Numbered from the stretch's first letter, positions 1 through 64,000 are shown. The stretch: 64,000 nucleotides of DNA from Acidobacteriota bacterium (GCA_029565065.1 JAKQOW010000017.1:62001-126000); one strand, 5' to 3'. The notes: a model not told the origin generated them from the letters alone. Numbers and translations are program-made.

Positions 1-1
1 A

Positions 2-442
2 TTCGACTACGCCCTGCTGGATGAGAACCTCAACCGCCTGTACCGGTCCGAGGACCGCATCGGGCGGCTGTTCGCGCTGTTCGCCGGCCTGGGCGTCGTC
101 ATCGCCTGCCTGGGCCTGGTGGGCCTGTCGACCTACTCGGCGGAGGTGCGGACGAAGGAGATCGGCGTCCGCAAGGTGCTCGGCGCCACGGCGGCGGGCA
201 CTGTCTGGCTGCTGGTGTCCGAATACTGCCGGTGGGTGTTGCTCGCGAGCGCCGTGGCGCTGGCCGGCGGGTATTACCTGATGACCCGCTGGCTGGAGCA
301 GTTCGCCTTCCGCACCGAAATCGACGCCGGAGTATTCGTCGTCACCGTTTTACTCGCGGTCTGCACCGCCATCTTGGCTGTCGGCGGGCAGGCGCTGCGG
401 GCCGCCCGATCCAGGCCAGTGGACGCCCTGCGCTACGAGTAA
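2..442 (+). CDS. MacB/FtsX-type ABC permease, C-terminal fragment
   Basis: The reading frame is open from the window edge, so the start lies upstream. The 146 visible residues are the last FtsX domain of a MacB-like permease: three hydrophobic segments, the cytosolic loop motif TKEIGVRKVLGA that in this family contacts the ATPase, and the terminal signature RPVDALRYE. The same ending recurs in the four permeases downstream, so this is the first visible member of a tandem paralogous array. By family knowledge these permeases are mechanotransmission subunits working with a cytoplasmic ATPase; none is seen here. Cargo unknown. Confidence 0.9.
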   Translation, partial: FDYALLDENLNRLYRSEDRIGRLFALFAGLGVVIACLGLVGLSTYSAEVRTKEIGVRKVLGATAAGTVWLLVSEYCRWVLLASAVALAGGYYLMTRWLEQFAFRTEIDAGVFVVTVLLAVCTAILAVGGQALRAARSRPVDALRYE

Positions 443-465
443 CGATGGCTGGGAAGGAGAAGACC

Positions 466-708
466 ATGAGCCTCAAGGATATTTTGGAAAAGATGCGGGC
501 GGCGGGCGACCCGGTCCTGCTGCAGGACGGCGACGGCGAGTGGCGGGCGGCGGAGCTGCTGGAGCGACTCTCGCCGCTGCGGCTCCGCACCGCGGCCTAC
601 CTGCAACCGGGCCTCTACATTGCCGAAATCAGCCCGGGCGGCTACCTGGGGCGGGTGCTGTTCCGGTTGCACCGCCCGGACCCGCCCGTTGACGGTCCTG
701 TGATCTGA
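466..708 (+). CDS. small hypothetical protein inside permease array
   Basis: An 80-residue ORF starting 23 bases after the preceding permease stop and ending 15 bases before the next permease. An in-frame ATG at 445 exists, but the ATG at 466 has a purine-rich GGGAAGGAGAAG site just upstream and is preferred. The protein is soluble-looking, with no signal peptide or membrane segment: an acidic-basic N-terminal helix (MSLKDILEKMRAAG) and a beta-prone middle. I do not recognise a family. Its tight placement suggests co-transcription with the permeases; whether it is a regulator, an adaptor or a chance ORF cannot be decided from the sequence. Confidence 0.55.
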   Translation: MSLKDILEKMRAAGDPVLLQDGDGEWRAAELLERLSPLRLRTAAYLQPGLYIAEISPGGYLGRVLFRLHRPDPPVDGPVI

Positions 709-723
709 ACGGAGGGGACGGCC

Positions 724-3117
724 ATGATCTGGATTCTGCTCAAACAAACACTGCGGGGCATTTTTCGAGACAAGTTCCACTCGTTCATCAACGTGTTCGG
801 ACTGGGGCTGGGCATCGCCTGCTGCATCATCGGCCTGCTGTTCATCCAGGACGAATGGTCCGCCGACCGGCGCCACGCCAACGCCGGGCGGATCTACCGG
901 TACGGGGTGCAGATGACCATCGGCGGCGTCACCGGCGTCCAGACAACCTGCAACGCGGCCGCCGGGCCGTTGCTGAAGGAGTTCATCCCGGGAATCGAAT
1001 CGTACATCCGCATCGGCTCCGCGGGTGAGATCCTGGTCAAGCACAAGGCCGATGCCTTCCAGGAAGAGAATTTCCTCTGGGCCGATCCCGGGCTGCTCAC
1101 CGCGTTCAGCCATTCGTTCGTCCACGGGAATCCGGCGGACGGTTTGAACCGGAACAACACCATGGTGCTGACCCGGTCCCTGGCCCGAAAAATTTTTGGT
1201 GAACGCAATCCCGTGGGCCAGATGCTGGAGATTGAAAACCATGGCCCGTTCGAGATCACCGGCGTGATCGCCGACCCGCCGCTCAGCGACCATCTGCAAT
1301 TCACCGCGCTGCTGTCTTTCTCCACTCTGTTCAAGGGCCTCGACCAGGCGGAGTTGTTCCAGCCGTCCAATCTGTCCGGAGACATGGGCTACGGATTGTA
1401 TTTCCTGTTCGCGCCGGGATTCACCGCCGAGGAATTCGCCGCCCAGGAGCGTCGGTTTTACGGCAAGTATCAGGCGGCCGTGGACGGCATCCAGTATCTC
1501 GGCCTGGTCGAGCCCCTGACGGACATCCGCCTGCGGTCGAGCCTGGATTCCGGCCAGGCTGCTGTCAACGCCCGTTTCCTGTTCTGGTTTGGCGGCATCG
1601 TCCTCTTCATCCTCTTTCTGGCCTGTGTCAACTATGTCAACCTGACCACTGCCCGGGCCAGCAAGCGAGCCAAGGAGATCGGGATCAAGAAGGTCGTCGG
1701 CTCCAGCCATGGAGCGCTGGTGGCCCACCTGCTCACCGAGTCGCTCGTGTTCGTGCTGGTGGCCCTGGCGGCCGGAATCATCCTGGCCCAGATCATCCTG
1801 GCGCTGACGCCGCTCAACGAGGTGATCGGCAAGAACCTCCAGGTCAACCCGCTTTCGAATCCCATCCTGCTGCCGGCGCTCGCGGCCATCTGGGTGGTCG
1901 TCGGCGTGCTGGCCGGCCTGTATCCCGCGTTCTACCTGGCGCGCCTGTCGCCGGTGCGGACACTCAAGGGAAAAGCCGGCTCCCCGGCCGCGGGACGGTT
2001 CATCCGCCAGGCGCTGCTGGTGGCGCAATTCGTCATCACCATCGCCGCCGTCGCCCTGACCCTGCTGATGGTCCGCCAACTGGACTACGTCCATGGCAAG
2101 GACTTGGGATTCCGGAAAGACCATGTGGTGGTCATCAAGGTCACCGAGGCCGGGCTCCTGAACCGCGTCGACGCGTTCAAGGACGAAGTCCGCCGCTGCC
2201 CCGGGGTGCGCGCGGCCGCCTGCTCGAACGCCGTGCCCGGCCTCGGCTACACCGGCTTTGCGTTCAATTGGGAGACGAGTTCCGGAGAAATGAAACTGCA
2301 CGCGTTTCCCTCGCTGCAGGCCGATTCGGATTATTTCCGCACCATGGACATCCAACTGATTCAGGGCCGCAATTTCTCCCGCCCGGCATCGCGGGCGGAT
2401 TTCCGGAACAAATCGCTCGAGGTTGTGGTCAACGAGCGCCTGGTCCGCTTGATGGGCTGGCAGGAACCCATCGGCAAGCGCTTCCAGTACGGAACCGTGG
2501 TGGGCGTGGTGCGCGATTTCCACTTCGATCCGCTGCACTACGACATCCGCCCCGTGTTCATCACGGCGCCGATGGACCCCGCCCCGTACGTGAGCGCGAG
2601 CATCCGCGGCGACCGGATCCGCGAGACGCTGCAGCAATTGCGCGCCCGCTGGCAGGCCTTCGCGCCGGGATACCCGTTCGCCTATACCTTCCTCGACCAA
2701 CGGATCGCCCGGATCTACACCGAAGACGAGAAGCAGCAGAAACTGGCGACCCTCTTCGCAGGCGTCTGTTTGTTGATCTCCTGCCTGGGCCTCTTCGCCC
2801 TGGCTTCGTTCACCATCGGCCAACGCACCAAGGAGATCGGCATCCGGCGGGCGTTGGGGGCATCGCTCGCCAGCGTGGTGGTGCTGCTCGGAAGGCGCTT
2901 TGTGCTGTGGGTGCTGCTGGCCAATGCGCTGGCCTGGCCCCTGACCTACCTGGCCATGCGCCAGTGGCTGGAGAGCTTCGTTTTCCGGACGCCCATCGGA
3001 ATCGGCGTCTTCCTCCTGGCGGGTGTATCGGTGTTGCTTGTGGCCATGCTCACGGTGAGCGTCCAGTCGATCCGGGCCGCCCGGGCCAACCCGGTGGACA
3101 GCCTGCGGTACGAATGA
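724..3117 (+). CDS. MacB/FtsX-type ABC transporter permease (tandem-domain, ~800 aa)
   Basis: A full-length 797-residue permease with an AGGGGACGGCC-type site before the ATG. Order: N-terminal membrane helix at about 22-45, a periplasmic MacB_PCD-like domain, a first FtsX domain (hydrophobic segments near 283-303, 338-360, 380-402 and 428-446, with the loop AKEIGIKKVVGS), a second periplasmic domain, and a second FtsX domain from about 675 to the end (loop TKEIGIRRALGA, tail NPVDSLRYE). This duplicated layout is the form common in Bacteroidota and Acidobacteriota MacB-like systems. The next gene starts 10 bases after its stop, indicating one transcript. Substrate unknown; no ATPase nearby. 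Confidence 0.93.
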   Translation: MIWILLKQTLRGIFRDKFHSFINVFGLGLGIACCIIGLLFIQDEWSADRRHANAGRIYRYGVQMTIGGVTGVQTTCNAAAGPLLKEFIPGIESYIRIGSAGEILVKHKADAFQEENFLWADPGLLTAFSHSFVHGNPADGLNRNNTMVLTRSLARKIFGERNPVGQMLEIENHGPFEITGVIADPPLSDHLQFTALLSFSTLFKGLDQAELFQPSNLSGDMGYGLYFLFAPGFTAEEFAAQERRFYGKYQAAVDGIQYLGLVEPLTDIRLRSSLDSGQAAVNARFLFWFGGIVLFILFLACVNYVNLTTARASKRAKEIGIKKVVGSSHGALVAHLLTESLVFVLVALAAGIILAQIILALTPLNEVIGKNLQVNPLSNPILLPALAAIWVVVGVLAGLYPAFYLARLSPVRTLKGKAGSPAAGRFIRQALLVAQFVITIAAVALTLLMVRQLDYVHGKDLGFRKDHVVVIKVTEAGLLNRVDAFKDEVRRCPGVRAAACSNAVPGLGYTGFAFNWETSSGEMKLHAFPSLQADSDYFRTMDIQLIQGRNFSRPASRADFRNKSLEVVVNERLVRLMGWQEPIGKRFQYGTVVGVVRDFHFDPLHYDIRPVFITAPMDPAPYVSASIRGDRIRETLQQLRARWQAFAPGYPFAYTFLDQRIARIYTEDEKQQKLATLFAGVCLLISCLGLFALASFTIGQRTKEIGIRRALGASLASVVVLLGRRFVLWVLLANALAWPLTYLAMRQWLESFVFRTPIGIGVFLLAGVSVLLVAMLTVSVQSIRAARANPVDSLRYE

Positions 3118-3127
3118 TGGGAGTGAT

Positions 3128-5479
3128 ATGATGCTGAGAAATTACCTGAAAGTCGCCTGGCGCAACCTCCTCCGTCACAAGGGCTATTCATTCATCAACA
3201 TCTTCGGGCTGGCGGCGGGTTTGGGCAGTTGCCTGATGATTCTCCTCTGGGTGCGGGATGAACTGGGCTACGACCGGTTTCATTCCAACGCCGCGGCCAT
3301 CTACCGCGTGGTGGCACAGATTGCCGAACCGGCCGGGGGGAACGAGTCCATCGCCGTCTTGCCGCCCAGCCTGGGGCCGGCCCTGAAGGCGGAGTTCCCG
3401 GAGATCCGGCAAACCGCGCGTCATCTGTACGTCGGTCAACAGATCGTGGCATACGGCGAGAAGCGGTTTTACGAAGACCGTGTCTCGCTGGTCGATCCCG
3501 AATTTCTCCAGATGTTCTCTTTTCCCTTGCGTCAGGGTGCGGTGGGAGGCGCGCTGTCCGACCCCCGGTCCATTGTGCTGACCGAATCGGCGGCGGCGAA
3601 ATATTTCGGGCCGGACGATCCGATGGGGAAAATCCTGCGCCTGAACAACCGCCGTGACTGCATCGTCACCGGCATCCTTGCCGACGTCCCCACGCAGTCG
3701 CATCTGACCTTCGACATCCTGCTTCCCTTCCAAGCCGCGGAGGAATTCGGATTTCCGACCCATACCTGGGAACGCTTTTCCTATGAAACGTATGTCACGG
3801 TGGGAGCCAACACCGATGTCTGGCAATTGAACCGTAAGATCGCCGCCCGGCTGCACCGGCCCCTGAACGATCCCGGCACCACCCTCAGCCTGCAACCCCT
3901 GACAGACATTCACCTGTATTCCGCGCATATCGGTGAAGGGGAAGTGCGCGGCGATATCCGGATCGTCGCCCTGTTCTCGCTGTTGGCGGTGTTCATTCTG
4001 TCCATGGCCGTCATCAATTACCTGAACCTGGCCACCGCCCGAGGCAGCACCCGGGGCAAGGAGATCGGCCTGCGCAAGGTGACCGGCGCCCGGCGCGGCG
4101 AGATCGCCGGCCAGTTCCTCGGGGAGTCCTATCTGCAGACCGCGCTGGCCATGATTGTCGCCATGATCCTGGTGATCATCGGCCTCCCCATCTTCAACTC
4201 CTTGTCCGGTAAAAACATCTCGCTCGATTCATTTCTCTCTCCGTCTACCGGATTGTTTTTATTCGGATTTTTCCTGGTCACCGGGTTGTTGGCCGGGCTG
4301 TATCCGGCCTGGCATCTCTCCCGGCTGAAACCGGCGGCGGTCCTCAAGGGCGGTTCCGCGTTTTCGACGGGTGGGCCCCGGTTGCGCAAGCTGCTGGTGG
4401 TGTTCCAGTTCGGCCTGACCATGATCCTGATCATCGGCAGCGTGAGCATCGGGCGCCAGCTGGATTTCCTGCGGACGCAGCGGCTGGGTTTCAACCAGGA
4501 GCAGGTCCTCATGGTGCCCCTGCGCGGGGACCTGGTCGACCGGCTGGCCCCGCTCAAAGTGGAACTCCGACGGAACTCCTCTGTCCTTAGCGCGGCGGCG
4601 GCCAGCGACCCGGTGATGATGTTCGGCAGCGTGATCCACATCGAGGCGTGGGAGGGGAAAAAGCCCAACGAACAGTTGAACTGCGCGATTGCCTCGTGCG
4701 ACGGGGATTTCCTCGAAACCCACGGCATTCAACTGGCTCGAGGGCGTTTTTTTTCCAATGCCCCGTCCGGCAGCCAGTCCGAGAAAGTCGTGGTCAACGA
4801 AACCGCGGTCCGGGCCCTGGGATTCGACCAGCCCATCGGCAAACACCTGGACAACCGGGAGATCATCGGCGTGGTCAAGGACTTCCATGCCCGTTCGCTG
4901 CACGCGCCCATCGGCCCCGTGGCCCTGATCTGCAATCCTGCCCGGTTCGAATACTTGTTCATCAAGCTCAAATCGGCCGATGCGGCGGTCCTGGCGTCGC
5001 TGACCCGGGCGTGGAATCGCATCGCTCCGGATTACCCGTTCGATTTCGCCTTCCTCGATCAGCGGATCGACAATTTGTACCGAGCCGATCAGCGGCTGGG
5101 CAGCGTGGTCAACGTCTTCACCCTGCTGGCCTTACTGATCGCAAACCTGGGGCTGTTGGGACTGGCCTCCCACCTGATCACCCGGCGCCGGAAGGAAATT
5201 GGAGTGCGTAAAGCGCTGGGGGCCCGGATGACCCAAATCCTGCTGATGCTTTCCCGGGAATTGATCCTAGGGGTGGCGTGGGCTGCCCTGATCGCCTGCC
5301 CGGTCGCGTTCTTTGCCTTGAATCACTGGCTGCACGGTTTCACCTACCGCATCTCGCTCGGGATCGGCGTGTTCGCGCTATCCATCACCCTGACGTTTGG
5401 GATTGCCTGGCTCACGATCAGCTATTTGGCCATCCGCGCCGCCCGGGCCAACCCGGTGGACTGCCTGCGATACGAGTGA
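3128..5479 (+). CDS. MacB/FtsX-type ABC transporter permease (tandem-domain, ~800 aa)
   Basis: A 783-residue paralogue of the flanking permeases. It opens with the typical MMLRNYLKVAWRNLLRHKG, a basic amphipathic stretch before the first membrane helix, then GYDRFHSNAAAIYRV at the start of the periplasmic domain. The two FtsX loops read GKEIGLRKVTGA and RKEIGVRKALGA, and it ends NPVDCLRYE. Two in-frame ATGs are adjacent (3128, 3131); either is possible. A 155-base spacer separates it from the next permease, the longest gap inside the array, so a second promoter may lie there. No ATPase motifs are present. Confidence 0.93.
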   Translation: MMLRNYLKVAWRNLLRHKGYSFINIFGLAAGLGSCLMILLWVRDELGYDRFHSNAAAIYRVVAQIAEPAGGNESIAVLPPSLGPALKAEFPEIRQTARHLYVGQQIVAYGEKRFYEDRVSLVDPEFLQMFSFPLRQGAVGGALSDPRSIVLTESAAAKYFGPDDPMGKILRLNNRRDCIVTGILADVPTQSHLTFDILLPFQAAEEFGFPTHTWERFSYETYVTVGANTDVWQLNRKIAARLHRPLNDPGTTLSLQPLTDIHLYSAHIGEGEVRGDIRIVALFSLLAVFILSMAVINYLNLATARGSTRGKEIGLRKVTGARRGEIAGQFLGESYLQTALAMIVAMILVIIGLPIFNSLSGKNISLDSFLSPSTGLFLFGFFLVTGLLAGLYPAWHLSRLKPAAVLKGGSAFSTGGPRLRKLLVVFQFGLTMILIIGSVSIGRQLDFLRTQRLGFNQEQVLMVPLRGDLVDRLAPLKVELRRNSSVLSAAAASDPVMMFGSVIHIEAWEGKKPNEQLNCAIASCDGDFLETHGIQLARGRFFSNAPSGSQSEKVVVNETAVRALGFDQPIGKHLDNREIIGVVKDFHARSLHAPIGPVALICNPARFEYLFIKLKSADAAVLASLTRAWNRIAPDYPFDFAFLDQRIDNLYRADQRLGSVVNVFTLLALLIANLGLLGLASHLITRRRKEIGVRKALGARMTQILLMLSRELILGVAWAALIACPVAFFALNHWLHGFTYRISLGIGVFALSITLTFGIAWLTISYLAIRAARANPVDCLRYE

Positions 5480-5597
5480 ACCGAATGGTCAAGCGCGATG
5501 GAGAGCAGTGAATTATGAGATTGATGTCCTGCAAGGACGCCCGAAGGTCGAACGCCACCAATAGAGCGAACGGTCCGGCCATGGAGTCCGGCCCGCG

Positions 5598-5630
5598 ATG
5601 ACCGGACGTATGTTGAACAAAAAGGAATAA
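5598..5630 (+). promoter_or_regulatory. candidate 10-codon upstream ORF
   Basis: An ATG at 5598 opens a 10-codon frame (MTGRMLNKKE) whose TAA at 5628-5630 ends four bases before the ATG of the next permease and lies right after that gene's AAGGA ribosome site. The arrangement could couple translation, or be chance; there is no clear ribosome site for the short ORF itself. Confidence 0.2.
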
Positions 5631-5634
5631 CGAG

Positions 5635-8157
5635 ATGACCATGAATCGCAGACACAGACCGCGTCACCGCATCCTGAGCCGTTTGATGCCGCCATTCGCT
5701 CGCCGGGATGTCACCGTGAACATCGACGAACAGCGGCCGGCGCAGGCCGGGGAACGCCAGCGCGGCAGGCTCGCCGTGAGCCCGGACATGCTGTTGAACT
5801 ACCTTCGGGTCGCCGTCCGCGGCCTGATGAAGCACAAGGTCTATTCCCTGCTCAACGTCGTCGGTCTGACCACCGGCCTGGCCACGTTCGTCCTCATCGC
5901 CCTGTACGTCCAGTTCGAGCTGAGCTTCGATCGGTACCACGACCAGGCCGACCGGATCTACCGGGTGGTCCGGGAGGAATACTGCTTCAGCCCGCCGGCC
6001 CTGGGGCCCCGCGTTCAGGATCGGTTCCCCGCCGTCCAGGCCGCCGCCCGCGTGGTCAAGGATGGCGACGTGCTGGTCTCCCGCGGCGACACCCACCTCA
6101 TCGAGCCGGAACTTCACTGGGTCGATCCGGCTCTGTTCGACATCTTCACGATCCCCCTTCGCCGCGGCGATCCGCACCAAGCGTTGCGGGCACCGGACGC
6201 GCTGGTCCTTTCCGAAAAGCTGGCCCGCAAGTACTTCGGCGACGGAGATCCCCTGGGCCAGACCCTGACCCTCTTCGACCATCAGCGATTCGTGGTGACG
6301 GGCGTGTTCGCGGAGATGCCGGTCAATTCCCACCTGCGCATGGAGATGATGGCGCCGCTGGACACCTGGTTCCGGCTGACGGGCAACGACGGCAACTCTT
6401 GGCGCTCCAACTTCGTCTACACCTACCTGTTCCTCCGGCCGGGAGCCGATCCGCAGGCCGTGCAGGGCGGTTTCCTGGACATGGAAACCGAGCTCCTGCG
6501 CAGCATGAGCGTGACCGTGGGCCCCGACTACAAGCGGACCTTCGGCATCCAGCCCATCACCGAGATCCACCTCCACTCCCACCGCCAGCAGGAGGTGAGC
6601 GCCAACAACGACATGACATATATCATCCTCGTGTCTGCGGTGGCCGTTCTGGTGCTGCTCATCGCCGGCGTCAACTACATGAACCTGGCTACCGCCCGCT
6701 CGCTGACCCGCAGCCGGGAGGTGGGTCTGCGCAAAGCGGTGGGAGCCCGGCGCATCCAGCTCGTCACCCAGTTCTTGGGCGAATCCGTCACCGTCATGAT
6801 GCTGGCCCTGGGCCTGTCTCTGTTGGTCGCCTGGCTGGTGCTCCCCTGGTTCAATACCTTGGTGGAGCGCGAGCTCAGCTTGAATCCCCTCGGCAATCCG
6901 TTCCTCTTCGGGGGCATCCTGTTGGTCAGTCTGCTGACAGGATTGCTGGCAGGCATCTACCCGGCGATCTTCCTGTCGGGCTTCCGGCCTGCCGCCGTCC
7001 TGAGCCGGACCTCCACCGGCGGGCCGCGGCCGGCGTCGCGGCTGCGGAACATCCTGGTGATGGCTCAGTTTACCGTGACGATCGTCCTGATTATCAGCAC
7101 CTTCGTAGTGCGGGACCAGCTGCTCTTCATGCGACAGGCCGACCTCGGTTTCAACCGGGAGCAGATCGTGATCCTCCCGGTCCGGGCCCAGGCCATCAGG
7201 CAGAACATCGAGGCCATTCGCACCGAACTGCTGCGCCGACCCGACATCACGGCCGTGGCGGCATCCGACAGTCTGCCCAACGACGTCACGACGTTTACCA
7301 GCCGCCCGTGGACCGGCAAGAGCTATGGCGAACCGGTGCCCATCTACTACAACACCGCCGACTACGGTTTCGTGGACCTGTTCGACATCGACATCGTGCA
7401 GGGCAGAAATTTCTCCCGGGAATTCCCGGCCGACGCGGCCGGGGCGTTTCTGGTCAACGAAACCGCCGTGCGGACCGCCGGTTGGAAAGATCCCCTGGGC
7501 CAGGAATTCACTCACTGGCGGGGGAATAAGGGCCGAATTGTGGGGGTGATGAAGGACTTCCACTTCCAGTCCCTGCACCAGCCCATCGCCCCCTTGTACA
7601 TCTTCTTAAATCCTGACGCCGTCTCGTTTCTATCCGTCAAGATCCGGTCGACGGATGTTCCTGCCACCCTGGCGGCGATCGAAGCCGGATTCAAGCGATT
7701 CTCCCCTCACTGGCCGTTCACGTACTCATTTTTCGACGATATGTTCGCTCGAGCCTACGAGGACGAGCAGCGGCTGGAAACGGTGTTCGGCGTGCTCGCC
7801 GGCCTGGCCGTGGTCATCGCCTGCCTGGGCTTGTTCGGACTATCCGTGTTCACGGCCGAGCAGCGGACCCGGGAGATCGGCATCCGTAAAGTGCTGGGCG
7901 CCGCGCCGGGCGGTATCGTGCTGCTTCTGTCCCGTGAGTTGCTGGGCGGGGTGCTGGTGGCCAACGTCCTGGCCTGGCCGGTGGCCTGGTTCGTCACGAG
8001 GCGCTGGCTGGAGGCGTACGCTTACCGTGTGGAAGCGGGCGTGCAACCGTTTGCAGCGGCGGCCACCCTGGCCGTCGTCATCGCCGGCCTGACGGTGAGT
8101 GTCCAGGCCGTCCGTTCGGCCCTGGCCAATCCGGCGGACAGCCTGCGTCGGCAGTGA
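5635..8157 (+). CDS. MacB/FtsX-type ABC transporter permease with basic N-terminal extension
   Basis: 840 residues. The conserved permease start (MLLNYLRVAVRG) is only reached at residue 52, position 5788. The upstream ATG at 5635 has an AAGGA site 8 bases away, whereas 5788 has none, so the longer start is preferred; it adds a 51-residue, Arg-rich, non-membrane tail. The rest is standard: N-terminal helix, periplasmic domain, FtsX domain with loop SREVGLRKAVGA, second periplasmic domain, second FtsX domain with TREIGIRKVLGA. The C-terminus (NPADSLRRQ) departs slightly from the LRYE ending of its neighbours. The tail has no recognised domain. Confidence 0.9.
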   Translation: MTMNRRHRPRHRILSRLMPPFARRDVTVNIDEQRPAQAGERQRGRLAVSPDMLLNYLRVAVRGLMKHKVYSLLNVVGLTTGLATFVLIALYVQFELSFDRYHDQADRIYRVVREEYCFSPPALGPRVQDRFPAVQAAARVVKDGDVLVSRGDTHLIEPELHWVDPALFDIFTIPLRRGDPHQALRAPDALVLSEKLARKYFGDGDPLGQTLTLFDHQRFVVTGVFAEMPVNSHLRMEMMAPLDTWFRLTGNDGNSWRSNFVYTYLFLRPGADPQAVQGGFLDMETELLRSMSVTVGPDYKRTFGIQPITEIHLHSHRQQEVSANNDMTYIILVSAVAVLVLLIAGVNYMNLATARSLTRSREVGLRKAVGARRIQLVTQFLGESVTVMMLALGLSLLVAWLVLPWFNTLVERELSLNPLGNPFLFGGILLVSLLTGLLAGIYPAIFLSGFRPAAVLSRTSTGGPRPASRLRNILVMAQFTVTIVLIISTFVVRDQLLFMRQADLGFNREQIVILPVRAQAIRQNIEAIRTELLRRPDITAVAASDSLPNDVTTFTSRPWTGKSYGEPVPIYYNTADYGFVDLFDIDIVQGRNFSREFPADAAGAFLVNETAVRTAGWKDPLGQEFTHWRGNKGRIVGVMKDFHFQSLHQPIAPLYIFLNPDAVSFLSVKIRSTDVPATLAAIEAGFKRFSPHWPFTYSFFDDMFARAYEDEQRLETVFGVLAGLAVVIACLGLFGLSVFTAEQRTREIGIRKVLGAAPGGIVLLLSRELLGGVLVANVLAWPVAWFVTRRWLEAYAYRVEAGVQPFAAAATLAVVIAGLTVSVQAVRSALANPADSLRRQ

Positions 8158-8212
8158 CTCTGTCGGCCCCGGCTCCAGGACGGGAATCGAGGTCTTTGTG
8201 CGAGGACAGCAA

Positions 8213-10582
8213 ATGATGATCGTCAACTATCTGAAAACCGCCTGGCGGATGATCGCCCGGCACAAGTTCTACTCCGCGCTGAACGTCGCCGGGCTGGCCG
8301 TGGGCATGGCCACCGTGGGGCTGATCCTGCTCTGGGTGTGGGACGAGTGGCGCTACGACCGGTTCCACGCCCGGGCGGACCGGATCTGCCGCGTCACCGT
8401 CGAGGACCTGTCGGGCGGGGTGGTCGCCCACCAGGCGGGATCGCCGGCGCCGCTCGGGGCTGCCTTGAAGGCGGAGCTGCCGGAGGTCGAGGACTTCGTC
8501 CGGGTGCAGGCCGGCTGGTCGGGCTGGCGGCTTCGGATCGGCGACCGCTATTTCATGGACGAGCGGCTGGCGGCGGCGGATCCTTCCTTCTTTGAGATCT
8601 TCTCCTTCCCCTTCCTTCAGGGGGATCCCCACACCGCCCTGAAAAACCGCCATTCCATCGTGATCACAGAGAGCCTGGCTCGCAAGGCGTTCGGGCAGGA
8701 GAACCCGATGGGGCGGGTGATGAGCATTTCCGATACAGACATGACCGTCACCGGGGTGATCCGCGACATCCCCGCCCAGTCGCACCTCAGCTTCGACTAT
8801 GCCTTCCCGGCGGTGAACATGGCCGCTTGGCGGGAGTCGCAGTTGGACGCCTGGGATTACACCCAGTTCGCCACCTACCTCCTGCTGCGTCCCGACGCCC
8901 GCCTGGAGGCGGTCCGGGAGAAGACGGCCCGGCTCATCCGCAGCCATCTGCCCAAAGCCCAGGGCCGGGTGCACCTGCAGCCCCTGACCGATGTCCATCT
9001 CGGTTCCACCGACATCAACACGTGGATGGTGAAATATCCCGACAAGGGGAACATCGCCCACGTGGCCGTCTTCCTGCTGACCGCCGCGGGCGTCCTGCTG
9101 CTGGCCTGCGTCAATTTCATTAACTTGTCTACCGCCCGGCACGCGGTGCGGGCCAAGGAAGTGGCGGTGCGCAAGGTGGTGGGCGCCGGCCGGCCGGATC
9201 TGTTTCGCCAGTTTCTGGGCGAAACGGGGCTGCTGACGCTGATCGCCCTGGGCCTGGCCGTGGTGTTCATGGAGCTGCTCCTCCCCGCGTTCAATGAGTT
9301 GACAGGCAAACAATTGTCAGTTCTTGGATCGAAGGACGCCACAATCTGGCTGGGACTGGCAGGCATCGCCGCCCTCACCGGTGTGCTGGCGGGAAGCTAT
9401 CCGGCGCTGTTCCTGTCGGCCTTCCCGCCGGTCCAGGTGATCCGGTCGGGGGGAGGATGGGGCGACCGGCGGGGCGGGGGCCTGCGCAAGGCGCTGGTGA
9501 CCCTCCAGTTTGTCTTCACCATTACCCTGTTGATCGTGACTGCGGTCATCTTCAGCCAGCTCCGCTTCATGAAGCAGAAGGATCTCGGCTACGATGCCCG
9601 CCGGGTGGTGACGTTCCCCGGCTGGGGTGGCTTCGAACGGAACTGGGATGCCGCCCGGAACGCCCTGCTGCAGTACCCCGGCATCTCGAGCGTCTGCCAG
9701 GGGATGCCCCCGGCGACGGGCTTCTGGGGGACCACCGAAGTGGACTGGGAGGGGCGGAATCCCAACCAGGAGGTCAAGCTGGCGGCGGATCTCGGGGATT
9801 ACGACTACGCCGCGGTCTTCCGGCTCCAGATGGTTCAGGGACGGTTCTATTCAAGAGACTTCGTCAACGATGACCAGAACTGGGTGGTCAACGAAACGGC
9901 CGTCCGGGCCATGGGCCTGGCCAACCCCGTGGGCCGGTGGCTCAGCTACCGAGGCCGGCGCGGGCGGATCATCGGGGTGGTGAAGGACTATCACGGGGCG
10001 TCGCTCCACGAGCCCATCGGACCCAAGGTCATTCAGTGTGGCCAGGGTTTCTTTGTCTGCGTCCGCTATCGCACCGACGACATCCCCGAGCTGATGGCGT
10101 TCCTGCAGAAGCAGTGGAAGGTCTTCGTGCACGGGGAGAGGTTCCGGTCGGATTTCGTGGACGAGTCCATCGCCGCCTGGTACCAGACCGAGGAGCGGAT
10201 CCAACTGCTCTTCGCGTACTTCACCGGGCTGGCCGTCCTGGTCGCCTCCCTGGGGCTGCTGGGCCTGGCCGCGTTCATGGCCGAGCGCCGCACCAAGGAG
10301 ATCGGGGTGCGCAAGGTGCTGGGGGCGTCCACCACCGGGCTTGTCCTGCTCCTGGTGCGGGATCAGGTCAAGTGGGTGCTGGCGGCGAACCTGTTCGCCT
10401 GGCCGCTGGCCTGGTGGCTGAGCCGGCATTGGCTCGCGGGGTACGCCTATCGCATCGACATGAACTGGCCGGTGTTCGCCCTTTCGGGCGCGCTGGTGCT
10501 GGCCGTGGCCGCGGCCACGGTCAGCGGCCAGGCCCTCCGGGCGGCCTGGTCCCGCCCGGTTGCGGCGTTGCGATACGAATGA
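8213..10582 (+). CDS. MacB/FtsX-type ABC transporter permease (tandem-domain, ~790 aa)
   Basis: The fifth visible permease, 789 residues from the ATG at 8213, which has GAGGA six bases upstream. The frame is open further back to 8099 but that would overlap the preceding gene and lacks conservation. It begins MMIVNYLKTAWRMIARHKF and carries FtsX loops AKEVAVRKVVGA and TKEIGVRKVLGA; it ends RPVAALRYE. Like its siblings it has two periplasmic MacB_PCD-type domains and no nucleotide-binding domain. It closes the array; the following small ORF begins 28 bases later. Confidence 0.93.
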   Translation: MMIVNYLKTAWRMIARHKFYSALNVAGLAVGMATVGLILLWVWDEWRYDRFHARADRICRVTVEDLSGGVVAHQAGSPAPLGAALKAELPEVEDFVRVQAGWSGWRLRIGDRYFMDERLAAADPSFFEIFSFPFLQGDPHTALKNRHSIVITESLARKAFGQENPMGRVMSISDTDMTVTGVIRDIPAQSHLSFDYAFPAVNMAAWRESQLDAWDYTQFATYLLLRPDARLEAVREKTARLIRSHLPKAQGRVHLQPLTDVHLGSTDINTWMVKYPDKGNIAHVAVFLLTAAGVLLLACVNFINLSTARHAVRAKEVAVRKVVGAGRPDLFRQFLGETGLLTLIALGLAVVFMELLLPAFNELTGKQLSVLGSKDATIWLGLAGIAALTGVLAGSYPALFLSAFPPVQVIRSGGGWGDRRGGGLRKALVTLQFVFTITLLIVTAVIFSQLRFMKQKDLGYDARRVVTFPGWGGFERNWDAARNALLQYPGISSVCQGMPPATGFWGTTEVDWEGRNPNQEVKLAADLGDYDYAAVFRLQMVQGRFYSRDFVNDDQNWVVNETAVRAMGLANPVGRWLSYRGRRGRIIGVVKDYHGASLHEPIGPKVIQCGQGFFVCVRYRTDDIPELMAFLQKQWKVFVHGERFRSDFVDESIAAWYQTEERIQLLFAYFTGLAVLVASLGLLGLAAFMAERRTKEIGVRKVLGASTTGLVLLLVRDQVKWVLAANLFAWPLAWWLSRHWLAGYAYRIDMNWPVFALSGALVLAVAAATVSGQALRAAWSRPVAALRYE

Positions 10583-10610
10583 CATCCGATTCCGGAGGGA
10601 TTGGTCCATC

Positions 10611-10892
10611 ATGATCACACGAGAAATCACGCTGCAGATTCCGACGCTCGAGGCGGAGCAGAACATCGACATCGAGGTGACCATCAACGGCCGGAAGCGG
10701 CGCATGGTCTACCGGGTGGAGATCGTGTCCTGGCGGGATCAGGATGCCGCAACCGAGGGGGAGGACCGGATCGAGATGATCCGCCGGGTGGTGCGCGAGC
10801 ACGACCCGGCCTGGCAACTCGTCCAGATCGGCCTGCCGTCGGCCGACGGCATCCCCATCATGTTCCGCCGCCGCACCGCCGCCGCGGTTTGA
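10611..10892 (+). CDS. small hypothetical protein after permease array
   Basis: A 93-residue ORF with GGAGG at 10594-10598 before its ATG. The N-terminal 40 residues alternate charged and hydrophobic positions (ITREITLQIPTLEAEQ), suggesting a beta-sheet, followed by a helical REHDPAWQLVQIG stretch; it ends in an Arg-rich tail. No signal peptide, membrane helix or cysteines. No family recognised. It follows the fifth permease by 28 bases and is probably co-transcribed. It does not resemble the small ORF at 466-708. Confidence 0.5.
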   Translation: MITREITLQIPTLEAEQNIDIEVTINGRKRRMVYRVEIVSWRDQDAATEGEDRIEMIRRVVREHDPAWQLVQIGLPSADGIPIMFRRRTAAAV

Positions 10893-10926
10893 CTTGGAGA
10901 CGGGGATCACCTAGAATCAGATCACG

Positions 10927-11790
10927 ATGAATCCGGGCCTCGGCGACATGCTGCGCATCTTCGTGGTGTCCGACGCCACCGGCCGCACCTGCCATACGGT
11001 CGTCCAGGCGGCGCTGTCGCAGTTCAACACCAGCCGGGTCGAGGTGGTCACGCTCCCCCATGTGCGCACCTTCGAACAGATCGAGGCGATCCTCGACCGG
11101 GCCGATCAAGCGAAGGGCGTGGTCGTGTACACGATGGTGGCGGCGGAGTTCCGCCAGCGGATCTACGAACTGGGCCGGCTCAAGGGCGTGCCCACGGTGG
11201 ACATCCTCGGTCCCGTGCTGACGCGTTTTTCCGATATCCTGGAAGTTTCGCCGCTGGCCCAGCCGGGTCTTTTTTACCAGCTCGACCAGAAGTACTTCAA
11301 ACGGATCGAGGCGGTGGACTACACCATCAAGCACGACGACGGCGTCGGACTGGCCACGCTGAATCAGGCGGAGATCGTGCTCCTGGGCGTGTCGCGCACG
11401 TCCAAGACCCCCGTGAGCATCTATTTGGCCTACCGCGGCTGGAAGGCCGCCAACGTGCCGGTGGTGCTCGATCAGCCGCTGCCCGACGAGCTTTTCACCG
11501 TGGACCCGCGCCGGGTGGTCGCTCTGACCATCAATCCCGACCGTCTCCAGCTCATTCGGCAGGAGCGGGCCCGCCACCAGCGCCCGGGCGCCCTGATCGA
11601 ATACACGGATCCCGGCCTCATCGGCGACGAGGTCACCTACGGCCTCCGCCTCTACCGCCGGCATGACTGGCCCATCATCGACGTGACCTTCCGCTCCATC
11701 GAGGAAACCGCCACCGAAGCGGCCCGGATCATGTTCTCCCACTTCGGCGCCAAGCGCGACGGCTTCTCCGAGGTGCTGCCCGAAATCTGA
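10927..11790 (+). CDS. ppsR: PEP synthase / pyruvate phosphate dikinase regulatory protein (kinase/pyrophosphorylase)
   Basis: 287 residues, the usual length of the DUF299 family. These bifunctional enzymes use ADP to phosphorylate, and inorganic phosphate to dephosphorylate, a threonine of PEP synthase or pyruvate phosphate dikinase, switching gluconeogenic PEP formation off and on. Visible hallmarks are the N-terminal VVSDATGRTCHTV and the P-loop-like LLGVSRTSKTPVSIYLA around residues 152-168. An alternative start at 10948 (MLRIFVVSD) matches the family's usual start; neither has a strong ribosome site. The target enzyme is not in this window, so which of the two targets it serves is undecided. 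Confidence 0.93.
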   Translation: MNPGLGDMLRIFVVSDATGRTCHTVVQAALSQFNTSRVEVVTLPHVRTFEQIEAILDRADQAKGVVVYTMVAAEFRQRIYELGRLKGVPTVDILGPVLTRFSDILEVSPLAQPGLFYQLDQKYFKRIEAVDYTIKHDDGVGLATLNQAEIVLLGVSRTSKTPVSIYLAYRGWKAANVPVVLDQPLPDELFTVDPRRVVALTINPDRLQLIRQERARHQRPGALIEYTDPGLIGDEVTYGLRLYRRHDWPIIDVTFRSIEETATEAARIMFSHFGAKRDGFSEVLPEI

Positions 11791-11832
11791 TCCGTCCGGC
11801 CCGCACGAAGCGCATCCTGCAACAAATCCAGC

Positions 11833-11852
11833 CCGCTATGCGTATATAGCGG
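11833..11852. promoter_or_regulatory. inverted repeat upstream of LytTR regulator
   Basis: Perfect 7-base arms CCGCTAT and ATAGCGG separated by GCGTAT, 32 bases before the LytTR regulator's ATG. It is one of the few AT-rich spots here, contains TATATA, and its right arm runs into a GGAGGAAG purine stretch. It may be an operator or an RNA hairpin; LytTR proteins usually bind direct repeats, so autoregulation is only a guess. Confidence 0.35.
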
Positions 11853-11883
11853 AGGAAGACAATCCTGACCGGGGGAAGTGACC

Positions 11884-12699
11884 ATGAGCGTTTCACCGAC
11901 TCTTGAAGCGCCTGGCGGCAGCATCGAGGCGACCGCCCTGCGCGTCCTCATCGTCGATGACGAGACTCTGGCGCGCAAGCGCGTCCGCCGGCTGCTGCAG
12001 GGCGAGGCCCGGGTGGACGTGATCGGCGAGTGCGCCAACGGGCCCGACGCCGTCGCGGCCATTCGGGAGCAGGAGCCGGACCTGGTCCTGCTCGACGTCC
12101 AGATGCCCGGCATGGACGGTCTGGCGGTCATCGACGCGGTGGGTGCCGACCGGATGCCGCCAGTGGTGTTCGTCACGGCGCACGAGGCGTACGCACTCCA
12201 GGCGTTCGACGTCCAGGCGGTGGACTACCTCCTGAAGCCGTTCGACCAGGACCGCCTGCACGAGGCGCTGAACCGGGCGCGCCGCCGCTGCGGGAGCCGC
12301 GCCGACAACGGCCTGCCGGAACAACTGGCGGAGCTGGTGCAGGACATGCAGCGCCGCCGCAGCCACCTGCAACGGATCGCCGTGCGCACTGACGGCCGCG
12401 TCCTGCTGGTGCCCGTGGCCGAGGTGGACTGGCTGGAATCGGCAGGCAACTACATTTGCCTGCATTCCGGGTCGAAGACTCACATCGTCCGGGAGACGAT
12501 GGCCCGGCTGGAGGAACAGCTCGACCCCGCCCGCTTCGCCCGGATCCATCGGTCCACAATGATCAACCTGAACCGGATCCGGGAGCTGCAGCCGTACTTC
12601 CACGGGGACTACAAGGTGCTGCTGGAGGACGGGACCGAGCTGACGCTGAGCCGCAATTACCGCGAGAACCTGATGAACCGGCTGGGCCTGGCCAACTGA
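11884..12699 (+). CDS. LytTR-family response regulator (AlgR/LytR type)
   Basis: A 271-residue two-domain regulator. The receiver domain (about 19-135) has the acidic pair D25-D26, the phospho-acceptor D71 in LVLLDVQMPG, T98, and K118 in DYLLKP. The C-terminal half (about 165-268) is a LytTR DNA-binding domain with WLESAGNYI, RIHRSTMINL and LSRNYRENL. GGGGGAAG precedes the ATG at 11884; a GTG two codons earlier is also in frame. No histidine kinase is adjacent, so it is an orphan in this window. LytTR regulators often control membrane transport genes, which makes the permease array upstream a possible target, without proof. Confidence 0.92.
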   Translation: MSVSPTLEAPGGSIEATALRVLIVDDETLARKRVRRLLQGEARVDVIGECANGPDAVAAIREQEPDLVLLDVQMPGMDGLAVIDAVGADRMPPVVFVTAHEAYALQAFDVQAVDYLLKPFDQDRLHEALNRARRRCGSRADNGLPEQLAELVQDMQRRRSHLQRIAVRTDGRVLLVPVAEVDWLESAGNYICLHSGSKTHIVRETMARLEEQLDPARFARIHRSTMINLNRIRELQPYFHGDYKVLLEDGTELTLSRNYRENLMNRLGLAN

Positions 12700-12726
12700 G
12701 GCCGCCCGATTCACGCCTGCCCGGGC

Positions 12727-12741
12727 CCGGCGCGGCGCCGG
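12727..12741. terminator. GC hairpin between convergent genes
   Basis: The near-palindrome CCGGCGCGGCGCCGG lies in the 46-base gap between the convergent LytTR regulator and RND pump. There is no T-run on either side, so it would be a weak or factor-assisted bidirectional terminator at most. Confidence 0.3.
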
Positions 12742-12745
12742 CCGC

Positions 12746-15700
12746 CTATCGCTGCCGGCGCGCGCGTTGCTGCATCCGGTCCAGGTAGATGTAAACCACG
12801 GGCGTCAGGTACAGCGTGATCACCTGCGACACCACGAGTCCGCCCACCACCGCCAGCCCCAGCGGCTGGCGCGACTCGCCGCCGGCGCCGAAGCCCACGG
12901 CGATGGGGAGCGTGCCGAAGAACGCCGCCATGGTGGTCATCATGATGGGCCGGAAGCGGATGAGGCAGGCCTGGTAGATGGCCTCGGCGGGCGGCACCTG
13001 CTTCGTGCGCTCGGCGTCCAGCGCGAAGTCGATCATCATGATGGCGTTTTTCTTGACGATGCCCACCAGCATGATGATTCCCACGAAGGCGAAGATGTTC
13101 AGGTCCACCCGGAACAGCAGCAGGGTGACCAGGGCCCCCAGGCCGGCCGACGGCAGGCCCGACAGGATGGTCACCGGGTGGATGAAGCTCTCGTACAGAA
13201 TCCCCAGGACGATGTAGATCACCACCACGGCCATGATCAGGAGCAGACCCATCCCCTTGAGCGACGCCTGGAAGGCCTGCGCCGTGCCCTGGAAGCTCCG
13301 GGTGACCGTGGGCGGCAGCAGATCGGTGGCGGCGCTCTCGATGCGCGTGAGCGCTTCGCCCAGCGACACGCCCGGCCGCAGGTTGAACGAGACGGTCGCG
13401 GCGGGAAGCTGTCCCAGGTGGTTCACCGACAGCGGTCCCACCGCCGGGCGGATCCGGGCCACGGCGTCCAGCGGGACCATCCGGCCGCCCGCAGACTTGA
13501 CGTACAGGTTGGACAGATCGTTCGGCTCCCGCTGCAGCCGCGGTAGCAGCTCCATCACCACGTAATATTGGTTGTCGGGCGCGAACATCGTGGAAATCTG
13601 CCGCGTGCCGAAGGCGGTGTAGAGGACGTCCTCGACCTGGTAGGCGGTCACGCCGAGCGCGGTGGCCTTCTCGCGCAGCAGGTCCACCCGCACTTCCGGA
13701 TTCTTGATGAACAGGTCGCTGTTGACGTCGAGCAGCTCCGGCATGGCGCGGAGCCGCGCTTCGAGCAGGGGGGCATACCGGTACAGCTCCGCGGTGTCGG
13801 TGCTCTGGATGGAGTACTGGTAGAGCGCCCGGGTCTGCTGGCCACCGATGGTGATGGTGGGCGGGTTCTGAAGGTAGACCTGGATGCCGGGGATCTGGGC
13901 GAGCTTCGGGCGCAGCCGGTTGATGATCTCGTCGGCGGTGCTGGTCCGTTCCTGACGCGGCTTGAGGCGCAGGAACACGTTGCCAGCGTTGAGGCCGGAC
14001 GCGCCGCGGGCGCCGCAGCTGGACATCATCCCCTCGACGTCCGGATCCTGGCGGATGATCTCGGTGACCTCCCGCTGGTGGCGGACCATCGACTCGAAGG
14101 AGATGCCCTGGATCGCCTCGGTGAAACCGCGGACCTGGCCGGTGTCCTCGGTGGGGATGAAGCCCTTGGGTACGACGTTAAAGAGCCAGGCGGTGACGCC
14201 CAGGATCACGAAGGACAGCAGCAGCGTGACCAGCTTGTGGCGGATGGCGAACCGGAGCGTGGTGTCGTAGAAACGCAGCATCGCGTCGAACACCTTCTCG
14301 GAGGCCCGGTAGAGGGCGCCGTGGCGCACCTCACCGGGCGGACGCAGGAACCGCGAGGCCAGCATCGGCGTCAGGGTGAGGGACACGATGCCCGAGATCA
14401 GGATCGCCGCCGCGATGGTCACGGCGAACTCATGGAACAGCCGGCCCAGGATGCCGCTCATGAAGAGCACCGGGATGAAGACGGCGGCCAGCGAGATGGT
14501 CATGGAGACGATGGTGAAGCCGATCTCCTTCGAGCCGTCGAGGGCGGCCTGCATCGGCGTCTTGCCCATCTCGATGTGGCGGACGATGTTCTCCAGCATG
14601 ACGATGGCGTCGTCCACCACGAAGCCCACCGACAGGGTCAGCGCCATGAGCGTCAGGTTGTTCACCGAAAAGTCGGCCAGGTACATCACGGCGAACGTGC
14701 CCACGATGGAGAACGGCAGCGCCAGGCTGGGGATGATCGTAGCCGAAATGTTCCGTAGGAACAGAAAGATCACCAGGATGACCAGGCACAGCGTGAGCAC
14801 CAGGGTGAACTTGACGTCGTTGACCGATTCGCGGATCGACTGGGAGCGGTCGAAGATGACGCCGAGTTCCACCGACGCGGGGAGCTGTTTCTGGAACACC
14901 GGGAGGATGTCCCGGATGGCCTGGACGATGGCGACGGTGTTGGTGCCGGGCTGGCGCTGGATGGCCAGGATGACCGCCCGCTTGGCGCCCTCGCGGGTCA
15001 CGTGCCAGGCGGCGACCTTGTCGTTCTCGACGCTGTCGATCGCCTCGCCGAGGTCCCGCAGGTACACCGGCGCGCCCTCGCGGTAGGTGACGATCAGCCC
15101 GCCGTAGGCGGCGGCCTCGAGCAGCTGCCCGTCCGACTCCACGGTGTAGGCGCGGTGCGTGCCGTAGAGCACGCCGCTGGGGAGGTTGACGTTGCCGTTG
15201 CGGATGGCGTCGGCCACCTCGTTGATGCCGATGTCCCGGCTGGTGAGCCGGTCGGGATCGAGCCGGACCCGGACGGCGTACTTCTGGGAACCGTACACCT
15301 GCACCTGGGCCACGCCGTTGACCATGGAAATCCGCTCGCCCAGAGTGGTGGCGGCATACTCGTTGAGGGTGGACAGCGGCAGCGTGTCCGACTTCATGGC
15401 GAGCATGAGGATCGGCGAATCGGCCGGGTTGACCTTCCGGTAGGACGGCGGCGTGGGCATGTCGCGGGGCAGCTGCCGTTGGGCTTGGGCGATGGCCGCC
15501 TGCACGTCCTGGGCGGCGGCGTCGAGGTCCCGCTCCAGCGCGAACTGGAGGGTGATCTGCGTGGAGCCGATGCCGCTCGACGAGGTCATGTTGTCGATGC
15601 CGGCAATGGTGGAGAACTGCCGCTCCAGCGGCAGGGCCACCGTCGAGGCCATGGTCTCGGGGCTGGCGCCGGGCAGGCTGGCCGAGACGGTGATGGTGGG

Positions 15701-15826
15701 GAAATCGACGTTCGGCAGGTCGTTGACCGGCAGGGTGATGTAGGCCATGACGCCGAAGAGGATGATCCCCAGCATCACCAGGACGGTGGTGACGGGCCGG
15801 CGGATGAACAGGGCCGGAATGTTCAT
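12746..15826 (-). CDS. RND efflux pump inner-membrane permease (HAE1/AcrB-MdtBC type)
   Basis: A 1026-residue proton-driven pump subunit. It begins MNIPALFIRRPVTTVLVM, the typical RND start, and its first helix is followed by the large periplasmic porter domain. The proton-relay residues are in place: the aspartate pair D405-D406 in GFVVDDAIVMLEN and lysine(s) 925-926 in GIVKKNAIMMIDF, matching AcrB D407/D408 and K940. Its ATG overlaps the adaptor's stop as ATGA, so it is the last gene of a coupled outer-membrane factor, adaptor, pump operon. Sequence tone (NDLPNVDFPTITVSASLPGA) is closest to MdtB/MdtC-like drug pumps rather than metal pumps. Substrate not determinable. Confidence 0.96.
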   Translation of the reverse strand: MNIPALFIRRPVTTVLVMLGIILFGVMAYITLPVNDLPNVDFPTITVSASLPGASPETMASTVALPLERQFSTIAGIDNMTSSSGIGSTQITLQFALERDLDAAAQDVQAAIAQAQRQLPRDMPTPPSYRKVNPADSPILMLAMKSDTLPLSTLNEYAATTLGERISMVNGVAQVQVYGSQKYAVRVRLDPDRLTSRDIGINEVADAIRNGNVNLPSGVLYGTHRAYTVESDGQLLEAAAYGGLIVTYREGAPVYLRDLGEAIDSVENDKVAAWHVTREGAKRAVILAIQRQPGTNTVAIVQAIRDILPVFQKQLPASVELGVIFDRSQSIRESVNDVKFTLVLTLCLVILVIFLFLRNISATIIPSLALPFSIVGTFAVMYLADFSVNNLTLMALTLSVGFVVDDAIVMLENIVRHIEMGKTPMQAALDGSKEIGFTIVSMTISLAAVFIPVLFMSGILGRLFHEFAVTIAAAILISGIVSLTLTPMLASRFLRPPGEVRHGALYRASEKVFDAMLRFYDTTLRFAIRHKLVTLLLSFVILGVTAWLFNVVPKGFIPTEDTGQVRGFTEAIQGISFESMVRHQREVTEIIRQDPDVEGMMSSCGARGASGLNAGNVFLRLKPRQERTSTADEIINRLRPKLAQIPGIQVYLQNPPTITIGGQQTRALYQYSIQSTDTAELYRYAPLLEARLRAMPELLDVNSDLFIKNPEVRVDLLREKATALGVTAYQVEDVLYTAFGTRQISTMFAPDNQYYVVMELLPRLQREPNDLSNLYVKSAGGRMVPLDAVARIRPAVGPLSVNHLGQLPAATVSFNLRPGVSLGEALTRIESAATDLLPPTVTRSFQGTAQAFQASLKGMGLLLIMAVVVIYIVLGILYESFIHPVTILSGLPSAGLGALVTLLLFRVDLNIFAFVGIIMLVGIVKKNAIMMIDFALDAERTKQVPPAEAIYQACLIRFRPIMMTTMAAFFGTLPIAVGFGAGGESRQPLGLAVVGGLVVSQVITLYLTPVVYIYLDRMQQRARRQR

Positions 15827-17025
15827 GGCTGGATGACCTCGGGCTCCACCTTCTGGCGGATGGTGATCCGGGAGCCCGGGGTCAGCCGCATCTGGCCGTC
15901 CACGATGACGGTGTCGTCGGCGCGCAGGCCGCCGCGGATGACCGCCTCGCCGGCCATGATCCGGTCGACGGTGACCTGGCGCACCGCGGCGGTGTTGCCC
16001 GCCGCCACGACGTAGACCAGCGACCCCTCCTGGCTGGGCACCACCGCCTGGGCGGGCACCACCAGCGCCTGCGGCTCGGTATCCAGCACCAGCAGCACAT
16101 CGACGAACAGGCCGGGCCACAGCACGCCGCTGGCATTGTCGCACGTGGCTTTCAGGTGGATGGTGCCCGTGCCGGATGCGACGGTGCTGTCCAGGAAGGT
16201 GACGGCGCCGCGCTCGGCCGGAGCGCCGCTGTCGGGGATAGAGGCGGAAACGGTCATGTGGCCGCGGCGCATCTGCTCCCGTAGGCGGGGCAGGACCTGC
16301 TCGGGCACGGTGAAATCCACGTAGATGGGGCGGATCTGGTAGATCTGGACGAGGGTGGTTTCGTTGAGCCGGGCCATGTTGCCGGCGTGGACGAGGAGCT
16401 CGCCCGTCCGCCCGCTGGCAGGGGCGGTGACGGTGCAGTAGCCGAGATCCAGGCGGGCATTGAGCAGTTCAGCCTCGTCGGCCCGCACCGACGCTTCGTC
16501 GGCCTGCAGGGTGGCCTGCAGCGCTTCGGCGTTGGCCTTAACCGTGTCGTACTGCTGGCGGGTGACATAGTCCTTGGCCACCAGCTCGGCGTAGCGCTGC
16601 ACGTCGGCCTCGGCGTTGCGCCACAGGGCGCGGTCGCGCTCCAGGTTGGCCCGGGTTCGCGCCAGCGCCGCCTCGGCGCGCTGCACCGCCGCCGCGAAGG
16701 GGGCCGGGTCGATGGTGAACAGGGTCTGGCCGCGGCGGACCTCCTGACCCTCGCTGAAGTGGACGCTGAGGATGGGGCCGCTGACCTGGGTCTTGACCGC
16801 CACGGTGGAGTACGCCTCGACTGTGCCGATGGCCTTGAGCTGAACCGGCATCGGCTTCTGGACCACCGGCGCGGTGGTGACGGCCACGGGCGGCGCGGTC
16901 CGCGGGGTGTTGTCGGCGGGTTTGCCGGTGCAGCCGACGCCGCCGGCGGCGAGTCCGGCCAGCAGGACGGCGGGGACGGCCGTGCGCAAGTGGATCAGCA
17001 GGCGAATGCAGGCGATGCGTGTCAT
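15823..17025 (-). CDS. RND efflux periplasmic adaptor subunit (membrane fusion protein)
   Basis: 400 residues. An N-terminal hydrophobic signal ends GGVGC at Cys32, an imperfect lipobox that suggests a lipid-anchored adaptor. Then come a barrel-sandwich half (VSGPILSVHFSEGQEVRRGQ), a helical hairpin of about 90 Ala/Arg/Glu-rich residues, the second half (TVTAPASGRTGELLVH), a beta-barrel and a membrane-proximal domain. It bridges the pump and the TolC-like channel. Start chosen at 17025 because it forms ATGA with the stop of the upstream TolC gene; its own stop forms ATGA with the pump. No metal-binding domain, unlike the adaptor at 60483-61997. Confidence 0.95.
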   Translation of the reverse strand: MTRIACIRLLIHLRTAVPAVLLAGLAAGGVGCTGKPADNTPRTAPPVAVTTAPVVQKPMPVQLKAIGTVEAYSTVAVKTQVSGPILSVHFSEGQEVRRGQTLFTIDPAPFAAAVQRAEAALARTRANLERDRALWRNAEADVQRYAELVAKDYVTRQQYDTVKANAEALQATLQADEASVRADEAELLNARLDLGYCTVTAPASGRTGELLVHAGNMARLNETTLVQIYQIRPIYVDFTVPEQVLPRLREQMRRGHMTVSASIPDSGAPAERGAVTFLDSTVASGTGTIHLKATCDNASGVLWPGLFVDVLLVLDTEPQALVVPAQAVVPSQEGSLVYVVAAGNTAAVRQVTVDRIMAGEAVIRGGLRADDTVIVDGQMRLTPGSRITIRQKVEPEVIQP

Positions 17026-18563
17026 GGTTGTCCTTCGGGGGATCGGGGTGGAGCGGGCGGATCGGGCGGCGCGAGTGGTGCAACCGCCGCGGCGGGGCCG
17101 GCGTCGAGCAACTGGCCGGTGTTGCGGCCCAGCCGGGCCATAGCCAGCAGCCACTCGGTCCGGGCGCGGGTCTGCTCCGAGCGGGCGGCCTCCAGGGTGC
17201 GCTGGGCGGACAGCAGGTCCAGAATGTCGCCCACGCCGGCGCGGTAGCGGTTGAGCGCCACGTCGTACGACTGCGATGCGCTGCCCAGCAGTTCGTCGGT
17301 GGTGCGGATCTTCTCGCCGGCGGTCTGCAGGGCGTAGAAGCTGCGCCACACCTCGTACGCCACCGTCTGCGCCAGGCTGTGGACGCGCGCCGCGGCCGCC
17401 GCCGACTGTTCGCTCGCCTGAATGACGTTGTTGGTGTGGGTGTACCCGGTGAAGATGGGCAACCGGAGCGTGAGGCCCACCGAGTAGTTGTCCAGCAGCG
17501 TGTCCCAGCCGGTATTGTACAGGGCGCCGGCGCCGGCGGTGGCGGCCACCGTCACGCCGCCGGCAGCCTGCACGCTGCGCACGCGGGCCTCGGCGCCGAG
17601 CGCCTCCGCCCGGGCGGCGGCCAGGTCGGGACGGAGACGCTGGGCGACCTCGATGAATCGGTCCACCTCGCCGGCGGCCGCGTCGGCCGGGATCTCCGGC
17701 TGGAAGTCGGCCAGGCGGATCACCGTGTTGGCCGGCAGCCCGACGGCCGCGGCCAGCGCGCCCTCCAGCGTGCGCAGGTCGCCGGTGGCCGTCTGCAGGG
17801 CCAGCCGGGCCTGGGCCAGGGCGGAGCGCGCCTGGAGCACGTCGGCGATGGTGGCCACGCCGGCGCGATGGCGCTCCGTGGCGGATTCGAGCACCGCCTG
17901 GGCCTCGCGCACCGCCGTCTCCTCCGCCGCGACGAGGGTCTTCACGCCGTGGTGGAGGTAGTACGCCTCCAGCACCAGGAGCATGACGTCCTCAAGCACG
18001 GCGCGATGGGTCCAGTTGGCGGCCCGCAGCGCTTGGCGGGCCTCTTCCAGGTCCGCCGCCCGTCCGCCGGAATCGTACAGGAGATAATTGACCGTGATGG
18101 ACGGCCCGAACGCGCCCTGCCATTCCTCGTACTTCGACGAGCGGGAGCCGTACCCCGCCTGGGCGAGGCCTTCCAGATCGACGGTGGGGAGATAGGCGCC
18201 GCCCCGACTTGCCTTGGCCGCCGCCGCCGCCCGGGCGGCGTGCCAGGCGGCCCGGGTGCTGGGATTGTGGCGCAGGGCGAAATCGATCAGGTCACCGAGC
18301 CGCCAGATGGCGTCGGCGGAAAAATCAGCCGGAGTTCCCTCCGGCGCGAGCAGGGCCGGGAGCGCGGCGGGATCGGGTGTCCAGGGGGACGCCGGGTTGG
18401 CCGAAGTGTCCCCCGGCGCCGGATGCCAGGGGCGGTACTTCACCGGGCGGCCGGGGTCATCGCCGGCCGCGGCGGGCAAAGCCAGGGCCAGTGCGGCCGC
18501 CAGGCTGACGAGCCGGACGACGGACCGGCAGAACCGGATGCTAGGCAGACGATTCAGGCACAC
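17022..18563 (-). CDS. TolC-family outer-membrane efflux protein
   Basis: 513 residues, GTG start with GAGGAG eight bases upstream. A signal peptide (LVSLAAALALALPAAAG) precedes a Pro-rich linker of about 60 residues and then the two structurally repeated TolC halves rich in Ala/Arg/Glu coiled helices, with strands such as SITVNYLLYDSG and VGLTLRLPIFTG that build the beta-barrel. It is the first gene of the three-gene efflux operon, so transcription probably starts in the 114-base gap upstream, where a 14-bp palindrome lies. The C-terminus has a Pro/Ala-rich tail (APPDPPAPPRSPEGQ) of unknown role. Confidence 0.94.
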   Translation of the reverse strand: MCLNRLPSIRFCRSVVRLVSLAAALALALPAAAGDDPGRPVKYRPWHPAPGDTSANPASPWTPDPAALPALLAPEGTPADFSADAIWRLGDLIDFALRHNPSTRAAWHAARAAAAAKASRGGAYLPTVDLEGLAQAGYGSRSSKYEEWQGAFGPSITVNYLLYDSGGRAADLEEARQALRAANWTHRAVLEDVMLLVLEAYYLHHGVKTLVAAEETAVREAQAVLESATERHRAGVATIADVLQARSALAQARLALQTATGDLRTLEGALAAAVGLPANTVIRLADFQPEIPADAAAGEVDRFIEVAQRLRPDLAAARAEALGAEARVRSVQAAGGVTVAATAGAGALYNTGWDTLLDNYSVGLTLRLPIFTGYTHTNNVIQASEQSAAAAARVHSLAQTVAYEVWRSFYALQTAGEKIRTTDELLGSASQSYDVALNRYRAGVGDILDLLSAQRTLEAARSEQTRARTEWLLAMARLGRNTGQLLDAGPAAAVAPLAPPDPPAPPRSPEGQP

Positions 18564-18642
18564 GCAGGTCGCTCCTCGTCGCGGATTCTATCCTCATACG
18601 GATCCGAACCATCAATGTTTGCAGCGCTCTCAGCGGGATCCG

Positions 18643-18656
18643 GTGACGGCCGTCAC
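18643..18656. promoter_or_regulatory. 14-bp palindrome, candidate operator of the RND operon
   Basis: GTGACGGCCGTCAC is a perfect palindrome about 80 bases upstream of the TolC GTG start. Its size and position fit a dimeric repressor site (TetR or MarR type commonly control RND operons). No such regulator is encoded in the window. A T-run follows it only on the + strand, so it is not a terminator for the upstream minus-strand gene. Confidence 0.4.
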
Positions 18657-18677
18657 GTTTTTCGACGTTCGGCCCCC

Positions 18678-19505
18678 TCACTGCAAGTCGCGCAGCAGGT
18701 CGTGCGGCGAGACACCCAGCTCGCCGGCCACTTCCTTGAGCGTCGAGTCGCCGCCGGCTTCGACGCCGCGGGCCTTGAGCCGCTCCAGGGCCACGGGCAG
18801 CCGGATCAGGCCTTCGCGCTCGAGGTCGGCCAGAGTCTTGCGGCCGAGACCGCTGCCGGCGCCGGGCGGCGGCAGGTTATCCGTGGACCGGCCGGCGGGA
18901 CCGGCTGGAGCGACCGGCCGGAGCACGTCGTAGACGCGCTGGGGCGGGACGCCGTTGCGCCGGGCGACGACGTCGACGGTCTGGCCGGCGTCATCGACCT
19001 GGAGACCGCCGGCGCGGAGGCGCGCCAGGGCGTCGTCGGGCGGGATCCCCAGGTAGCGGGCGAACTGGCTCAGGGTGGACAACTCGGCGTGGCCGTAAGG
19101 CGGCTCGCCGTACGAGGCGATCCAGGATGCCTTGACGGCGCCGTTGAACGCCACCAGATTGCGGAAGGGCGGCCATGCCAGCAGCGTGCCAGCGAAGACC
19201 ACGACGGTGAGCCCCAGGGCCAGCAGGAACTCGGGTGTGACCACCACCAGGCGGCGGGCGGCGTTGCGCAGGTAGGACACCAGGCAGGTCCAGTTCAGAT
19301 ATATGTGCAGGATGGAGGCGATGAGGAATACCACCATGAAATTGATGTGGATGGCGGAGTAGTCTTCCTTGCCGAGACCCCACAGCGTCCAGTTGGCCCA
19401 GTTGGCTACCCGGCCCTGGGGGCTGAGGAATAGCATGATCCCGGTGTACGCCATCACCAGGAACGACAGGGTGGTCACGAGCGAGACGATGCGTCGGAAC
19501 GACAT
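18678..19505 (-). CDS. DUF4405-type membrane protein with C-terminal HTH-like repeats
   Basis: 275 residues. The N-terminal ~135 residues have four hydrophobic segments with His-containing signatures HINFMVVFLIASILHIYLN, typical of the DUF4405 (cytochrome b561-like) family in anaerobes, where the histidines may bind heme. The C-terminal half is cytosolic-looking and contains three short helical repeats (LSQFARYLGIPPDDALARL, VVARRNGVPPQRVYDVL, LKEVAGELGVSPHDLLRDL) resembling a known appended motif of this family. Start at 19505 is preferred; GGAGG lies 12 bases upstream inside a GGTAC/GTACC hairpin that could mask it. Role unknown; possibly electron transfer. Confidence 0.75.
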   Translation of the reverse strand: MSFRRIVSLVTTLSFLVMAYTGIMLFLSPQGRVANWANWTLWGLGKEDYSAIHINFMVVFLIASILHIYLNWTCLVSYLRNAARRLVVVTPEFLLALGLTVVVFAGTLLAWPPFRNLVAFNGAVKASWIASYGEPPYGHAELSTLSQFARYLGIPPDDALARLRAGGLQVDDAGQTVDVVARRNGVPPQRVYDVLRPVAPAGPAGRSTDNLPPPGAGSGLGRKTLADLEREGLIRLPVALERLKARGVEAGGDSTLKEVAGELGVSPHDLLRDLQ

Positions 19506-19549
19506 GGTACGATGACACCTCCAAATGATGTACCGGGCCCGGGGCCGGC

Positions 19550-20389
19550 TCAGTCGTCGGCCAGGAGCCGGGCGGCCAGCTCCTTGAGCAGCTTGGCCGC
19601 CACCCGGGCGGTGGCCGCCGCGGTGTCGAGGTCCGGGAGATATTCGACGATGTCGGCGCCCACCAGGGGGCCCGGCAGGTTGCGGATTAGCGCCAGCAGT
19701 TCCCGCGTGCTGCAACCCCCCGGTTCGGGATGGGCCACGCCGGGCGCATACGCCGGATCCAGAACGTCCAGGTCCACACTCAGGTAGACGGGTCCGGAAA
19801 CCGTGGGCAAGGCGCCGCGCGGCCAGTCGCGCATGTCCAGGGCCTCCACGCCGAACCGCTCGGCCTGGTCGCGCTGGTGGGGGGTGCGGGTGCGCAGGCC
19901 CACCTGGACGAGCCGCGCCGCCAGGCCCTCCTCGAGCACGCGGGCGAAGGTGCAGGCATGGGACAGGCGGTTGCCGCCGTAGCTGTCGTACAGGTCGGGG
20001 TGGGCGTCGAGCTGGACCACGGTCAGACCCGGATAACGCGGGCCGTAGGCGCGCAGCACGGGGAAGGTGACCGAATGGTCGCCGCCCAGCGACAACACGC
20101 GGGCGCGGCGCGCCAGCGCGTCCGCCACCGCCGCGGTGATCGTCGCCGGCGCCGCGGCGCCGGCGGCGTCGAGGTCGAGATCGCCCAGATCCGCCAGCCG
20201 CGGCTCCGCCCCGAGATCGCGCCCGTCCTCGGTGCTCAGGTTCGTGGACTCGCAGGCCAGGGCCGCCCGGATCCGCGGCGGCGCCGCCGCGGCCCCGCGT
20301 CGGAACGACGAGTGTTCGTCCAGCGGCAGGCCCAGCAGGCCCACCATGCCCGGCTTGAGCGCTGCCGTGGTAAGAATCGCGTCCAGCAT
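19550..20389 (-). CDS. agmatinase/arginase-family ureohydrolase
   Basis: 279 residues. The binuclear manganese site is complete: H105 in GGDHS, D128/H130/D132 in QLDAHPD, and D206/D208 in SVDLDVLDP. The family hydrolyses guanidino compounds (arginine, agmatine, guanidinobutyrate, formiminoglutamate) to urea or formamide and an amine or amino acid. The start MLDAILTTA at 20389 is chosen; a GTG at 20410 is also open, and neither shows a good ribosome site. The substrate cannot be set from motifs. The B12 radical SAM gene lies upstream in the same direction, 76 bases away. Confidence 0.9.
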   Translation of the reverse strand: MLDAILTTAALKPGMVGLLGLPLDEHSSFRRGAAAAPPRIRAALACESTNLSTEDGRDLGAEPRLADLGDLDLDAAGAAAPATITAAVADALARRARVLSLGGDHSVTFPVLRAYGPRYPGLTVVQLDAHPDLYDSYGGNRLSHACTFARVLEEGLAARLVQVGLRTRTPHQRDQAERFGVEALDMRDWPRGALPTVSGPVYLSVDLDVLDPAYAPGVAHPEPGGCSTRELLALIRNLPGPLVGADIVEYLPDLDTAAATARVAAKLLKELAARLLADD

Positions 20390-20465
20390 GCGGATAGTCT
20401 GACAGAACACGGGCGGGGTTGCAACTGGTTGCGCGACGTTCGCGCGGATCGTGCAGGCGGCCGAA

Positions 20466-22046
20466 TCAGCCTCTGCCCGTCGGCGGAGCGTGGCGGCGCA
20501 ACCAGCGGACGGGCGTGCCGCCGGCGCCGGCGGTGGCCAGCCGGAACAGCGCCCGGAGTATCATGGCCACAGGGGGCAGCCAACGCCCGCCTGGCGCAAA
20601 GAACCGCCGGTGCAGCCGCAGGATCTCCGCCTCGGTCAGCGTCGCGGTATCGTAGCCGAGTGATGGCGCCGCAGCGGCGGAGGCGGCGGCAAAATCGCCG
20701 AGGTTCCGCCGGCGCAGGCGCACGCCGTAGCGCTCCGGCGATTCGAACCATGGCGCGCCCGGCTCCATCTCGATGGGGAAGACGTGCACGCTCCGGATGC
20801 AGGCGAACCGCCGTCGCAGCCGGCGGATGTAGTCGCGGGTGGCCAGTGCCCCGGCGGCCGTCTCACCGGGGAGCCCCAGCGCGAAGTAGAGCACGGTGGG
20901 CGCGCGGAGCTGGTTCAGCAGGTCCAGCCTTTCCTCCAGTTCGGCATTGGTGAACGGGTAGGCCCGGTGGATCCGCCGGAGCGACTCGTCCGCGGTCTCC
21001 GGCGACAGAATCACCCGCGAGGCGTGGTGCAGCGCCCGCCGGAACAGGCGGCACAGCTCGGGGGAGGGGAGGCCGAAGAACTCGAAATCCGTCCGCACCG
21101 CCGGCCGCAGCCGCTCCAGCGCCGCGACGAGGGCGGCGGTGTGGCCCTCGCGGGCGGGATCCGGATCGAAACAGAAATAGAACCGCTCGATGCCCCAGTC
21201 GGTCCGAAGCCGCGCCACCGATTCGGCCACCCGTGCGGGGTTACGCCGCGCCGTCACCGTGCGGCCCGTGAGGCGGCGGACGCCGGGGCCGCTCCCGCCG
21301 CACCAGGTGCACGAGCCCGGGCACCCGCGGCCGGCGAACACGCCGTGGATCACCGCGTCCCGCTGACCGCGGCCGAGCCGCTGCACCAGCCGCGCCGATC
21401 CATCCCACGGGACCAGCCACTGGAGGCGGCAGACGGTTTCGGGGTGGCGGTAAAAGCGCAGGGCGGCGAAATCCGCCGTGTCCAACTCGGCGGCGTCCGC
21501 GCAGTAGCTGATGGGGTTGTGCCGCACCACGCCGCCGGTGTCGCGCCAGGTCAGGTTGGGAATGTCCATCCATTCGCTTTGCCCGCTTTGCACGGCCGCC
21601 AGGAGTTCCGCCAGCGGCCGCTCCCCTTCGCCCCGCACCACGGCGTCGACGAACGGGCACTCCGCAACGATCTCCCCGGCGAAACGGCCGGCGGTGTACC
21701 CGCCCAGCACCACCTGCACGCGCGGCCGGGCCGCCTTGAGCTGCCGGGCGGCTTCCAGGGTGTCGTGGGTTTGGGGGTGCCAATGGAGAGAGAACGCCGC
21801 CAGCGCCGCCCCGGATGCGCCGACGTAGTCCGCCAGCAAAAAGCGCGGGTCCAGCAGCTTCTCCGCGCCCAGATGGACGATCCGGCAGCGCCGACCCCGC
21901 CTCTCCAATTCCCCGGCCAGTGCCAGCAGCCCGGCGGCGGGAAAGTTGACCCGGGCGTGCGGCCCGATCATCGGGTCGCGGAGGAGCAGTCGGGGCACAT
22001 GCACCAGCACAGCGTCCAGGTTCAAGTCGGCGGTGTCCATGTGCAT
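20466..22046 (-). CDS. B12-binding radical SAM protein
   Basis: 526 residues. Residues ~10-150 form a Rossmann-like cobalamin-binding domain (LVHVPRLLLRDP, VQVVLGGYTAGRFAGEIV, VDAVVRGEGERPLAELL). The radical SAM core follows with its [4Fe-4S] ligands C242, C246 and C249 in GRGCPGSCTWCGG, then RVILSPETADESLRRI and YFALGLPGET, typical of class B/BchE-like enzymes. The helical C-terminus has no extra cysteine cluster. Such enzymes methylate unreactive carbons or rearrange substrates. It is divergent from the small protein plus SPASM enzyme at 22243-23877, which hints at shared regulation. Substrate unknown. Confidence 0.88.
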   Translation of the reverse strand: MHMDTADLNLDAVLVHVPRLLLRDPMIGPHARVNFPAAGLLALAGELERRGRRCRIVHLGAEKLLDPRFLLADYVGASGAALAAFSLHWHPQTHDTLEAARQLKAARPRVQVVLGGYTAGRFAGEIVAECPFVDAVVRGEGERPLAELLAAVQSGQSEWMDIPNLTWRDTGGVVRHNPISYCADAAELDTADFAALRFYRHPETVCRLQWLVPWDGSARLVQRLGRGQRDAVIHGVFAGRGCPGSCTWCGGSGPGVRRLTGRTVTARRNPARVAESVARLRTDWGIERFYFCFDPDPAREGHTAALVAALERLRPAVRTDFEFFGLPSPELCRLFRRALHHASRVILSPETADESLRRIHRAYPFTNAELEERLDLLNQLRAPTVLYFALGLPGETAAGALATRDYIRRLRRRFACIRSVHVFPIEMEPGAPWFESPERYGVRLRRRNLGDFAAASAAAAPSLGYDTATLTEAEILRLHRRFFAPGGRWLPPVAMILRALFRLATAGAGGTPVRWLRRHAPPTGRG

Positions 22047-22162
22047 AGCCGGTCATCCTCGTGTTGCCCGCTCGCGGGGGCGGCGGTGAAAGCGTTGGCG
22101 TCGGCGTATGATCCTGTGCTATTAATACCACACGTTTCATCACAGGCATGCCGGGTCGGCGA

Positions 22163-22187
22163 ACGACGGCGGATAGAACTCCGTCGT
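22163..22187. promoter_or_regulatory. inverted repeat in radical SAM divergent region
   Basis: Arms ACGACGG and CCGTCGT are separated by 11 bases in the 196-base gap between the two divergent radical SAM transcription units. It may be an operator or a 5' hairpin of the small-protein transcript; nothing links it to a known regulator. Confidence 0.25.
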
Positions 22188-22242
22188 CGCCGCACAGGCG
22201 ACGGCGTGCGCGGATCGGAAAATCTGACTTGGAGGTGGCTGG

Positions 22243-22635
22243 ATGGGTGGAGAAACTGCATATCCCAATGTCCACGTCTGGCTGGATCAGATTCAGGCGC
22301 TGCTGGCGGCGGCACCGGCGGGCGCGCCGCTGACGGATGCCCGGCGGGCGCTGGACATCGTGCGACGGATGCTGACGCCGCCGGCGCCGGGCAGCCGGGC
22401 GGCGGCGGGCGAAGTTCCGGCCGAAGGCGTCCGGTTGATCTATCTGCTGGGCTGGATCAAGGCGGGTGTCGCAGCCGGCCGGCCGGTCGCCTCCCCTGAG
22501 GTGGCAGCGGCCGCGGATCGCGCCGTGACCGGTCTCGAGACCATCCTCGGTTCACCTGAATCCTCGAACACGCGCGACTGCGCGGAGTACATGAGCCGAC
22601 CGTCGCCGTGTCCGCCGGCCCGGCCTGGAATCTGA
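22243..22635 (+). CDS. small Cys-containing protein next to radical SAM/SPASM enzyme
   Basis: 130 residues, ATG at 22243 with GGAGG eight bases upstream. Residues ~8-100 are helical and Ala-rich (VWLDQIQALLAAAP, VRLIYLLGWIKAGVAAG) with no signal peptide; the last ~25 are polar and hold the only cysteines, C113 (RDCAEYM) and C123 (SPCPPARPGI). That split, a helical leader-like body and a short Cys/Pro/Ser tail, would suit a peptide substrate of the SPASM enzyme encoded 141 bases downstream, but it is long for a RiPP precursor and no leader motif is recognised. It may equally be an ordinary helper protein. Confidence 0.6.
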   Translation: MGGETAYPNVHVWLDQIQALLAAAPAGAPLTDARRALDIVRRMLTPPAPGSRAAAGEVPAEGVRLIYLLGWIKAGVAAGRPVASPEVAAAADRAVTGLETILGSPESSNTRDCAEYMSRPSPCPPARPGI

Positions 22636-22776
22636 TCCGGCCACGCCCACCGGAACGATCCGGGCGGATCCGGCCGACGATCCGGACATGACCGGCCGGT
22701 CCCGTCCGGCGGTTTCCGGCGGGTGTCGGGGCGTCAGGGCGACCCGCCGCCCTCGGCCCCGCATACGGTTCCTTCA

Positions 22777-23877
22777 ATGCGCTGGACGCACCTCACCCTG
22801 ATGATGACCGAGCGGTGCAACTACCGCTGCGTCTACTGCTACCAGCAACGGTCGCCGCGGGATCTGGCCGATGACCGGATCCGACAAGCCTGCGCGCGGC
22901 TCCTGCCGCTGGCGGCGGAACGCTGCCGGGTGACGTTTTTCGGCGGAGAGCCGGCGCTGGTGTTCCCGGCGATCCGGCGCACCGTCCGGCGGATCGAGGC
23001 GTGGAACCGCGGCGGGAAACGAACCCTGACTTACGGCATCACCACGAACGGCAGTCTCTTGGGACCCCGCGAGCTGGCATTCCTCGATGCCCACCGGTTC
23101 CGGGTGGTGCTGAGCCATGACGGCGTGAACCAGGATCGTCACCGCGCTGCCGGCAGCGCCGCCGGACTGGCCCGGCTGCTGAAATCCCTGGGCGACTATC
23201 CGGGTATCCGACTGGCGGTCAACTGCGTGGTCACCCGGGACACGGTTCGGGATCTGCCGGCGACGGTGCGCCTCCTGCTCGGTTCGGGCGTCTCCCGCCT
23301 GATTCTCGCCTACGACCGGCAGTCGCCGTGGCGCGACGCGGAGATCGTCTCGCTGGCGGCGGCGCTGCGGGACGTGCGCCCGCTGTTGCCGCCGCCCGAC
23401 CCGGAAGACGAAGCAACTCCCGGGGCATCCGGACAAACGGGCGGCGAGCGGCGGATCTTCCGCTGCCCCGCCGGTGAGACGCGGCTGGCGCTTGCGGCCG
23501 ACGGAACCGTCTGGGGCTGCCATCTGTTCGCCGATTATTTCCGCGGCCGGGAACACACCGATGAATACACCCGCTACTGCCTCGGAGACATCCGCGGGCT
23601 CGATCCGGAGGGCCTGGCTGGTGGCGACGGGCCGCTCGCTCCGTACCGTCAGCTCGTCATGAACAACGGCCTGACGCCGGGCGGCTTCTGCATGTTCTGC
23701 GGTGATCTCTTCGAATGCGCCATCTGCCCATTGGATGCGGCCCTGAGTTCGGGGCGCATCGGCCGGATCCCGGAATGGTACTGCCGGTTTGAGCGGATCC
23801 TGCGGAGTGGGCCCGTGCCGGAACTCGGCGCGCCGGATGGCCGGGAAGCCGGGACGGCGCTCCGGGCGGATGCCTGA
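22777..23877 (+). CDS. radical SAM/SPASM domain protein (putative peptide or protein maturase)
   Basis: 366 residues from the ATG at 22777, just before the conserved core; a GTG at 22723 would add 18 Pro/Ser-rich residues. The radical SAM cluster ligands are C14, C18 and C21 (CNYRCVYC). The C-terminus carries a textbook SPASM pattern: C230-x12-G-x4-C248, then C305, C308, C314, C317 (CxxCx5CxxC) and C336, enough for two auxiliary [4Fe-4S] clusters. SPASM enzymes modify peptides (RiPP crosslinks, thioethers) or convert Cys/Ser of sulfatases to formylglycine; no sulfatase lies here. The neighbouring small protein is the obvious candidate partner. Confidence 0.88.
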   Translation: MRWTHLTLMMTERCNYRCVYCYQQRSPRDLADDRIRQACARLLPLAAERCRVTFFGGEPALVFPAIRRTVRRIEAWNRGGKRTLTYGITTNGSLLGPRELAFLDAHRFRVVLSHDGVNQDRHRAAGSAAGLARLLKSLGDYPGIRLAVNCVVTRDTVRDLPATVRLLLGSGVSRLILAYDRQSPWRDAEIVSLAAALRDVRPLLPPPDPEDEATPGASGQTGGERRIFRCPAGETRLALAADGTVWGCHLFADYFRGREHTDEYTRYCLGDIRGLDPEGLAGGDGPLAPYRQLVMNNGLTPGGFCMFCGDLFECAICPLDAALSSGRIGRIPEWYCRFERILRSGPVPELGAPDGREAGTALRADA

Positions 23878-23893
23878 CCGCCGCGCTGCGGGG

Positions 23894-26770
23894 CTACGGC
23901 AGGCGGCCGGCGGCGGCCTCCTTCAATTCCGGACGATTGGGATCCGCCTCCTGCCAGACGTCCAAAAATCGCCCGAAATGGCGGCGGGCGTCCTGAGCCT
24001 TCCCCTGCTGCCGGGCGCACCGGCCCAGGTTCAGGAGCGCGAGGGCGTAGCTGTCGCTGGTGTTGAGGCGGCTGGCGGCCGAGTCGCGCAGCCGGGTGAG
24101 CGTGCCCACAGCCCGGTCCACCCGCCCGCCCGCCCGGTAGGCTTCGGCGAGCAGCGGCAGGTAGAACGACGGGCTGCCGAAGAACCGGACGTCGGGCGTC
24201 CAGTCGAGGAGCGGGAGCGCCAGCTCCATCAAGGCGGCGGCCCGGCGGGGATCGCCCCGATGCAGGGCCATGGCGGCCGACAGGTGGTGGTAGTGGCGCC
24301 GCAGCTTTGCCATGCCGGTCGATGCCTCCAGGGCCTGCAGGCGCCGGGCGGTGTCCGCCGCCGCCTCGACCCGTCCCTGCGCCAGGAGCGCCAGGCCCTG
24401 CAAGTGGAGTGCGAGGGCGTCGTACTCGGGATCCAGCAGCGCCGGCGCCGCGGCGCCGGCGGACTCGGCGTGGCGCAGCGCGCCGGCGGCGTCGTCGCGC
24501 CGCAGCTCCAGATAAGCGGCCAGCAGGGTCAGGTCCACGCGGATGGCATTTTCACCGAGCGACGCCGCTTCGCGCAGCCCCGCATCGAGCACCTGGGCGC
24601 TCTCGACGTAGCGGCCCCGACCGATGAGGAACTCCGCCAGGACATAATGACCCATCAACCGCTGATCGGGATCGGCATGCCGGATCCGCTCACGGAGGAT
24701 CCGCTCGGCCTCGCCAGGCCGGCCGCAGAGGTTCTCCACGGCGGCCAGCCGGACGTGAAGCCAGCTCTTCTCGCGCGGCAGGTCCAGGCACTGCATCAAC
24801 TCCTGGCGTGCCTGCTGGTACTGGCTTTCCAGTAGGTAGGTCCAGGCCAGCCGACCCTGGTAAGGCATCGGATCCTTGAACAGCGGACGGTTGCGCACGA
24901 GGAGCGTTCGGGCCGAGCCGGCCAGGCCCTGACGGATATCGATCTCCGCCAAGTTGAGCACGGCCAGGTGATCGGTGGGATCGGCCATCGCCGCCCCGCG
25001 AAACCACCGGCCGGCCTCCGGCCAGTCCTCGGCGTTCCGGTAGATCCCGCCCACCAGCCGCTTGATCCCGGCGTCATTGGGATAGAGGGCGTCAAACCGC
25101 CGGCCCAGTTCCGCCCGCTTGAGGTAGTTGACCTCGGTGTACTTGGAATACAGCAACTCCAGGTTGAATCGCTCGCGCGGCGTGAGCCGCGCCTTGAAGG
25201 CCAGGGCTTTCTGCATGTATTGGCGGTCGTTTTCCAGCTGGCGCAGGTGGCCGTAGTTGACCGACATCCGGGCGTAGGCCATGGCGAACTCGGGATCGAG
25301 GGCCGTGGCCTGCTCCAGACGGGCGTTGCTCTCGGTGAACCGGCCGCTGGCGTACAGCTTGTCGGCCTCGATGTACAACCGCAACGCCTCGCGCGAAGAG
25401 GTGGTGACGTCCCGCAGCGCGGTGTCAATGTCGCCGGCGATGGATTCGGGCGAGAATCGGAGCGCCTCTTTGATCTTGGGGGTGAGCGCGTCGATGAGGT
25501 CCTGCGGATCCGCCGGCTCGGCCAGCTCCACCTGGGCCGAGGCGATGTACTCCTGCGTGGTCGCGTCGAGAATCGCCGCCTGGAGGCGGCACGCGCTTCC
25601 CTCCATATACATCACCCGAACCCGGTGGGTGGCTCCCTCGGGCTCTTTGATCACCGACAGGTAGCGGGACTGGAAGAGGTCAACCTCCAGCAGGAAGGTC
25701 AGGATCTCGCTCAGGTTGAGGGCATCGCCCACCGGGCTGGCGATCTTGACGGGCTCGACGAAGATCTTCGGCTTGCGGGCGGTGGCGGTCTCGCCGCCGG
25801 GGTGCCGTTCGGCCGTCGGCGGAGCCGTCAGCCGCGTGATGATGAAGTAACCGGCCGCCGCCGCGAGGAGTAGGAGCAGCGTGGCCAGTTGCCAGCCCTG
25901 GCGGCGGGTCATCCGGGCCGCCGTCCGGCGGAGTGTGTCGGACGCGACGCCGTCGCGGCTGTTCCGGTAATCGATGAGCTGGTCCAGCACGCCGGCCATG
26001 GACGGCGCGCGCTGCTCCGGCGGCCGGGTCAGGGTGGCGACGACGATCCGGATCAGTTCGGGGGGCGTGTCGGGCCGGACGTCGGTCACCGGCGCCGGCG
26101 TCTCGTTGAGGATCGTGTGGACCGTCGCCTTGGTGTAGGGCGCCGCGAACGGATTGCGGCCGGTCAGCATCTCGTAGAGGACGACGCCGAACGACCAGAT
26201 GTCGGTGCGGGCATCCACCGACAGGCCGCGGGCCTGCTCCGGCGACATGTACGCCGTCGTGCCTGCGGTGCCTTCCGACTCGGTGGTGTGCGTGTGGCCG
26301 GACAGCTTGGCCAGCCCGAAGTCGAGTATCTTGACGTCGCCGGTGCGGGTGATCATGATGTTGGCGGGCTTGATGTCGCGGTGGACCACGCCGGCCTGGT
26401 GCGCGCCGGCCAGCCCCTGGGCGGTCTGGATGGCGACGGAGAGGATCTCCTCGAAGGACATGGAACCGCGGGCAAGCCGGTCCTTGAGCGTCTCCCCCTC
26501 GTAGTGCACCATGCAGATGAACATCCGTCCGTCGGCGGTCTCGCCGATCTCGTGAACGCCGCAGATGTTGGGGTGGTCCAGGGCGGAGGCCGCCCGGGCC
26601 TCCTGGACGAGCCGTCGGCGGGCTGTGGAGTCCCGGGTCAATTCGAGAGGCAGGAATTTCAGGGCCACGCGACGGTTGAGCTGGGTGTCCTCGGCCTTGT
26701 ACACCTCGCCCATCCCACCGGCGCCGATCCGCTCCAGAATCCGGTAATGGCCGATGGTGCGGCCGATCAT
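23894..26770 (-). CDS. transmembrane Ser/Thr protein kinase with TPR-rich C-terminus
   Basis: 958 residues from MIGRTIGHYRILERIGAGG. The kinase domain (~8-270) has the Gly loop, K38, the catalytic HRD aspartate D132 in VVHRDIKPANIM, and the DFG aspartate D150, so it should be active. One membrane helix lies near 291-312 (LLLLLAAAAGYFII). Outside it come a ~130-residue domain with a TolB-like feel (IFVEPVKIASP) and about ten TPR-like helical pairs to the C-terminus. The layout is characteristic of Acidobacteriota-type kinases. The frame is open 43 codons upstream, but those residues are not conserved. It converges with the SPASM gene, 16 bases apart. Ligand and targets unknown. Confidence 0.93.
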   Translation of the reverse strand: MIGRTIGHYRILERIGAGGMGEVYKAEDTQLNRRVALKFLPLELTRDSTARRRLVQEARAASALDHPNICGVHEIGETADGRMFICMVHYEGETLKDRLARGSMSFEEILSVAIQTAQGLAGAHQAGVVHRDIKPANIMITRTGDVKILDFGLAKLSGHTHTTESEGTAGTTAYMSPEQARGLSVDARTDIWSFGVVLYEMLTGRNPFAAPYTKATVHTILNETPAPVTDVRPDTPPELIRIVVATLTRPPEQRAPSMAGVLDQLIDYRNSRDGVASDTLRRTAARMTRRQGWQLATLLLLLAAAAGYFIITRLTAPPTAERHPGGETATARKPKIFVEPVKIASPVGDALNLSEILTFLLEVDLFQSRYLSVIKEPEGATHRVRVMYMEGSACRLQAAILDATTQEYIASAQVELAEPADPQDLIDALTPKIKEALRFSPESIAGDIDTALRDVTTSSREALRLYIEADKLYASGRFTESNARLEQATALDPEFAMAYARMSVNYGHLRQLENDRQYMQKALAFKARLTPRERFNLELLYSKYTEVNYLKRAELGRRFDALYPNDAGIKRLVGGIYRNAEDWPEAGRWFRGAAMADPTDHLAVLNLAEIDIRQGLAGSARTLLVRNRPLFKDPMPYQGRLAWTYLLESQYQQARQELMQCLDLPREKSWLHVRLAAVENLCGRPGEAERILRERIRHADPDQRLMGHYVLAEFLIGRGRYVESAQVLDAGLREAASLGENAIRVDLTLLAAYLELRRDDAAGALRHAESAGAAAPALLDPEYDALALHLQGLALLAQGRVEAAADTARRLQALEASTGMAKLRRHYHHLSAAMALHRGDPRRAAALMELALPLLDWTPDVRFFGSPSFYLPLLAEAYRAGGRVDRAVGTLTRLRDSAASRLNTSDSYALALLNLGRCARQQGKAQDARRHFGRFLDVWQEADPNRPELKEAAAGRLP

Positions 26771-26971
26771 GTCCGTATTGTCAGGGGTCCGGCCCGCTCG
26801 ATCGCCCGGATCTTCCACCCTACCTACTCCTACGCGAAACCAATGACCTCCATTGTAGGTCAACTCGGGGAGCGGGGCAAGGTCTGTGACGCAGCCCAAC
26901 GGTGGCCGCAGGGCTGCGTCAACCTGAGTACGGGGTCGCCGCAGGCGGGTGCGGGGCGGAACGGGGGGGCG

Positions 26972-27421
26972 TCAACTGCACCGGGATCGCAGTGACCGGG
27001 CGCTGGTGATGGCGGCGCTGAGGCGATCGGGTTCGTCGGTGCCGATTCGGAAGCGGCGGCCGTCGGCTAGGGTCAGTTCCACGGCGTCGAGTCCGGCGAT
27101 GTTGAACATCCAGCCGTGGGGCGTCAGGCGGACGCCCCAGCCGTAGAGCCAGCTGTTGCGAACCTTTGCACAGCCGGTGATGTCTGCAAGATTGAAGGAT
27201 CGCCGGATCAGCCCGGGTCCGAAAAAACACACCAGTTGGTCATCCCGGATCTCCACCGTGAGCCGGGAGAACAGGAAGGCCATGAGGGCCAGCAAAATGG
27301 CCACGCAAAAGATCTGGGGCGGCGCTGGCCCGGTCAGGAAAAAGATGAGCAGGACCAGGACGGACAAGCCGAGCACGGCCAGGATCAGGGTGCCGATCTG
27401 GGTGTGGCTGTAATGAGTCAT
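26972..27421 (-). CDS. membrane protein with bacterial PH-like domain
   Basis: 149 residues, ATG at 27421 with GAGGA six bases upstream (an ATG six codons earlier lacks one). Two membrane helices (~8-30 and ~33-52) are followed by a beta-rich domain (VEIRDDQLVCFFGPGLIRRSF, YGWGVRLTPHGWMFNIAG, LTLADGRRFRIGTDEP) typical of bacterial PH-like (bPH) proteins. These are usually of unknown function. It reads toward the kinase gene with a 201-base gap, so operon membership is unclear. Confidence 0.7.
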   Translation of the reverse strand: MTHYSHTQIGTLILAVLGLSVLVLLIFFLTGPAPPQIFCVAILLALMAFLFSRLTVEIRDDQLVCFFGPGLIRRSFNLADITGCAKVRNSWLYGWGVRLTPHGWMFNIAGLDAVELTLADGRRFRIGTDEPDRLSAAITSARSLRSRCS

Positions 27422-27560
27422 GGCGTCCTCGTGATTCATTCTGTATTGTATTGTTTGGGCCGGGTTATGGCAATATCACACCGACACCCCCCGCGGCTGA
27501 TCCCGAGGATCGCGACAAGACCGGCGTCGCAGGGATGAAACATACGGCAGGAGGCGCGCC

Positions 27561-28310
27561 ATGGACCATCATCCGGAGAGCGTTGGCATCATCGGCTGCG
27601 GCCGGCTGGGCCGGCTGCTGGCGGAACTGCTGGAGCGGGATTTCACGGTCCGGGTGTACGACCGGGATCCGCGGCGGATCTCCGGCCATGCCGGTGCGAC
27701 CACCTTGGCCGGAGCGGCCGGCGCCGACGTGGTGATGCTGGCGGTGCCGGTGCGGGAACTCTCCGGCGTCCTCGCGGCGGTGACGCCGTACCTGCGTCCC
27801 GGAGCGGTGGTCCTGGAGACCGGGGCGGTGAAGGTGCTGCCGGCCCGGTTGCTGCGGCGCCTGCCGGCGGGGGTGGCGGCGCTGCCCCTGCATCCGCTCT
27901 TCGGGCCGAGCAGCCTGGGTGATCGGCCGGCGGGACAGACGGTGGTCCTCTGCCCTATCCGGCGGACGCCGCCGGCGGTTGCCAGATTCTGGGAGTCATA
28001 TTGGAACAACCGGGGGTTCCGGGTGGTGCGGACGAGCCCGTCGGCCCACGATCGGGTGATGGCCCGGACCCTCGTGCTGACTCAGTGGCTGGGCCGGGCC
28101 TGCGCCAGCCTCGCCGCCGGGGAGCCGCCGTTCGCGGCTCCGAGTTGGGAGCACCTGCGGGCGTTGATGGATACGGCGGCCGGCGACGACTGGGTCACCT
28201 TCGCCGACCTGCAGACTTGCAACCCGTACGCCCGGGCCGAGCGCGGGAGGCTGCGCAGCGAAATGGCCCGCCTGGAACGGGAGCTGCGGGACAACCCCGC
28301 CATCGGTTGA
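27561..28310 (+). CDS. tyrA: prephenate dehydrogenase-like protein (TyrA family)
   Basis: 249 residues with GGAGG before the ATG. The N-terminus is an NAD(P)-binding Rossmann fold (VGIIGCGRLGRLLAELL); a second landmark is LPLHPLFGPSSL, matching the HP-x-FGP active-site segment of prephenate/arogenate dehydrogenases, which oxidatively decarboxylate prephenate toward tyrosine. It is somewhat short for the family (usually about 280-370) and has no ACT regulatory domain. It lies alone, not in an aromatic operon. An imino-acid or related dehydrogenase of the same fold is possible. Confidence 0.8.
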   Translation: MDHHPESVGIIGCGRLGRLLAELLERDFTVRVYDRDPRRISGHAGATTLAGAAGADVVMLAVPVRELSGVLAAVTPYLRPGAVVLETGAVKVLPARLLRRLPAGVAALPLHPLFGPSSLGDRPAGQTVVLCPIRRTPPAVARFWESYWNNRGFRVVRTSPSAHDRVMARTLVLTQWLGRACASLAAGEPPFAAPSWEHLRALMDTAAGDDWVTFADLQTCNPYARAERGRLRSEMARLERELRDNPAIG

Positions 28311-28496
28311 TCGGGGGCGGCCGTAACATCGAGCTGCCGATCCTGACGCAAGCTGATCGAAACCGCCGGGGTCGCGAAGTTGCGGGATGCGGAACGGGTG
28401 ACGAATTTGAACCGGAAGGCGACCCGGGCGTAGATGTTGATGGAAACACCGATCCGGCCGGAACCAGCCGGCGACGCCGTCAAGGAGCGGCGGGAC

Positions 28497-29027
28497 ATGC
28501 GGGAGCCGATGGAAACACTGTTCACGCGCCACCGGGACGACCTGTACACGCTGTGCCGCCGGTTCGCCGCCAACCGGGCGGATGCCGACGATCTGTTTCA
28601 GGATACCTGGGTGCGGGCCTGGCGGAACTATCACCGGTACGATCCCGGCCAACGGTTCTTCCCCTGGCTGGTGACGGTCTGCGTGAACCTGCACCGGGAT
28701 CGGGGCCGCCGGCGCCGGCGGTGGCTGCGACGGTGCGTGGAGTTCTTCTCCCGGGAGCGGATGGAACTCGAGCTCGAGCGGGTTGAATCGGGGACGCCCG
28801 ATGCTGATGATTGCCTGGCGCGGCGTGAGGAGAAAGCCATGCTCACGAAATGTCTCGACGGGTTGGACGCGCAGTTCAGGATTCCGCTGGTGCTGCATTA
28901 CTACTTCGACTGGAGCCTCGAGGCGATCGCGGAAGTTCTGGACGTGCCGCCGGGCACGGTGAAGAGTCGCATGTGGACGGGCCGGCGCCGGCTGGCCGAG
29001 GCCATGCAGGAGGCAGGTCATGAATGA
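28497..29027 (+). CDS. ECF-type RNA polymerase sigma factor
   Basis: 176 residues from the ATG at 28497, which has AGGAG nine bases upstream; ATGs at 28434 and 28440 would add about 20 residues. Region 2 is seen in LFTRHRDDLYTLCRRF and ADADDLFQDTWVRAWRNY, and region 4 in CLDGLDAQFRIPLVLHYYF and IAEVLDVPPGTVKSRM. The two are joined by an Arg-rich linker. It directs polymerase to a stress or envelope regulon. Its stop overlaps the start of the next gene by 8 bases, the usual arrangement with an anti-sigma factor. Confidence 0.92.
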   Translation: MREPMETLFTRHRDDLYTLCRRFAANRADADDLFQDTWVRAWRNYHRYDPGQRFFPWLVTVCVNLHRDRGRRRRRWLRRCVEFFSRERMELELERVESGTPDADDCLARREEKAMLTKCLDGLDAQFRIPLVLHYYFDWSLEAIAEVLDVPPGTVKSRMWTGRRRLAEAMQEAGHE

Positions 29028-29346
29028 GGATCGGGTGGACGAGTTGCTTCGGGAGATCGGCCGGGAACGGATGACCCCGCCCGCTGAGTTGGTCCGGCGG
29101 ATCGAACGGTGCGCCAACGCCGACCGGTTGCTGGCGGCGGTCACCGCGGCCGGCCTGGTTCTGTCGGCCCTGTGGGTGGTGCCGCTGGCGCTGATCTGGT
29201 GGTTGCCGGGCTGGAGTTGGACGGTGAAAGTGGCGGGTTACGCCGGTGCGTCGCTGCTGAGCAGCGTGGCGATGTTGCTCCTCCTCGCCGGACGGGAACC
29301 GGTGGGACGCCTGCTGATCGCCGCGGATGAACGGTTGAGATTTTAA
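29020..29346 (+). CDS. putative membrane anti-sigma factor
   Basis: 108 residues overlapping the sigma gene. The first ~40 residues (VDELLREIGRERMTPPAELVRRI) are a short cytosolic helix-rich segment of the kind that binds an ECF sigma; two membrane helices follow (~41-62 and ~67-90). There is no HxxxCxxC zinc motif, so it is not a ZAS-type anti-sigma. Assignment rests on position and topology, not on sequence homology. Confidence 0.6.
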   Translation: MNEDRVDELLREIGRERMTPPAELVRRIERCANADRLLAAVTAAGLVLSALWVVPLALIWWLPGWSWTVKVAGYAGASLLSSVAMLLLLAGREPVGRLLIAADERLRF

Positions 29347-29359
29347 TGGAGGTATGACA

Positions 29360-29827
29360 ATGGCTCATCAATCTGTTTTCAAATACGTGTTCTGGGCAAT
29401 CACCGGGATGATCGCCCTGCTGGTGCTTGCGGCGGTGTTCGTGGTGGTCCTGCCCAATGCGCTTGTCGAAACGGCGGACCGGACGATTCTGTTCCTTCTG
29501 CCCTTGCTGATCATTCCGTTCGGCATACTAACGCTGATCGCCATCCTGGTTTACCGGGACGCGGCCAAGCGGGGGTTGGATCCCTGGCTGTGGGCCACCG
29601 TGGCGACCTACGTGCCGAACCTGGTGGGCGTGATCATCTACCTGGTGGTCCGCTTTATGCACAAGAAGGTCTGCCTGGGGTGCGGCCAGGGGCTGCAGGC
29701 CGATTACAAGATCTGCCCCTACTGCGGCCACGACCAGTCAACGGCCTGCCCCAAGTGCGGGAAGCCGACCGATCCCAACTGGTCGCTGTGCCCCTTCTGC
29801 GGCCAGCCGCTTAAAACCGGCGCCTGA
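29360..29827 (+). CDS. membrane protein with C-terminal double zinc ribbon
   Basis: 155 residues, ATG at 29360 seven bases after GGAGG (an ATG at 29354 is too close to it). Three hydrophobic segments (WAITGMIALLVLAAVFVVV, LFLLPLLIIPFGILTLIAI, WATVATYVPNLVGVIIYLVV) resemble the PLDc_N-type module. The tail has four CxxC pairs (CLGCG, CPYCG, CPKCG, CPFCG) forming two zinc ribbons. It follows the anti-sigma gene by 13 bases and is probably in that operon. Function unknown. Confidence 0.8.
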   Translation: MAHQSVFKYVFWAITGMIALLVLAAVFVVVLPNALVETADRTILFLLPLLIIPFGILTLIAILVYRDAAKRGLDPWLWATVATYVPNLVGVIIYLVVRFMHKKVCLGCGQGLQADYKICPYCGHDQSTACPKCGKPTDPNWSLCPFCGQPLKTGA

Positions 29828-29965
29828 GCCCGGGCACCCTCCGGTCCAGGCCGTATGGCGCGTTGGGGTGACGGGTGCAAGCCCGCCCCCGGCGCGCCCG
29901 GTTCTCCGGCTTGCAGGAATCCTCCCCCCGGCGTATGATCAGCCCACCGATCCGCAGCACCGACC

Positions 29966-29982
29966 GCCGGCCGATGGCCGGC
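29966..29982. promoter_or_regulatory. strong hairpin in gap before holin-like gene
   Basis: Arms GCCGGCC and GGCCGGC around a GAT loop, about 140 bases after the zinc-ribbon gene stop and 77 bases before the next ATG. No T-run follows. It might end the sigma operon transcript inefficiently or shape the next leader. The rest of the 231-base gap shows nothing else notable. Confidence 0.25.
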
Positions 29983-30058
29983 CCCCACGGGTTCCGCCCA
30001 TCGGCTGTCGCGCCGGACCGGGTCGGACCGCTGAATGAACCACCGTTGGGAGGAAGTC

Positions 30059-30319
30059 ATGAAACTGCAAGTCGTCCGTTTCGGGTGCGCGGTGTCCGCG
30101 GTCTGGGGGCTGACGCTCCTGTGCATCGGGGTGGGCAACCTGCTGGCGCCGGGTTACGGCGAGGCGTTTCTCCAGCTCGTCGACTCGGTCTATCCGGGAT
30201 ACCACTACGGCCAATGGGGTTTCTGGGGCGTGCTGGTGGCGGTGGGTTACGGCGTCCTGGACGGCTGGATCGCCGGCGTGCTGCTGGCCTGGCTGTACAA
30301 CAAGATCACCCGCCAGTGA
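30059..30319 (+). CDS. small holin-like membrane protein
   Basis: 86 residues, ATG at 30059 with GGGAGGAAG just upstream. Two membrane helices (~9-30 and ~54-80) with the family ending DGWIAGVLLAWLYNKI and a central GYHYGQWGFWG. It resembles a widespread chromosomal family that databases call bacteriophage holin, although members mostly lie outside prophages, as here. Function is not established. It converges with the EamA gene, 21 bases apart. Confidence 0.7.
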   Translation: MKLQVVRFGCAVSAVWGLTLLCIGVGNLLAPGYGEAFLQLVDSVYPGYHYGQWGFWGVLVAVGYGVLDGWIAGVLLAWLYNKITRQ

Positions 30320-30340
30320 TCCGGCGGCGCCGTATCGTCT

Positions 30341-31231
30341 TCAGCGTCGCGCCTGCTGGAGGTAGAGCCCGGCCAGGATCAGGACGGTGCTTCCCGCCAT
30401 GATCCTCGTGACCGGCTCGCCGAACCAGACCCACGCCAAGGCCGCGACGCCCACCGGCACCAGACTGTAGACAACGCCGGCGGTCCGGGTGGGGCCCGAC
30501 AGGGCGATGGCCCGATTGTACAGCAGATATCCCAGACCCGAGGTGCCGACCCCCATGTACATAATCGCCGCCCAGCCGGCCGGCGACAGGGCCCGGACCT
30601 GCCCGGCCACGTCATCCGCCGCGACGGCGGCCAGCGCCAGGAACAGCAGGCCGTAGCCGGTGCTGGCGAACGTGATGGTCCAGCCGTCCAGGCGAGTCGA
30701 CAGGCGCCGCACCAGCAGCGCGTAGGCCGCCCAGGCAACCACCGCCAGCAGCATGAAGAGGTCGCCCCGGTTGACCGGCTGCGCCAGCAGCCGGGCGGGC
30801 GCGCCCCGGCTCAGCAGCAGGAGGACGCCGGCCACGGCGATCGCAACCCCCGCGTAGTTGCGCGCCGTGAGCCGTTCCCGGATGCACACCGCCGCAAAAA
30901 CGGCAGTGACGATGGGGCTGAGGGCGTTGATGATCGCGGTGTGGGCGACGGCGGTATGCCGGAGCGCGGCGAAAAAGAGGAACTGGTAGAGACTCACGCC
31001 GGTCACACCCGCCAGGAGCAGCAGCCCGTGGTCGCCGGCGCTCAGCCGCTCCGCCCGGCGGCGCGGCCAGGCGGCCAGTGCGGCGAGAAACGCGAAACCG
31101 GCGATGTAGCGCAGGAACGACGCAGTGAGTGGCGCCAATTCCGCGGTGGTGATCCGCCCGGCGATGTAGCTGCCGGAGAAGAGCAGCGCGGCTCCGACCG
31201 GCCAGATCCAGTGCCGTCCAGCGCGAGTCAT
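30341..31231 (-). CDS. EamA-family (DMT superfamily) metabolite exporter
   Basis: 296 residues in ten hydrophobic helices arranged as two EamA repeats; the first starts ALLFSGSYIAGRITTAELAP and the second DLFMLLAVVAWAAYALLVRR. DMT/EamA carriers export amino acids and other small metabolites. Start at 31231 has GGGGAG seven bases upstream; an upstream ATG would overlap the racemase gene. It follows the racemase by 19 bases and so likely belongs to the transporter-racemase operon, suggesting amino acid or amino-acid-derived cargo, which is inference. Confidence 0.9.
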   Translation of the reverse strand: MTRAGRHWIWPVGAALLFSGSYIAGRITTAELAPLTASFLRYIAGFAFLAALAAWPRRRAERLSAGDHGLLLLAGVTGVSLYQFLFFAALRHTAVAHTAIINALSPIVTAVFAAVCIRERLTARNYAGVAIAVAGVLLLLSRGAPARLLAQPVNRGDLFMLLAVVAWAAYALLVRRLSTRLDGWTITFASTGYGLLFLALAAVAADDVAGQVRALSPAGWAAIMYMGVGTSGLGYLLYNRAIALSGPTRTAGVVYSLVPVGVAALAWVWFGEPVTRIMAGSTVLILAGLYLQQARR

Positions 31232-31250
31232 TCCCGGCTCCCCGACGCGC

Positions 31251-32105
31251 TCAGTGCTTGCCCACGGCATCAACCGATTGACGCGAGGCGGGATTGGTGA
31301 TCGTCGCGTCCCGGTACGCCCGGATGGCCGCCTCGGCCAGGACCCGGGTGGCGTTGATCACCGGCACATGGGCCCGCGCCGGATTGAACGCGAGCGGGAT
31401 CTCGGTGCAGCCCAGCACGATCACCTGGGCGCCCTTGGCCTCGACGTGGTCGCCGGCTTTGGCCAGCAGGTCTTCAGCGGCCTGGCGTCCCGTGCCGGCC
31501 TTGATGTGGCCGTAGACCGCTTGCATGACGCAGTCGCGTTCCACCGCTTCGTCGGGCGTCACCACCCGGATTCCCCGCGCGGTGAATTCCTTCGAGTACA
31601 AACCGGTCTGCAGCGTGCCGGTGGTGGCGAGCAGGCCGACGGTCTTGCAGTCCGGGTAGCGGCGGACCACCTCGTCGGCCGCCTCCCGGATCATGTGCAG
31701 GATGGGGATGGAGACGGCCGCCTGCATCTGGTCGTGGAAGTAATGGGCCGTGTTGCAGGGGATGACGATGAACGCCGCGCCGGCCTTCTCCAGGCGCGTC
31801 ACGCCCTCCACCAGCCACGGAATGATGGCCGGGTCGCCGGCCAGGATCGCCGCCGTCCGGTCGGGCACCTGGGGCAGGCTGTAAATCAGGGTGGGGATGT
31901 GGTCCTGGTCCCGCGTGGCCGGCGTCAGCCGGACGATCTCCGCGTACAGGTTGGCGGTGGCCTCGGGGCCCATGCCGCCGAAGATGCCCAGGATCCGGTC
32001 CGGGCGGACTGTCGGTGGCGGTTCCTCCACCGCCGGTGCGGCCGCGGCGATCGGAGCGGCCAGGAGAGCCAGGACCAGCACCAGGGGCAACCAGCATCTG
32101 TTCAT
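31251..32105 (-). CDS. secreted Asp/Glu racemase-family protein
   Basis: 284 residues, ATG at 32105 with GGAGGAGG upstream. An N-terminal Sec signal peptide is clear (CWLPLVLVLALLAAPIAAAAPA). The mature part is a PLP-independent aspartate/glutamate racemase: GIFGGMGPEATANLY, the first catalytic cysteine in VIPCNTAHYFHD and the second in VLGCTEIPLAF. Both cysteines are present, so racemisation is plausible. Most family members are cytoplasmic; export to the periplasm is unusual and places it where peptidoglycan-derived or secreted amino acids occur. It sits between a YfcC-type transporter and an EamA exporter. Confidence 0.9.
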   Translation of the reverse strand: MNRCWLPLVLVLALLAAPIAAAAPAVEEPPPTVRPDRILGIFGGMGPEATANLYAEIVRLTPATRDQDHIPTLIYSLPQVPDRTAAILAGDPAIIPWLVEGVTRLEKAGAAFIVIPCNTAHYFHDQMQAAVSIPILHMIREAADEVVRRYPDCKTVGLLATTGTLQTGLYSKEFTARGIRVVTPDEAVERDCVMQAVYGHIKAGTGRQAAEDLLAKAGDHVEAKGAQVIVLGCTEIPLAFNPARAHVPVINATRVLAEAAIRAYRDATITNPASRQSVDAVGKH

Positions 32106-32151
32106 GACAGGATCCTCCTCCATGAAAGAGCTCGCGGCTTGCCGGATGGGG

Positions 32152-33567
32152 CTAGAACGGCCCCCACCGCAGCAGCACCGGCGGCACCAGCAGCGCCAGG
32201 CTCAGAGCCATCAGGATGAGCATGAGCGGCAGGAACCAGCGGGCCCACTTCTCCCACGGCACCCGCGCCACGCCCAACACACCCATGGTCACCGCCGAGG
32301 TGGGCAGGATGGGGTTGACGAACTCGCAGAGCTGGAAGGCGAAGACCACAGTCTGGCGCGTCAGGCCCAGCAGGTCGGCCAGCGGCGCCATGATGGGCAT
32401 GGTCAGCGCCGCCTGGGCGGTGCCGGAGTGGATGAAGAAGTTGATCGCCGCCTGCACCAGGAACATCATCTGGGCGGCCACCACCAGCGGCAGGGCGGAG
32501 ATGAGGCCGGCGCCGGCGTTCAGCATGGTGTCCAGCACCTGGCCGTCCTTGGCGATGATGAGGAGCGCCCGGCCGCAAGCGATGATGAAGGCGACGTTCA
32601 CCATGTCCTTGGCTCCGGTGACAAAACCCCGGGCGATCCGGCTGGGGCCCAGGCCGGCCACGGCACCCAGCACCAGGCCCATGGCCAAAAACAGGGCGGC
32701 GATCTCCTCGATGTACCATTGCTTCTCGAGGATCCCCCAGACGAGCACGACCATGGTCAGCACGAACAGGGCGATGACCAGGATGTGACGGACGGTCCAG
32801 GTGTCGGCGGTCGTTTCGCCGCCGCCCGCGGATTCGCGTGATCGATCGATGGCGTAGACGGGGCTGAGCTGTGGATTTTTCTTCACCTTGGCGGCGTAGA
32901 TCATCACGTAGGCGATGACCACGGCGGTGCCGATCACCCAGCAGATGAGGCGATACTCCAGCCCGGAGTAGAGGGGCAGCTCGGTAAGCCCCTGGGCGAT
33001 GCCCACGGTGAACGGGTTGAAGAATGCGGCGGCGAAGCCCGCCGCGGCGCCGAGGAACGGGATGGAGATCCCGACGATGGAATCGTAGCCGAGCGCCAGC
33101 GACAGCGGGATGAAGATGAGCACGAACGGGATCGTCTCCTCGGACATGCCGAACACCGAGCCGGCCAGCGAGAAGATCACCATCAGCAGCGGGATGAGTA
33201 GCTTCTCCAGATACGGCCGGGCGGCGATGGCCCGGGTGATGCGGCGGATGGCGACGGTGATGGTCCCGGTCTCCTGGACGATGTTGAAGGCGCCGCCGAT
33301 GACGAACAGGAAGGCGATGATGAGCGCCCCGTCGACGAAGCCGCGGACGGGGGCGAGGAGCAGCATCTCCGGTCCGAGATGGACCTTGGGCAGGTGCCGG
33401 AACGTGCCGGGCACGGTGACCTGCCGCCCCGCCTTTTCGACGCGCTGGAACTCGCCGGAGGGGAGCAGCCAGGACAGCGCCAGGACCAGCACCACCAGGG
33501 CCATGACAATCACCAGCGTGTGGGGCAGGCGGATCGTCTTCGAGGCGGTGCCGGCGGTTTCGCTCAT
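32152..33567 (-). CDS. YfcC-family (DcuC-like) transporter
   Basis: 471 residues, about twelve membrane helices. Family hallmarks include LSWLLPSGEFQRVEK in the first loop, FGMSEETIPFVLIFIPL, FNPFTVGIAQGL and FFIHSGTAQAALTMP. The YfcC group transports C4-dicarboxylates, amino acids or short peptides; E. coli relatives and ArcD-like antiporters define the range. Start at 33567 is chosen; the frame is open 20 codons more. The racemase starts 46 bases downstream, and a TATAAT box lies about 90 bases upstream. Coupling to the racemase suggests an acidic amino acid as substrate. Confidence 0.88.
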   Translation of the reverse strand: MSETAGTASKTIRLPHTLVIVMALVVLVLALSWLLPSGEFQRVEKAGRQVTVPGTFRHLPKVHLGPEMLLLAPVRGFVDGALIIAFLFVIGGAFNIVQETGTITVAIRRITRAIAARPYLEKLLIPLLMVIFSLAGSVFGMSEETIPFVLIFIPLSLALGYDSIVGISIPFLGAAAGFAAAFFNPFTVGIAQGLTELPLYSGLEYRLICWVIGTAVVIAYVMIYAAKVKKNPQLSPVYAIDRSRESAGGGETTADTWTVRHILVIALFVLTMVVLVWGILEKQWYIEEIAALFLAMGLVLGAVAGLGPSRIARGFVTGAKDMVNVAFIIACGRALLIIAKDGQVLDTMLNAGAGLISALPLVVAAQMMFLVQAAINFFIHSGTAQAALTMPIMAPLADLLGLTRQTVVFAFQLCEFVNPILPTSAVTMGVLGVARVPWEKWARWFLPLMLILMALSLALLVPPVLLRWGPF

Positions 33568-33656
33568 GGGCCCTCGCTTTCCGCCGGGGACGCTGCGCCG
33601 GACGGGGCCGTCGTGGCGGTCCGACATCGGGCCGAGCCGGCTGGAATGATGGCGGT

Positions 33657-33662
33657 ATTATA
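33657..33662 (-). promoter_or_regulatory. candidate -10 box for transporter-racemase operon
   Basis: TATAAT on the minus strand about 90 bases upstream of the YfcC-type start, in a 162-base gap. A TTGACC lies only nine bases farther upstream, too near to be its -35, so the assignment rests on the -10 match alone. Confidence 0.3.
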
Positions 33663-33729
33663 CCCGGTTTTGGTCAAACCTCCACCCCGGGGTGCGTCGG
33701 ACCGGATCGTTTCGGACAATTGGGCGGGT

Positions 33730-35076
33730 TCACCGACCTTCGCGTGACGTGCGGCCGGTCTCGAGGAAATAGAGACGGGTGAGCAGGCCGCCCATGCCGA
33801 AGGGGCCCAGTCCGTGCATGTAGTCGTGCATCCGCACCTGCAGGGACTGGTTGTGGGTGGTGATGCGGGCGAAGCGGGCGACCGTTTCGGTGACTGCCTG
33901 ATCCAGAGCGGCGGCGGCGTCCGCCGGGGCGTCATCCGTCTCGCCGGCGAGGGCCTGCACGACCGGCTGTCCATGGAGGAGGATGTCGAGCATCGCCAGG
34001 TAGTGAGCCAGAATCATGATCTGCTCCAACAGTTTTCCGCCGTCAACAGGCGCGATGCCGAACAGGTGGTGCCGGCTGAAGCGTCGCCAGTACCCGGCCA
34101 CGCGGCCGGGGCAGGCCGCCTCCACCGCGGCGCGGCGCCGGCAGAGGACCGCCATCGTCGCGGAGGTGGTTCCGCCGCAGGTCCCGGCCGCCTCGTCGTC
34201 TGCCGCCGGGCCCGCTCCGGCGGCCGGTGGGGCGGGCGCGCGTTCGATGCCGGGATAACTGTTCAGAGCGGCCCGGATAGAGTGCCCGATGGATGCGGAC
34301 CGGAAGCGGGTCAGCGCGGTCAGCGTGGTCCAGGCGCTTTGCAGCGGGGAGTGGGCCGCGAGTCTGGCTGTGTCGTAAGATGCGCGCAACTCGGACAGCC
34401 ACTCCGGGTCGGCCGGTGCGGCGGCGGCGTCCGCCGGTGGAGTGCCGGCGTCGATCTGGCGGGCCAGGACGCCGGCCACGAACAGGGCGAAGGGAAAGGG
34501 ATGGCGGCCCGGCTCCAGCAGTTCCCAGATTGCCTCCAGGATTTGGGCGGACGCCCGGTCCGCCGGGTCCGGTTCGTCGGCGCTCCGCCACCGCGCCGAC
34601 GGCTCGCGGTGACGGCCCGGTCCGTCGGCCGCGGTCAGACGCAGCAGCACCGGCTCGGCTGCGGCCGTCAGGGCCAGGCGGGCGATCTCGGGGCAGGCCA
34701 GGGTGCCGCGCGCGAGCAAGCCCTGTCGGGTGGACTGGTAATACCGCGGGAAGATCCGGCAGACCACGGGCAGCAGCTCCTCGCCGTAATCGGCGTGGAT
34801 GCGGCAGCGGCAGTCGGGCTGAAGGAAGGGGCAGTGGGCTTCTTCCGGAGGCGCGGTGCGGCGGTGGACCGTGGGAGTGGCGGTGTCGTCGAGGGGAAAC
34901 CGCTCCTCGAGTATCCGGCGATCGGCCGGGGTGCCGGCCATCGCGGCGTGGAGGTCCGCATAGAGTTCGGTGTCGATCTCGACGGTCCAGTAGTTGTGGC
35001 AGCAGTTGAACGAACACGTCGGACCAAGGCAGCGGAATTCCACCAGGTAGTCCGGGATGACGAGGTGCCGTTCCAT
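33730..35076 (-). CDS. fliB: FliB-like lysine-N-methylase family protein
   Basis: 448 residues. The N-terminal cysteine cluster C16, C21, C25, C26 in FRCLGPTCSFNCCHNYW and the later CPFLQPDCRCRIHADYGEELLP with CRIFPRYY are the signature of flagellin lysine-N-methylase FliB, which in Salmonella methylates flagellin lysines and likely holds an iron-sulfur cluster. The middle is Ala/Asp-rich and poorly conserved. No flagellar gene is in this window, so the target may be another protein. It starts 7 bases after the AOR stop, reads in the same direction and is probably co-transcribed. Confidence 0.85.
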   Translation of the reverse strand: MERHLVIPDYLVEFRCLGPTCSFNCCHNYWTVEIDTELYADLHAAMAGTPADRRILEERFPLDDTATPTVHRRTAPPEEAHCPFLQPDCRCRIHADYGEELLPVVCRIFPRYYQSTRQGLLARGTLACPEIARLALTAAAEPVLLRLTAADGPGRHREPSARWRSADEPDPADRASAQILEAIWELLEPGRHPFPFALFVAGVLARQIDAGTPPADAAAAPADPEWLSELRASYDTARLAAHSPLQSAWTTLTALTRFRSASIGHSIRAALNSYPGIERAPAPPAAGAGPAADDEAAGTCGGTTSATMAVLCRRRAAVEAACPGRVAGYWRRFSRHHLFGIAPVDGGKLLEQIMILAHYLAMLDILLHGQPVVQALAGETDDAPADAAAALDQAVTETVARFARITTHNQSLQVRMHDYMHGLGPFGMGGLLTRLYFLETGRTSREGR

Positions 35077-35083
35077 CGGCGCG

Positions 35084-36838
35084 TCAGAGCCGGGCCATGT
35101 AATGCGCGATCCCGCGGCGGATGTACTCCTCGTCGAACGGTCCGGCGGGCGAGGGCGTTTCCACGATGCGTCGGGGGATGGGCATGGCGGCCGCGTCGAA
35201 GCCTTCGCGCCGCTTGAACGCGAACTTGCGCCGCAGCGTCTCGGCGCCCATGGCGGAGAGCGCCTCGGCCGTGGTCTCCACCCCGGCGGCGGCCAGCGCC
35301 CGGATCACGGTCGCGGAATCGTAGACGCCCCGGGCGAAGAGGCAGACGACCAGGCTGGTCAGCACCTGGCGCCAGCGCTCCTCTTCGAGCAGCGTGTCAG
35401 CGGCCTGCTCCGGCGTGAGGTGCTCGCCCTTGGCGGCGGCCTTCTGGTCAACGCTGTAACCGGCGTTATCCAGGTGGCTGTGGCGAGCGCCCACGAAGTA
35501 GCCGAGGTGGCCGATGGGGCCGGTGTGGTAGCCGGGCATCTCGTTGCCGCCGAAGGTGAGGGCGAAATCGGCCCCGCCGTAGACCGCAGCCGCGTGGGCG
35601 GTGCCGCGGGCCAGCGCCCGGTAGAAGTCGGTGGGCTGGCGGACAATCCGGCCCATGGCGGCGATGTAAGTGTCAGCGTCGCCGAAGGCCAGGGTCAGAC
35701 CGTCGGTGTCGGCGGTGGAGATCAGCCCGCGGGCCAGCGCCTCCGTGGCCCAGGCCAGGGCCACGCCCGCGCTCATGACATCGAAGCCGTGGATTTCCGC
35801 CTCGTCGAGCAGCCGCAGCAGCCCGGTCGGATCGGCGATGCCCAGCAGGCTGCCCATGGCGTAAACCGGCTCGTGATCGTAGCCGATCATCAGGGTCTTG
35901 AAAAAGTAGGGATCGTTGGGATAGGGCAGACGGAGTGTCGCCAGGTGGATGCATGCCACGGGGCAGTGGGTGCAGGCAATCCGCCGGCCGAGGTACCCCT
36001 TGGCCAGCGCCTCGGCCGAGATCGCCTCGGCGCCCTCGAACTGGCCCGATTGCAGGTTCCGCGTGGGCAGGCCGCCGGACGCGTGAAGGGGCAGCACGTT
36101 GATGGCCGTGCCCAGGTCGTGGTACTTCTTCATGAGCGGCGAATCCACCGCCGCGTGGTAGACGGCGTCGTAGGCGTCGCGGTAGGCCTTGCGGTCGGGG
36201 ACATCGAACGTCCGGCGGCCGCCCACCACCAGCGCCTTGAGCTTTTTGGCGCCGAACACGGCGCCCAGACCCAGGCGGCCGAAATGGCGGTAGGTCTCGG
36301 TGACGACGCAGGCGTAGCGCACCCCCCGCTCGCCGGCGCGGCCGATGCGCATGATGGAACGGGCGCCGGCGCCGGCCTCGCGGGCGCGGATCACCGTGCC
36401 CACGGTGGCGGCGCTGCGCATGCCCCACAGCGCCGAGGCGTCGCGGAAGCGGACGCCATGCCCGTCCACCGACAGGTAGACCGGCGAGGCGCTGGCGCCG
36501 CGGATCACCAGCGCACCGTAGCCGGCGGAGCGGATGGCCACGGCGCTGCGGCCGCCGGCGTGGCTCTCGCCCAGGTTGCCGGTGAGCGGCGACTTGAACA
36601 TGGCCACCGTTTTGGACGCCAGCGGGAAGAGGCCCACGAGCGGGCCCACCGCCATGACGATGGGATTGTCCGGCCCCATCGGGTCGGCGCCGGCCGGGCA
36701 CTCTTCTTCCAGAAGGCGGATGGCGGCCCCGGTGCCGCCGAGGCCGTCGTGGAAGACGTCGGGCCGCTCCCGGACCTCGAAGCGCCGCCGGGCCAGATCG
36801 ATGTACAGCACGCGGTGGAGGGTGGGGTCAACGCTCAA
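35084..36838 (-). CDS. aor: aldehyde ferredoxin oxidoreductase (tungsten/molybdopterin enzyme)
   Basis: 584 residues. AOR oxidises aldehydes to carboxylic acids and passes electrons to ferredoxin, via a bis-pterin W cofactor and one [4Fe-4S] cluster. Seen here: pterin-binding region AMFKSPLTGNLGESHAGG, cluster ligands C-x2-C-x3-C in IACTHCPVACIHL, and a fourth cysteine in SLVVCLFARG. The start is TTG at 36838, with GGAGG six bases upstream; the frame open farther upstream is a shadow of the ferredoxin. It overlaps the ferredoxin by 11 bases. Substrate aldehyde unknown. Its presence points to anaerobic or facultative life. Confidence 0.93.
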   Translation of the reverse strand: MSVDPTLHRVLYIDLARRRFEVRERPDVFHDGLGGTGAAIRLLEEECPAGADPMGPDNPIVMAVGPLVGLFPLASKTVAMFKSPLTGNLGESHAGGRSAVAIRSAGYGALVIRGASASPVYLSVDGHGVRFRDASALWGMRSAATVGTVIRAREAGAGARSIMRIGRAGERGVRYACVVTETYRHFGRLGLGAVFGAKKLKALVVGGRRTFDVPDRKAYRDAYDAVYHAAVDSPLMKKYHDLGTAINVLPLHASGGLPTRNLQSGQFEGAEAISAEALAKGYLGRRIACTHCPVACIHLATLRLPYPNDPYFFKTLMIGYDHEPVYAMGSLLGIADPTGLLRLLDEAEIHGFDVMSAGVALAWATEALARGLISTADTDGLTLAFGDADTYIAAMGRIVRQPTDFYRALARGTAHAAAVYGGADFALTFGGNEMPGYHTGPIGHLGYFVGARHSHLDNAGYSVDQKAAAKGEHLTPEQAADTLLEEERWRQVLTSLVVCLFARGVYDSATVIRALAAAGVETTAEALSAMGAETLRRKFAFKRREGFDAAAMPIPRRIVETPSPAGPFDEEYIRRGIAHYMARL

Positions 36839-37253
36839 CGGGCACCTCCGGTTCCACGTCCTCGAGCGCGATGACGTGGTAGGGGCAGTAGCCGGCGCAG
36901 TAGCCGCAGTAGACGCAGACCAGCGGCTTGTCGGCCGCGTCGTCCCAGAAGATGGCGCCGAAGGGGCAGGCGCGGGCGCAGTTGCCGCAGCCGATGCACA
37001 GCTCGTTTTTGAGCCGGACCCCTCCGCCGGGCCGCGCCGACAGAGCGGCCACCGGGCACACCTTGGCGCAGGGCGGATCGGGACAGGCGCGGCACACCAC
37101 CACCAGGAAGCCGCGCCGGATGCCGCCGGCGGAGCGGACGTTGATGCAGGCGCCACCGAGGCCGCCGTGGCCCGAGCGCCGCACGCAGGCGAACATGCAG
37201 GACTGGCAGCCGACGCACCGCTCGGTGTCGATGACCGAAAGGCGTTTCACCAT
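36828..37253 (-). CDS. polyferredoxin-like 4Fe-4S protein, AOR partner
   Basis: 141 residues with four cysteine motifs: CVGCQSCMFAC, CRACPDPPCAKVCP, CIGCGNCARACP and CVYCGYCAGYCP, enough for four [4Fe-4S] clusters in the style of HycB/DmsB electron-transfer subunits. It carries electrons from the adjacent AOR to an unknown acceptor. The start at 37253 is the first ATG before MVKRLSVIDTERC. Its stop lies inside the AOR start region (11-base overlap), indicating translational coupling. Confidence 0.93.
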   Translation of the reverse strand: MVKRLSVIDTERCVGCQSCMFACVRRSGHGGLGGACINVRSAGGIRRGFLVVVCRACPDPPCAKVCPVAALSARPGGGVRLKNELCIGCGNCARACPFGAIFWDDAADKPLVCVYCGYCAGYCPYHVIALEDVEPEVPVER

Positions 37254-37456
37254 GTGGCACCGCCGTGTGGATTCGGACCTGTGGCGATTATATCCCGCGC
37301 CGGCGGGGAGTCAATCACGCGCAGCGAAGCGGATTAAAAAGAGGGGGCGCCGTCAGCCGGCCGGGCGGGGCGGCCGCCGCACAGGGGACGCGCATCCGGC
37401 TTGCGCCGGAGCCGGGGATGTCGGACAATGGCGCCATCACCGGTTATGGAGAGAAC

Positions 37457-38701
37457 ATGAGCCAGCCGTTCGTCTACACCGTGGTGGCTTCGCCGCTGCA
37501 CGACGCCGCCGCCCTGCACCAGGCCGTGTCGGCCTTCACGCGCGCCCTCGACGCCATGGGCGGCCAGCCGAGCCTGCCCGAGGCCGTAACCGACGAGGCG
37601 CCGGCGCTGATCCTGGTGGGCACCGGGGGCACCGAGCACGCGGTCCTGGAGCTCGCGGCGCGCACCGGCGCCGGCGACCGGGCCCGGCCGGTGCTGCTCC
37701 TGGCGCACCCCGGGCACAACTCACTGCCGGCTGCGCTCGAGGCGCTGGCCCGCCTGCAGTCGGACGGCCTCCGGGGGCGGATCCTGTTCCTGGACGGGGC
37801 CGGCGACGCCATCGGTTGGGAGTACGTGGCGGAGGCGCTGGCGGGCGTGCGGGCGGCCCGGGCGCTGGCGGCGTGCCGCATCGGCCTGCTGGGCGCGCCA
37901 TCGGACTGGCTGGTGGCCAGTTCCCCCGATCCGGCGGTGATGCGCCGTCGCTGGGGGCCGACGGTGGTGAAGCTGCCCGTGGACTGGCTCTATGACCGCC
38001 TGGCCGACCTGCCGCCGAACGCGGGCGCCGAGCGGGCCGCCAAGACGATTGCCGGCGCCGCCGGCGCCGGCGAGCCGGATGAGGCGGCGGTGGGGGCGTC
38101 CGCCCGGGTCTGGGCCGCGCTGGCCGCGCTGGTGGAGGAGGAGCGGCTGGACGCGCTCACCGTGCGCTGCTTCGACTTGATCCGCGAGCGGTCGGTCACC
38201 GGCTGCCTGGCCCTGGCCTGGCTGGCCGACGACGGGATCGTGGCGGGGTGCGAGGGGGACCTGTGCAGCGCCCTGGGCCTGCTCCTGGCCGACCGCCTGC
38301 TGGGACGCCGCGCCTGGATGGCCAATCCGTACCGGATCGTGCCGGCCGCCGGGAAGCTGGGCCTGGCCCACTGCACCGTGCCCTTCCGGCTGGTGGATGG
38401 CTACCGGCTACGCACCCATTTCGAATCGGGCGTGGGCGTCGGGATCCAGGGGACCTTCCGGCCCGGCCCGGTGACGCTGCTCCGCGTGGGCGGGCGGGAC
38501 CTTGATGCGCTCTGGCTGGCCGAAGGCGAGATCACCGCCGCCGGAACGGCCGACGGGCTCTGCCGAACCCAGGTGGCGCTGCGGATCGATCCGCCGGACG
38601 CGGCGGAGCTGCTGGCGGCGCCGCTCGGCAATCACCTGGTGCTGGTGCCGGGCCGCCACCGGGCGCGCCTCCGCGCCTGGTGGGAACTGCACATCCGCTG
38701 A
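37457..38701 (+). CDS. L-fucose isomerase-like protein
   Basis: 414 residues from the ATG at 37457 preceded by GGAGA; an in-frame ATG at 37418 is possible. The C-terminal half matches the fucose/arabinose isomerase fold: VAGCEGDLCSALGLLLA with the candidate metal ligands Glu and Asp, ANPYRI, LAHCTVPFRL, RTHFESGVGVGIQGTF and LWLAEGEI. The N-terminal half (VLLLAHPGHNSLPAALEAL) is shorter than in true FucI (about 590 aa). Relatives of this length are of unsure function. It is divergent from the ferredoxin-AOR operon with a 203-base gap. Confidence 0.8.
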   Translation: MSQPFVYTVVASPLHDAAALHQAVSAFTRALDAMGGQPSLPEAVTDEAPALILVGTGGTEHAVLELAARTGAGDRARPVLLLAHPGHNSLPAALEALARLQSDGLRGRILFLDGAGDAIGWEYVAEALAGVRAARALAACRIGLLGAPSDWLVASSPDPAVMRRRWGPTVVKLPVDWLYDRLADLPPNAGAERAAKTIAGAAGAGEPDEAAVGASARVWAALAALVEEERLDALTVRCFDLIRERSVTGCLALAWLADDGIVAGCEGDLCSALGLLLADRLLGRRAWMANPYRIVPAAGKLGLAHCTVPFRLVDGYRLRTHFESGVGVGIQGTFRPGPVTLLRVGGRDLDALWLAEGEITAAGTADGLCRTQVALRIDPPDAAELLAAPLGNHLVLVPGRHRARLRAWWELHIR

Positions 38702-38740
38702 CCGCGCACCGAAAGGATTTCGCGGCCTCCGACCCGGTAC

Positions 38741-38761
38741 CTCGCGGCCTCCGGCCGCGAG
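38741..38761 (+). terminator. hairpin downstream of isomerase-like gene
   Basis: Perfect 9-base arms CTCGCGGCC and GGCCGCGAG with a TCC loop, 40 bases after the isomerase-like stop. Only TT follows, so it is a GC-strong but T-poor terminator candidate. Confidence 0.45.
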
Positions 38762-38948
38762 TTCCAGAGTAGCGCGCGTTCGATGAACGCACGTTGCGAG
38801 TTCCATCTGCAAGACGACGGGGATTCCGGCAGCAGGAGACGGGGGATCCCGATTGGTGCGGACGGTCCGGAAACAGAGCGGAATCGTTTGAGCCGGAGGT
38901 GCAGCCGCCTTCGGGAATCGGACATGGCGCACGAGCCGCCTCTTCCTC

Positions 38949-38954
38949 TATAAT
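38949..38954 (+). promoter_or_regulatory. candidate -10 box for nitroreductase operon
   Basis: A perfect TATAAT 56 bases before the nitroreductase ATG, in a locally AT-rich spot. No convincing -35 at 17 bases; the six bases there read GGCGCA. Confidence 0.4.
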
Positions 38955-39010
38955 AATGGTCGTACTCCTGCCCGGCGGATACCACCGGTGACCAGGGGTG
39001 GGAGATCGGG

Positions 39011-39658
39011 ATGTCCGAGGCGATGCGGAATGGAATCCAGTCTCGGCGCAGCATCCGGCAGTTCACCCCGGAGCCGGTGGCGCCGGAACTGCTGCGGGAG
39101 CTGGTGGACACCGCCCGCTGGGCCCCTTCCCACTGCAATACCCAGGCGATCCGGTTCATCGTGGTGGACGATCCCGCCTTGCGCCGCCGGCTGGTGGAAC
39201 ACGGCTGCGCGCAGGTGATCGAACGTGCCCCACAGGGGATCCTCGTGCTCGCCGCCGACAATTCGGACAACCTGGAATATCGGCCGCACTACCAGAGTGC
39301 CGCGGCGGCCATCCAGAACCTGTGCCTGTACGCCCACGCTCACGGACTGGCCACCTGCTGGATCATCCATCTGCCGCGGCCGCGGGTCATCCGGCGCCTG
39401 TTCGGCATTCCCCGCAGTTGGATTCCGATCGCCTACGTCGCCGTGGGCCGACCGTCGGCCGAGCCGCAGCCTGTGGAGCGGAAGTTCGACCTCGATGAGG
39501 TGCTGGCGTTCAACCGCTACCCGTGGGGCAGAGACGGCTGGAGAAAGCCATATTTCCGGATCGTGGCGCGGAAGTTATATTACCTTTTGCCGGTCCGGTT
39601 GAAGCGACGGCTCGAGGAGTGGATCAATCGCCGGTTCGTGCGCCAGTTCGACAATTGA
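39011..39658 (+). CDS. nitroreductase-family flavoprotein
   Basis: 215 residues with GGGAG ahead of the ATG. FMN-binding landmarks are RRSIRQFTPEPV near the start, ARWAPSHCNTQAIRFIVV, and AAAIQNLCLYAHAHGLATCW; the usual late GYP segment is replaced by YVAVGRPSAEP. A basic C-terminal extension (RLKRRLEEWINRRFVRQF) is typical of a subgroup found in polysaccharide gene clusters. The reaction is unknown. The acyltransferase and F420-hydrogenase-like genes follow within 25 bases and by overlap, so the three form an operon. Confidence 0.88.
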   Translation: MSEAMRNGIQSRRSIRQFTPEPVAPELLRELVDTARWAPSHCNTQAIRFIVVDDPALRRRLVEHGCAQVIERAPQGILVLAADNSDNLEYRPHYQSAAAAIQNLCLYAHAHGLATCWIIHLPRPRVIRRLFGIPRSWIPIAYVAVGRPSAEPQPVERKFDLDEVLAFNRYPWGRDGWRKPYFRIVARKLYYLLPVRLKRRLEEWINRRFVRQFDN

Positions 39659-39682
39659 AGCCGTCCCTGCCCGAGGGGCGGG

Positions 39683-40141
39683 ATGCTGCCCGAGGTGTCC
39701 ACCATGGTGATGAGGTTCATCAAGTTTTTCTACCGCCCCTACCTGCTCCGGGTCAAACCGTGGGTGATCCGGCGGATGGGGATCGGACTCGGCGCCAACT
39801 GCCGCGTCTACACTCCGCTGGCGAACCTCGACAACATCGCCCCGCGGCTGATCCGGATCGGAGACAACTGCTGCCTGTCGCGGGGGGCCGTCATCCTGAC
39901 CCACGATTTTTCGCGCTTCGGCTTCGACCGGCCCGAAACGAAACCGGTCACCCTGGGAAACAACGTCTTCGTGGGCAAGAACGCCATCATCCTCCCCGGT
40001 GTCGCCATCGGCGACAATTGCGTGATCGGAGCGGGGGCGGTAGTCACCCGCGACATCGCGGCGAACACGGTCTGCGCGGGCAACCCGGCCGCGCCCATCT
40101 GCACGTATGACGAGTACCTCCGCAAAGCGGCTCATCCCTGA
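39683..40141 (+). CDS. left-handed beta-helix acyltransferase (WcaF/NodL type)
   Basis: 152 residues. Hexapeptide repeats run from about residue 58 (IRIGDNCCLSRGAVILTH) to 135 (VTLGNNVFVGKNAIILPGV, IGDNCVIGAGAVVTRD, ending AGNPAAP), the trimeric acetyltransferase fold that O- or N-acetylates sugars. GAGGGGCGGG precedes the ATG at 39683; an ATG at 39704 is an alternative. Its 3' end overlaps the next gene by 35 bases. Likely acts on a cell-surface glycan. Confidence 0.9.
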   Translation: MLPEVSTMVMRFIKFFYRPYLLRVKPWVIRRMGIGLGANCRVYTPLANLDNIAPRLIRIGDNCCLSRGAVILTHDFSRFGFDRPETKPVTLGNNVFVGKNAIILPGVAIGDNCVIGAGAVVTRDIAANTVCAGNPAAPICTYDEYLRKAAHP

Positions 40142-41396
40142 GCACCTGTGCGCCCGCTGCGGCGCCTGCGTACCGGCCTGCCCCCACGGCGTGCTGGCTC
40201 TCGATGCGGAGCTTTTCCCGTTCTACGCCCGGGAGTCGGCCTGCACCGAGTGCCGGCGCTGCCTGGCCGTGTGTCCGGGCGTGGCGGTGGATTTTCGCGC
40301 GCCGGCCGCGGACCGAGCGGACGTCCACCCGCTCCTCGGCGCGTACCGGGACGTCTGGCAGGCGTGCAGCCGGGATGCGGCCATCCGGGAGCGGGCCAGT
40401 TCGGGCGGAGCCGTGACCGCCCTCATTTCAGAAGGCCTGCGCGCGGGCGCTCTGGATGCGGTCCTGGCGGTGACCATGCGCCCCGGCGATCCCACCCGCG
40501 CTGCCTACGCCGTGCTCACCGATCCGGCCGAGGCGGAGCGATCCGGACAGGCCAAGTACCAGATCGCCCACCTGGCGGAGGTGCTGCCGGAGATCCGCCG
40601 CCACGAGCGGGTGGCCGTGGTGGGGCTGCCTTGCCATATCCACGCCCTCCGCAAGTTCGAGGCGTTGGAGCCGGACCTGGGCCGCTGCATCGCGGTCCGG
40701 CTGGGCACCTTCTGCAACGGGGTGTGCGAGCGCGAGGGCACGCTGTACCTGCTGCGCCGGCTGGGGGTGCGGCCGGAGAGTGTGCGCCACTTGGAGTACC
40801 GGCGCGGTCCCTGGCCGGGTGTTCTGTGGGTGGAGCACGACGGCGGGGCGCCGGTGGCGATCCGGCGGGACGTATACGGAGCGCTGCTTTACCTGTATCT
40901 TGCGGAACGCTGCCTGTACTGCATCGACCTGACCGCCGAGCAGGCCGACCTTTCGTTCGGCGATGCGAAGTGGGCCAACGCCCGGGGGGACGGACGTTGG
41001 TCGCACCTGATCGTGCGGACGCAGAGAGGCGCGGAATTCCTGGCCCGGATTGGGAGCGGCCTGGAGCTGCGATCCGCCGCGCCGGCGGACATCGTCCGCG
41101 AGCAGGCATACCAGTTCGATTTCAAGAAACGCCGCGCCTTTCTGCGGCTGCGCCACCGCCGGCCGGTGCCGGAATACGCCCTCGTCGAGGCGACGGCCCC
41201 GTCGGGCGGCCGGCTTCGCGAGGCGCTGTTCATGGGTGCGTACCGCTCGCGCCGGATCATCCGCGCCGGGCTGGCGGCGGTGCCGCCGGGGCTGCTGTGG
41301 TGGCTGTCCCGCCGGCTCTTTGGGCGCATCCGCCGGCACCCGCCGGATTCATCCGGCGTCAGCTCGCCGGCCGGGCCGGTGGCGCCAGGCGGCTGA
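40107..41396 (+). CDS. coenzyme F420 hydrogenase/dehydrogenase beta-subunit family protein
   Basis: 429 residues. Two ferredoxin-type clusters open the protein (CARCGACVPACP and CTECRRCLAVCPG), followed by the FrhB-like flavin domain with ASSGGAVTALISEGLR, VGLPCHIHALRKF, CNGVCEREG, and a last cysteine pair in LAERCLYCIDLT. In bacteria without F420 such proteins occur in exopolysaccharide loci, with unknown redox roles; that is the likely setting here. The C-terminus is Arg-rich. It overlaps the acyltransferase by 35 bases and, at its 3' end, the convergent hydrolase gene by 38 bases. Confidence 0.87.
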   Translation: MTSTSAKRLIPEHLCARCGACVPACPHGVLALDAELFPFYARESACTECRRCLAVCPGVAVDFRAPAADRADVHPLLGAYRDVWQACSRDAAIRERASSGGAVTALISEGLRAGALDAVLAVTMRPGDPTRAAYAVLTDPAEAERSGQAKYQIAHLAEVLPEIRRHERVAVVGLPCHIHALRKFEALEPDLGRCIAVRLGTFCNGVCEREGTLYLLRRLGVRPESVRHLEYRRGPWPGVLWVEHDGGAPVAIRRDVYGALLYLYLAERCLYCIDLTAEQADLSFGDAKWANARGDGRWSHLIVRTQRGAEFLARIGSGLELRSAAPADIVREQAYQFDFKKRRAFLRLRHRRPVPEYALVEATAPSGGRLREALFMGAYRSRRIIRAGLAAVPPGLLWWLSRRLFGRIRRHPPDSSGVSSPAGPVAPGG

Positions 41397-42798
41397 GCCA
41401 GCCCCTGACCTGCCGCGCCACATCCATCGCGACTGGTGGATCGTCGTTCGACAGCACCACCAGGGTGTACCCCTGCCCGGCGTCCACTTCCACCATCGCG
41501 TTGATCCCCGGCGCGCCGCCGGCAATGCCAATACCGGCCTCGGTGATCTGCCTGGATCGCTCCGGCGCGCCCAGGCGGCCCGCCTTCAGAGCTTCCACCA
41601 GTTTCAGCAGGTCTCCCGCCGTGGCGTAGCCGCCACCGGCGGAGCTGCCCCGGCAGGGGCGGGTGTAGACGTTGTTGCGGCGGGGCTCCCCGGAGTGCTC
41701 GCCGCCGTCCCAGCGGCGGGTGTAGCCGCTGGCCACGTTCGGAACGGGGATATCCGTTTCAAGATGGCCGCTGTCGCTCATCCCGGCGGGCTCGTAGATA
41801 TGCTCACGCACGTAATCGAAGTAGCTCTGTCCGGTTACTTTTTCGATGATGAGCCCCAGCACGACGTAGCCGCCGTTGGAATACTCGCGGCGGGCGCCCG
41901 GTTCAAAGCGGAGCGGCTCGGCGGCGAACAGCGGCAGGTAGTCGGACAGGTCCCGGATGCGGTCCTTGGCGGTGGCGGCATAGCGTTCGCCGAAGAAATC
42001 GCCGATGCCGCCCGTCATGTCCAGGAGGTGCCGCACCGTGACCTTTGCCGCGGCATCCGGGTTCGGGTAATCGGGCAGGTAGGTGCCGATGGGCGCGTCG
42101 AGTTGGAGCTTGCCCATTCCGGCGAGCTGTTCGATGGCGATCTGGGTGATGTACTTGTTGATGGAGCCCAGGTTGAAGCGGGTGTCCAATCGGTTTGGCA
42201 CGTTGTACTCGCGGCTCGCCAAGCCAAGGGCCTTTTGGAAAACCGGTGTGGCGCCCCGGGCCAGCAGGACGACGCCGGAGAACTCGTCCCGGCTTGTGCG
42301 AGTGACGAGAAGCTGATCCAGCTTTCCCACCAGTTCGGCCTCGGTGATGGGCGTCTCCGGTTCGTCCGGCCCCGGCGGGCCGTCCTGGAGGTTGAATCGC
42401 ACGCCCAGGAGCCGGTGCGGCGGCTCGGGCTCGAACGCGAATGCCAGTTCGAGCCATCCGCCCTTGGTGGTACGGGCGGTGAGGGTGATGGCCGCCGCGC
42501 CGGCGGTCCGGACCCGGACCGGCTCGAGTGTGCCGGTGTCTCCCTTGATCCGGCGCAGTGTATCCAGCCGGTTTTCCACGGGCAGCTGGGCAAGTGCCGC
42601 CGGCGTGAGGTTGTCGGTGAGGAACGCGCGCAGCGCCCCTTCGCTGGGATCATTGAAGGCGCGTACGTAACCGGCCACGCGCCGCCCGGTTTCGGTTTCC
42701 GGATAGGCGAAGGGAGCGGCGGTCTGCTGCCCGTCCGACCAGCCGCTGAGACCCATCGCCAGACAAACCGATCCGATCAGGATGATGGTTTTGATCAT
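41359..42798 (-). CDS. beta-lactamase-fold serine hydrolase (class C/esterase type)
   Basis: 479 residues. An N-terminal signal peptide (IILIGSVCLAMGLSG) and a ~130-residue DUF-like domain precede the beta-lactamase domain. The catalytic S212 and K215 are in GSINKYIT, the tyrosine in EYSNGGYVV; a SAGGGYAT segment is also typical. Family members are peptidases, esterases or D-aminopeptidases acting in the periplasm; antibiotic hydrolysis is not implied. Its 3' end overlaps the convergent F420-hydrogenase-like gene by 38 bases. An in-frame region of similarity to lipid-anchored relatives is not seen. Confidence 0.88.
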   Translation of the reverse strand: MIKTIILIGSVCLAMGLSGWSDGQQTAAPFAYPETETGRRVAGYVRAFNDPSEGALRAFLTDNLTPAALAQLPVENRLDTLRRIKGDTGTLEPVRVRTAGAAAITLTARTTKGGWLELAFAFEPEPPHRLLGVRFNLQDGPPGPDEPETPITEAELVGKLDQLLVTRTSRDEFSGVVLLARGATPVFQKALGLASREYNVPNRLDTRFNLGSINKYITQIAIEQLAGMGKLQLDAPIGTYLPDYPNPDAAAKVTVRHLLDMTGGIGDFFGERYAATAKDRIRDLSDYLPLFAAEPLRFEPGARREYSNGGYVVLGLIIEKVTGQSYFDYVREHIYEPAGMSDSGHLETDIPVPNVASGYTRRWDGGEHSGEPRRNNVYTRPCRGSSAGGGYATAGDLLKLVEALKAGRLGAPERSRQITEAGIGIAGGAPGINAMVEVDAGQGYTLVVLSNDDPPVAMDVARQVRGWLSRLAPPARPAS

Positions 42799-42952
42799 GA
42801 GGACCTCCGTTGTCAGCTAATACGCGGCAGGACGCTGGCCGTTCCGCGACAGCGAAGCCTGCGAGCGACGAGACGCGCAGGATCAACCGGCGGACGGCCC
42901 GCGGAGTCGCGGGCCGTGGGCGAGAGGTGAATATTCGAAGCGGTGCGCGCGG

Positions 42953-44023
42953 TTACGGGCGTCGGTCCGCGGTGGAAACGTCCGGTTGTACAGGTTGCCC
43001 AGCCGGTTGTAGCAGCCGGGCGCGGTGGGGCGCCAGAGTGTTCTCGCGGTAGGCGTGGCGGCCCCAGCCCATGCACAGCACCGTGACCGAGAGCAGGGCG
43101 ACGACGGCCCAGAATCTCCGGCCCACGCCCGTGTCCGGCCCCCGCAGCTCCCGCCCGATCTGGTGCATGGCCACCAGGGCGAACGCAAGGCCGGCGGTGA
43201 AGATCCCCGCCAGTTCCCAGGTCACCCCGTGCCACGGCAGAGTGAAGAAGTTCAGGGGACCCAGCGCGAGCTGCGCGAGCGAGGCGACGAGCGCCAGGCG
43301 GTAACCGAGGCGGAGCAGTTCCGACCGGGTGAAGCCGGGCACGCGCTCGGCGGCCGGGTAGGCGGGCCGCCGCATCCAGCCCACGAGGAACAGCCCGGTG
43401 GCCGCGAGCGCCGCGCAGACGAAGTGCAGGTAGCGGGGCAGCACGTTGGGCAGGAGCGTGGCGCTCCAGAAGCCGCGGACGCCGCCCCAGCGCTCCGGAA
43501 AGAGCATCAGATTCACGTTGGTCAGGAAGATGAGGGGCACCAGCAGGAGCAGAGCCACCGCCAGCCCCAGCACGCCCAGCCGCAGCGCCGGCCGGCGGGA
43601 CAATTGCTCCCAGCGGTACTTGTGGAGGTACAGCAGCAGGAACGCGGCGATGAGGATGGGCACGAGGCTGATCCACATCCGGCCCGTGAGCACGGTGGCC
43701 GGGTAGAAGAAAACGGGATACAGCGTGTTGATGGCCAGCAGCGGCGCCACCCCCAGCACCACCGCCAGGCTTTTGTTGACGGTGATGGTGGCGGCAATGG
43801 CGCGGGCCAGAGCGAGGTAGCGGGCGTCGCGGCGGCCGCGCAGCTCCGCCCACAGGGTCAGGAGCGATCCGCCCAGGAGCAGGTCCACGAACAGGATGTG
43901 CGCCAGGAAGGCCAGCACCAGGATGGCGGCGAGGGCGACGGCCGGCAGGGGGAGCGGCAGCGGAATATCGCGCAGGACGGGCATGGTCTGAGCGGTGAGG
44001 AGGGGGATCGACAGCGCGTCCAT
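42953..44023 (-). CDS. CydA-like integral membrane subunit, partner of cytochrome c fusion
   Basis: 356 residues with about eight membrane helices. The first helix contains a histidine (FLAHILFVDLLLGGSLL) and is followed by RARYLALARAIA-type cytosolic loop and a second helix, the same layout as in the gene directly upstream, so the two look like diverged members of one family related to cytochrome bd subunit I. Further histidines are in YLHKYRW, RYLHFVCAAL and VAMHQIGREL. No CxxCH motif. The start at 44023 is two bases after the upstream stop, indicating coupled expression. Heme content and catalytic role are inferred. Confidence 0.75.
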   Translation of the reverse strand: MDALSIPLLTAQTMPVLRDIPLPLPLPAVALAAILVLAFLAHILFVDLLLGGSLLTLWAELRGRRDARYLALARAIAATITVNKSLAVVLGVAPLLAINTLYPVFFYPATVLTGRMWISLVPILIAAFLLLYLHKYRWEQLSRRPALRLGVLGLAVALLLLVPLIFLTNVNLMLFPERWGGVRGFWSATLLPNVLPRYLHFVCAALAATGLFLVGWMRRPAYPAAERVPGFTRSELLRLGYRLALVASLAQLALGPLNFFTLPWHGVTWELAGIFTAGLAFALVAMHQIGRELRGPDTGVGRRFWAVVALLSVTVLCMGWGRHAYRENTLAPHRARLLQPAGQPVQPDVSTADRRP

Positions 44024-44025
44024 GG

Positions 44026-45468
44026 TCACACCCCCTTTCGCGGAGCGGCGGGCGCCGGCACCGGCAGCCGCCGGTCGGGGTTGATGAACACGCCGGCATC
44101 CTGGGCGCCCGGCGGGGCGGCGGGTCTCTGATCCACCGTCCGGATGTAGTCGACGAGGGCGCCGAGTTCGACGGCGTTGCCCGGAAACGGCGGCATGAAG
44201 TACCACGCCTTGTGCATGCGCAGGATGTAGTCCCGCATGTCGGCGGCGCCCATGGTCTGGCCGGGCGGGGCGAGGCGGCGGAAGTTGGCGGTCACTGAAT
44301 TGATGCCGGTGATGGTGTGGCAGCGGCTGCAGGCGACCAGGAACACGTCGCGTCCGGCGGCGAGGCGGTCGGGGCCGGAGGCGGCGAAGGCGGCGTGGGG
44401 CAGTACGCCGTCGCGCTGGTAGAGCGGGTATTCCGCAACCCGCAAGCCGTTGGCGTACATGTAATCTTTGATGACGTACGGCTTGCGGATGAATTCCCGC
44501 ACCCGCTCGAAGCTGCCCACGAAAAACGCCAGGCACAGGATGGGCACGACGGCCGCCGCCCGCGGCAGCCACCGCGGCAGGGCGAAGCCCCACAGCGCCA
44601 CGGCGGCAGCCGCGACCAGCGATCCCGCGATGATCGCCACCAGGGAATCGTACCACTGGCTGAAGACCAGCGTGGACACGGCGGTGGGCATGTTGCGCAT
44701 CATCTCCCCGGGGATCACGGCGCGGTAGACGAACGCCCCCACCGCGGTGAGCGGCGTCCAGACCAGCAGCCAGAGCGCGGCGTAGCGGACCGCCGGCCGG
44801 CGGATGGGGCTGTCCCGGCCGGTGAGCAGCGCCGCCAGCAGCAGCCCCACCGCCCCGCCCATCATCATGGCCAGGGCGGTCCGGAAGTAGAGCTGGGGCA
44901 CGTAGATCGGGTTGGCGAAACCGCTGAGGAAGGTCCGGGCGACCGGCCACGCGCCGGGGTCCATCATGAAGCCGAGGATGGCCACGATGATGGCCATGGT
45001 GAGCCAGGAGAAGGTGCTCAGCGCGGCGCCGAAATGGATGTGCCGGCGCTTGGCGGCGTCGGAGTCGTTAGAGCGGTGCCAACTGTAATAGTAAAGGATG
45101 ACGAACACCACCTCGAGCACGAAGACGATCCATTCGGTGAACCAGGCGCCGAAGAACACCCGGATCAGACTGCCGATGGCGTCCGGGTTGACCAGGGCGG
45201 TGGAGAGCCAGATCCCGACGCCGGTGAGCGCGCCCACGGTGGTGGTCAGGACGAAACAGACGGCCATCATCCGGCGCGCCAGATCGTCCCACGCCCGGGC
45301 CGCCTCGGGATCGGCCTGGCGGCGGCGGAATCCCAGGTACTCGATGAAGGTGATGAACGGGATGAAGCCCACCGCCAGCGCGTGGTTGACGAGGACGTGA
45401 ACCACCGCGATCACGGCGATGAGCATCCGGTTGCCCAGCCAATCCAGATGGAAGATTGGAAAATCCAT
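44026..45468 (-). CDS. bd-superfamily CydA-like protein with C-terminal cytochrome c
   Basis: 480 residues from MDFPIFHLDWLGNRM. About eight membrane helices resemble cytochrome bd subunit I: candidate heme-ligand histidines in VHVLVNHALAVGF, an acidic pair in TEWIVFVLEVVF, and a further helix FRTALAMMMGG. The quinol-loop signature GRQPW of canonical CydA is not present. After the last helix a monoheme cytochrome c follows, CSRCH at 380-384 with a candidate Met ligand in WYFMPPFPG, on the periplasmic side. This layout fits the cytochrome-c-carrying relatives of bd oxidases (OR-C-like groups), which may react with a donor other than quinol. A start 30 codons upstream is open but unconserved. 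Confidence 0.82.
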   Translation of the reverse strand: MDFPIFHLDWLGNRMLIAVIAVVHVLVNHALAVGFIPFITFIEYLGFRRRQADPEAARAWDDLARRMMAVCFVLTTTVGALTGVGIWLSTALVNPDAIGSLIRVFFGAWFTEWIVFVLEVVFVILYYYSWHRSNDSDAAKRRHIHFGAALSTFSWLTMAIIVAILGFMMDPGAWPVARTFLSGFANPIYVPQLYFRTALAMMMGGAVGLLLAALLTGRDSPIRRPAVRYAALWLLVWTPLTAVGAFVYRAVIPGEMMRNMPTAVSTLVFSQWYDSLVAIIAGSLVAAAAVALWGFALPRWLPRAAAVVPILCLAFFVGSFERVREFIRKPYVIKDYMYANGLRVAEYPLYQRDGVLPHAAFAASGPDRLAAGRDVFLVACSRCHTITGINSVTANFRRLAPPGQTMGAADMRDYILRMHKAWYFMPPFPGNAVELGALVDYIRTVDQRPAAPPGAQDAGVFINPDRRLPVPAPAAPRKGV

Positions 45469-45570
45469 GCCGGCCCCCGCAGGTTTTGATGGAGCGATTG
45501 TAGGCGATCTTCTCCCGATCATCAAGAAATCGTGAATGACTGAAAGAACCGGCGCCATTGAACCAGCGAG

Positions 45571-45642
45571 CCGGCGAATGGCGAGCCGGCAAACCGGTGA
45601 AACGGCGAAACGGCGAATTGGCGAATTGGTGAATTGGGTGTT
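45571..45642. repeat. 8-nt tandem repeat, nine degenerate units
   Basis: Units read CCGGCGAA, TGGCGAGC, CGGCAAAC, CGGTGAAA, CGGCGAAA, CGGCGAAT, TGGCGAAT, TGGTGAAT and TGGGTGTT, drifting stepwise along the array. It lies in the 398-base gap between the bd-like operon and the homocitrate-synthase gene. No ORF is supported in the gap; part of it is unusually AT-rich for this window. Confidence 0.85.
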
Positions 45643-45710
45643 AATTGGTTATTACCGGTTGCTGTTTTTATTGGCTATCTCAAGTCGAGAGTGATGCTGA
45701 AAAGACAGAA

Positions 45711-45877
45711 TCCGAAGACCGATATCCGATGTCCGAAGTCCGATGCCCATCGATCGGGAACGAGCCGCCAGCCTCGAGTCTCGAGCCTCGATTACGAGCA
45801 CGATTACGATGACGATTACGAATTACGAGCACGAACTATCAACCATCGACCATCAACTATCGACGATCAATGATCGA
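45711..45877. repeat. patchwork of 7-nt tandem repeats running into a gene end
   Basis: Three unrelated unit families follow one another: TCCGAAG-type (five 7-mers, 45711-45745), CCTCGAG-type (three 7-mers, 45772-45792) merging into a 13-base direct repeat ATTACGAGCACGA at 45791 and 45822, and alternating CTATCAA/CCATCGA-type 7-mers (six, 45836-45877). The last family covers the stop codon and final codons of the homocitrate-synthase-family gene. Confidence 0.85.
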
Positions 45878-47069
45878 CTGACGCCATGGCGCACGCCGGC
45901 GCTTCTGGCCGGGGGGTGGCGGGGGCGCGGTCAGTGCCGGCGACGCAGCGGACGATGAGGGCGAGCTCCTCCACGTCCACCGCGTGGCCACCCTGGCCGG
46001 CGGCCTTGACGGCGGTGAGCACGTCCCGGGCCAGGTCGTCGTCCGCGGCCACGCCGATCCGGTCCAGGCCGTGGCGCACCGCGGCCAGACCCGACATGTG
46101 GCCGAGAGCCACCTCGGCCCGTCGGCCCACCAGCTCCGGCGCCAGACTGGCGTAATGGCCGTTGTGGACCAGGGCGGCCCGGACGTGGCCGCCGGCGCAG
46201 TGGGTGAAGGCATAGCGGCCGGTCACGGGAAAATGCGCCGGCACCGGCCGCCGGGCGGCGCGGCTCACCAGGCGGTAGAGGGCCGGCAGCCGAGTCAGGT
46301 CCCAGCGGCCATCGCCGCCGAAGTCGCCGGCCAGCACCGCCAGGAGCTGGCCCAGGTCCACGATGCCGGCCCGCTCGCCCAGACCCAGCACCGAAGCGTC
46401 GACGATGTCGGCGCCGGCGCGGACGCCGTCCAGGGCGTTAGCCAGGGCGAGGCCGCGGTCATTGTGGCAATGGACGGCGATGAGCGGATGCGCGTCCCGC
46501 GCCGTCAGACCATCGCGGACGCGGCGGACCATGTCGTACATGTTGCGGGGCGTGCCCGGCACCAGGCAGCCGGTGGTGTCGGCGATGCTGATGATGTCGG
46601 CGCCGGCGCGCACCGCCTCGGCGGCCGCGATGACGACGTGTCGCAGGGGGCTGCGCACGGCGTCCTCGGGGGTGAACCGGATGAGCAGGCCGGGCCGCTG
46701 CGCCCGGGCCCGCGCCACTGCGGCGGCGATGCGGTCGACGGCCTGGACCAGCGTGAGTCCCTGGTCCTCCAGCCGCGCCGGGGCGACGCAGAAATAGATG
46801 CCGAGGAAATCGACGCCGCAGGCCAGCGCCGCGTCGATATCGCCGGCCAGGGCTCGGGCGTGGGCGCCGATCCGGGCCGGCAGGCCGGCGCCGGCCAGCA
46901 GGGCCACCGACTGGCGGATCGCGGGGGTGACCACCGGATGGCCGGCCTCGATGATGTCCACGCCCACGGCGGCCAGGGCCTCGGCCACCGCCAGACGCAC
47001 GTGCGTGGGGAAGGCGACGCCGGGTGACTGCTCCCCCTCCCGCAGCGTGGAATCCAGAATGCGAACCAT
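45867..47069 (-). CDS. homocitrate/isopropylmalate synthase-family enzyme
   Basis: 400 residues. It condenses acetyl-CoA with a 2-oxo acid. Signatures are the N-terminal RILDSTLREGEQSPGVAFP with the metal-binding Asp, and VHCHNDRGLALANAL with the metal histidines; GLGERAGIVDLGQLL also fits homocitrate synthase (NifV/LysS-like) better than LeuA. The C-terminal regulatory LeuA dimer domain is absent, and regulation may fall to the ACT protein encoded divergently. The start at 47069 follows GGGGAGG; a short leader ORF ends two bases upstream. The last residues (SVDH) are encoded within a tandem repeat. Substrate (oxoglutarate vs other) is inferred. Confidence 0.85.
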   Translation of the reverse strand: MVRILDSTLREGEQSPGVAFPTHVRLAVAEALAAVGVDIIEAGHPVVTPAIRQSVALLAGAGLPARIGAHARALAGDIDAALACGVDFLGIYFCVAPARLEDQGLTLVQAVDRIAAAVARARAQRPGLLIRFTPEDAVRSPLRHVVIAAAEAVRAGADIISIADTTGCLVPGTPRNMYDMVRRVRDGLTARDAHPLIAVHCHNDRGLALANALDGVRAGADIVDASVLGLGERAGIVDLGQLLAVLAGDFGGDGRWDLTRLPALYRLVSRAARRPVPAHFPVTGRYAFTHCAGGHVRAALVHNGHYASLAPELVGRRAEVALGHMSGLAAVRHGLDRIGVAADDDLARDVLTAVKAAGQGGHAVDVEELALIVRCVAGTDRAPATPRPEAPACAMASVDH

Positions 47070-47071
47070 CG

Positions 47072-47131
47072 CTACCTCCCCGCCGGCGCCGCGGCGGCGG
47101 GCCGGCTGCTGAACAGATGAACGTCGATCAT
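47072..47131 (-). CDS. candidate 19-residue leader peptide before synthase
   Basis: An ORF too short for standard gene finders: MIDVHLFSSRPAAAAPAGR, start ATG at 47131 with GGGAGG six bases upstream, TAG stop at 47072-47074, two bases before the synthase ATG and inside that gene's own ribosome site. Its good ribosome site and position suggest translational coupling or attenuation. It has no run of one regulatory codon except four alanines, so an amino-acid attenuator is not evident. Confidence 0.45.
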   Translation of the reverse strand: MIDVHLFSSRPAAAAPAGR

Positions 47132-47224
47132 GGGCAACCTCCCATTGCGAAGCTGGGGGCCAGTGTAGGGCCGTAAAACGGCGAAATAAAATTTTTGGTT
47201 ATATTTGACTAAAATAGTATATAG

Positions 47225-47240
47225 TGTTAAATATTTAACA
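47225..47240. promoter_or_regulatory. 16-bp palindrome overlapping the ACT gene start
   Basis: TGTTAAATATTTAACA is a perfect palindrome whose last base is the A of the ACT gene's ATG. TTGACT at 47205-47210 with 17 bases to TTAAAT at 47228-47233, inside the palindrome, could be a promoter; the transcript would then begin at or near the ATG. The AT-rich stretch 47171-47240 stands out sharply from its surroundings. Confidence 0.55.
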
Positions 47241-47896
47241 TGATTCCAATCGCCGCAGTCGTGGAACGTATCGTCCGAGAATCGCCGCTCCTCGGCGAGG
47301 GGTTGGCGCAGGGCATCCTGAACCTGTCGGCGGTGGCCCGTCTCATCGGGCCGCAAGTGGCGGCGGAAACCCTCAAGCCGGCGGGCGAGGGGGCCATCGT
47401 CATGGCCCTCAAGCGGCTGGCGCCCCGCCTGGCCGGGCCGCCGGGGGACGCCAAGGGGATCCTCCGCCAGATCCGCGACATCACCGTGCGCTCCAACATC
47501 GCTGAGTTCACCTATCTCAACTCGCCGGGCATCGCCGGCTGCCTCCAACGCCTGCTCCGCGAGACGACCCGCGGCGGCGACGCGTTCCTCGCGGTCACCC
47601 AGGGGGTGCACGAGGTGACGGTGCTGGCGGCCGGCGGTCTGGAGAAGCGGGTGGAAGCGATCTTCGCCGGGGAGCGGCGCGTGTCGCGACTGCCGGGACT
47701 GGCTGCGGTGGGGATCCGCTACACGCCCAAGGTGGTGGGGATGCCGGGCGTGTATTACGCCATCCTCAAGCAGTTGCTATGGGCGGGCATCAACGTCGTG
47801 GAGGTGGTGTCCACGTACACCGAGCTGACGCTGATCCTGGAAAAACGCCACGTGGACCGGGCGTTCACGGTGCTCAAGCGGTTCCTCTGGCCGTAG
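47240..47896 (+). CDS. ACT-domain protein divergent from homocitrate-synthase gene
   Basis: 218 residues. The C-terminal ~70 residues (MPGVYYAILKQLLWAGINV, VSTYTELTLILEKRHVDRAF) form an ACT domain of the aspartokinase type, a small-molecule (usually amino acid) sensor. The N-terminal ~70 (LAQGILNLSAVARLIGPQV, EGAIVMALKRLA) look like a helical domain that could be a winged-helix-like DNA-binding unit, which I cannot confirm. No ribosome site precedes the ATG, suggesting leaderless translation. Divergence from the synthase, and the lack of a regulatory domain there, suggest it senses the pathway end product and acts as a repressor or as a detached regulatory subunit. Confidence 0.7.
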   Translation: MIPIAAVVERIVRESPLLGEGLAQGILNLSAVARLIGPQVAAETLKPAGEGAIVMALKRLAPRLAGPPGDAKGILRQIRDITVRSNIAEFTYLNSPGIAGCLQRLLRETTRGGDAFLAVTQGVHEVTVLAAGGLEKRVEAIFAGERRVSRLPGLAAVGIRYTPKVVGMPGVYYAILKQLLWAGINVVEVVSTYTELTLILEKRHVDRAFTVLKRFLWP

Positions 47897-47940
47897 GGAG
47901 AAATGCGGCGGCCGGAACCATCCGGGGACTGTTGGAAAGA

Positions 47941-48002
47941 TTGAAGGTTGGAATGTTGAAAGGTTCTGCGAAACCTTCAAACCTTCAAACCTTCAAACCT
48001 TC
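47941..48002. repeat. 8-nt tandem repeat forming a long inverted repeat
   Basis: Four exact copies of AAACCTTC (47971-48002) pair imperfectly with the preceding TTGAAGGTTGGAATGTTGAAAGGTT stretch in 47941-47965, giving an arm of about 20 bases around CTGCGA. It lies between two convergent genes and may act as a bidirectional terminator. Confidence 0.75.
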
Positions 48003-48026
48003 ATTCCCCCTTGAAGTGGTCGGTCC

Positions 48027-48488
48027 TCACTCCCTCCCATCCACCCGCCGGCGTCCCTCGGCGCTCATGCGGCGGGACGCGTCGCGTCGCAGCGTTCGGA
48101 TCGCCACCGCCGGGCGGAACCGGAGCGCCGACCAGTCGTCGTCGATGGCCACCTGCCGGACGGCCTCGAAGCCGAGGTCACCCAGCGGCTGCCAGCCGAC
48201 GTCGCGGGAGAGGTCCGAGGTGTAAATCCTGGATGTCTTCTTCGGATACGCAAACCACAGCACCGCGTCGGAACCCATGGCGGCGGCCACGGGCGGGGCC
48301 AGCGCGGCCACATCGGCGCAGGCGGTGACAAACACCAGGGCGAACGGATACACCGCGCCGGCCGCCGGCCGGCGATCCACCCGGACGGAGCCCAAGTCGG
48401 CCAGCCGCGGCCGGAAGCTGTCCGGCGCGTTCAGCGCCAGCACCGGAGCGTGCCCCTTGTAATTGAGCTTGGCCCAGACGGGATCCAT
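48027..48488 (-). CDS. DUF3052-like hypothetical protein
   Basis: 153 residues without signal or membrane helix. The segment WFAYPKKTSRIYTSDLSRDVGW followed by AIDDDWSALRFRPA resembles the DUF3052-type family found scattered in bacteria, with no known reaction. The first half is a Rossmann-like alternation (VLALNAPDSFRPRL, YPFALVFVTACADVAAL). It lies 49 bases downstream of the amino-acid permease, same strand, so may be in that transcript. Confidence 0.65.
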   Translation of the reverse strand: MDPVWAKLNYKGHAPVLALNAPDSFRPRLADLGSVRVDRRPAAGAVYPFALVFVTACADVAALAPPVAAAMGSDAVLWFAYPKKTSRIYTSDLSRDVGWQPLGDLGFEAVRQVAIDDDWSALRFRPAVAIRTLRRDASRRMSAEGRRRVDGRE

Positions 48489-48537
48489 GCGGTGACCTCC
48501 CAGCGCGGTGCGACGGGTACCCAGTCCGCCGCCGCGT

Positions 48538-49965
48538 CTACTTGGGCTCCGGCGCCGCCGCGACGCCCTCCTGGTTCAGGCGGCTGGAGCGGATGCTGTA
48601 CAGGAAGTAGATCAGCAGGCCGATAACCATCCACCCCAGGAACCGCCACCAGGTGACCAGGGGCAGGCTGAGCATGAGATACGCGCACAGCACGATGCCC
48701 AGCGCCGGCAGCACCGGGAAGAGCGGCACGCGGAAGGGGCGGGGCAGGTCCTTGCGGGTGTAGCGCAGCACCAGCACGCCGGCGCAGACGATGATGAACG
48801 CGAACAGCGTGCCGATGGAGCACAACTCCGACGACACGTCGATGGGCGTCAGCGCCGCGAACACCGCCACGATGCCGCCCGTGATCAGGGTGGTGACCCA
48901 CGGCGTCTTGAAGCGCCGGTGGACGTTGGACAGGAACGGCGGCAGGAGCTGGTCCCGCGACATGGCGAACAGGATCCGCGGCTGGCCCATGAGCAGCACC
49001 AGCAGCACGCTGGTGATGCCGGCGATGGCCCCGACGCTCACCAGGGCGCTGGCCCACGGCAGGTCCAGGCGGTTCAGCACCAGCGCCACCGGATCAGCGA
49101 CGCCCAGGTCCTGGTAGGGCACGACCCCGGTCATGATGGCGGAGACGGCCATGTACAGGACCGTGGCGACGGCCAGGGAGCCCATGATCCCGATGGGCAT
49201 GTCCCGCTGGGGATTGATCGCCTCCTCGGCGGTGGTGCTCACCGCGTCGAAGCCCACGAAGGCCAGAAAGACGATAGCTGCGGCGGTCATGACCCCGGTG
49301 AATCCGAACGGCATGAACGGGCTCCACTTGGCCGGATCCACGTGCCAGACGGTGAGCAGGATGAAGAAGAGGATGACGGCGATCTTCAGGATGACGATGA
49401 ACAGATTGACGCGGGAGCTCTCCTTGATGCCGCGCACCAGGAGGAACGTGAGCAGCAGCACGATGGCCACCGCCGGCAGGTTGAACAGGCCGGGGGTCTT
49501 GTCCCACGGCGAGGCGGTGTACGCAGCCGGGAGGTGGACTCCGACTCCCGCGCTGAGCATGTTCACGAAGTAGGCGCTCCAGCCGGTGGAGACCAGGATC
49601 GCCGCCACCATGTACTCCAGGATCAGGTCCCAGCCGATGATCCAGGCGAATATCTCGCCCAGGGTGGCGTAGCCGTAGGTGTAGGCGCTGCCGGCCACCG
49701 GGATCATGGCGGCCAGCTCGGCGTAGCACAGCGCGCTGCAGGCGCAGGCCGCCGCAGCGATGGCGAACGACAGGATGATGCCCGGGCCGGCGTTGTGGGC
49801 GGCCTGGACGCCCGGCAGCACGAAGATGCCCACCCCGATGATGCAGCCGATGCCGATGGCGATGAGGTCGACGGCACGGAGCGACTTCTTGAGACTGTGG
49901 TGTTCGTCCTGGGTGTCCGCCAGCAGCGTCTGGATGGGTTTGGTTCGCAGCAGCGTGTGGCTCAT
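48538..49965 (-). CDS. APC-family amino-acid permease
   Basis: 475 residues from MSHTLLRTKPIQTLLAD. About 12-13 membrane helices, with the APC signature of helix 1 (IAIGIGCIIGVGIFVLPG) and the helix-6 region IVFLAFVGFDAVSTTAEEAINPQRDMP. The cationic amino acid transporter branch (CAT, YfnA-like) is the nearest fit from the EE-INPQRD motif and length. Upstream a short 86-base gap separates it from the antiporter gene. Substrate is not certain. Confidence 0.92.
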   Translation of the reverse strand: MSHTLLRTKPIQTLLADTQDEHHSLKKSLRAVDLIAIGIGCIIGVGIFVLPGVQAAHNAGPGIILSFAIAAAACACSALCYAELAAMIPVAGSAYTYGYATLGEIFAWIIGWDLILEYMVAAILVSTGWSAYFVNMLSAGVGVHLPAAYTASPWDKTPGLFNLPAVAIVLLLTFLLVRGIKESSRVNLFIVILKIAVILFFILLTVWHVDPAKWSPFMPFGFTGVMTAAAIVFLAFVGFDAVSTTAEEAINPQRDMPIGIMGSLAVATVLYMAVSAIMTGVVPYQDLGVADPVALVLNRLDLPWASALVSVGAIAGITSVLLVLLMGQPRILFAMSRDQLLPPFLSNVHRRFKTPWVTTLITGGIVAVFAALTPIDVSSELCSIGTLFAFIIVCAGVLVLRYTRKDLPRPFRVPLFPVLPALGIVLCAYLMLSLPLVTWWRFLGWMVIGLLIYFLYSIRSSRLNQEGVAAAPEPK

Positions 49966-50051
49966 GTCCGTTCTCCCGGTGACGCGGTGTGTCCCGCTAT
50001 TGTAGCCGGGCGGACGGCAAAACTGAAGCCGGAATTGCGGCGCCGCCCCCG

Positions 50052-51284
50052 TTAGGCGAGCCCGGGCGGCGCGGTGCGGACCAGGTGATTGACAGCGGCT
50101 ACGAACACGGGCGTCAGCACGAGGTTCAGGGCCAGGCTGAGCACCGCCACGGCCACGACGGGACCGCCGATGCCGTAGCTCAGGCTCAAAAGAATGATTC
50201 CGGCGCCCACCTCGCCACGGGGGCACATGCCGACGGCCACCGCCAGGCGCTCCCGCCAGTGCGCCTCCCGCCGGTAACAGAAGGCCGGGAACAGCTTGCC
50301 GATGTTGATGAGCAGGGTGAGCGCGACCACGTGCAGCACCAGGGCGCCCGGCGACAGAGGCGGCTGGGCGGCGGTCACGGTGGCGACGCCGCCGGCCGGC
50401 GCCAGCGCCGCCGACCCGACGAACACGGGCATGCTCAAGCCCACCAGGATCATGAAGACCGCGGACACGATGGTGGACACGCGCTGTTCCACGGGCGACT
50501 CGGGCCCTTCCTGATGGCCCTCGCGGGCGTCGTCGCAGTGGGGGTCGCACCCCGCCGGCCGCTGGATCACGCAGCCCAGGACGAACGCCGGCAGCAGCAC
50601 CTCGATGTGCACCGGGACGTTGTCATCGAGCAGCTTGGTGAACTGGTAGATGAATTCGCTGGCGGCGGCGATGGCGAGCGCATAGCCCAGGACCCACGGC
50701 CAGCTCACCGGCAACCTCACCCGGTGCAGCCACCGCCAGCCCACGACCAGGAGGATAGCCATCACCACCACGATGAAGCCCAGCTGCCAGGCCAAGCCGA
50801 TCATGAGCATCTTGAGGGGGATCATGAGCAGGACCGTGTCCAGATCGTCAAAGATGGCCAGGATGCGGGTCTTGCGGAAGACCCAGGTGGCCGACAGACC
50901 CGCCGCGGCCATCATGGAGAACAGGATGCCCGTGGCCGTGGGAGCGGCGAACCGCCCCGCCAGGATCAGCTCCTTCCACGTCGTCCAGCTTCCCCACTCG
51001 GCGGCGGGCAGCAGGAGGTACATGAAATAGATGGTGGCGATGATCCAGGGAAACGCCGCCGTGGTCATCGCGACGCCGTAATCTTTGCCGAGCGCGCGCA
51101 CCTGGGTCTGGTCCAGTTCGAACTCGTAGCCCACGTGGATCATGATGAACGCCAGGCCGAACATGGTGAGGAAGCGCACCGCTTCCGCCAGGGGGGCGTA
51201 GGCCGGTCCCAGCCAGGCCGGCAGCAGCTGGGAACCCACCAGGCCGGCCAGCAGGAGGGCTGAAAACAGGGTGATCTTTTTCAT
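50052..51284 (-). CDS. cation:proton antiporter (CPA family)
   Basis: 410 residues, 11-13 hydrophobic helices, no cytosolic NAD-binding domain. Core motifs include ATGILFSMMAAAGLS, an aspartate pair in ILAIFDDLDTVLLMIPLKM and VGMCPRGEVGAGIILLSL near the end, in line with CPA2/KefB-like sodium or potassium/proton exchangers. A charged His/Asp/Cys-rich loop (CDPHCDDAREGHQEGPES) in the middle might bind a metal, which is unusual. ATGs at 51287 and 51284 are adjacent. Confidence 0.88.
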   Translation of the reverse strand: MKKITLFSALLLAGLVGSQLLPAWLGPAYAPLAEAVRFLTMFGLAFIMIHVGYEFELDQTQVRALGKDYGVAMTTAAFPWIIATIYFMYLLLPAAEWGSWTTWKELILAGRFAAPTATGILFSMMAAAGLSATWVFRKTRILAIFDDLDTVLLMIPLKMLMIGLAWQLGFIVVVMAILLVVGWRWLHRVRLPVSWPWVLGYALAIAAASEFIYQFTKLLDDNVPVHIEVLLPAFVLGCVIQRPAGCDPHCDDAREGHQEGPESPVEQRVSTIVSAVFMILVGLSMPVFVGSAALAPAGGVATVTAAQPPLSPGALVLHVVALTLLINIGKLFPAFCYRREAHWRERLAVAVGMCPRGEVGAGIILLSLSYGIGGPVVAVAVLSLALNLVLTPVFVAAVNHLVRTAPPGLA

Positions 51285-51416
51285 CAAACCGGCTCCTTAA
51301 ACAATATCTGGGTTTCCGCCGGATCGGAGTGAACCGCCCCGATGTTGGATGCCAGCGGGAGCATGCGTATTCCAATTCCGCGAATGCTGATCCCGGTACG
51401 ACACAGGAGGTCGGAA

Positions 51417-54400
51417 TCAGCGTCCGGCCGGTCGCAGCGTCAGGTTGAAGCCGTCGAGGACGACGCCCGCGGCGGACTCCGCCGCGCGGAGCTGGCGCCG
51501 GGGCGGATCGCCCAAATGGGTGAAGTCCAGCGGGTAGATGCGGCCCGTTTCGACGTCGCCCACCGCCAGCGACCGGCCGTCCGGGGTGAAGGCGATGCCC
51601 ATGACGCTCTGGCGGCTGCTGATCACCACGTCGGGCGTACCGCCGTCCAGCGACCAGACGGCGGTGGCGCCGTCGTTGCCAGCGGCAGCCAGCCGCTGTG
51701 AGTCCGGGGCGAAGGCCAGCCGGTTCACCCCGCCGCTCGTCCAGGCGAGATTGCGGACGACCAGCCGGGACTTCATGTCCACCAGCGCCAGCCGGTCGGC
51801 GAAATCGGCCACCGCCAGCCAGCGGCCGTCGGCCGAGAAGGCCGCGGCGAAGAGGTCGGCGTCGCTCACGGTGATCCGCCCGGTGGTCGAGCCGGTCCGG
51901 GAGTCCCACAGATCCAGGGCGCCCTTGTTGCTGGCGGTGGCGATGAGGCGCCCGTCGGGTGAGTAGGCCAGACCGCGCACCGGTCCGCTCTTCGGCTCGA
52001 GGGTGCGCAGCGGTTGGCCCGTGGCCGGGTGCCAGATCCGGGTGGTCGAATCGCTGCTGGCGGAAGCCAGTTCGGCACCGTCCGGCGAGAAGGCCAGCTT
52101 CTGGACCAGAGACTTGTGGGCCAGCCAGGAGCGGACCAGACGACCGGATTCCGGATCCCAGATCCGGATGGTGCCATCGTAACCGGAGGCGGCCAGTGAC
52201 CGGCCGTCAGGTGAAAACTGGATGTCGGCGATGATGTCCCGGCTGGCGGTCAGGGTGCGCAGTAACTGGCCGGAGGCGGCTTCGTAGATCCGGAGGTCGC
52301 CGTCGTTGCCGGCAACGGCGGCCAGTCGTCCGTCGGGCGAAAAACTGATGGACCAGATGTACTCCTGCCCCGGAGCGACATAGGCGGGTGGCCCCGGCCG
52401 GACGCTCCACGCCTGCATGCGGCCGTCCTCGCCGAAGGTGAGCAGCTCCCGGCCGTCCGGCGTGAAGACCGCATCCCAGACAGCCTGGGCGTGGCTGGTC
52501 ACCTGCAGGAGCAGCCGGCCGGACCGGGCGTCCCAGAGGCTGGTGACCGCGTTCCAGGCGCCCGCGGCCACCGTGCGGCCGTCGGGGGAGAAGGCGACGG
52601 TGAGCACCTCGTCGGCAAATTGCTCGCCGGTGAAGAGCAGCCGGCCGGTGGAGGTTTCCCAGATCCGGAGGGTCTTGTCGGAGCTGACCGAGGCCAAGCG
52701 CGTGCCGTCGGGCGAAAGCGCCACGCCGCGCACCACGCCCTGGTGGCCGTGCAGCACCCGCTCGGATCTCCCGCCGGGAAGCGACCAGAGACGGATGACC
52801 CGGTCCCGTCCCGCCGAGGCCAGGCGGCGGCCGTCGTCGGCGATGGCCAGGGATAAAACCGGCGCGCCGTGGCCGGTCAGGGCGCCCCGCCGCCGACCCG
52901 TGGCGGCATCCCAGATGCCGATCGTTCCCGCCGCCTCGGCGGTGAAAAAGGATCGCCCGTCCGGAGCGTAGACAATGTCGAATATGGTACCCGGTGGGCC
53001 GGTTACCGCCAACGCTTCCTCGCCTGACGGCAGATCCCAGGCGTGGATTTCGGCCGACACGCCGGCGGCGATCAACCGTCGGCTATCGGGTGAGAAGGTG
53101 AGACCGCGGGGGCCCCGGCGGAATCCGCGCAGGGTATGCGCCAGCCGGCCGGAGGCCGCCTCCCAGACCCGGACGGCCTGGTCGTCGCCCAACGCGGCCA
53201 CCCAGCGGCCGTCCGGTGAAACCGCGGCGGCCAGCAGCGGCGTCCCGGCATCGAGTGTCCGGCTGTGCTCCAGCCGCGCGCCCGTCCGGGCCTGGAATAC
53301 CCGGGACCGGGCCATGACCTGCAACCGCACGCTCTCCGCCTGGTTCCGCGCAAATGCCGCCGAGGCGAACGGCCCCGCCGGATTGGCCGGATTGTGCAGC
53401 ACCGATGCGGCGGCGAACACCCGGGCCGCCAGATACTGCTGCTCCTCGAGCAACTCGGCGGCCTTCTCGTTGAAACCCTGAGCGATATGGTAATTGGCCA
53501 GCAGATGCTCCTGGTGCTCCCGGGCACGGGCCTCGCGCAGGCGGGCGTTGGCGGTGCCGAGCAGGATCAGCGCGACCAGAATCACGCCGAGGATCACGCC
53601 GGCGGCGATGATGGCCGGCTTGTTCTTGGCGGCGAAGCGGCGGAGGTGCTGCCACGACGTGTACTCGTGGGCGATGACGCGCGCGCCGCTCTGGAAGGAC
53701 TGGATTTCCCGCGCCAGCTCCTGGGCCGAGGCGTATCGGTCGGCGGGATCGCGCTGGAGGGCCTTGAGACAGATCGACTCGAGCTCGGCCGGGACGGACG
53801 GCTCAAGCTGGCGGGGCGGAGTGAAGCGGCCCTGCATCACCTCGAAGATGATCTGGACGGGGAACTCGCCGCTGAACAGCCGCCGGCCGATGAGAATCTC
53901 GTAGAGCACCGCGCCCAGGGCCCAGACGTCGGAGCGCTCGTCGAGCTGGTCGAGGTGGCCCTCGGCCTGTTCCGGCGACATGTAGTAGGGAGTGCCTACC
54001 ACGGCGCCGTCAAGGGTGATGCCCTCGCGGCCGTCCTGCAGGGCCTGCATGTCCCGCGACATCTCCTGGCGGTGGATGTCCTTCTTGCCTTTCACCTTGG
54101 CCAGACCCCAGTCCAGCACCACCGTCTCGCCGAATTCGCCGAGCATGACGTTGTCGGGTTTGATGTCGCGGTGGATCACGCCGCGGCTGTGGGCGTAGGC
54201 GATCGCCTGGCAGAGGTCGGTGAAATGGGACAGGAGATGCAGTCGGTCGGCCAGGGTCTCGCATGCCTGCAACGCCTGGGTCATGGTCCGACCGCGGACT
54301 CGTTTCATCGTGTAGTACAGGGTGCCGTCGGCCCGGATGCCCAACTCGTAGACCGGGACGATGCTGGGGTGCTCCAGCTGGCCGGTGACCCGCGCCTCGC

Positions 54401-54710
54401 GCAGGAAACGGACGACGGTGAGCGGCGCGGTACCGGCGGTGCCGGCCCCGGACGCGGAAAGCGTGTCGCGGTTCACCGCGAACTCGCCGAGCAGCTCCTT
54501 GAGCACGATCTCGCGACCCAGGTGCCGGTCGTGCACCAGCAGGATCCGGCCGATCCCTCCGCGGGCCAGCTCGGCCCCCGCCGGGTTGTCCCCGGGATAG
54601 GCGTAACGGCCTGGATTTTCGGCTGTGACCGAGAACAGGTCGGGGCCGGCTTCCGGAATTCGAGGCGCCTCCGCCTGTTCGGATGGCGCGCCGTCAGGGG
54701 GTGTTTTCAT
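51417..54710 (-). CDS. Ser/Thr protein kinase with 14 WD40 repeats
   Basis: 1097 residues. Kinase domain ~40-350: Gly loop GGIGRILLV, lysine in IVLKELLG, catalytic VIHRDIKPDN, and DWG in place of DFG (VVLDWGLAKV), then YYMSPEQAEGH. One membrane helix follows (~375-397, IIAAGVILGVILVALILLG), a helical linker (NEKAAELLEEQQYLAARVF), then fourteen SPDG-containing WD40 blades, enough for two seven-bladed propellers. The DWG variant is common in planctomycete- and myxobacteria-type kinases and still active there. Target and ligand unknown; the propellers are probably extracytoplasmic given the membrane helix. Confidence 0.92.
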   Translation of the reverse strand: MKTPPDGAPSEQAEAPRIPEAGPDLFSVTAENPGRYAYPGDNPAGAELARGGIGRILLVHDRHLGREIVLKELLGEFAVNRDTLSASGAGTAGTAPLTVVRFLREARVTGQLEHPSIVPVYELGIRADGTLYYTMKRVRGRTMTQALQACETLADRLHLLSHFTDLCQAIAYAHSRGVIHRDIKPDNVMLGEFGETVVLDWGLAKVKGKKDIHRQEMSRDMQALQDGREGITLDGAVVGTPYYMSPEQAEGHLDQLDERSDVWALGAVLYEILIGRRLFSGEFPVQIIFEVMQGRFTPPRQLEPSVPAELESICLKALQRDPADRYASAQELAREIQSFQSGARVIAHEYTSWQHLRRFAAKNKPAIIAAGVILGVILVALILLGTANARLREARAREHQEHLLANYHIAQGFNEKAAELLEEQQYLAARVFAAASVLHNPANPAGPFASAAFARNQAESVRLQVMARSRVFQARTGARLEHSRTLDAGTPLLAAAVSPDGRWVAALGDDQAVRVWEAASGRLAHTLRGFRRGPRGLTFSPDSRRLIAAGVSAEIHAWDLPSGEEALAVTGPPGTIFDIVYAPDGRSFFTAEAAGTIGIWDAATGRRRGALTGHGAPVLSLAIADDGRRLASAGRDRVIRLWSLPGGRSERVLHGHQGVVRGVALSPDGTRLASVSSDKTLRIWETSTGRLLFTGEQFADEVLTVAFSPDGRTVAAGAWNAVTSLWDARSGRLLLQVTSHAQAVWDAVFTPDGRELLTFGEDGRMQAWSVRPGPPAYVAPGQEYIWSISFSPDGRLAAVAGNDGDLRIYEAASGQLLRTLTASRDIIADIQFSPDGRSLAASGYDGTIRIWDPESGRLVRSWLAHKSLVQKLAFSPDGAELASASSDSTTRIWHPATGQPLRTLEPKSGPVRGLAYSPDGRLIATASNKGALDLWDSRTGSTTGRITVSDADLFAAAFSADGRWLAVADFADRLALVDMKSRLVVRNLAWTSGGVNRLAFAPDSQRLAAAGNDGATAVWSLDGGTPDVVISSRQSVMGIAFTPDGRSLAVGDVETGRIYPLDFTHLGDPPRRQLRAAESAAGVVLDGFNLTLRPAGR

Positions 54711-54732
54711 GCCCGCATTGTAGCAGATCCGG

Positions 54733-55416
54733 TCATTTCCCCTGCTGCATCTTCGCCTTCAGGGCCGCTTTCTGCTGTTCCTGGATGGCCTCATACTGCT
54801 TCCACTGATCGTCGGTGAATATCTTCCTGAGCGCTTCGTCAGCCTCGCCGGTGATCTCCTTGAGCCCGCGGACCGTGCTGATCTTTGCCCGGCGCTCCTG
54901 GCGTTTGTTCCGGGGCGGATCCGACTTTTTTTCCTGAACCTCTGAGAAGTACTCCATCAATTCTCCCGTCTTCTTGGCCATCACCGGGACGCATTGCTGC
55001 AACTGGGCGTCGCTGAGTTTCAGGGGATCCTTGAGCTTGGCCACCTGCTTGGCGCCTACCTGATTCAGGATGAGCCCGTGGATTTCGGTTTGGATCTTCT
55101 CCCACTCCTTCTGCTGGTCGGGAGTCAGGAGCTGTTTCATCCCGGACTCGAACTCGGCCTGGACGGTCTTCAGCTGCCCAATGGCGGCCTTTTTATCCAC
55201 TTCCTCTCCGGCCTCGATTTTTTCCGCCAGTGGATCCAGCTTGGTTCCCAGCTCGTCCACCAGTTTCAGGAGAGCGTCTTGCTGGGCGTCGGTCAGCTGC
55301 AGCCGCGCCTTCCAGTCCATCACCATTTTCATGGCTGCCGGATTCGGTTCGGCGGCCAGGGCGCCGCCCGCCAAAAGGCAGATCAGGATTGAGGCGCTCG
55401 CGATGATCCGGACCAT
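54733..55416 (-). CDS. exported helical protein, Spy/CpxP-like
   Basis: 227 residues, ATG at 55416 after AGGAGG. A signal peptide (IIASASILICLLAGGALAAEP) leads to an almost wholly helical Lys/Gln/Glu-rich mature protein with LTP-DQQKEWEKIQ-type and IFTDDQWKQYEAIQ motifs, recalling the LTxxQ motif of Spy/CpxP periplasmic chaperones (also seen in many heavy-metal-linked proteins). Longer than Spy (~160 aa) and apparently two copies of the motif. It is the last gene after the copper operon, behind an intrinsic terminator. Chaperone role is inferred. Confidence 0.7.
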   Translation of the reverse strand: MVRIIASASILICLLAGGALAAEPNPAAMKMVMDWKARLQLTDAQQDALLKLVDELGTKLDPLAEKIEAGEEVDKKAAIGQLKTVQAEFESGMKQLLTPDQQKEWEKIQTEIHGLILNQVGAKQVAKLKDPLKLSDAQLQQCVPVMAKKTGELMEYFSEVQEKKSDPPRNKRQERRAKISTVRGLKEITGEADEALRKIFTDDQWKQYEAIQEQQKAALKAKMQQGK

Positions 55417-55731
55417 GTTGACCTCCTGGTTGTGCGAATATTCCATAGAGTTGGTATTATAAATCAACCGGTATCCTCAGGGTTATCGGGATTGCTGAAC
55501 CCGCGAGGCGGATCAATGACAAGTCTGGGGCTGATCCGGGATTTGCGGTGCCCTAGCAGCTGCTTGGTCAAGCGGAGGCGGGCGGCGCGGACAATGTGAG
55601 CGAGGCGCCAACAATGATGAAATATGGAGATGGGAAACGTCCGGAAGATTCGGGCGGGGTGTCCGGGATTCGATCGCAGGAAAAATCCCGGCCGGTCCTG
55701 AAAAGTGCGGATCCGGCCGGGAGGAGGGGGC
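55417..55731. other. 315-base gap with terminator and promoter signals
   Basis: No gene seen. It contains the intrinsic terminator at 55682-55721 of the upstream minus-strand gene and, nearer the downstream gene, TATAAT on the minus strand (55456-55461) about 40 bases before its ATG, which makes the downstream gene an independent transcription unit. Confidence 0.6.
55682..55721 (-). terminator. intrinsic terminator of small exported protein gene
   Basis: On the minus strand, arms CCCGGCCGG and CCGGCCGGG (9 bp, perfect) with a 17-base loop are followed directly by ATTTTT. It begins 11 bases after the stop of the gene at 55732-56214. This is the clearest rho-independent terminator in the window. 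Confidence 0.8.
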
Positions 55732-56214
55732 TCAATCGGCCAGAGGAATGTTGGCGGCCAGATCCAGCCGGACCAGAGTCCGGATCTTGTTCTCGATCTG
55801 GAAGTAGCGCATCACCTGCGTAGCGGGCAGCACGGCTTCGAACTTGGGCAGGAAGGTCTTCTTCAGATGAAGCTCCGCTTCCTCGATGGACAGCATCTCG
55901 GCGATCAGTTTCTTGGCGTCCTCGTCCTTCACGGCGCCCTTGTTCCAGACGTCGGCGTAGGCGAGGACCAGTTTCTTGATCCGCTCGTTGATCTTGGTCA
56001 GGTCCGCCTGGTAAGCGTCGTAGATGGGCCAAAACGCCCGGGCCTGCTCGGTGGTCATCGTCAGGTTCTCGGCCACCAAAAGCTTCTTGTCTGCCTTCAA
56101 CTTGTCGCGCAGAATCTGCCAGTCGTCCGCCGGCTTGGACGAAGCGGTGTCGGCCGCCAGAAACGGCACGGCCAGCAGCATCAGCACGAGGCACACGGTG
56201 ACGGTTCGAATCAT
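55732..56214 (-). CDS. small exported helical protein
   Basis: 160 residues, ATG with GGAGG five bases upstream. A signal peptide (TVTVCLVLMLLAVPFLAAD) precedes a helical protein: LTMTTEQARAFWPIYDAYQADLT, and a Lys/Glu-rich remainder ending KIRTLVRLDLAANIPLAD. The pattern LTxxQARxFWPIYxxYxxxLx recurs in an uncharacterised group of secreted proteins of similar length, distinct from but reminiscent of Spy. No cysteines. An inverted repeat TTCGGC-CGTT-GCCGAA at 56251-56266 lies in its 5' region. Its terminator makes it a separate unit from the next gene. Confidence 0.65.
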   Translation of the reverse strand: MIRTVTVCLVLMLLAVPFLAADTASSKPADDWQILRDKLKADKKLLVAENLTMTTEQARAFWPIYDAYQADLTKINERIKKLVLAYADVWNKGAVKDEDAKKLIAEMLSIEEAELHLKKTFLPKFEAVLPATQVMRYFQIENKIRTLVRLDLAANIPLAD

Positions 56215-56471
56215 GGGATCCTCCTGAATATTGGGTTAAACGAGTTCGCATTCGGCCGTTGCCGAAGGGATGTATATAAGATGCTATATTATATTGAAGA
56301 GGTCCCGGTCTGGCATCATCTTTTTCCCCCGCGGGTCCCAGCCGGGAGAGATTCGTCCGATGGAAAGACGCGTTGTTCGCGGGTCGACGGCCGGTCGGGC
56401 GTGGATTACGATCCGTGGTGAGGCGTGAGCGTGCACCCGGCGATGGATGAGATGGGTCCACCACCAGCCGG

Positions 56472-57173
56472 TCAATCACCGCCGACGGCCGGCAGAACAG
56501 CCTCAACCAGCCGCTCGCGAAGGTAGTCCGCGGCCCCGGCGGGCGCATCCTGGCGGAGATCGAACGTGAGCGTATCCTCCCCGGCTGCGAAGGTGTGGAT
56601 GAGCCACAGGAATAGCTCCGGCTGGCTGAAGGCGGCTAGGTCGTTCCAGCGCCAGAACCGGTTGTGGGCGGGTAATTCGGTGGATCGGAACTCCAAATGT
56701 TCTGCATACACCCTCAGTTCGCCCACGCATCCGCCGGTCAGATGCCGGTGTTTCACCGGGATTTGGAAGAGGGGCGGCGAGCTTTCTGGGGGGAGAACCG
56801 TCAGGACCGGTGGACGCGCCGACCAGGCGGCCAATTCTCGAGCCAGCGCGGGAGTGATGTCCCCGTCGGTGAGCCGGAAATGGAACACCCGGTCCCGGCC
56901 CAAAAGCCGTCTTTGGTCCTCATAGGTGACCAGCGACAGCTCCCGGGGAGACTCCACCCGGAGCTCGCGAATGTCTGTCCAGTTCCAGGCCCGGGTGTCT
57001 GATTCCCGGCCGGCCTCGTAACGGATTCCCGCCGGGCCGATCACAAGCGTGCCCTGGCAGTCGCGCAGGGTGTGACCGTGCACCACGGCGAAACGGTGCT
57101 CCGCCGGTTCGGCGGCAAACACTCCCGCCGCCGCGCCGAGGCAGATGATTATCCAAAGGGTGCTATGCTTCAT
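56472..57173 (-). CDS. exported protein at end of Cus operon
   Basis: 233 residues, start at 57173 overlapping the cusA stop by 11 bases. A signal peptide (TLWIIICLGAAAGVFAAEP) is followed by two beta-rich repeats of similar plan (HTLRDCQGTLVIGPAGIRYE and HRHLTGGCVGELRVYAEHLEF), each with WNW/RFWRW-DL strands, suggesting two tandem PH-like or GRAM-like domains. The paired cysteines may form a disulfide. No metal-binding His/Met cluster. No named family recognised; the operon position suggests a link to the copper pump. Confidence 0.6.
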   Translation of the reverse strand: MKHSTLWIIICLGAAAGVFAAEPAEHRFAVVHGHTLRDCQGTLVIGPAGIRYEAGRESDTRAWNWTDIRELRVESPRELSLVTYEDQRRLLGRDRVFHFRLTDGDITPALARELAAWSARPPVLTVLPPESSPPLFQIPVKHRHLTGGCVGELRVYAEHLEFRSTELPAHNRFWRWNDLAAFSQPELFLWLIHTFAAGEDTLTFDLRQDAPAGAADYLRERLVEAVLPAVGGD

Positions 57174-60100
57174 GTGGCGATTCCTCCATCGGCCTTGCCT
57201 CCGCGGCGGGCGGCAGGTCTCGTTTTTTCCAGAGCAGATAGATGGCGGGGTAAACCAGCAGTTCCAGGGCAAACGAGGTGAACAGTCCGCCCACCATCGG
57301 GGCGGCCACCCGCTTCATCATGTCGGCGCCGGTGCCGATGCTCCACATGATGGGCATCAGGCCGGCCACCGCCGTGGCCACCGTCATCATCTTGGGCCGG
57401 ATCCGCTTGACGGCGCCGTGGATCACGGCTTCGCGGAGCTCGGCCAGGTTGTTCAGCCGGTTCCGCCGCCGGGCGTCGTCGTGGGCCAGATCCAGGTACA
57501 GCAGCATGAACACACCCGTCTCCGCATCAAGCCCCATCAGGGCGATCATGCCCACCCAGACAGCCACCGAGATGTGAAAGCCCAATAGATAGAGCAGCCA
57601 GATCGCGCCCACCAGGGAGAACGGCACCGCCAGCAGCACCAGCAGCGTCTTGAACGTGGAGCGGGTGTTCAGGTAGAGCAGGACGAAAATCAGGAACAGG
57701 GTCAGGGGCACCACCAGCTTGAGGCGCTTCTGAACACGGAGCATGTTCTCGTACTGGCCGCTCCAAAGCAACGAGTAACCCGTCGGCAGGTTCAGTTCCC
57801 GGTCCATGGCGGCTTTGGCTTCGGCCACGTAGGAGCCGATGTCGCGGCCCGCCACGTCCACGTAGACATAGCCGGCCAGCATGCCATTCTCATTGCGGAT
57901 CATCGCCGGACCGGCGGTCAGCCGGAGGTCGGCCACCGCCGACACGGGCACGGTGAAGCCTCGGGGTGTCGACAGGAGGATCCGGCCCAGCTGGTCCAGC
58001 TCGGCGCGGAGGTCGCGCGGGTAGCGCAGATTGATGCTGTACCGCTCCCGGCCCTCGACGGTGGTGCCGACGGTCTCGCCCCCGACGGCGGCCATGATCA
58101 CCATCTGGAGGTCGTCCACGGTCAGGCCGTACCGGGCCAGATCCTGGCGCCTGGGCTCGAAGTCGAGAAAGTATCCGCCGGCGGCCCTCTCGGCGAAGAC
58201 ACTGCGGGTGCCGGGCAGCGGCTGGAGGATCTGCTCGATCCGACCGCCCAGCCGCTGGATCTCCGCCAGGTCGCCGCCCAGCACCTTGATGCCCACGGGG
58301 GTGCGCACCCCGGTGGAAAGCATGTCGATGCGCGCCTTGATGGGCATGGTCCAGGCATTGGTGTTGCCGGGAATGCGCATGGACCGGTCCATTTCGTCCA
58401 CCAGCTCATCCCAGGAGATCCGGTCGGGCCAGATGGGGCGCAGGATCGCCTGCAAGGGGGCCGGCGCCCAATCGGAGTACCAGCGGGGCTTGGGCCGCCA
58501 CTGCTCCGGCGGCTTGAGCTGGACCACCGTTTCCATCATGGAGAACGGCGCCGGGTCGGTGGCGGTATCGGCCCGGCCCGCCTTGCCGTGGACGCTGACC
58601 ACCTCGGGGAAAGCCATGAGGGTTCGGTCCTGCAGCTCCATGAGCCGCTGGGCCTCGGTGACCGAAATCCCCGGCAGGGTGGTGGGCATGTAGAGGATCG
58701 TTCCCTCGTTGAGGGGGGGCATGAACTCCGTGCCCAGTTTGAGGTAAACCGGCACGGTAGCCGCCATGACCAGGACCGCGCCCACGATGACCGTCTTGGG
58801 GAAGCGCAGCACCAGCCGGCAGGGACGCTCGTACAGCCAGAACAGCACTCGGCTCACGGGATGGCGCTCCTCGGGGTAGTAGCGTCCTACGAGAAAGGCG
58901 GTCGCCACACCGGCCAGCCAGCGCGGCCGGAACCGGAACGGGTGCATTCGGGAAAAGAGCATGCGCACGGCCGGGTCCAGCGTGACCGCCAGAAGCGCCG
59001 CCAGCGCCATGGTCAGCGTCTTGGTGTACGCCAGGGGCTTGAACAGGCGCCCCTCCTGATCCACCAGGGTGAAGATGGGCAGGAACGAGACGGCGATCAC
59101 CAGCAGCGAGAAGAACACCGACGGACCGACTTCCTTCATCGCCTCCAGCCGGACCCGGTGGAAGTCCCCTCGACCGCCCTCCGCCTGCCAATGCTCCAGT
59201 TTCTTGTAGGCGTTCTCCACTTCGACGATGGCGCCGTCCACCAGGACGCCGATGGAAATGGCGATGCCCGCAAGGCTCATGATGTTGGAGGAGATGCCCC
59301 AGTGGTACATGGGGATGAATGCCAGCACCACCGACACGGGTATGGTGATGATGGGTACGACGGCCGATGGGAAATGCCACAGGAAAAACAGGATGACCAC
59401 GCAGACGATGATCATTTCGAGGATGAGATCGCCCTTGAGATTATTGATGGCCTGCTGGATCAACTCCGAGCGGTCGTAGGTGGTGACGATCTCCACGCCC
59501 TCCGGCAGCGAGCCGCGCATCTCGTGCAGGCGCTGCTTCACCCGCTCGATGACGGCGAGCGCGTTTTCGCCGTGGCGCATCACCACGATGCCGCCCACGG
59601 CGTCCCCGTTGCCGTTGAGGTCGGCCAGGCCGCGCCGGATCTGCGGACCGAGGCTCACCGCGGCCACGTCGCCGAGGCGTACCGGAGTGCCCCCGGGCAC
59701 GGTCCGCAGCACGATCTGCTCCAGGTCTTCGGGGTGCCGGACATACCCCCGGCCGCGGACCATGTACTCGGTGCCGGACCACTCCAGCAACCGTCCCCCC
59801 ACCTCGTTGTTGCTCCGGCGGACCGCCTCCGCGATCTCCATGATGGAGAGGTTGTAGGCCTGCAGCCGGTTGGGATCGACAGTGATCTGGTACTGCTTCT
59901 GGAATCCGCCGATGCCGGCCACCTCGGCCACGCCGGGGACGCTCTGCAGCGCGTAGCGCAGGTACCAGTCCTGGTAGGACCGCAACTCGGCCAGATTGTG
60001 GGTGCCGCTTCGGTCCACCAGCGCGTACTGGAAGACCCAGCCCACTCCGGTGGCGTCCGGGCCGAGTTCCGTCCGCACCCCCTCGGGCAGACTTCCCTGG

Positions 60101-60447
60101 ATCTTGGACAAGTACTCGAGCACCCGACTGCGGGCCCAGTACAGGTCGGTGCCGTCTTCGAAAATGACATAGACGTAGGAGAAGCCAAAATCGGAAAAAC
60201 CGCGGATGGCCTTGACCTGGGGGGCGCCCAACAGCGCGGAGACGATGGGATAGGTGACCTGGTCCTCCAGGATGTCGGGGCTGCGGTCCCACCGGGAGTA
60301 GACGATGACCTGGGTGTCGCTCAGGTCCGGGATGGCGTCCAGGGGGATGTTCTGGATGGCATAGCCGGCGTAGACCAGCGCCACCGCCGCCAGCAGGATC
60401 ACCAGCAGCCGGTATTCGACGCTGAATTCGATGAGCCGTCCGATCAT
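57163..60447 (-). CDS. cusA: Cu(I)/Ag(I) efflux RND pump CusA
   Basis: 1094 residues. It expels Cu(I)/Ag(I) from periplasm or cytosol with proton import, in a tripartite complex. The three methionines of the E. coli CusA site (M573, M623, M672) are retained as M587 (ILYMPTTLPG), M637 (SMMETVVQL) and M709 (RIDMLSTG), pointing to copper/silver rather than zinc/cobalt. An insert of about 23 residues (RWYSDWAPAPLQAILRP) separates the last two. The conserved start MIGRLIEFSVEYR is at 60447; upstream open frame is not conserved. Next comes a 35-base gap after the cusB gene. Confidence 0.95.
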   Translation of the reverse strand: MIGRLIEFSVEYRLLVILLAAVALVYAGYAIQNIPLDAIPDLSDTQVIVYSRWDRSPDILEDQVTYPIVSALLGAPQVKAIRGFSDFGFSYVYVIFEDGTDLYWARSRVLEYLSKIQGSLPEGVRTELGPDATGVGWVFQYALVDRSGTHNLAELRSYQDWYLRYALQSVPGVAEVAGIGGFQKQYQITVDPNRLQAYNLSIMEIAEAVRRSNNEVGGRLLEWSGTEYMVRGRGYVRHPEDLEQIVLRTVPGGTPVRLGDVAAVSLGPQIRRGLADLNGNGDAVGGIVVMRHGENALAVIERVKQRLHEMRGSLPEGVEIVTTYDRSELIQQAINNLKGDLILEMIIVCVVILFFLWHFPSAVVPIITIPVSVVLAFIPMYHWGISSNIMSLAGIAISIGVLVDGAIVEVENAYKKLEHWQAEGGRGDFHRVRLEAMKEVGPSVFFSLLVIAVSFLPIFTLVDQEGRLFKPLAYTKTLTMALAALLAVTLDPAVRMLFSRMHPFRFRPRWLAGVATAFLVGRYYPEERHPVSRVLFWLYERPCRLVLRFPKTVIVGAVLVMAATVPVYLKLGTEFMPPLNEGTILYMPTTLPGISVTEAQRLMELQDRTLMAFPEVVSVHGKAGRADTATDPAPFSMMETVVQLKPPEQWRPKPRWYSDWAPAPLQAILRPIWPDRISWDELVDEMDRSMRIPGNTNAWTMPIKARIDMLSTGVRTPVGIKVLGGDLAEIQRLGGRIEQILQPLPGTRSVFAERAAGGYFLDFEPRRQDLARYGLTVDDLQMVIMAAVGGETVGTTVEGRERYSINLRYPRDLRAELDQLGRILLSTPRGFTVPVSAVADLRLTAGPAMIRNENGMLAGYVYVDVAGRDIGSYVAEAKAAMDRELNLPTGYSLLWSGQYENMLRVQKRLKLVVPLTLFLIFVLLYLNTRSTFKTLLVLLAVPFSLVGAIWLLYLLGFHISVAVWVGMIALMGLDAETGVFMLLYLDLAHDDARRRNRLNNLAELREAVIHGAVKRIRPKMMTVATAVAGLMPIMWSIGTGADMMKRVAAPMVGGLFTSFALELLVYPAIYLLWKKRDLPPAAEARPMEESPHEA

Positions 60448-60482
60448 GACTGATCCATCTCCCGGGAACCTGTTCCCGGCTC

Positions 60483-61997
60483 TCAATGCGAGTGGGTGAC
60501 AGCCGCCAGTGCCGCTCGGAGCGAGGATTCGGAATCGATGAGGAAGTTGGCGGAGGTGACCACCCGCTCGCCGCCAGCCAATCCGGCCAGCACCTCGTAG
60601 TAGCCGTCGGTGCGGGCGCCGAGCCGGAGTTCGCGGGGGACCAGCCGCCCGTCGGCGGCCTCGACGAAGGCGTAGTCCCGCGTCCCCGTCCGCATGACCG
60701 CCCCATCGGGCACCACCAGCCGGTCGCCCATGTCGAAGCGGAGCCGGGCGTCGGCGTACATCTCCGGCTTGAGGGTCATGCCGGGATTGGCGATTTCCAT
60801 CCGCGCCCGCAGCGTGCGGGTTTGCGGATCCAGCACGGGGTCGATGAAACTGATGCGGCCGCGGAAGGTGCGGTCGCCCAGGTAGGGCAGACTCAGCTCC
60901 ACCCGCGTCCCCACACGGACAAATGCCAGGTCGGTCTCGTACAGGTCCACCAGGCCCCACAGTCGCGACAGATCCGCCACGACCAGGAGCGATTCGCCGG
61001 CCATGACCCGTTGGCCCGCCAGCACGGTTTTCTCCAGCACATAGCCCGAGGCCGGGGCATAGACCGTGAGCGTTTTCTCGATCTGCCCGGTGGCTTCGAT
61101 CCGGGCGATCTGTTCGGGCGTGATGTCCCAGAGCCGCAGCCGCCGGCGGGCGGCTTCAATCAGGTCGGTTCCTCCGCGGGCCACCGAATCCAGAGGGCTG
61201 GCGGCCAGTTGGCGGGACATGGCCAGGGCGGTGAGCAATTCCTGTTGGGTGGCCACCAGCTCGGGGCTGTACACCGTCAGCAGCGGCTGACCGCGCTTCA
61301 CGAACTGACCGGTGACGTTGACGTGGAGAGTGTCCACCCACCCTTCCACCTTGGTGGAGACGCGGGTGAGCCGAGTTTCGTCCGCGGTGAGCCGGGCCGA
61401 CGTGCGGGTCTCCCGGACGATGGGCCGGTGTTCCACCTCGCCGAGGGTGACTCCCAGGCGGCGGCGGTTTTCCGGGCTCAGCGAGACGGGGGCCAGTCCC
61501 GCGGGCGGGTCGACGGCGTCCAGATCCGCCGGGAAGGCTGCTGCTCCGTGTCCGTGCTTCGACGGCGCCTTGGCGGGAGGGTGCGACGGTTGGTCCTGTC
61601 CCGGCTCTGCAGGCGGCTCATCCAGTATTTCCAGATACATGTTGCATTTGGGGCAGCGGTCCCGTTTGTCCGAGGTGATCTCCGGGTGCATGGGGCAGGC
61701 GTACGGTCCTTTTTTGGCCATGGTCCTCGAAGCCGGTTGTTCGGCCGACCGCTCGGTATGGTCGGCGGTGGAGTGTTTGGCCCCTTCGGCTTCATGGATG
61801 GGGACGAGGTTCATGCCGCAGATGGGACACTCACCGGGCTTGTCGGAAACCACCGTCGGATGCATGGGGCAGTGGTACTGTTTGGCTTCCGCGGAGGTGC
61901 TGCCGCATCCCGCCAGAACGGCCAGCGCGGCTGCCAGGATGACGATGCCGGCTGCGGCGAACGGCCAGCGTCTATGGTTCCAGAACACAGTTTTCAT
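60483..61997 (-). CDS. cusB: Cus-type periplasmic adaptor with two heavy-metal binding domains
   Basis: 504 residues, start 61997 with GGAGG upstream and ATGA overlap with the TolC stop. The N-terminus has a lipoprotein signal (LAALAVLAGCGS). Two metal-binding domains follow, each CPMHP...CPxC: HCPMHPTVVSDKPGECPICGM and ACPMHPEITSDKRDRCPKCNM. After a His/Pro linker the usual adaptor body (VEGWVDTLHVNVTGQFVKRGQ, YSPELVATQQELLTA hairpin). It links CusA to the TolC channel and may deliver metal. The C-terminus ends HSH, and the double domain is more than the single domain in E. coli CusB/CusF. Confidence 0.94.
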   Translation of the reverse strand: MKTVFWNHRRWPFAAAGIVILAAALAVLAGCGSTSAEAKQYHCPMHPTVVSDKPGECPICGMNLVPIHEAEGAKHSTADHTERSAEQPASRTMAKKGPYACPMHPEITSDKRDRCPKCNMYLEILDEPPAEPGQDQPSHPPAKAPSKHGHGAAAFPADLDAVDPPAGLAPVSLSPENRRRLGVTLGEVEHRPIVRETRTSARLTADETRLTRVSTKVEGWVDTLHVNVTGQFVKRGQPLLTVYSPELVATQQELLTALAMSRQLAASPLDSVARGGTDLIEAARRRLRLWDITPEQIARIEATGQIEKTLTVYAPASGYVLEKTVLAGQRVMAGESLLVVADLSRLWGLVDLYETDLAFVRVGTRVELSLPYLGDRTFRGRISFIDPVLDPQTRTLRARMEIANPGMTLKPEMYADARLRFDMGDRLVVPDGAVMRTGTRDYAFVEAADGRLVPRELRLGARTDGYYEVLAGLAGGERVVTSANFLIDSESSLRAALAAVTHSH

Positions 61998-63352
61998 GGT
62001 GAAACCTCCAAGGGGATTGCCGATCCCGCAGGTGCCGGCAGCGGCGCGGGTTCGGCGGGCGAATTGGTCCGGAGCCCCGGCAGGACGGCCTGCGCCCGCG
62101 CCATCGCTTCCTGATAGCCGCCCAGCGCCATGATCTCCATCCCCTGCCATTCGAAATAGGCGGTCAAGGCCTGGACGAGAAAGTCGAAATCCACCTGTTG
62201 GGCGCTGTAGGCCGCCAATGCGGATTCGTAGGCGAGCCGGCCTTGCAGGAGGAGACCGTCGCGGTAAAGGGAGACGGTCCGCTGGGCGCTGGCGGCCGAT
62301 TGCCAGGCCGCGGTGAGGCGGTAGCGGGCGTCGACCAGGGCTTGCCGGACTTCCAATTGGGCTCCGGTCTGAAGGCGGAGCGCCTCTTCAAGAGCCGGGC
62401 GGTACCGGTCGTTCCGATGAAGAAAGGGGAGGGTGAAGCCGAGGCGGACCGCCATGAAGCTGTCGCCGCCCATGCTCATATCACGAAAGCGGGCGCCTAC
62501 CCCCACCATGGTGTCGGACTTGAAATCCGCTCGGGCGCGGACGATCCCGGCATCGGCGATCCCGGCCTCGCTGCGGGCCCGGCGCACCGCCGGCGCCTCG
62601 CGGTCCAGCCGGGCCAGCAGGCCGTCCAGCGGCGGCAATTCCGACGGATCGCCCAGCCGGACGGCGTCCACGGTTTCTCGGTGGGCGGGCCGGCCGGTCA
62701 GGCCGTCGAGCTGGGCCAGGATCACCGCCTCCTGCCGGCGCAGCTCTTCCCGGGTGATGGAGACGCGGGTGACCGCGGCCTGGGACGCCAGGACGTCCGC
62801 CATGCTGCCGCGCCCCACCGAGTAGGCGGCCAAGGCGGCCTGGGCGGCTCCGGCCAACGCCTCGTCCAGCCGGTCCTGGAGCTCCAGCAGCCGGCGCATC
62901 GTCGCCAGCCGATAGGCGGATTCCCGGACGTCGGCGGCCAGCGTTGCCTCCATCTCCTCCAGGCGGGCGTGGGTCGCCGCGGCTTCGGCCCGCGCCGCTT
63001 CCTGCTCCGCCCGCCGCTTGTCGCCGGCGGGCAGCATCTGGCTGATCCCCACGCCGACCCCGGTGGTCAGGGCGTCCACGGGATCGGGCACCGGCAGGCG
63101 GATGTTCATCCACTCGACTTCCACGGTGGGATCCGGCAGCGCGCCGGCTCGCACCATCGCTTGGCGGGCGGCCAGGATGGTTTGCCGTTGGGCCTGGAGG
63201 CCGGGGTTGTGGGCCACGGCATCCGCCACGAGTGTGTCCACCGGATTGGCAGATTGTCCGGCGGCGGTGGCTCCGGCGGGCACGGCACCGGCCATCATGA
63301 GACAGGCCGAACCGGTGAGTTGAAGCATGAAGATGAACAACCGGCGTATCAT
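61994..63352 (-). CDS. cusC: CusC-like TolC-family outer-membrane channel
   Basis: 452 residues. A signal peptide (GSACLMMAGAVPAGATA) precedes coiled helices and strands (VGVGISQMLPAGDKRRAEQEA, VRLGFTLPFLHRNDRYRPAL) of an outer-membrane efflux protein. AAGGAGGGG lies eight bases before the ATG. First gene of the cus operon; its promoter must be in the 490-base gap to the right. It matches CzcC/CusC-like members rather than the TolC paralogue at 17022-18563, to which it is only distantly similar. Confidence 0.9.
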   Translation of the reverse strand: MIRRLFIFMLQLTGSACLMMAGAVPAGATAAGQSANPVDTLVADAVAHNPGLQAQRQTILAARQAMVRAGALPDPTVEVEWMNIRLPVPDPVDALTTGVGVGISQMLPAGDKRRAEQEAARAEAAATHARLEEMEATLAADVRESAYRLATMRRLLELQDRLDEALAGAAQAALAAYSVGRGSMADVLASQAAVTRVSITREELRRQEAVILAQLDGLTGRPAHRETVDAVRLGDPSELPPLDGLLARLDREAPAVRRARSEAGIADAGIVRARADFKSDTMVGVGARFRDMSMGGDSFMAVRLGFTLPFLHRNDRYRPALEEALRLQTGAQLEVRQALVDARYRLTAAWQSAASAQRTVSLYRDGLLLQGRLAYESALAAYSAQQVDFDFLVQALTAYFEWQGMEIMALGGYQEAMARAQAVLPGLRTNSPAEPAPLPAPAGSAIPLEVSP

Positions 63353-63840
63353 GGGTTGAACCCCTCCTTGGGAAAAAGGGGAGACAAAACGGATGCCAAA
63401 GTTGATAATGTTTGTTTTTTTAGGCGCTTAGGAGGTAACAGGATTTGGGTAGGCAGGAGGATTGTAGACTATTCTTCAACAATCTATATATAGAAATGTG
63501 GATTATCCTTCACCACGAGCAATCGACGGTAGCCGCCACCCAACCGGCATGCACCGGATGACCGGCGCCGGGCAGCCAGGGCCGGGATGCCGATGGTCCA
63601 ACTCTTGGCCGCCGTTAGAAGGTGTACCAGGCGGATGCTGGCGGCGGTGAGCAGGAAGCCGAATCATGTCTGAACGGTGAGGGTGGTGCGGGCATAGGCC
63701 GCATCGGCCGACTCCATCACCGTGGTTGAAAACTTCGTTGAATCGGGCAAAACCGTCATCCCCCCGATCAGCGCCAGCGCGACAGCGTTAGCCGAGAACC
63801 AGGCCGTTGACAAATGGTTCATGCCTTTGGAGCGAGTAAA
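63353..63840. other. 488-base gap upstream of Cus operon
   Basis: No intact gene. The first ~130 bases are AT-rich (TATATATAG at about 63485, several A/T runs) and probably contain the cus promoter, though no convincing -35/-10 pair was found. The rest returns to high GC. On the minus strand, around 63640-63730, the frame encodes ADAAYARTTL then a stop then FGFLLTAAS, which could be a decayed membrane-protein remnant; the evidence is weak. Confidence 0.5.
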
Positions 63841-64000
63841 TTACTTCATGCTTCCCAATGCCGCCGTGAATTCCGCCACCAGATCCTCGACGCTCTCCAG
63901 TCCCGCCGACACGCGCACCAGACCCGGGGTGATCCCCTGTAGTTTTCGCTAAAATCACCGAGCGCTCGATGGGAGGTGCCCCACGGATACGACAGCGTCG
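63841..64000 (-). pseudogene. PLP-dependent Cys/Met metabolism enzyme, frameshifted C-terminus
   Basis: The minus strand encodes WGTSHRALGDFSENYRG in one frame, then GITPGLVRVSAGLESV, EDLVAEFTAALGSMK and stop in another. Both halves match the C-terminus of cystathionine gamma-synthase/O-acetylhomoserine sulfhydrylase-type enzymes. The switch is at a run of four Cs (63934-63937, + strand); one extra base there would restore the frame. It is cut by the window edge. Either a real inactivating frameshift or a homopolymer sequencing error; it is not a shadow, as both frames carry family signatures. Confidence 0.7.

Follow-up and report, generated by a model that had tools for sequence, protein, structure and literature searches.

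A putative radical SAM-modified peptide system with an adjoining membrane receptor gene in uncultured Acidobacteriota

In the AgrBDCA systems, a precursor, the enzyme that modifies it, and a membrane sensor are encoded next to one another. The ComQXPA systems are likewise built from adjoining genes for a precursor, a modifying enzyme, and a membrane sensor (PMC4008528). As for peptides modified by radical SAM enzymes, the substrate motif of PapB has been defined as Cys-X3-Asp/Glu (Cys-Xn-Asp) (PMC9413430), and a link between SCIFF ranthipeptides and quorum sensing has been reported (Chen et al. 2020, as cited in PMC8326336). An RRE is found in many RiPP radical SAM enzymes (PMC8326336) and is not treated here as universal. 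In the RaS-RiPP loci, the signal is a separate SHP peptide, which is imported and bound by Rgg inside the cell (PMC13361665). The open-licence literature searched contained nothing matching the system described below, nor any characterized radical SAM RiPP from Acidobacteriota.

Here, we describe a locus of uncultured Acidobacteriota with the appearance of a hitherto undescribed system that produces, and perhaps also senses, a peptide carrying a chemical modification, probably a crosslink through Cys. Our main reading, to which we assign a probability of roughly 0.6, is a three-part module of precursor, SPASM maturase, and membrane receptor, in which the modified peptide would have a dedicated receptor. 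The window, that is, the whole stretch of 64,000 nucleotides analyzed, is part of a 225-kb contig in a draft genome of Acidobacteriota. An earlier note on this DNA had pointed out three genes, namely, a B12-binding radical SAM gene (20466–22046, − strand; 526 aa), a small-protein gene divergent from it (22243–22635, + strand; 130 aa), and a SPASM enzyme gene (22777–23877, + strand; 366 aa). All three stand as placed there, but the range then drawn ends before a receptor-type kinase gene (23894–26899, − strand), convergent with the SPASM gene, which we count in the system. We also agree with the note on a point that speaks against the reading, namely, that no dedicated exporter, protease, or RRE adjoins the pair. 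An RND efflux operon lies 4–9 kb off in the window and is not a general feature of the loci. The phylum sample comprised 396 genomes, and the counts of loci given below are not independent, several loci coming from one genus; the named genomes are MAGs, with L047 at chromosome level. Thirty loci were scanned for a precursor and 29 for a receptor neighbor (L020, whose contig ends at the enzyme, being omitted), and "adjacent" and "receptor" are used as statements on genome position and domains.

Translation of the small-protein gene confirmed the 130-residue product with its sole two Cys residues, C113 and C123, in the C-terminal tail. Judging from sequence comparison, this is a real gene under selection, since it shows dN/dS values of 0.22–0.36 among the three species compared, that is, purifying selection, and is matched by a profile from other genera only at E 5.5e-7. 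This match, in two domains, was the sole significant one among 951 six-frame pieces of the window, the next piece having an E value of 0.23. The protein is 80–89% identical overall in the three species, with a varying N-terminal part, and a direct search with it recovered congeners alone; the matches outside the genus in the first search (L004–L007, E 4.5e-4 to 0.01) were judged to be noise. Neither the small protein nor the precursors of its family matched any Pfam or NCBIfam family, TY-Chap3 (E 0.13) having been discarded as noise, and a PDB fold search with the model of the small protein gave no match below E 0.001. In the AF2 model, the putative leader forms two helical hairpins, the first at residues 10–44 (22270–22374, + strand; helices 10–23 and 31–44, pLDDT about 81–94), which is also matched by the precursor profile, and the second at residues 65–102 (22435–22548, + strand; helices 65–79 and 85–102). 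The two profile domains agree with these two hairpins. Most relatives have a single leader hairpin; across 30 of them, the leaders are helical and diverged and are followed by a short tail.

The distribution of the small protein follows that of the SPASM enzyme closely. The enzyme, the more conserved of the two, is present in 17 of the 396 phylum genomes, 14 of them beyond the congeners, at 30–36% identity, and a genome-collection scan yielded at least 13 additional enzyme loci, those listed all belonging to Acidobacteriota or 'Ca. Aminicenantes' MAGs; among the matches listed in that scan, E falls sharply from 2e-59 to 7e-31. The precursor profile found the same 17 genomes and one marginal match (E 7.6e-4), an overlap with a hypergeometric figure of about 6e-29 when the kinship of the genomes is ignored. 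Wherever the profile detects both genes (27 loci), they lie side by side, and in G037 the enzyme is at a contig end with the precursor on another contig. Beside the enzyme, the relatives' loci carry an ORF of 63–123 aa with a Cys near its end. The first precursor set was filtered on the tail Cys; the unfiltered test is therefore the search with a leader-only profile, made with the tails removed and trained mostly on the same sequences, and it found one or two small ORFs adjoining the SPASM gene in 27 of 30 loci (the exceptions being L044, L048, and L020), every one with a Cys 8–20 residues from its C-terminus. In 63 control SPASM loci (711 kb), this profile gave no match below E 0.05. It also recovered the precursor of L055, overlooked by the Cys-filtered scan; the apparent lack of a precursor there was an artefact of taking the first start codon. 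At the enzyme loci L044 and L048, neither a precursor nor a receptor is nearby. Homologues of the small protein were thus not found widely without a radical SAM gene in the 396-genome sample, and its tail contains a conserved residue, both in keeping with the proposal of the earlier note that it is the SPASM substrate. We consider it very probable that this is so.

The SPASM enzyme itself is a complete one, as first noticed, with the cluster motif CNYRCVYC (CX3CX2C) and all seven SPASM Cys residues, those being invariant in 15 homologues. Its preferred start is ATG 22777 rather than GTG 22723, because the DNA from the stop of the small-protein gene up to this ATG contains large indels among the congeners while both coding regions align cleanly. 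The enzyme domain begins near the N-terminus, and a Pfam search at E values up to 1 gave radical SAM and Fer4_12 alone, with no RRE. The nearest solved structure is 5wgg (CteB; profile E 1.5e-32), and PapB is the best curated model for all 15 enzymes tested, followed by the Nif11-type, CcpM, and QhpD models. Membership in the PapB family (NF047865) is rejected by the scores, 102.9 bits for the window enzyme and 132.5 bits for that of L036 against a cut-off of 340, and by the absence of Cys-X3-Asp/Glu from the window tail. In the tree, the enzyme family is split from the next-best enzymes with 96/85 support.

The putative core tail, SNTRDCAEYMSRPSPCPPARPGI (residues 108–130; 22564–22632, + strand), is modeled with a pLDDT of about 57. 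This 23-residue C-terminus does not differ among the three species that have the protein, and residues 105–130 show a dN/dS of 0 to 0.1. One tail Cys is invariant across the 30 relatives and corresponds to C123 of the window protein; C113, which the earlier note had put forward together with it for a conservation check, proved to be specific to the genus. The usual motif is C-x(3-5)-P, the Pro following 4–6 residues after the Cys in 25 of the 30 tails, as in SPCPPARPGI (window), DPCPFGNPKK (L033), GCPRETPIIR (L040), NPCPGARPRWII (L045), and KCTEHIPTLFGE (L052). Two precursor genes each are found at L038, L051, and L052. At L051, the core unit EPGCLGRPIADR(T/S) occurs twice within one protein, the pattern expected for a multicore precursor, and the second precursor gene ends in DPGCAGRPIADRS. 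The tails of the relatives vary strongly, and that of the window exceeds most of them in length and contains an additional Cys. Neither Asp nor Glu follows the Cys in 17 of the 30 tails, including that of the window, so that the sequences give no indication of PapB-like Cys-to-Asp chemistry, and no conserved residue for a thioether acceptor was found across the 30 tails.

The pair shows what is generally looked for in radical SAM/SPASM RiPP loci, that is, a co-inherited, adjacent precursor with a leader and a C-terminal core, and looks, at the level of sequence, as a RiPP precursor and its maturase should. For its chemistry, cleavage, export, and ligand role, we infer the following course. The precursor would consist of a helical-hairpin leader and a C-terminal core around the one invariant Cys, with the leader serving as the handle for a SPASM enzyme that lacks an RRE. 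The enzyme would modify the core, most likely by forming a thioether between the sulfur of the Cys and a residue close by, a reading based on the fact that its nearest known relatives, PapB and CteB, make thioethers; by this analogy, we put the odds on a Cys thioether at about even. The tail would then be cut free by a protease encoded elsewhere, with export likewise supplied from elsewhere, and the mature tail would be the ligand or partner of the adjacent membrane receptor, which in the window is a Ser/Thr kinase with a TPR domain. That the mature peptide is sensed by this receptor is a tentative proposal, which we hold with somewhat less than even confidence.

A large signaling protein is encoded immediately beside the pair in 26 of the 29 loci, with about six such genes in the remaining flanks. 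All 24 neighbors scanned have a predicted membrane segment, nearly always between the output and sensor parts; from its place relative to this segment, the sensor would apparently be extracytoplasmic. The window kinase has, by Pfam, a Pkinase domain (E 1.5e-49) and TPRs, and one predicted membrane segment. The outputs fall into four types by Pfam and a DNA-binding class: Ser/Thr kinase with TPR (the window and, by homology, nine others), Reg_prop propeller with Ser/Thr kinase, Reg_prop with histidine kinase, receiver, and AraC, Reg_prop with SpoIIE, and TPR with a putative N-terminal winged helix, the last assigned from sequence without a Pfam match. Gene order goes with type, the neighbor being convergent with the enzyme in the window type, overlapping or abutting the precursor gene in the DNA-binding type (by about 22 bp in L041), and closely following the precursor gene, on the same strand, in the propeller-kinase type. 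Such kinases are common in these genomes, which counts against a specific role, and the window genome has about 36 kinase-like matches. The SPASM-linked kinase of L035, a distant relative, nevertheless finds the window kinase as its best match in that genome, over the whole length (E 1.4e-103; next 3e-60), and the kinase of L045 matches it in two segments of 183 and 166 bits, jointly exceeding the best single match of 239 bits and covering both the kinase and TPR parts. These matches, which show the orthology of the neighbor on sequence comparison, indicate that the neighbor is a conserved partner rather than a chance one, and it is likely that it belongs to the system.

Such a partner could also be served by a tail that is never released. 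The small protein would then be a processed or redox-active subunit, or a regulator, of the signaling protein, and the SPASM enzyme would alter its Cys tail in the manner of quinohemoprotein maturation. The lack of an adjoining protease or exporter accords with this, as do the leader, which is well folded in the AF2 model and is also under purifying selection, and the presence of the QhpD maturation model among the better enzyme matches. The core repeat of L051 and the paralogous precursors better fit a released, multi-copy peptide, however, and most relatives combine one short leader hairpin with highly variable tails; we regard the unreleased subunit as unlikely. An antimicrobial or other effector RiPP, whose production alone is controlled by the neighbor, appears rather improbable. 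Streptococcal RaS-RiPPs, some of them inhibitory, do adjoin quorum-sensing regulators (PMC13361665), and a receptor-type neighbor could regulate production, but no exporter or immunity gene is conserved beside the pair, the tail is the same in three species, in contrast to fast-changing bacteriocins, and at nearly every locus the neighbor is a sensor, whose output differs from locus to locus.

The remaining gene noted at the locus, that of the B12-type radical SAM enzyme, bears on whether two enzymes modify the small protein. Its assignment was borne out by Pfam (B12-binding E 3.7e-11, radical SAM E 3.9e-11) and by the cluster motif CPGSCTWC; TIGR04190 (Ta0216-type B12 radical SAM protein) was rejected at 197 bits against a cut-off of 500. 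It diverges from the precursor gene in each of the three congeners, and the region between the two genes holds a 23-bp block, TCCTGTGCTATTAATACCACACG (22112–22134, no strand assigned), which is perfectly kept in the three-species alignment while the rest of the intergenic region has diverged, and which contains a near-palindrome (22115–22132). From this conservation, the block is a candidate operator or promoter; as the palindrome occurs once in the genome with 2 mismatches allowed, it would be local at best, and a regulon operator is rejected. This arrangement, together with the longer window tail and its extra Cys, would suit a pathway in which the B12 and SPASM enzymes both act on the small protein. 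No B12 enzyme was found at the other loci of the precursor/SPASM family, however, and its orthologues are confined to the window's genus; distant relatives (30–42% identity) occur in six other sampled genomes, none of which has the pair, and dS and dN of the B12 gene differ from those of its neighbors. The view of the locus as one of two radical SAM enzymes is therefore not upheld, its distribution rules out the B12 enzyme as a core part, and the two-enzyme pathway is quite unlikely; within the genus, the enzyme may carry out a further modification, or it may have nothing to do with the genes beside it. Finally, an unrelated housekeeping gene between radical SAM genes, to which the lack of a known family might point, can practically be dismissed, given the invariant Cys and the fact that, of the 396 genomes, the same 17 carry both this gene and that of the enzyme, invariably side by side unless a contig end intervenes.

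The three-part module thus remains our preferred reading; with the receptor gene included, what had been a RiPP-like pair without an explanation becomes a probable peptide-signaling module. To our knowledge, ligands have been identified for few of the bacterial receptor Ser/Thr kinases that carry TPR or propeller sensors; if the reading is true, the pair inherited beside such receptors would provide a ligand candidate that can be tested directly. Acidobacteriota would moreover gain a family of radical SAM peptides whose leader is of a type of its own, and a set of small proteins without a Pfam or NCBIfam family would be accounted for. More speculatively, and with a likelihood we put at only about one in three, the loci may represent a new kind of peptide signaling, in which peptides crosslinked by radical SAM enzymes bind to membrane receptors dedicated to them, among these eukaryote-like TPR Ser/Thr kinases, with sensor and output swapped in evolution and the peptide and maturase kept constant.

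Among described systems, the ranthipeptide loci (PapB, SCIFF/CteB) are alike in that the SPASM gene adjoins that of a precursor whose C-terminal core contains Cys, whereas the present loci lack both the Cys-X3-Asp/Glu motif and an RRE and have, as a rule, a single Cys in each core, an unrelated leader, a dedicated membrane receptor neighbor, and a crosslink that is putative. The Nif11-type, CcpM, and QhpD maturases, the next-best models, score far under their cut-offs, and the precursors here carry no Pfam or NCBIfam leader family. In streptococcal RaS-RiPP loci with Rgg/SHP, the peptide modified by a radical SAM enzyme likewise has a regulator that senses peptides as its neighbor (PMC13361665), but the neighbor here resembles a membrane receptor, and an SHP-like gene was not found. 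The logic of ComQXPA is matched by the precursor, modifying enzyme, and membrane sensor (26 of 29 loci, with a membrane segment in 24 of 24). The enzyme is, however, a radical SAM protein, not an isoprenyl transferase (ComQ) or AgrB, and the precursor is unrelated and matches no known family, which excludes membership in ComQXPA; unlike in ComQXPA, moreover, the receptors differ in their output (Ser/Thr kinase, histidine kinase-AraC, SpoIIE, or DNA-binding), and the putative signal role is read from the genes. Collectively, the module resembles ComQXPA in its organization, with unrelated parts and apparently exchangeable receptors.

Silent divergence was not uniform along the locus when the window (20466-23877) was compared with L009, the corresponding locus in the congener genome G002. 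dS was about 0.1-0.2 from the second leader hairpin of the small gene (22435-22548) through the SPASM gene (22777-23877), whereas it rose to 0.5-0.6 in the first hairpin (22270-22374) and the B12 gene (20466-22046). This shift suggests that recombination between species has occurred within the small gene itself. The divergent promoter region contains a block, TCCTGTGCTATTAATACCACACG (22112-22134), that is perfectly conserved across the three species in otherwise diverged surroundings; it holds a near-palindrome, TGTGCTATTAATACCACA, which occurs only once in the genome.

Among the related loci, four SPASM genes of the DNA-binding receptor class, coming from several genera (L021, at about 8840-8900, L041, L042, and L047), have a break in the reading frame at a G-T9 run that is the same in all four and lies between the radical SAM and GGEP motifs; adding a single T (or shifting by -1) brings the gene back into frame. 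Because the length of the run is conserved, the break does not look like a sequencing error but like programmed frameshifting or slippage during transcription. In the propeller-kinase class (L019, 10441-12947, and homologous loci), CsgG-like and amidase-like genes, so labeled from reading their sequences and not from Pfam matches, are conserved downstream of the SPASM gene at several loci.

A SPASM homologue at L048 (3845-4948) has neither a precursor nor a receptor and adjoins a gene full of zinc-ribbon-like repeats; L051, a locus in the same MAG, carries two precursor genes, and the L048 enzyme may act in trans.

An RND efflux set comprising a pump, a membrane-fusion protein, and a TolC-like outer-membrane protein is encoded on the reverse strand of the window (12746-18563), 4-9 kb from the precursor. 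TolC-like and membrane-fusion-like genes also lie downstream at L021, and L041 and L044 each have a membrane-fusion-like gene; these efflux genes possibly constitute an export route.
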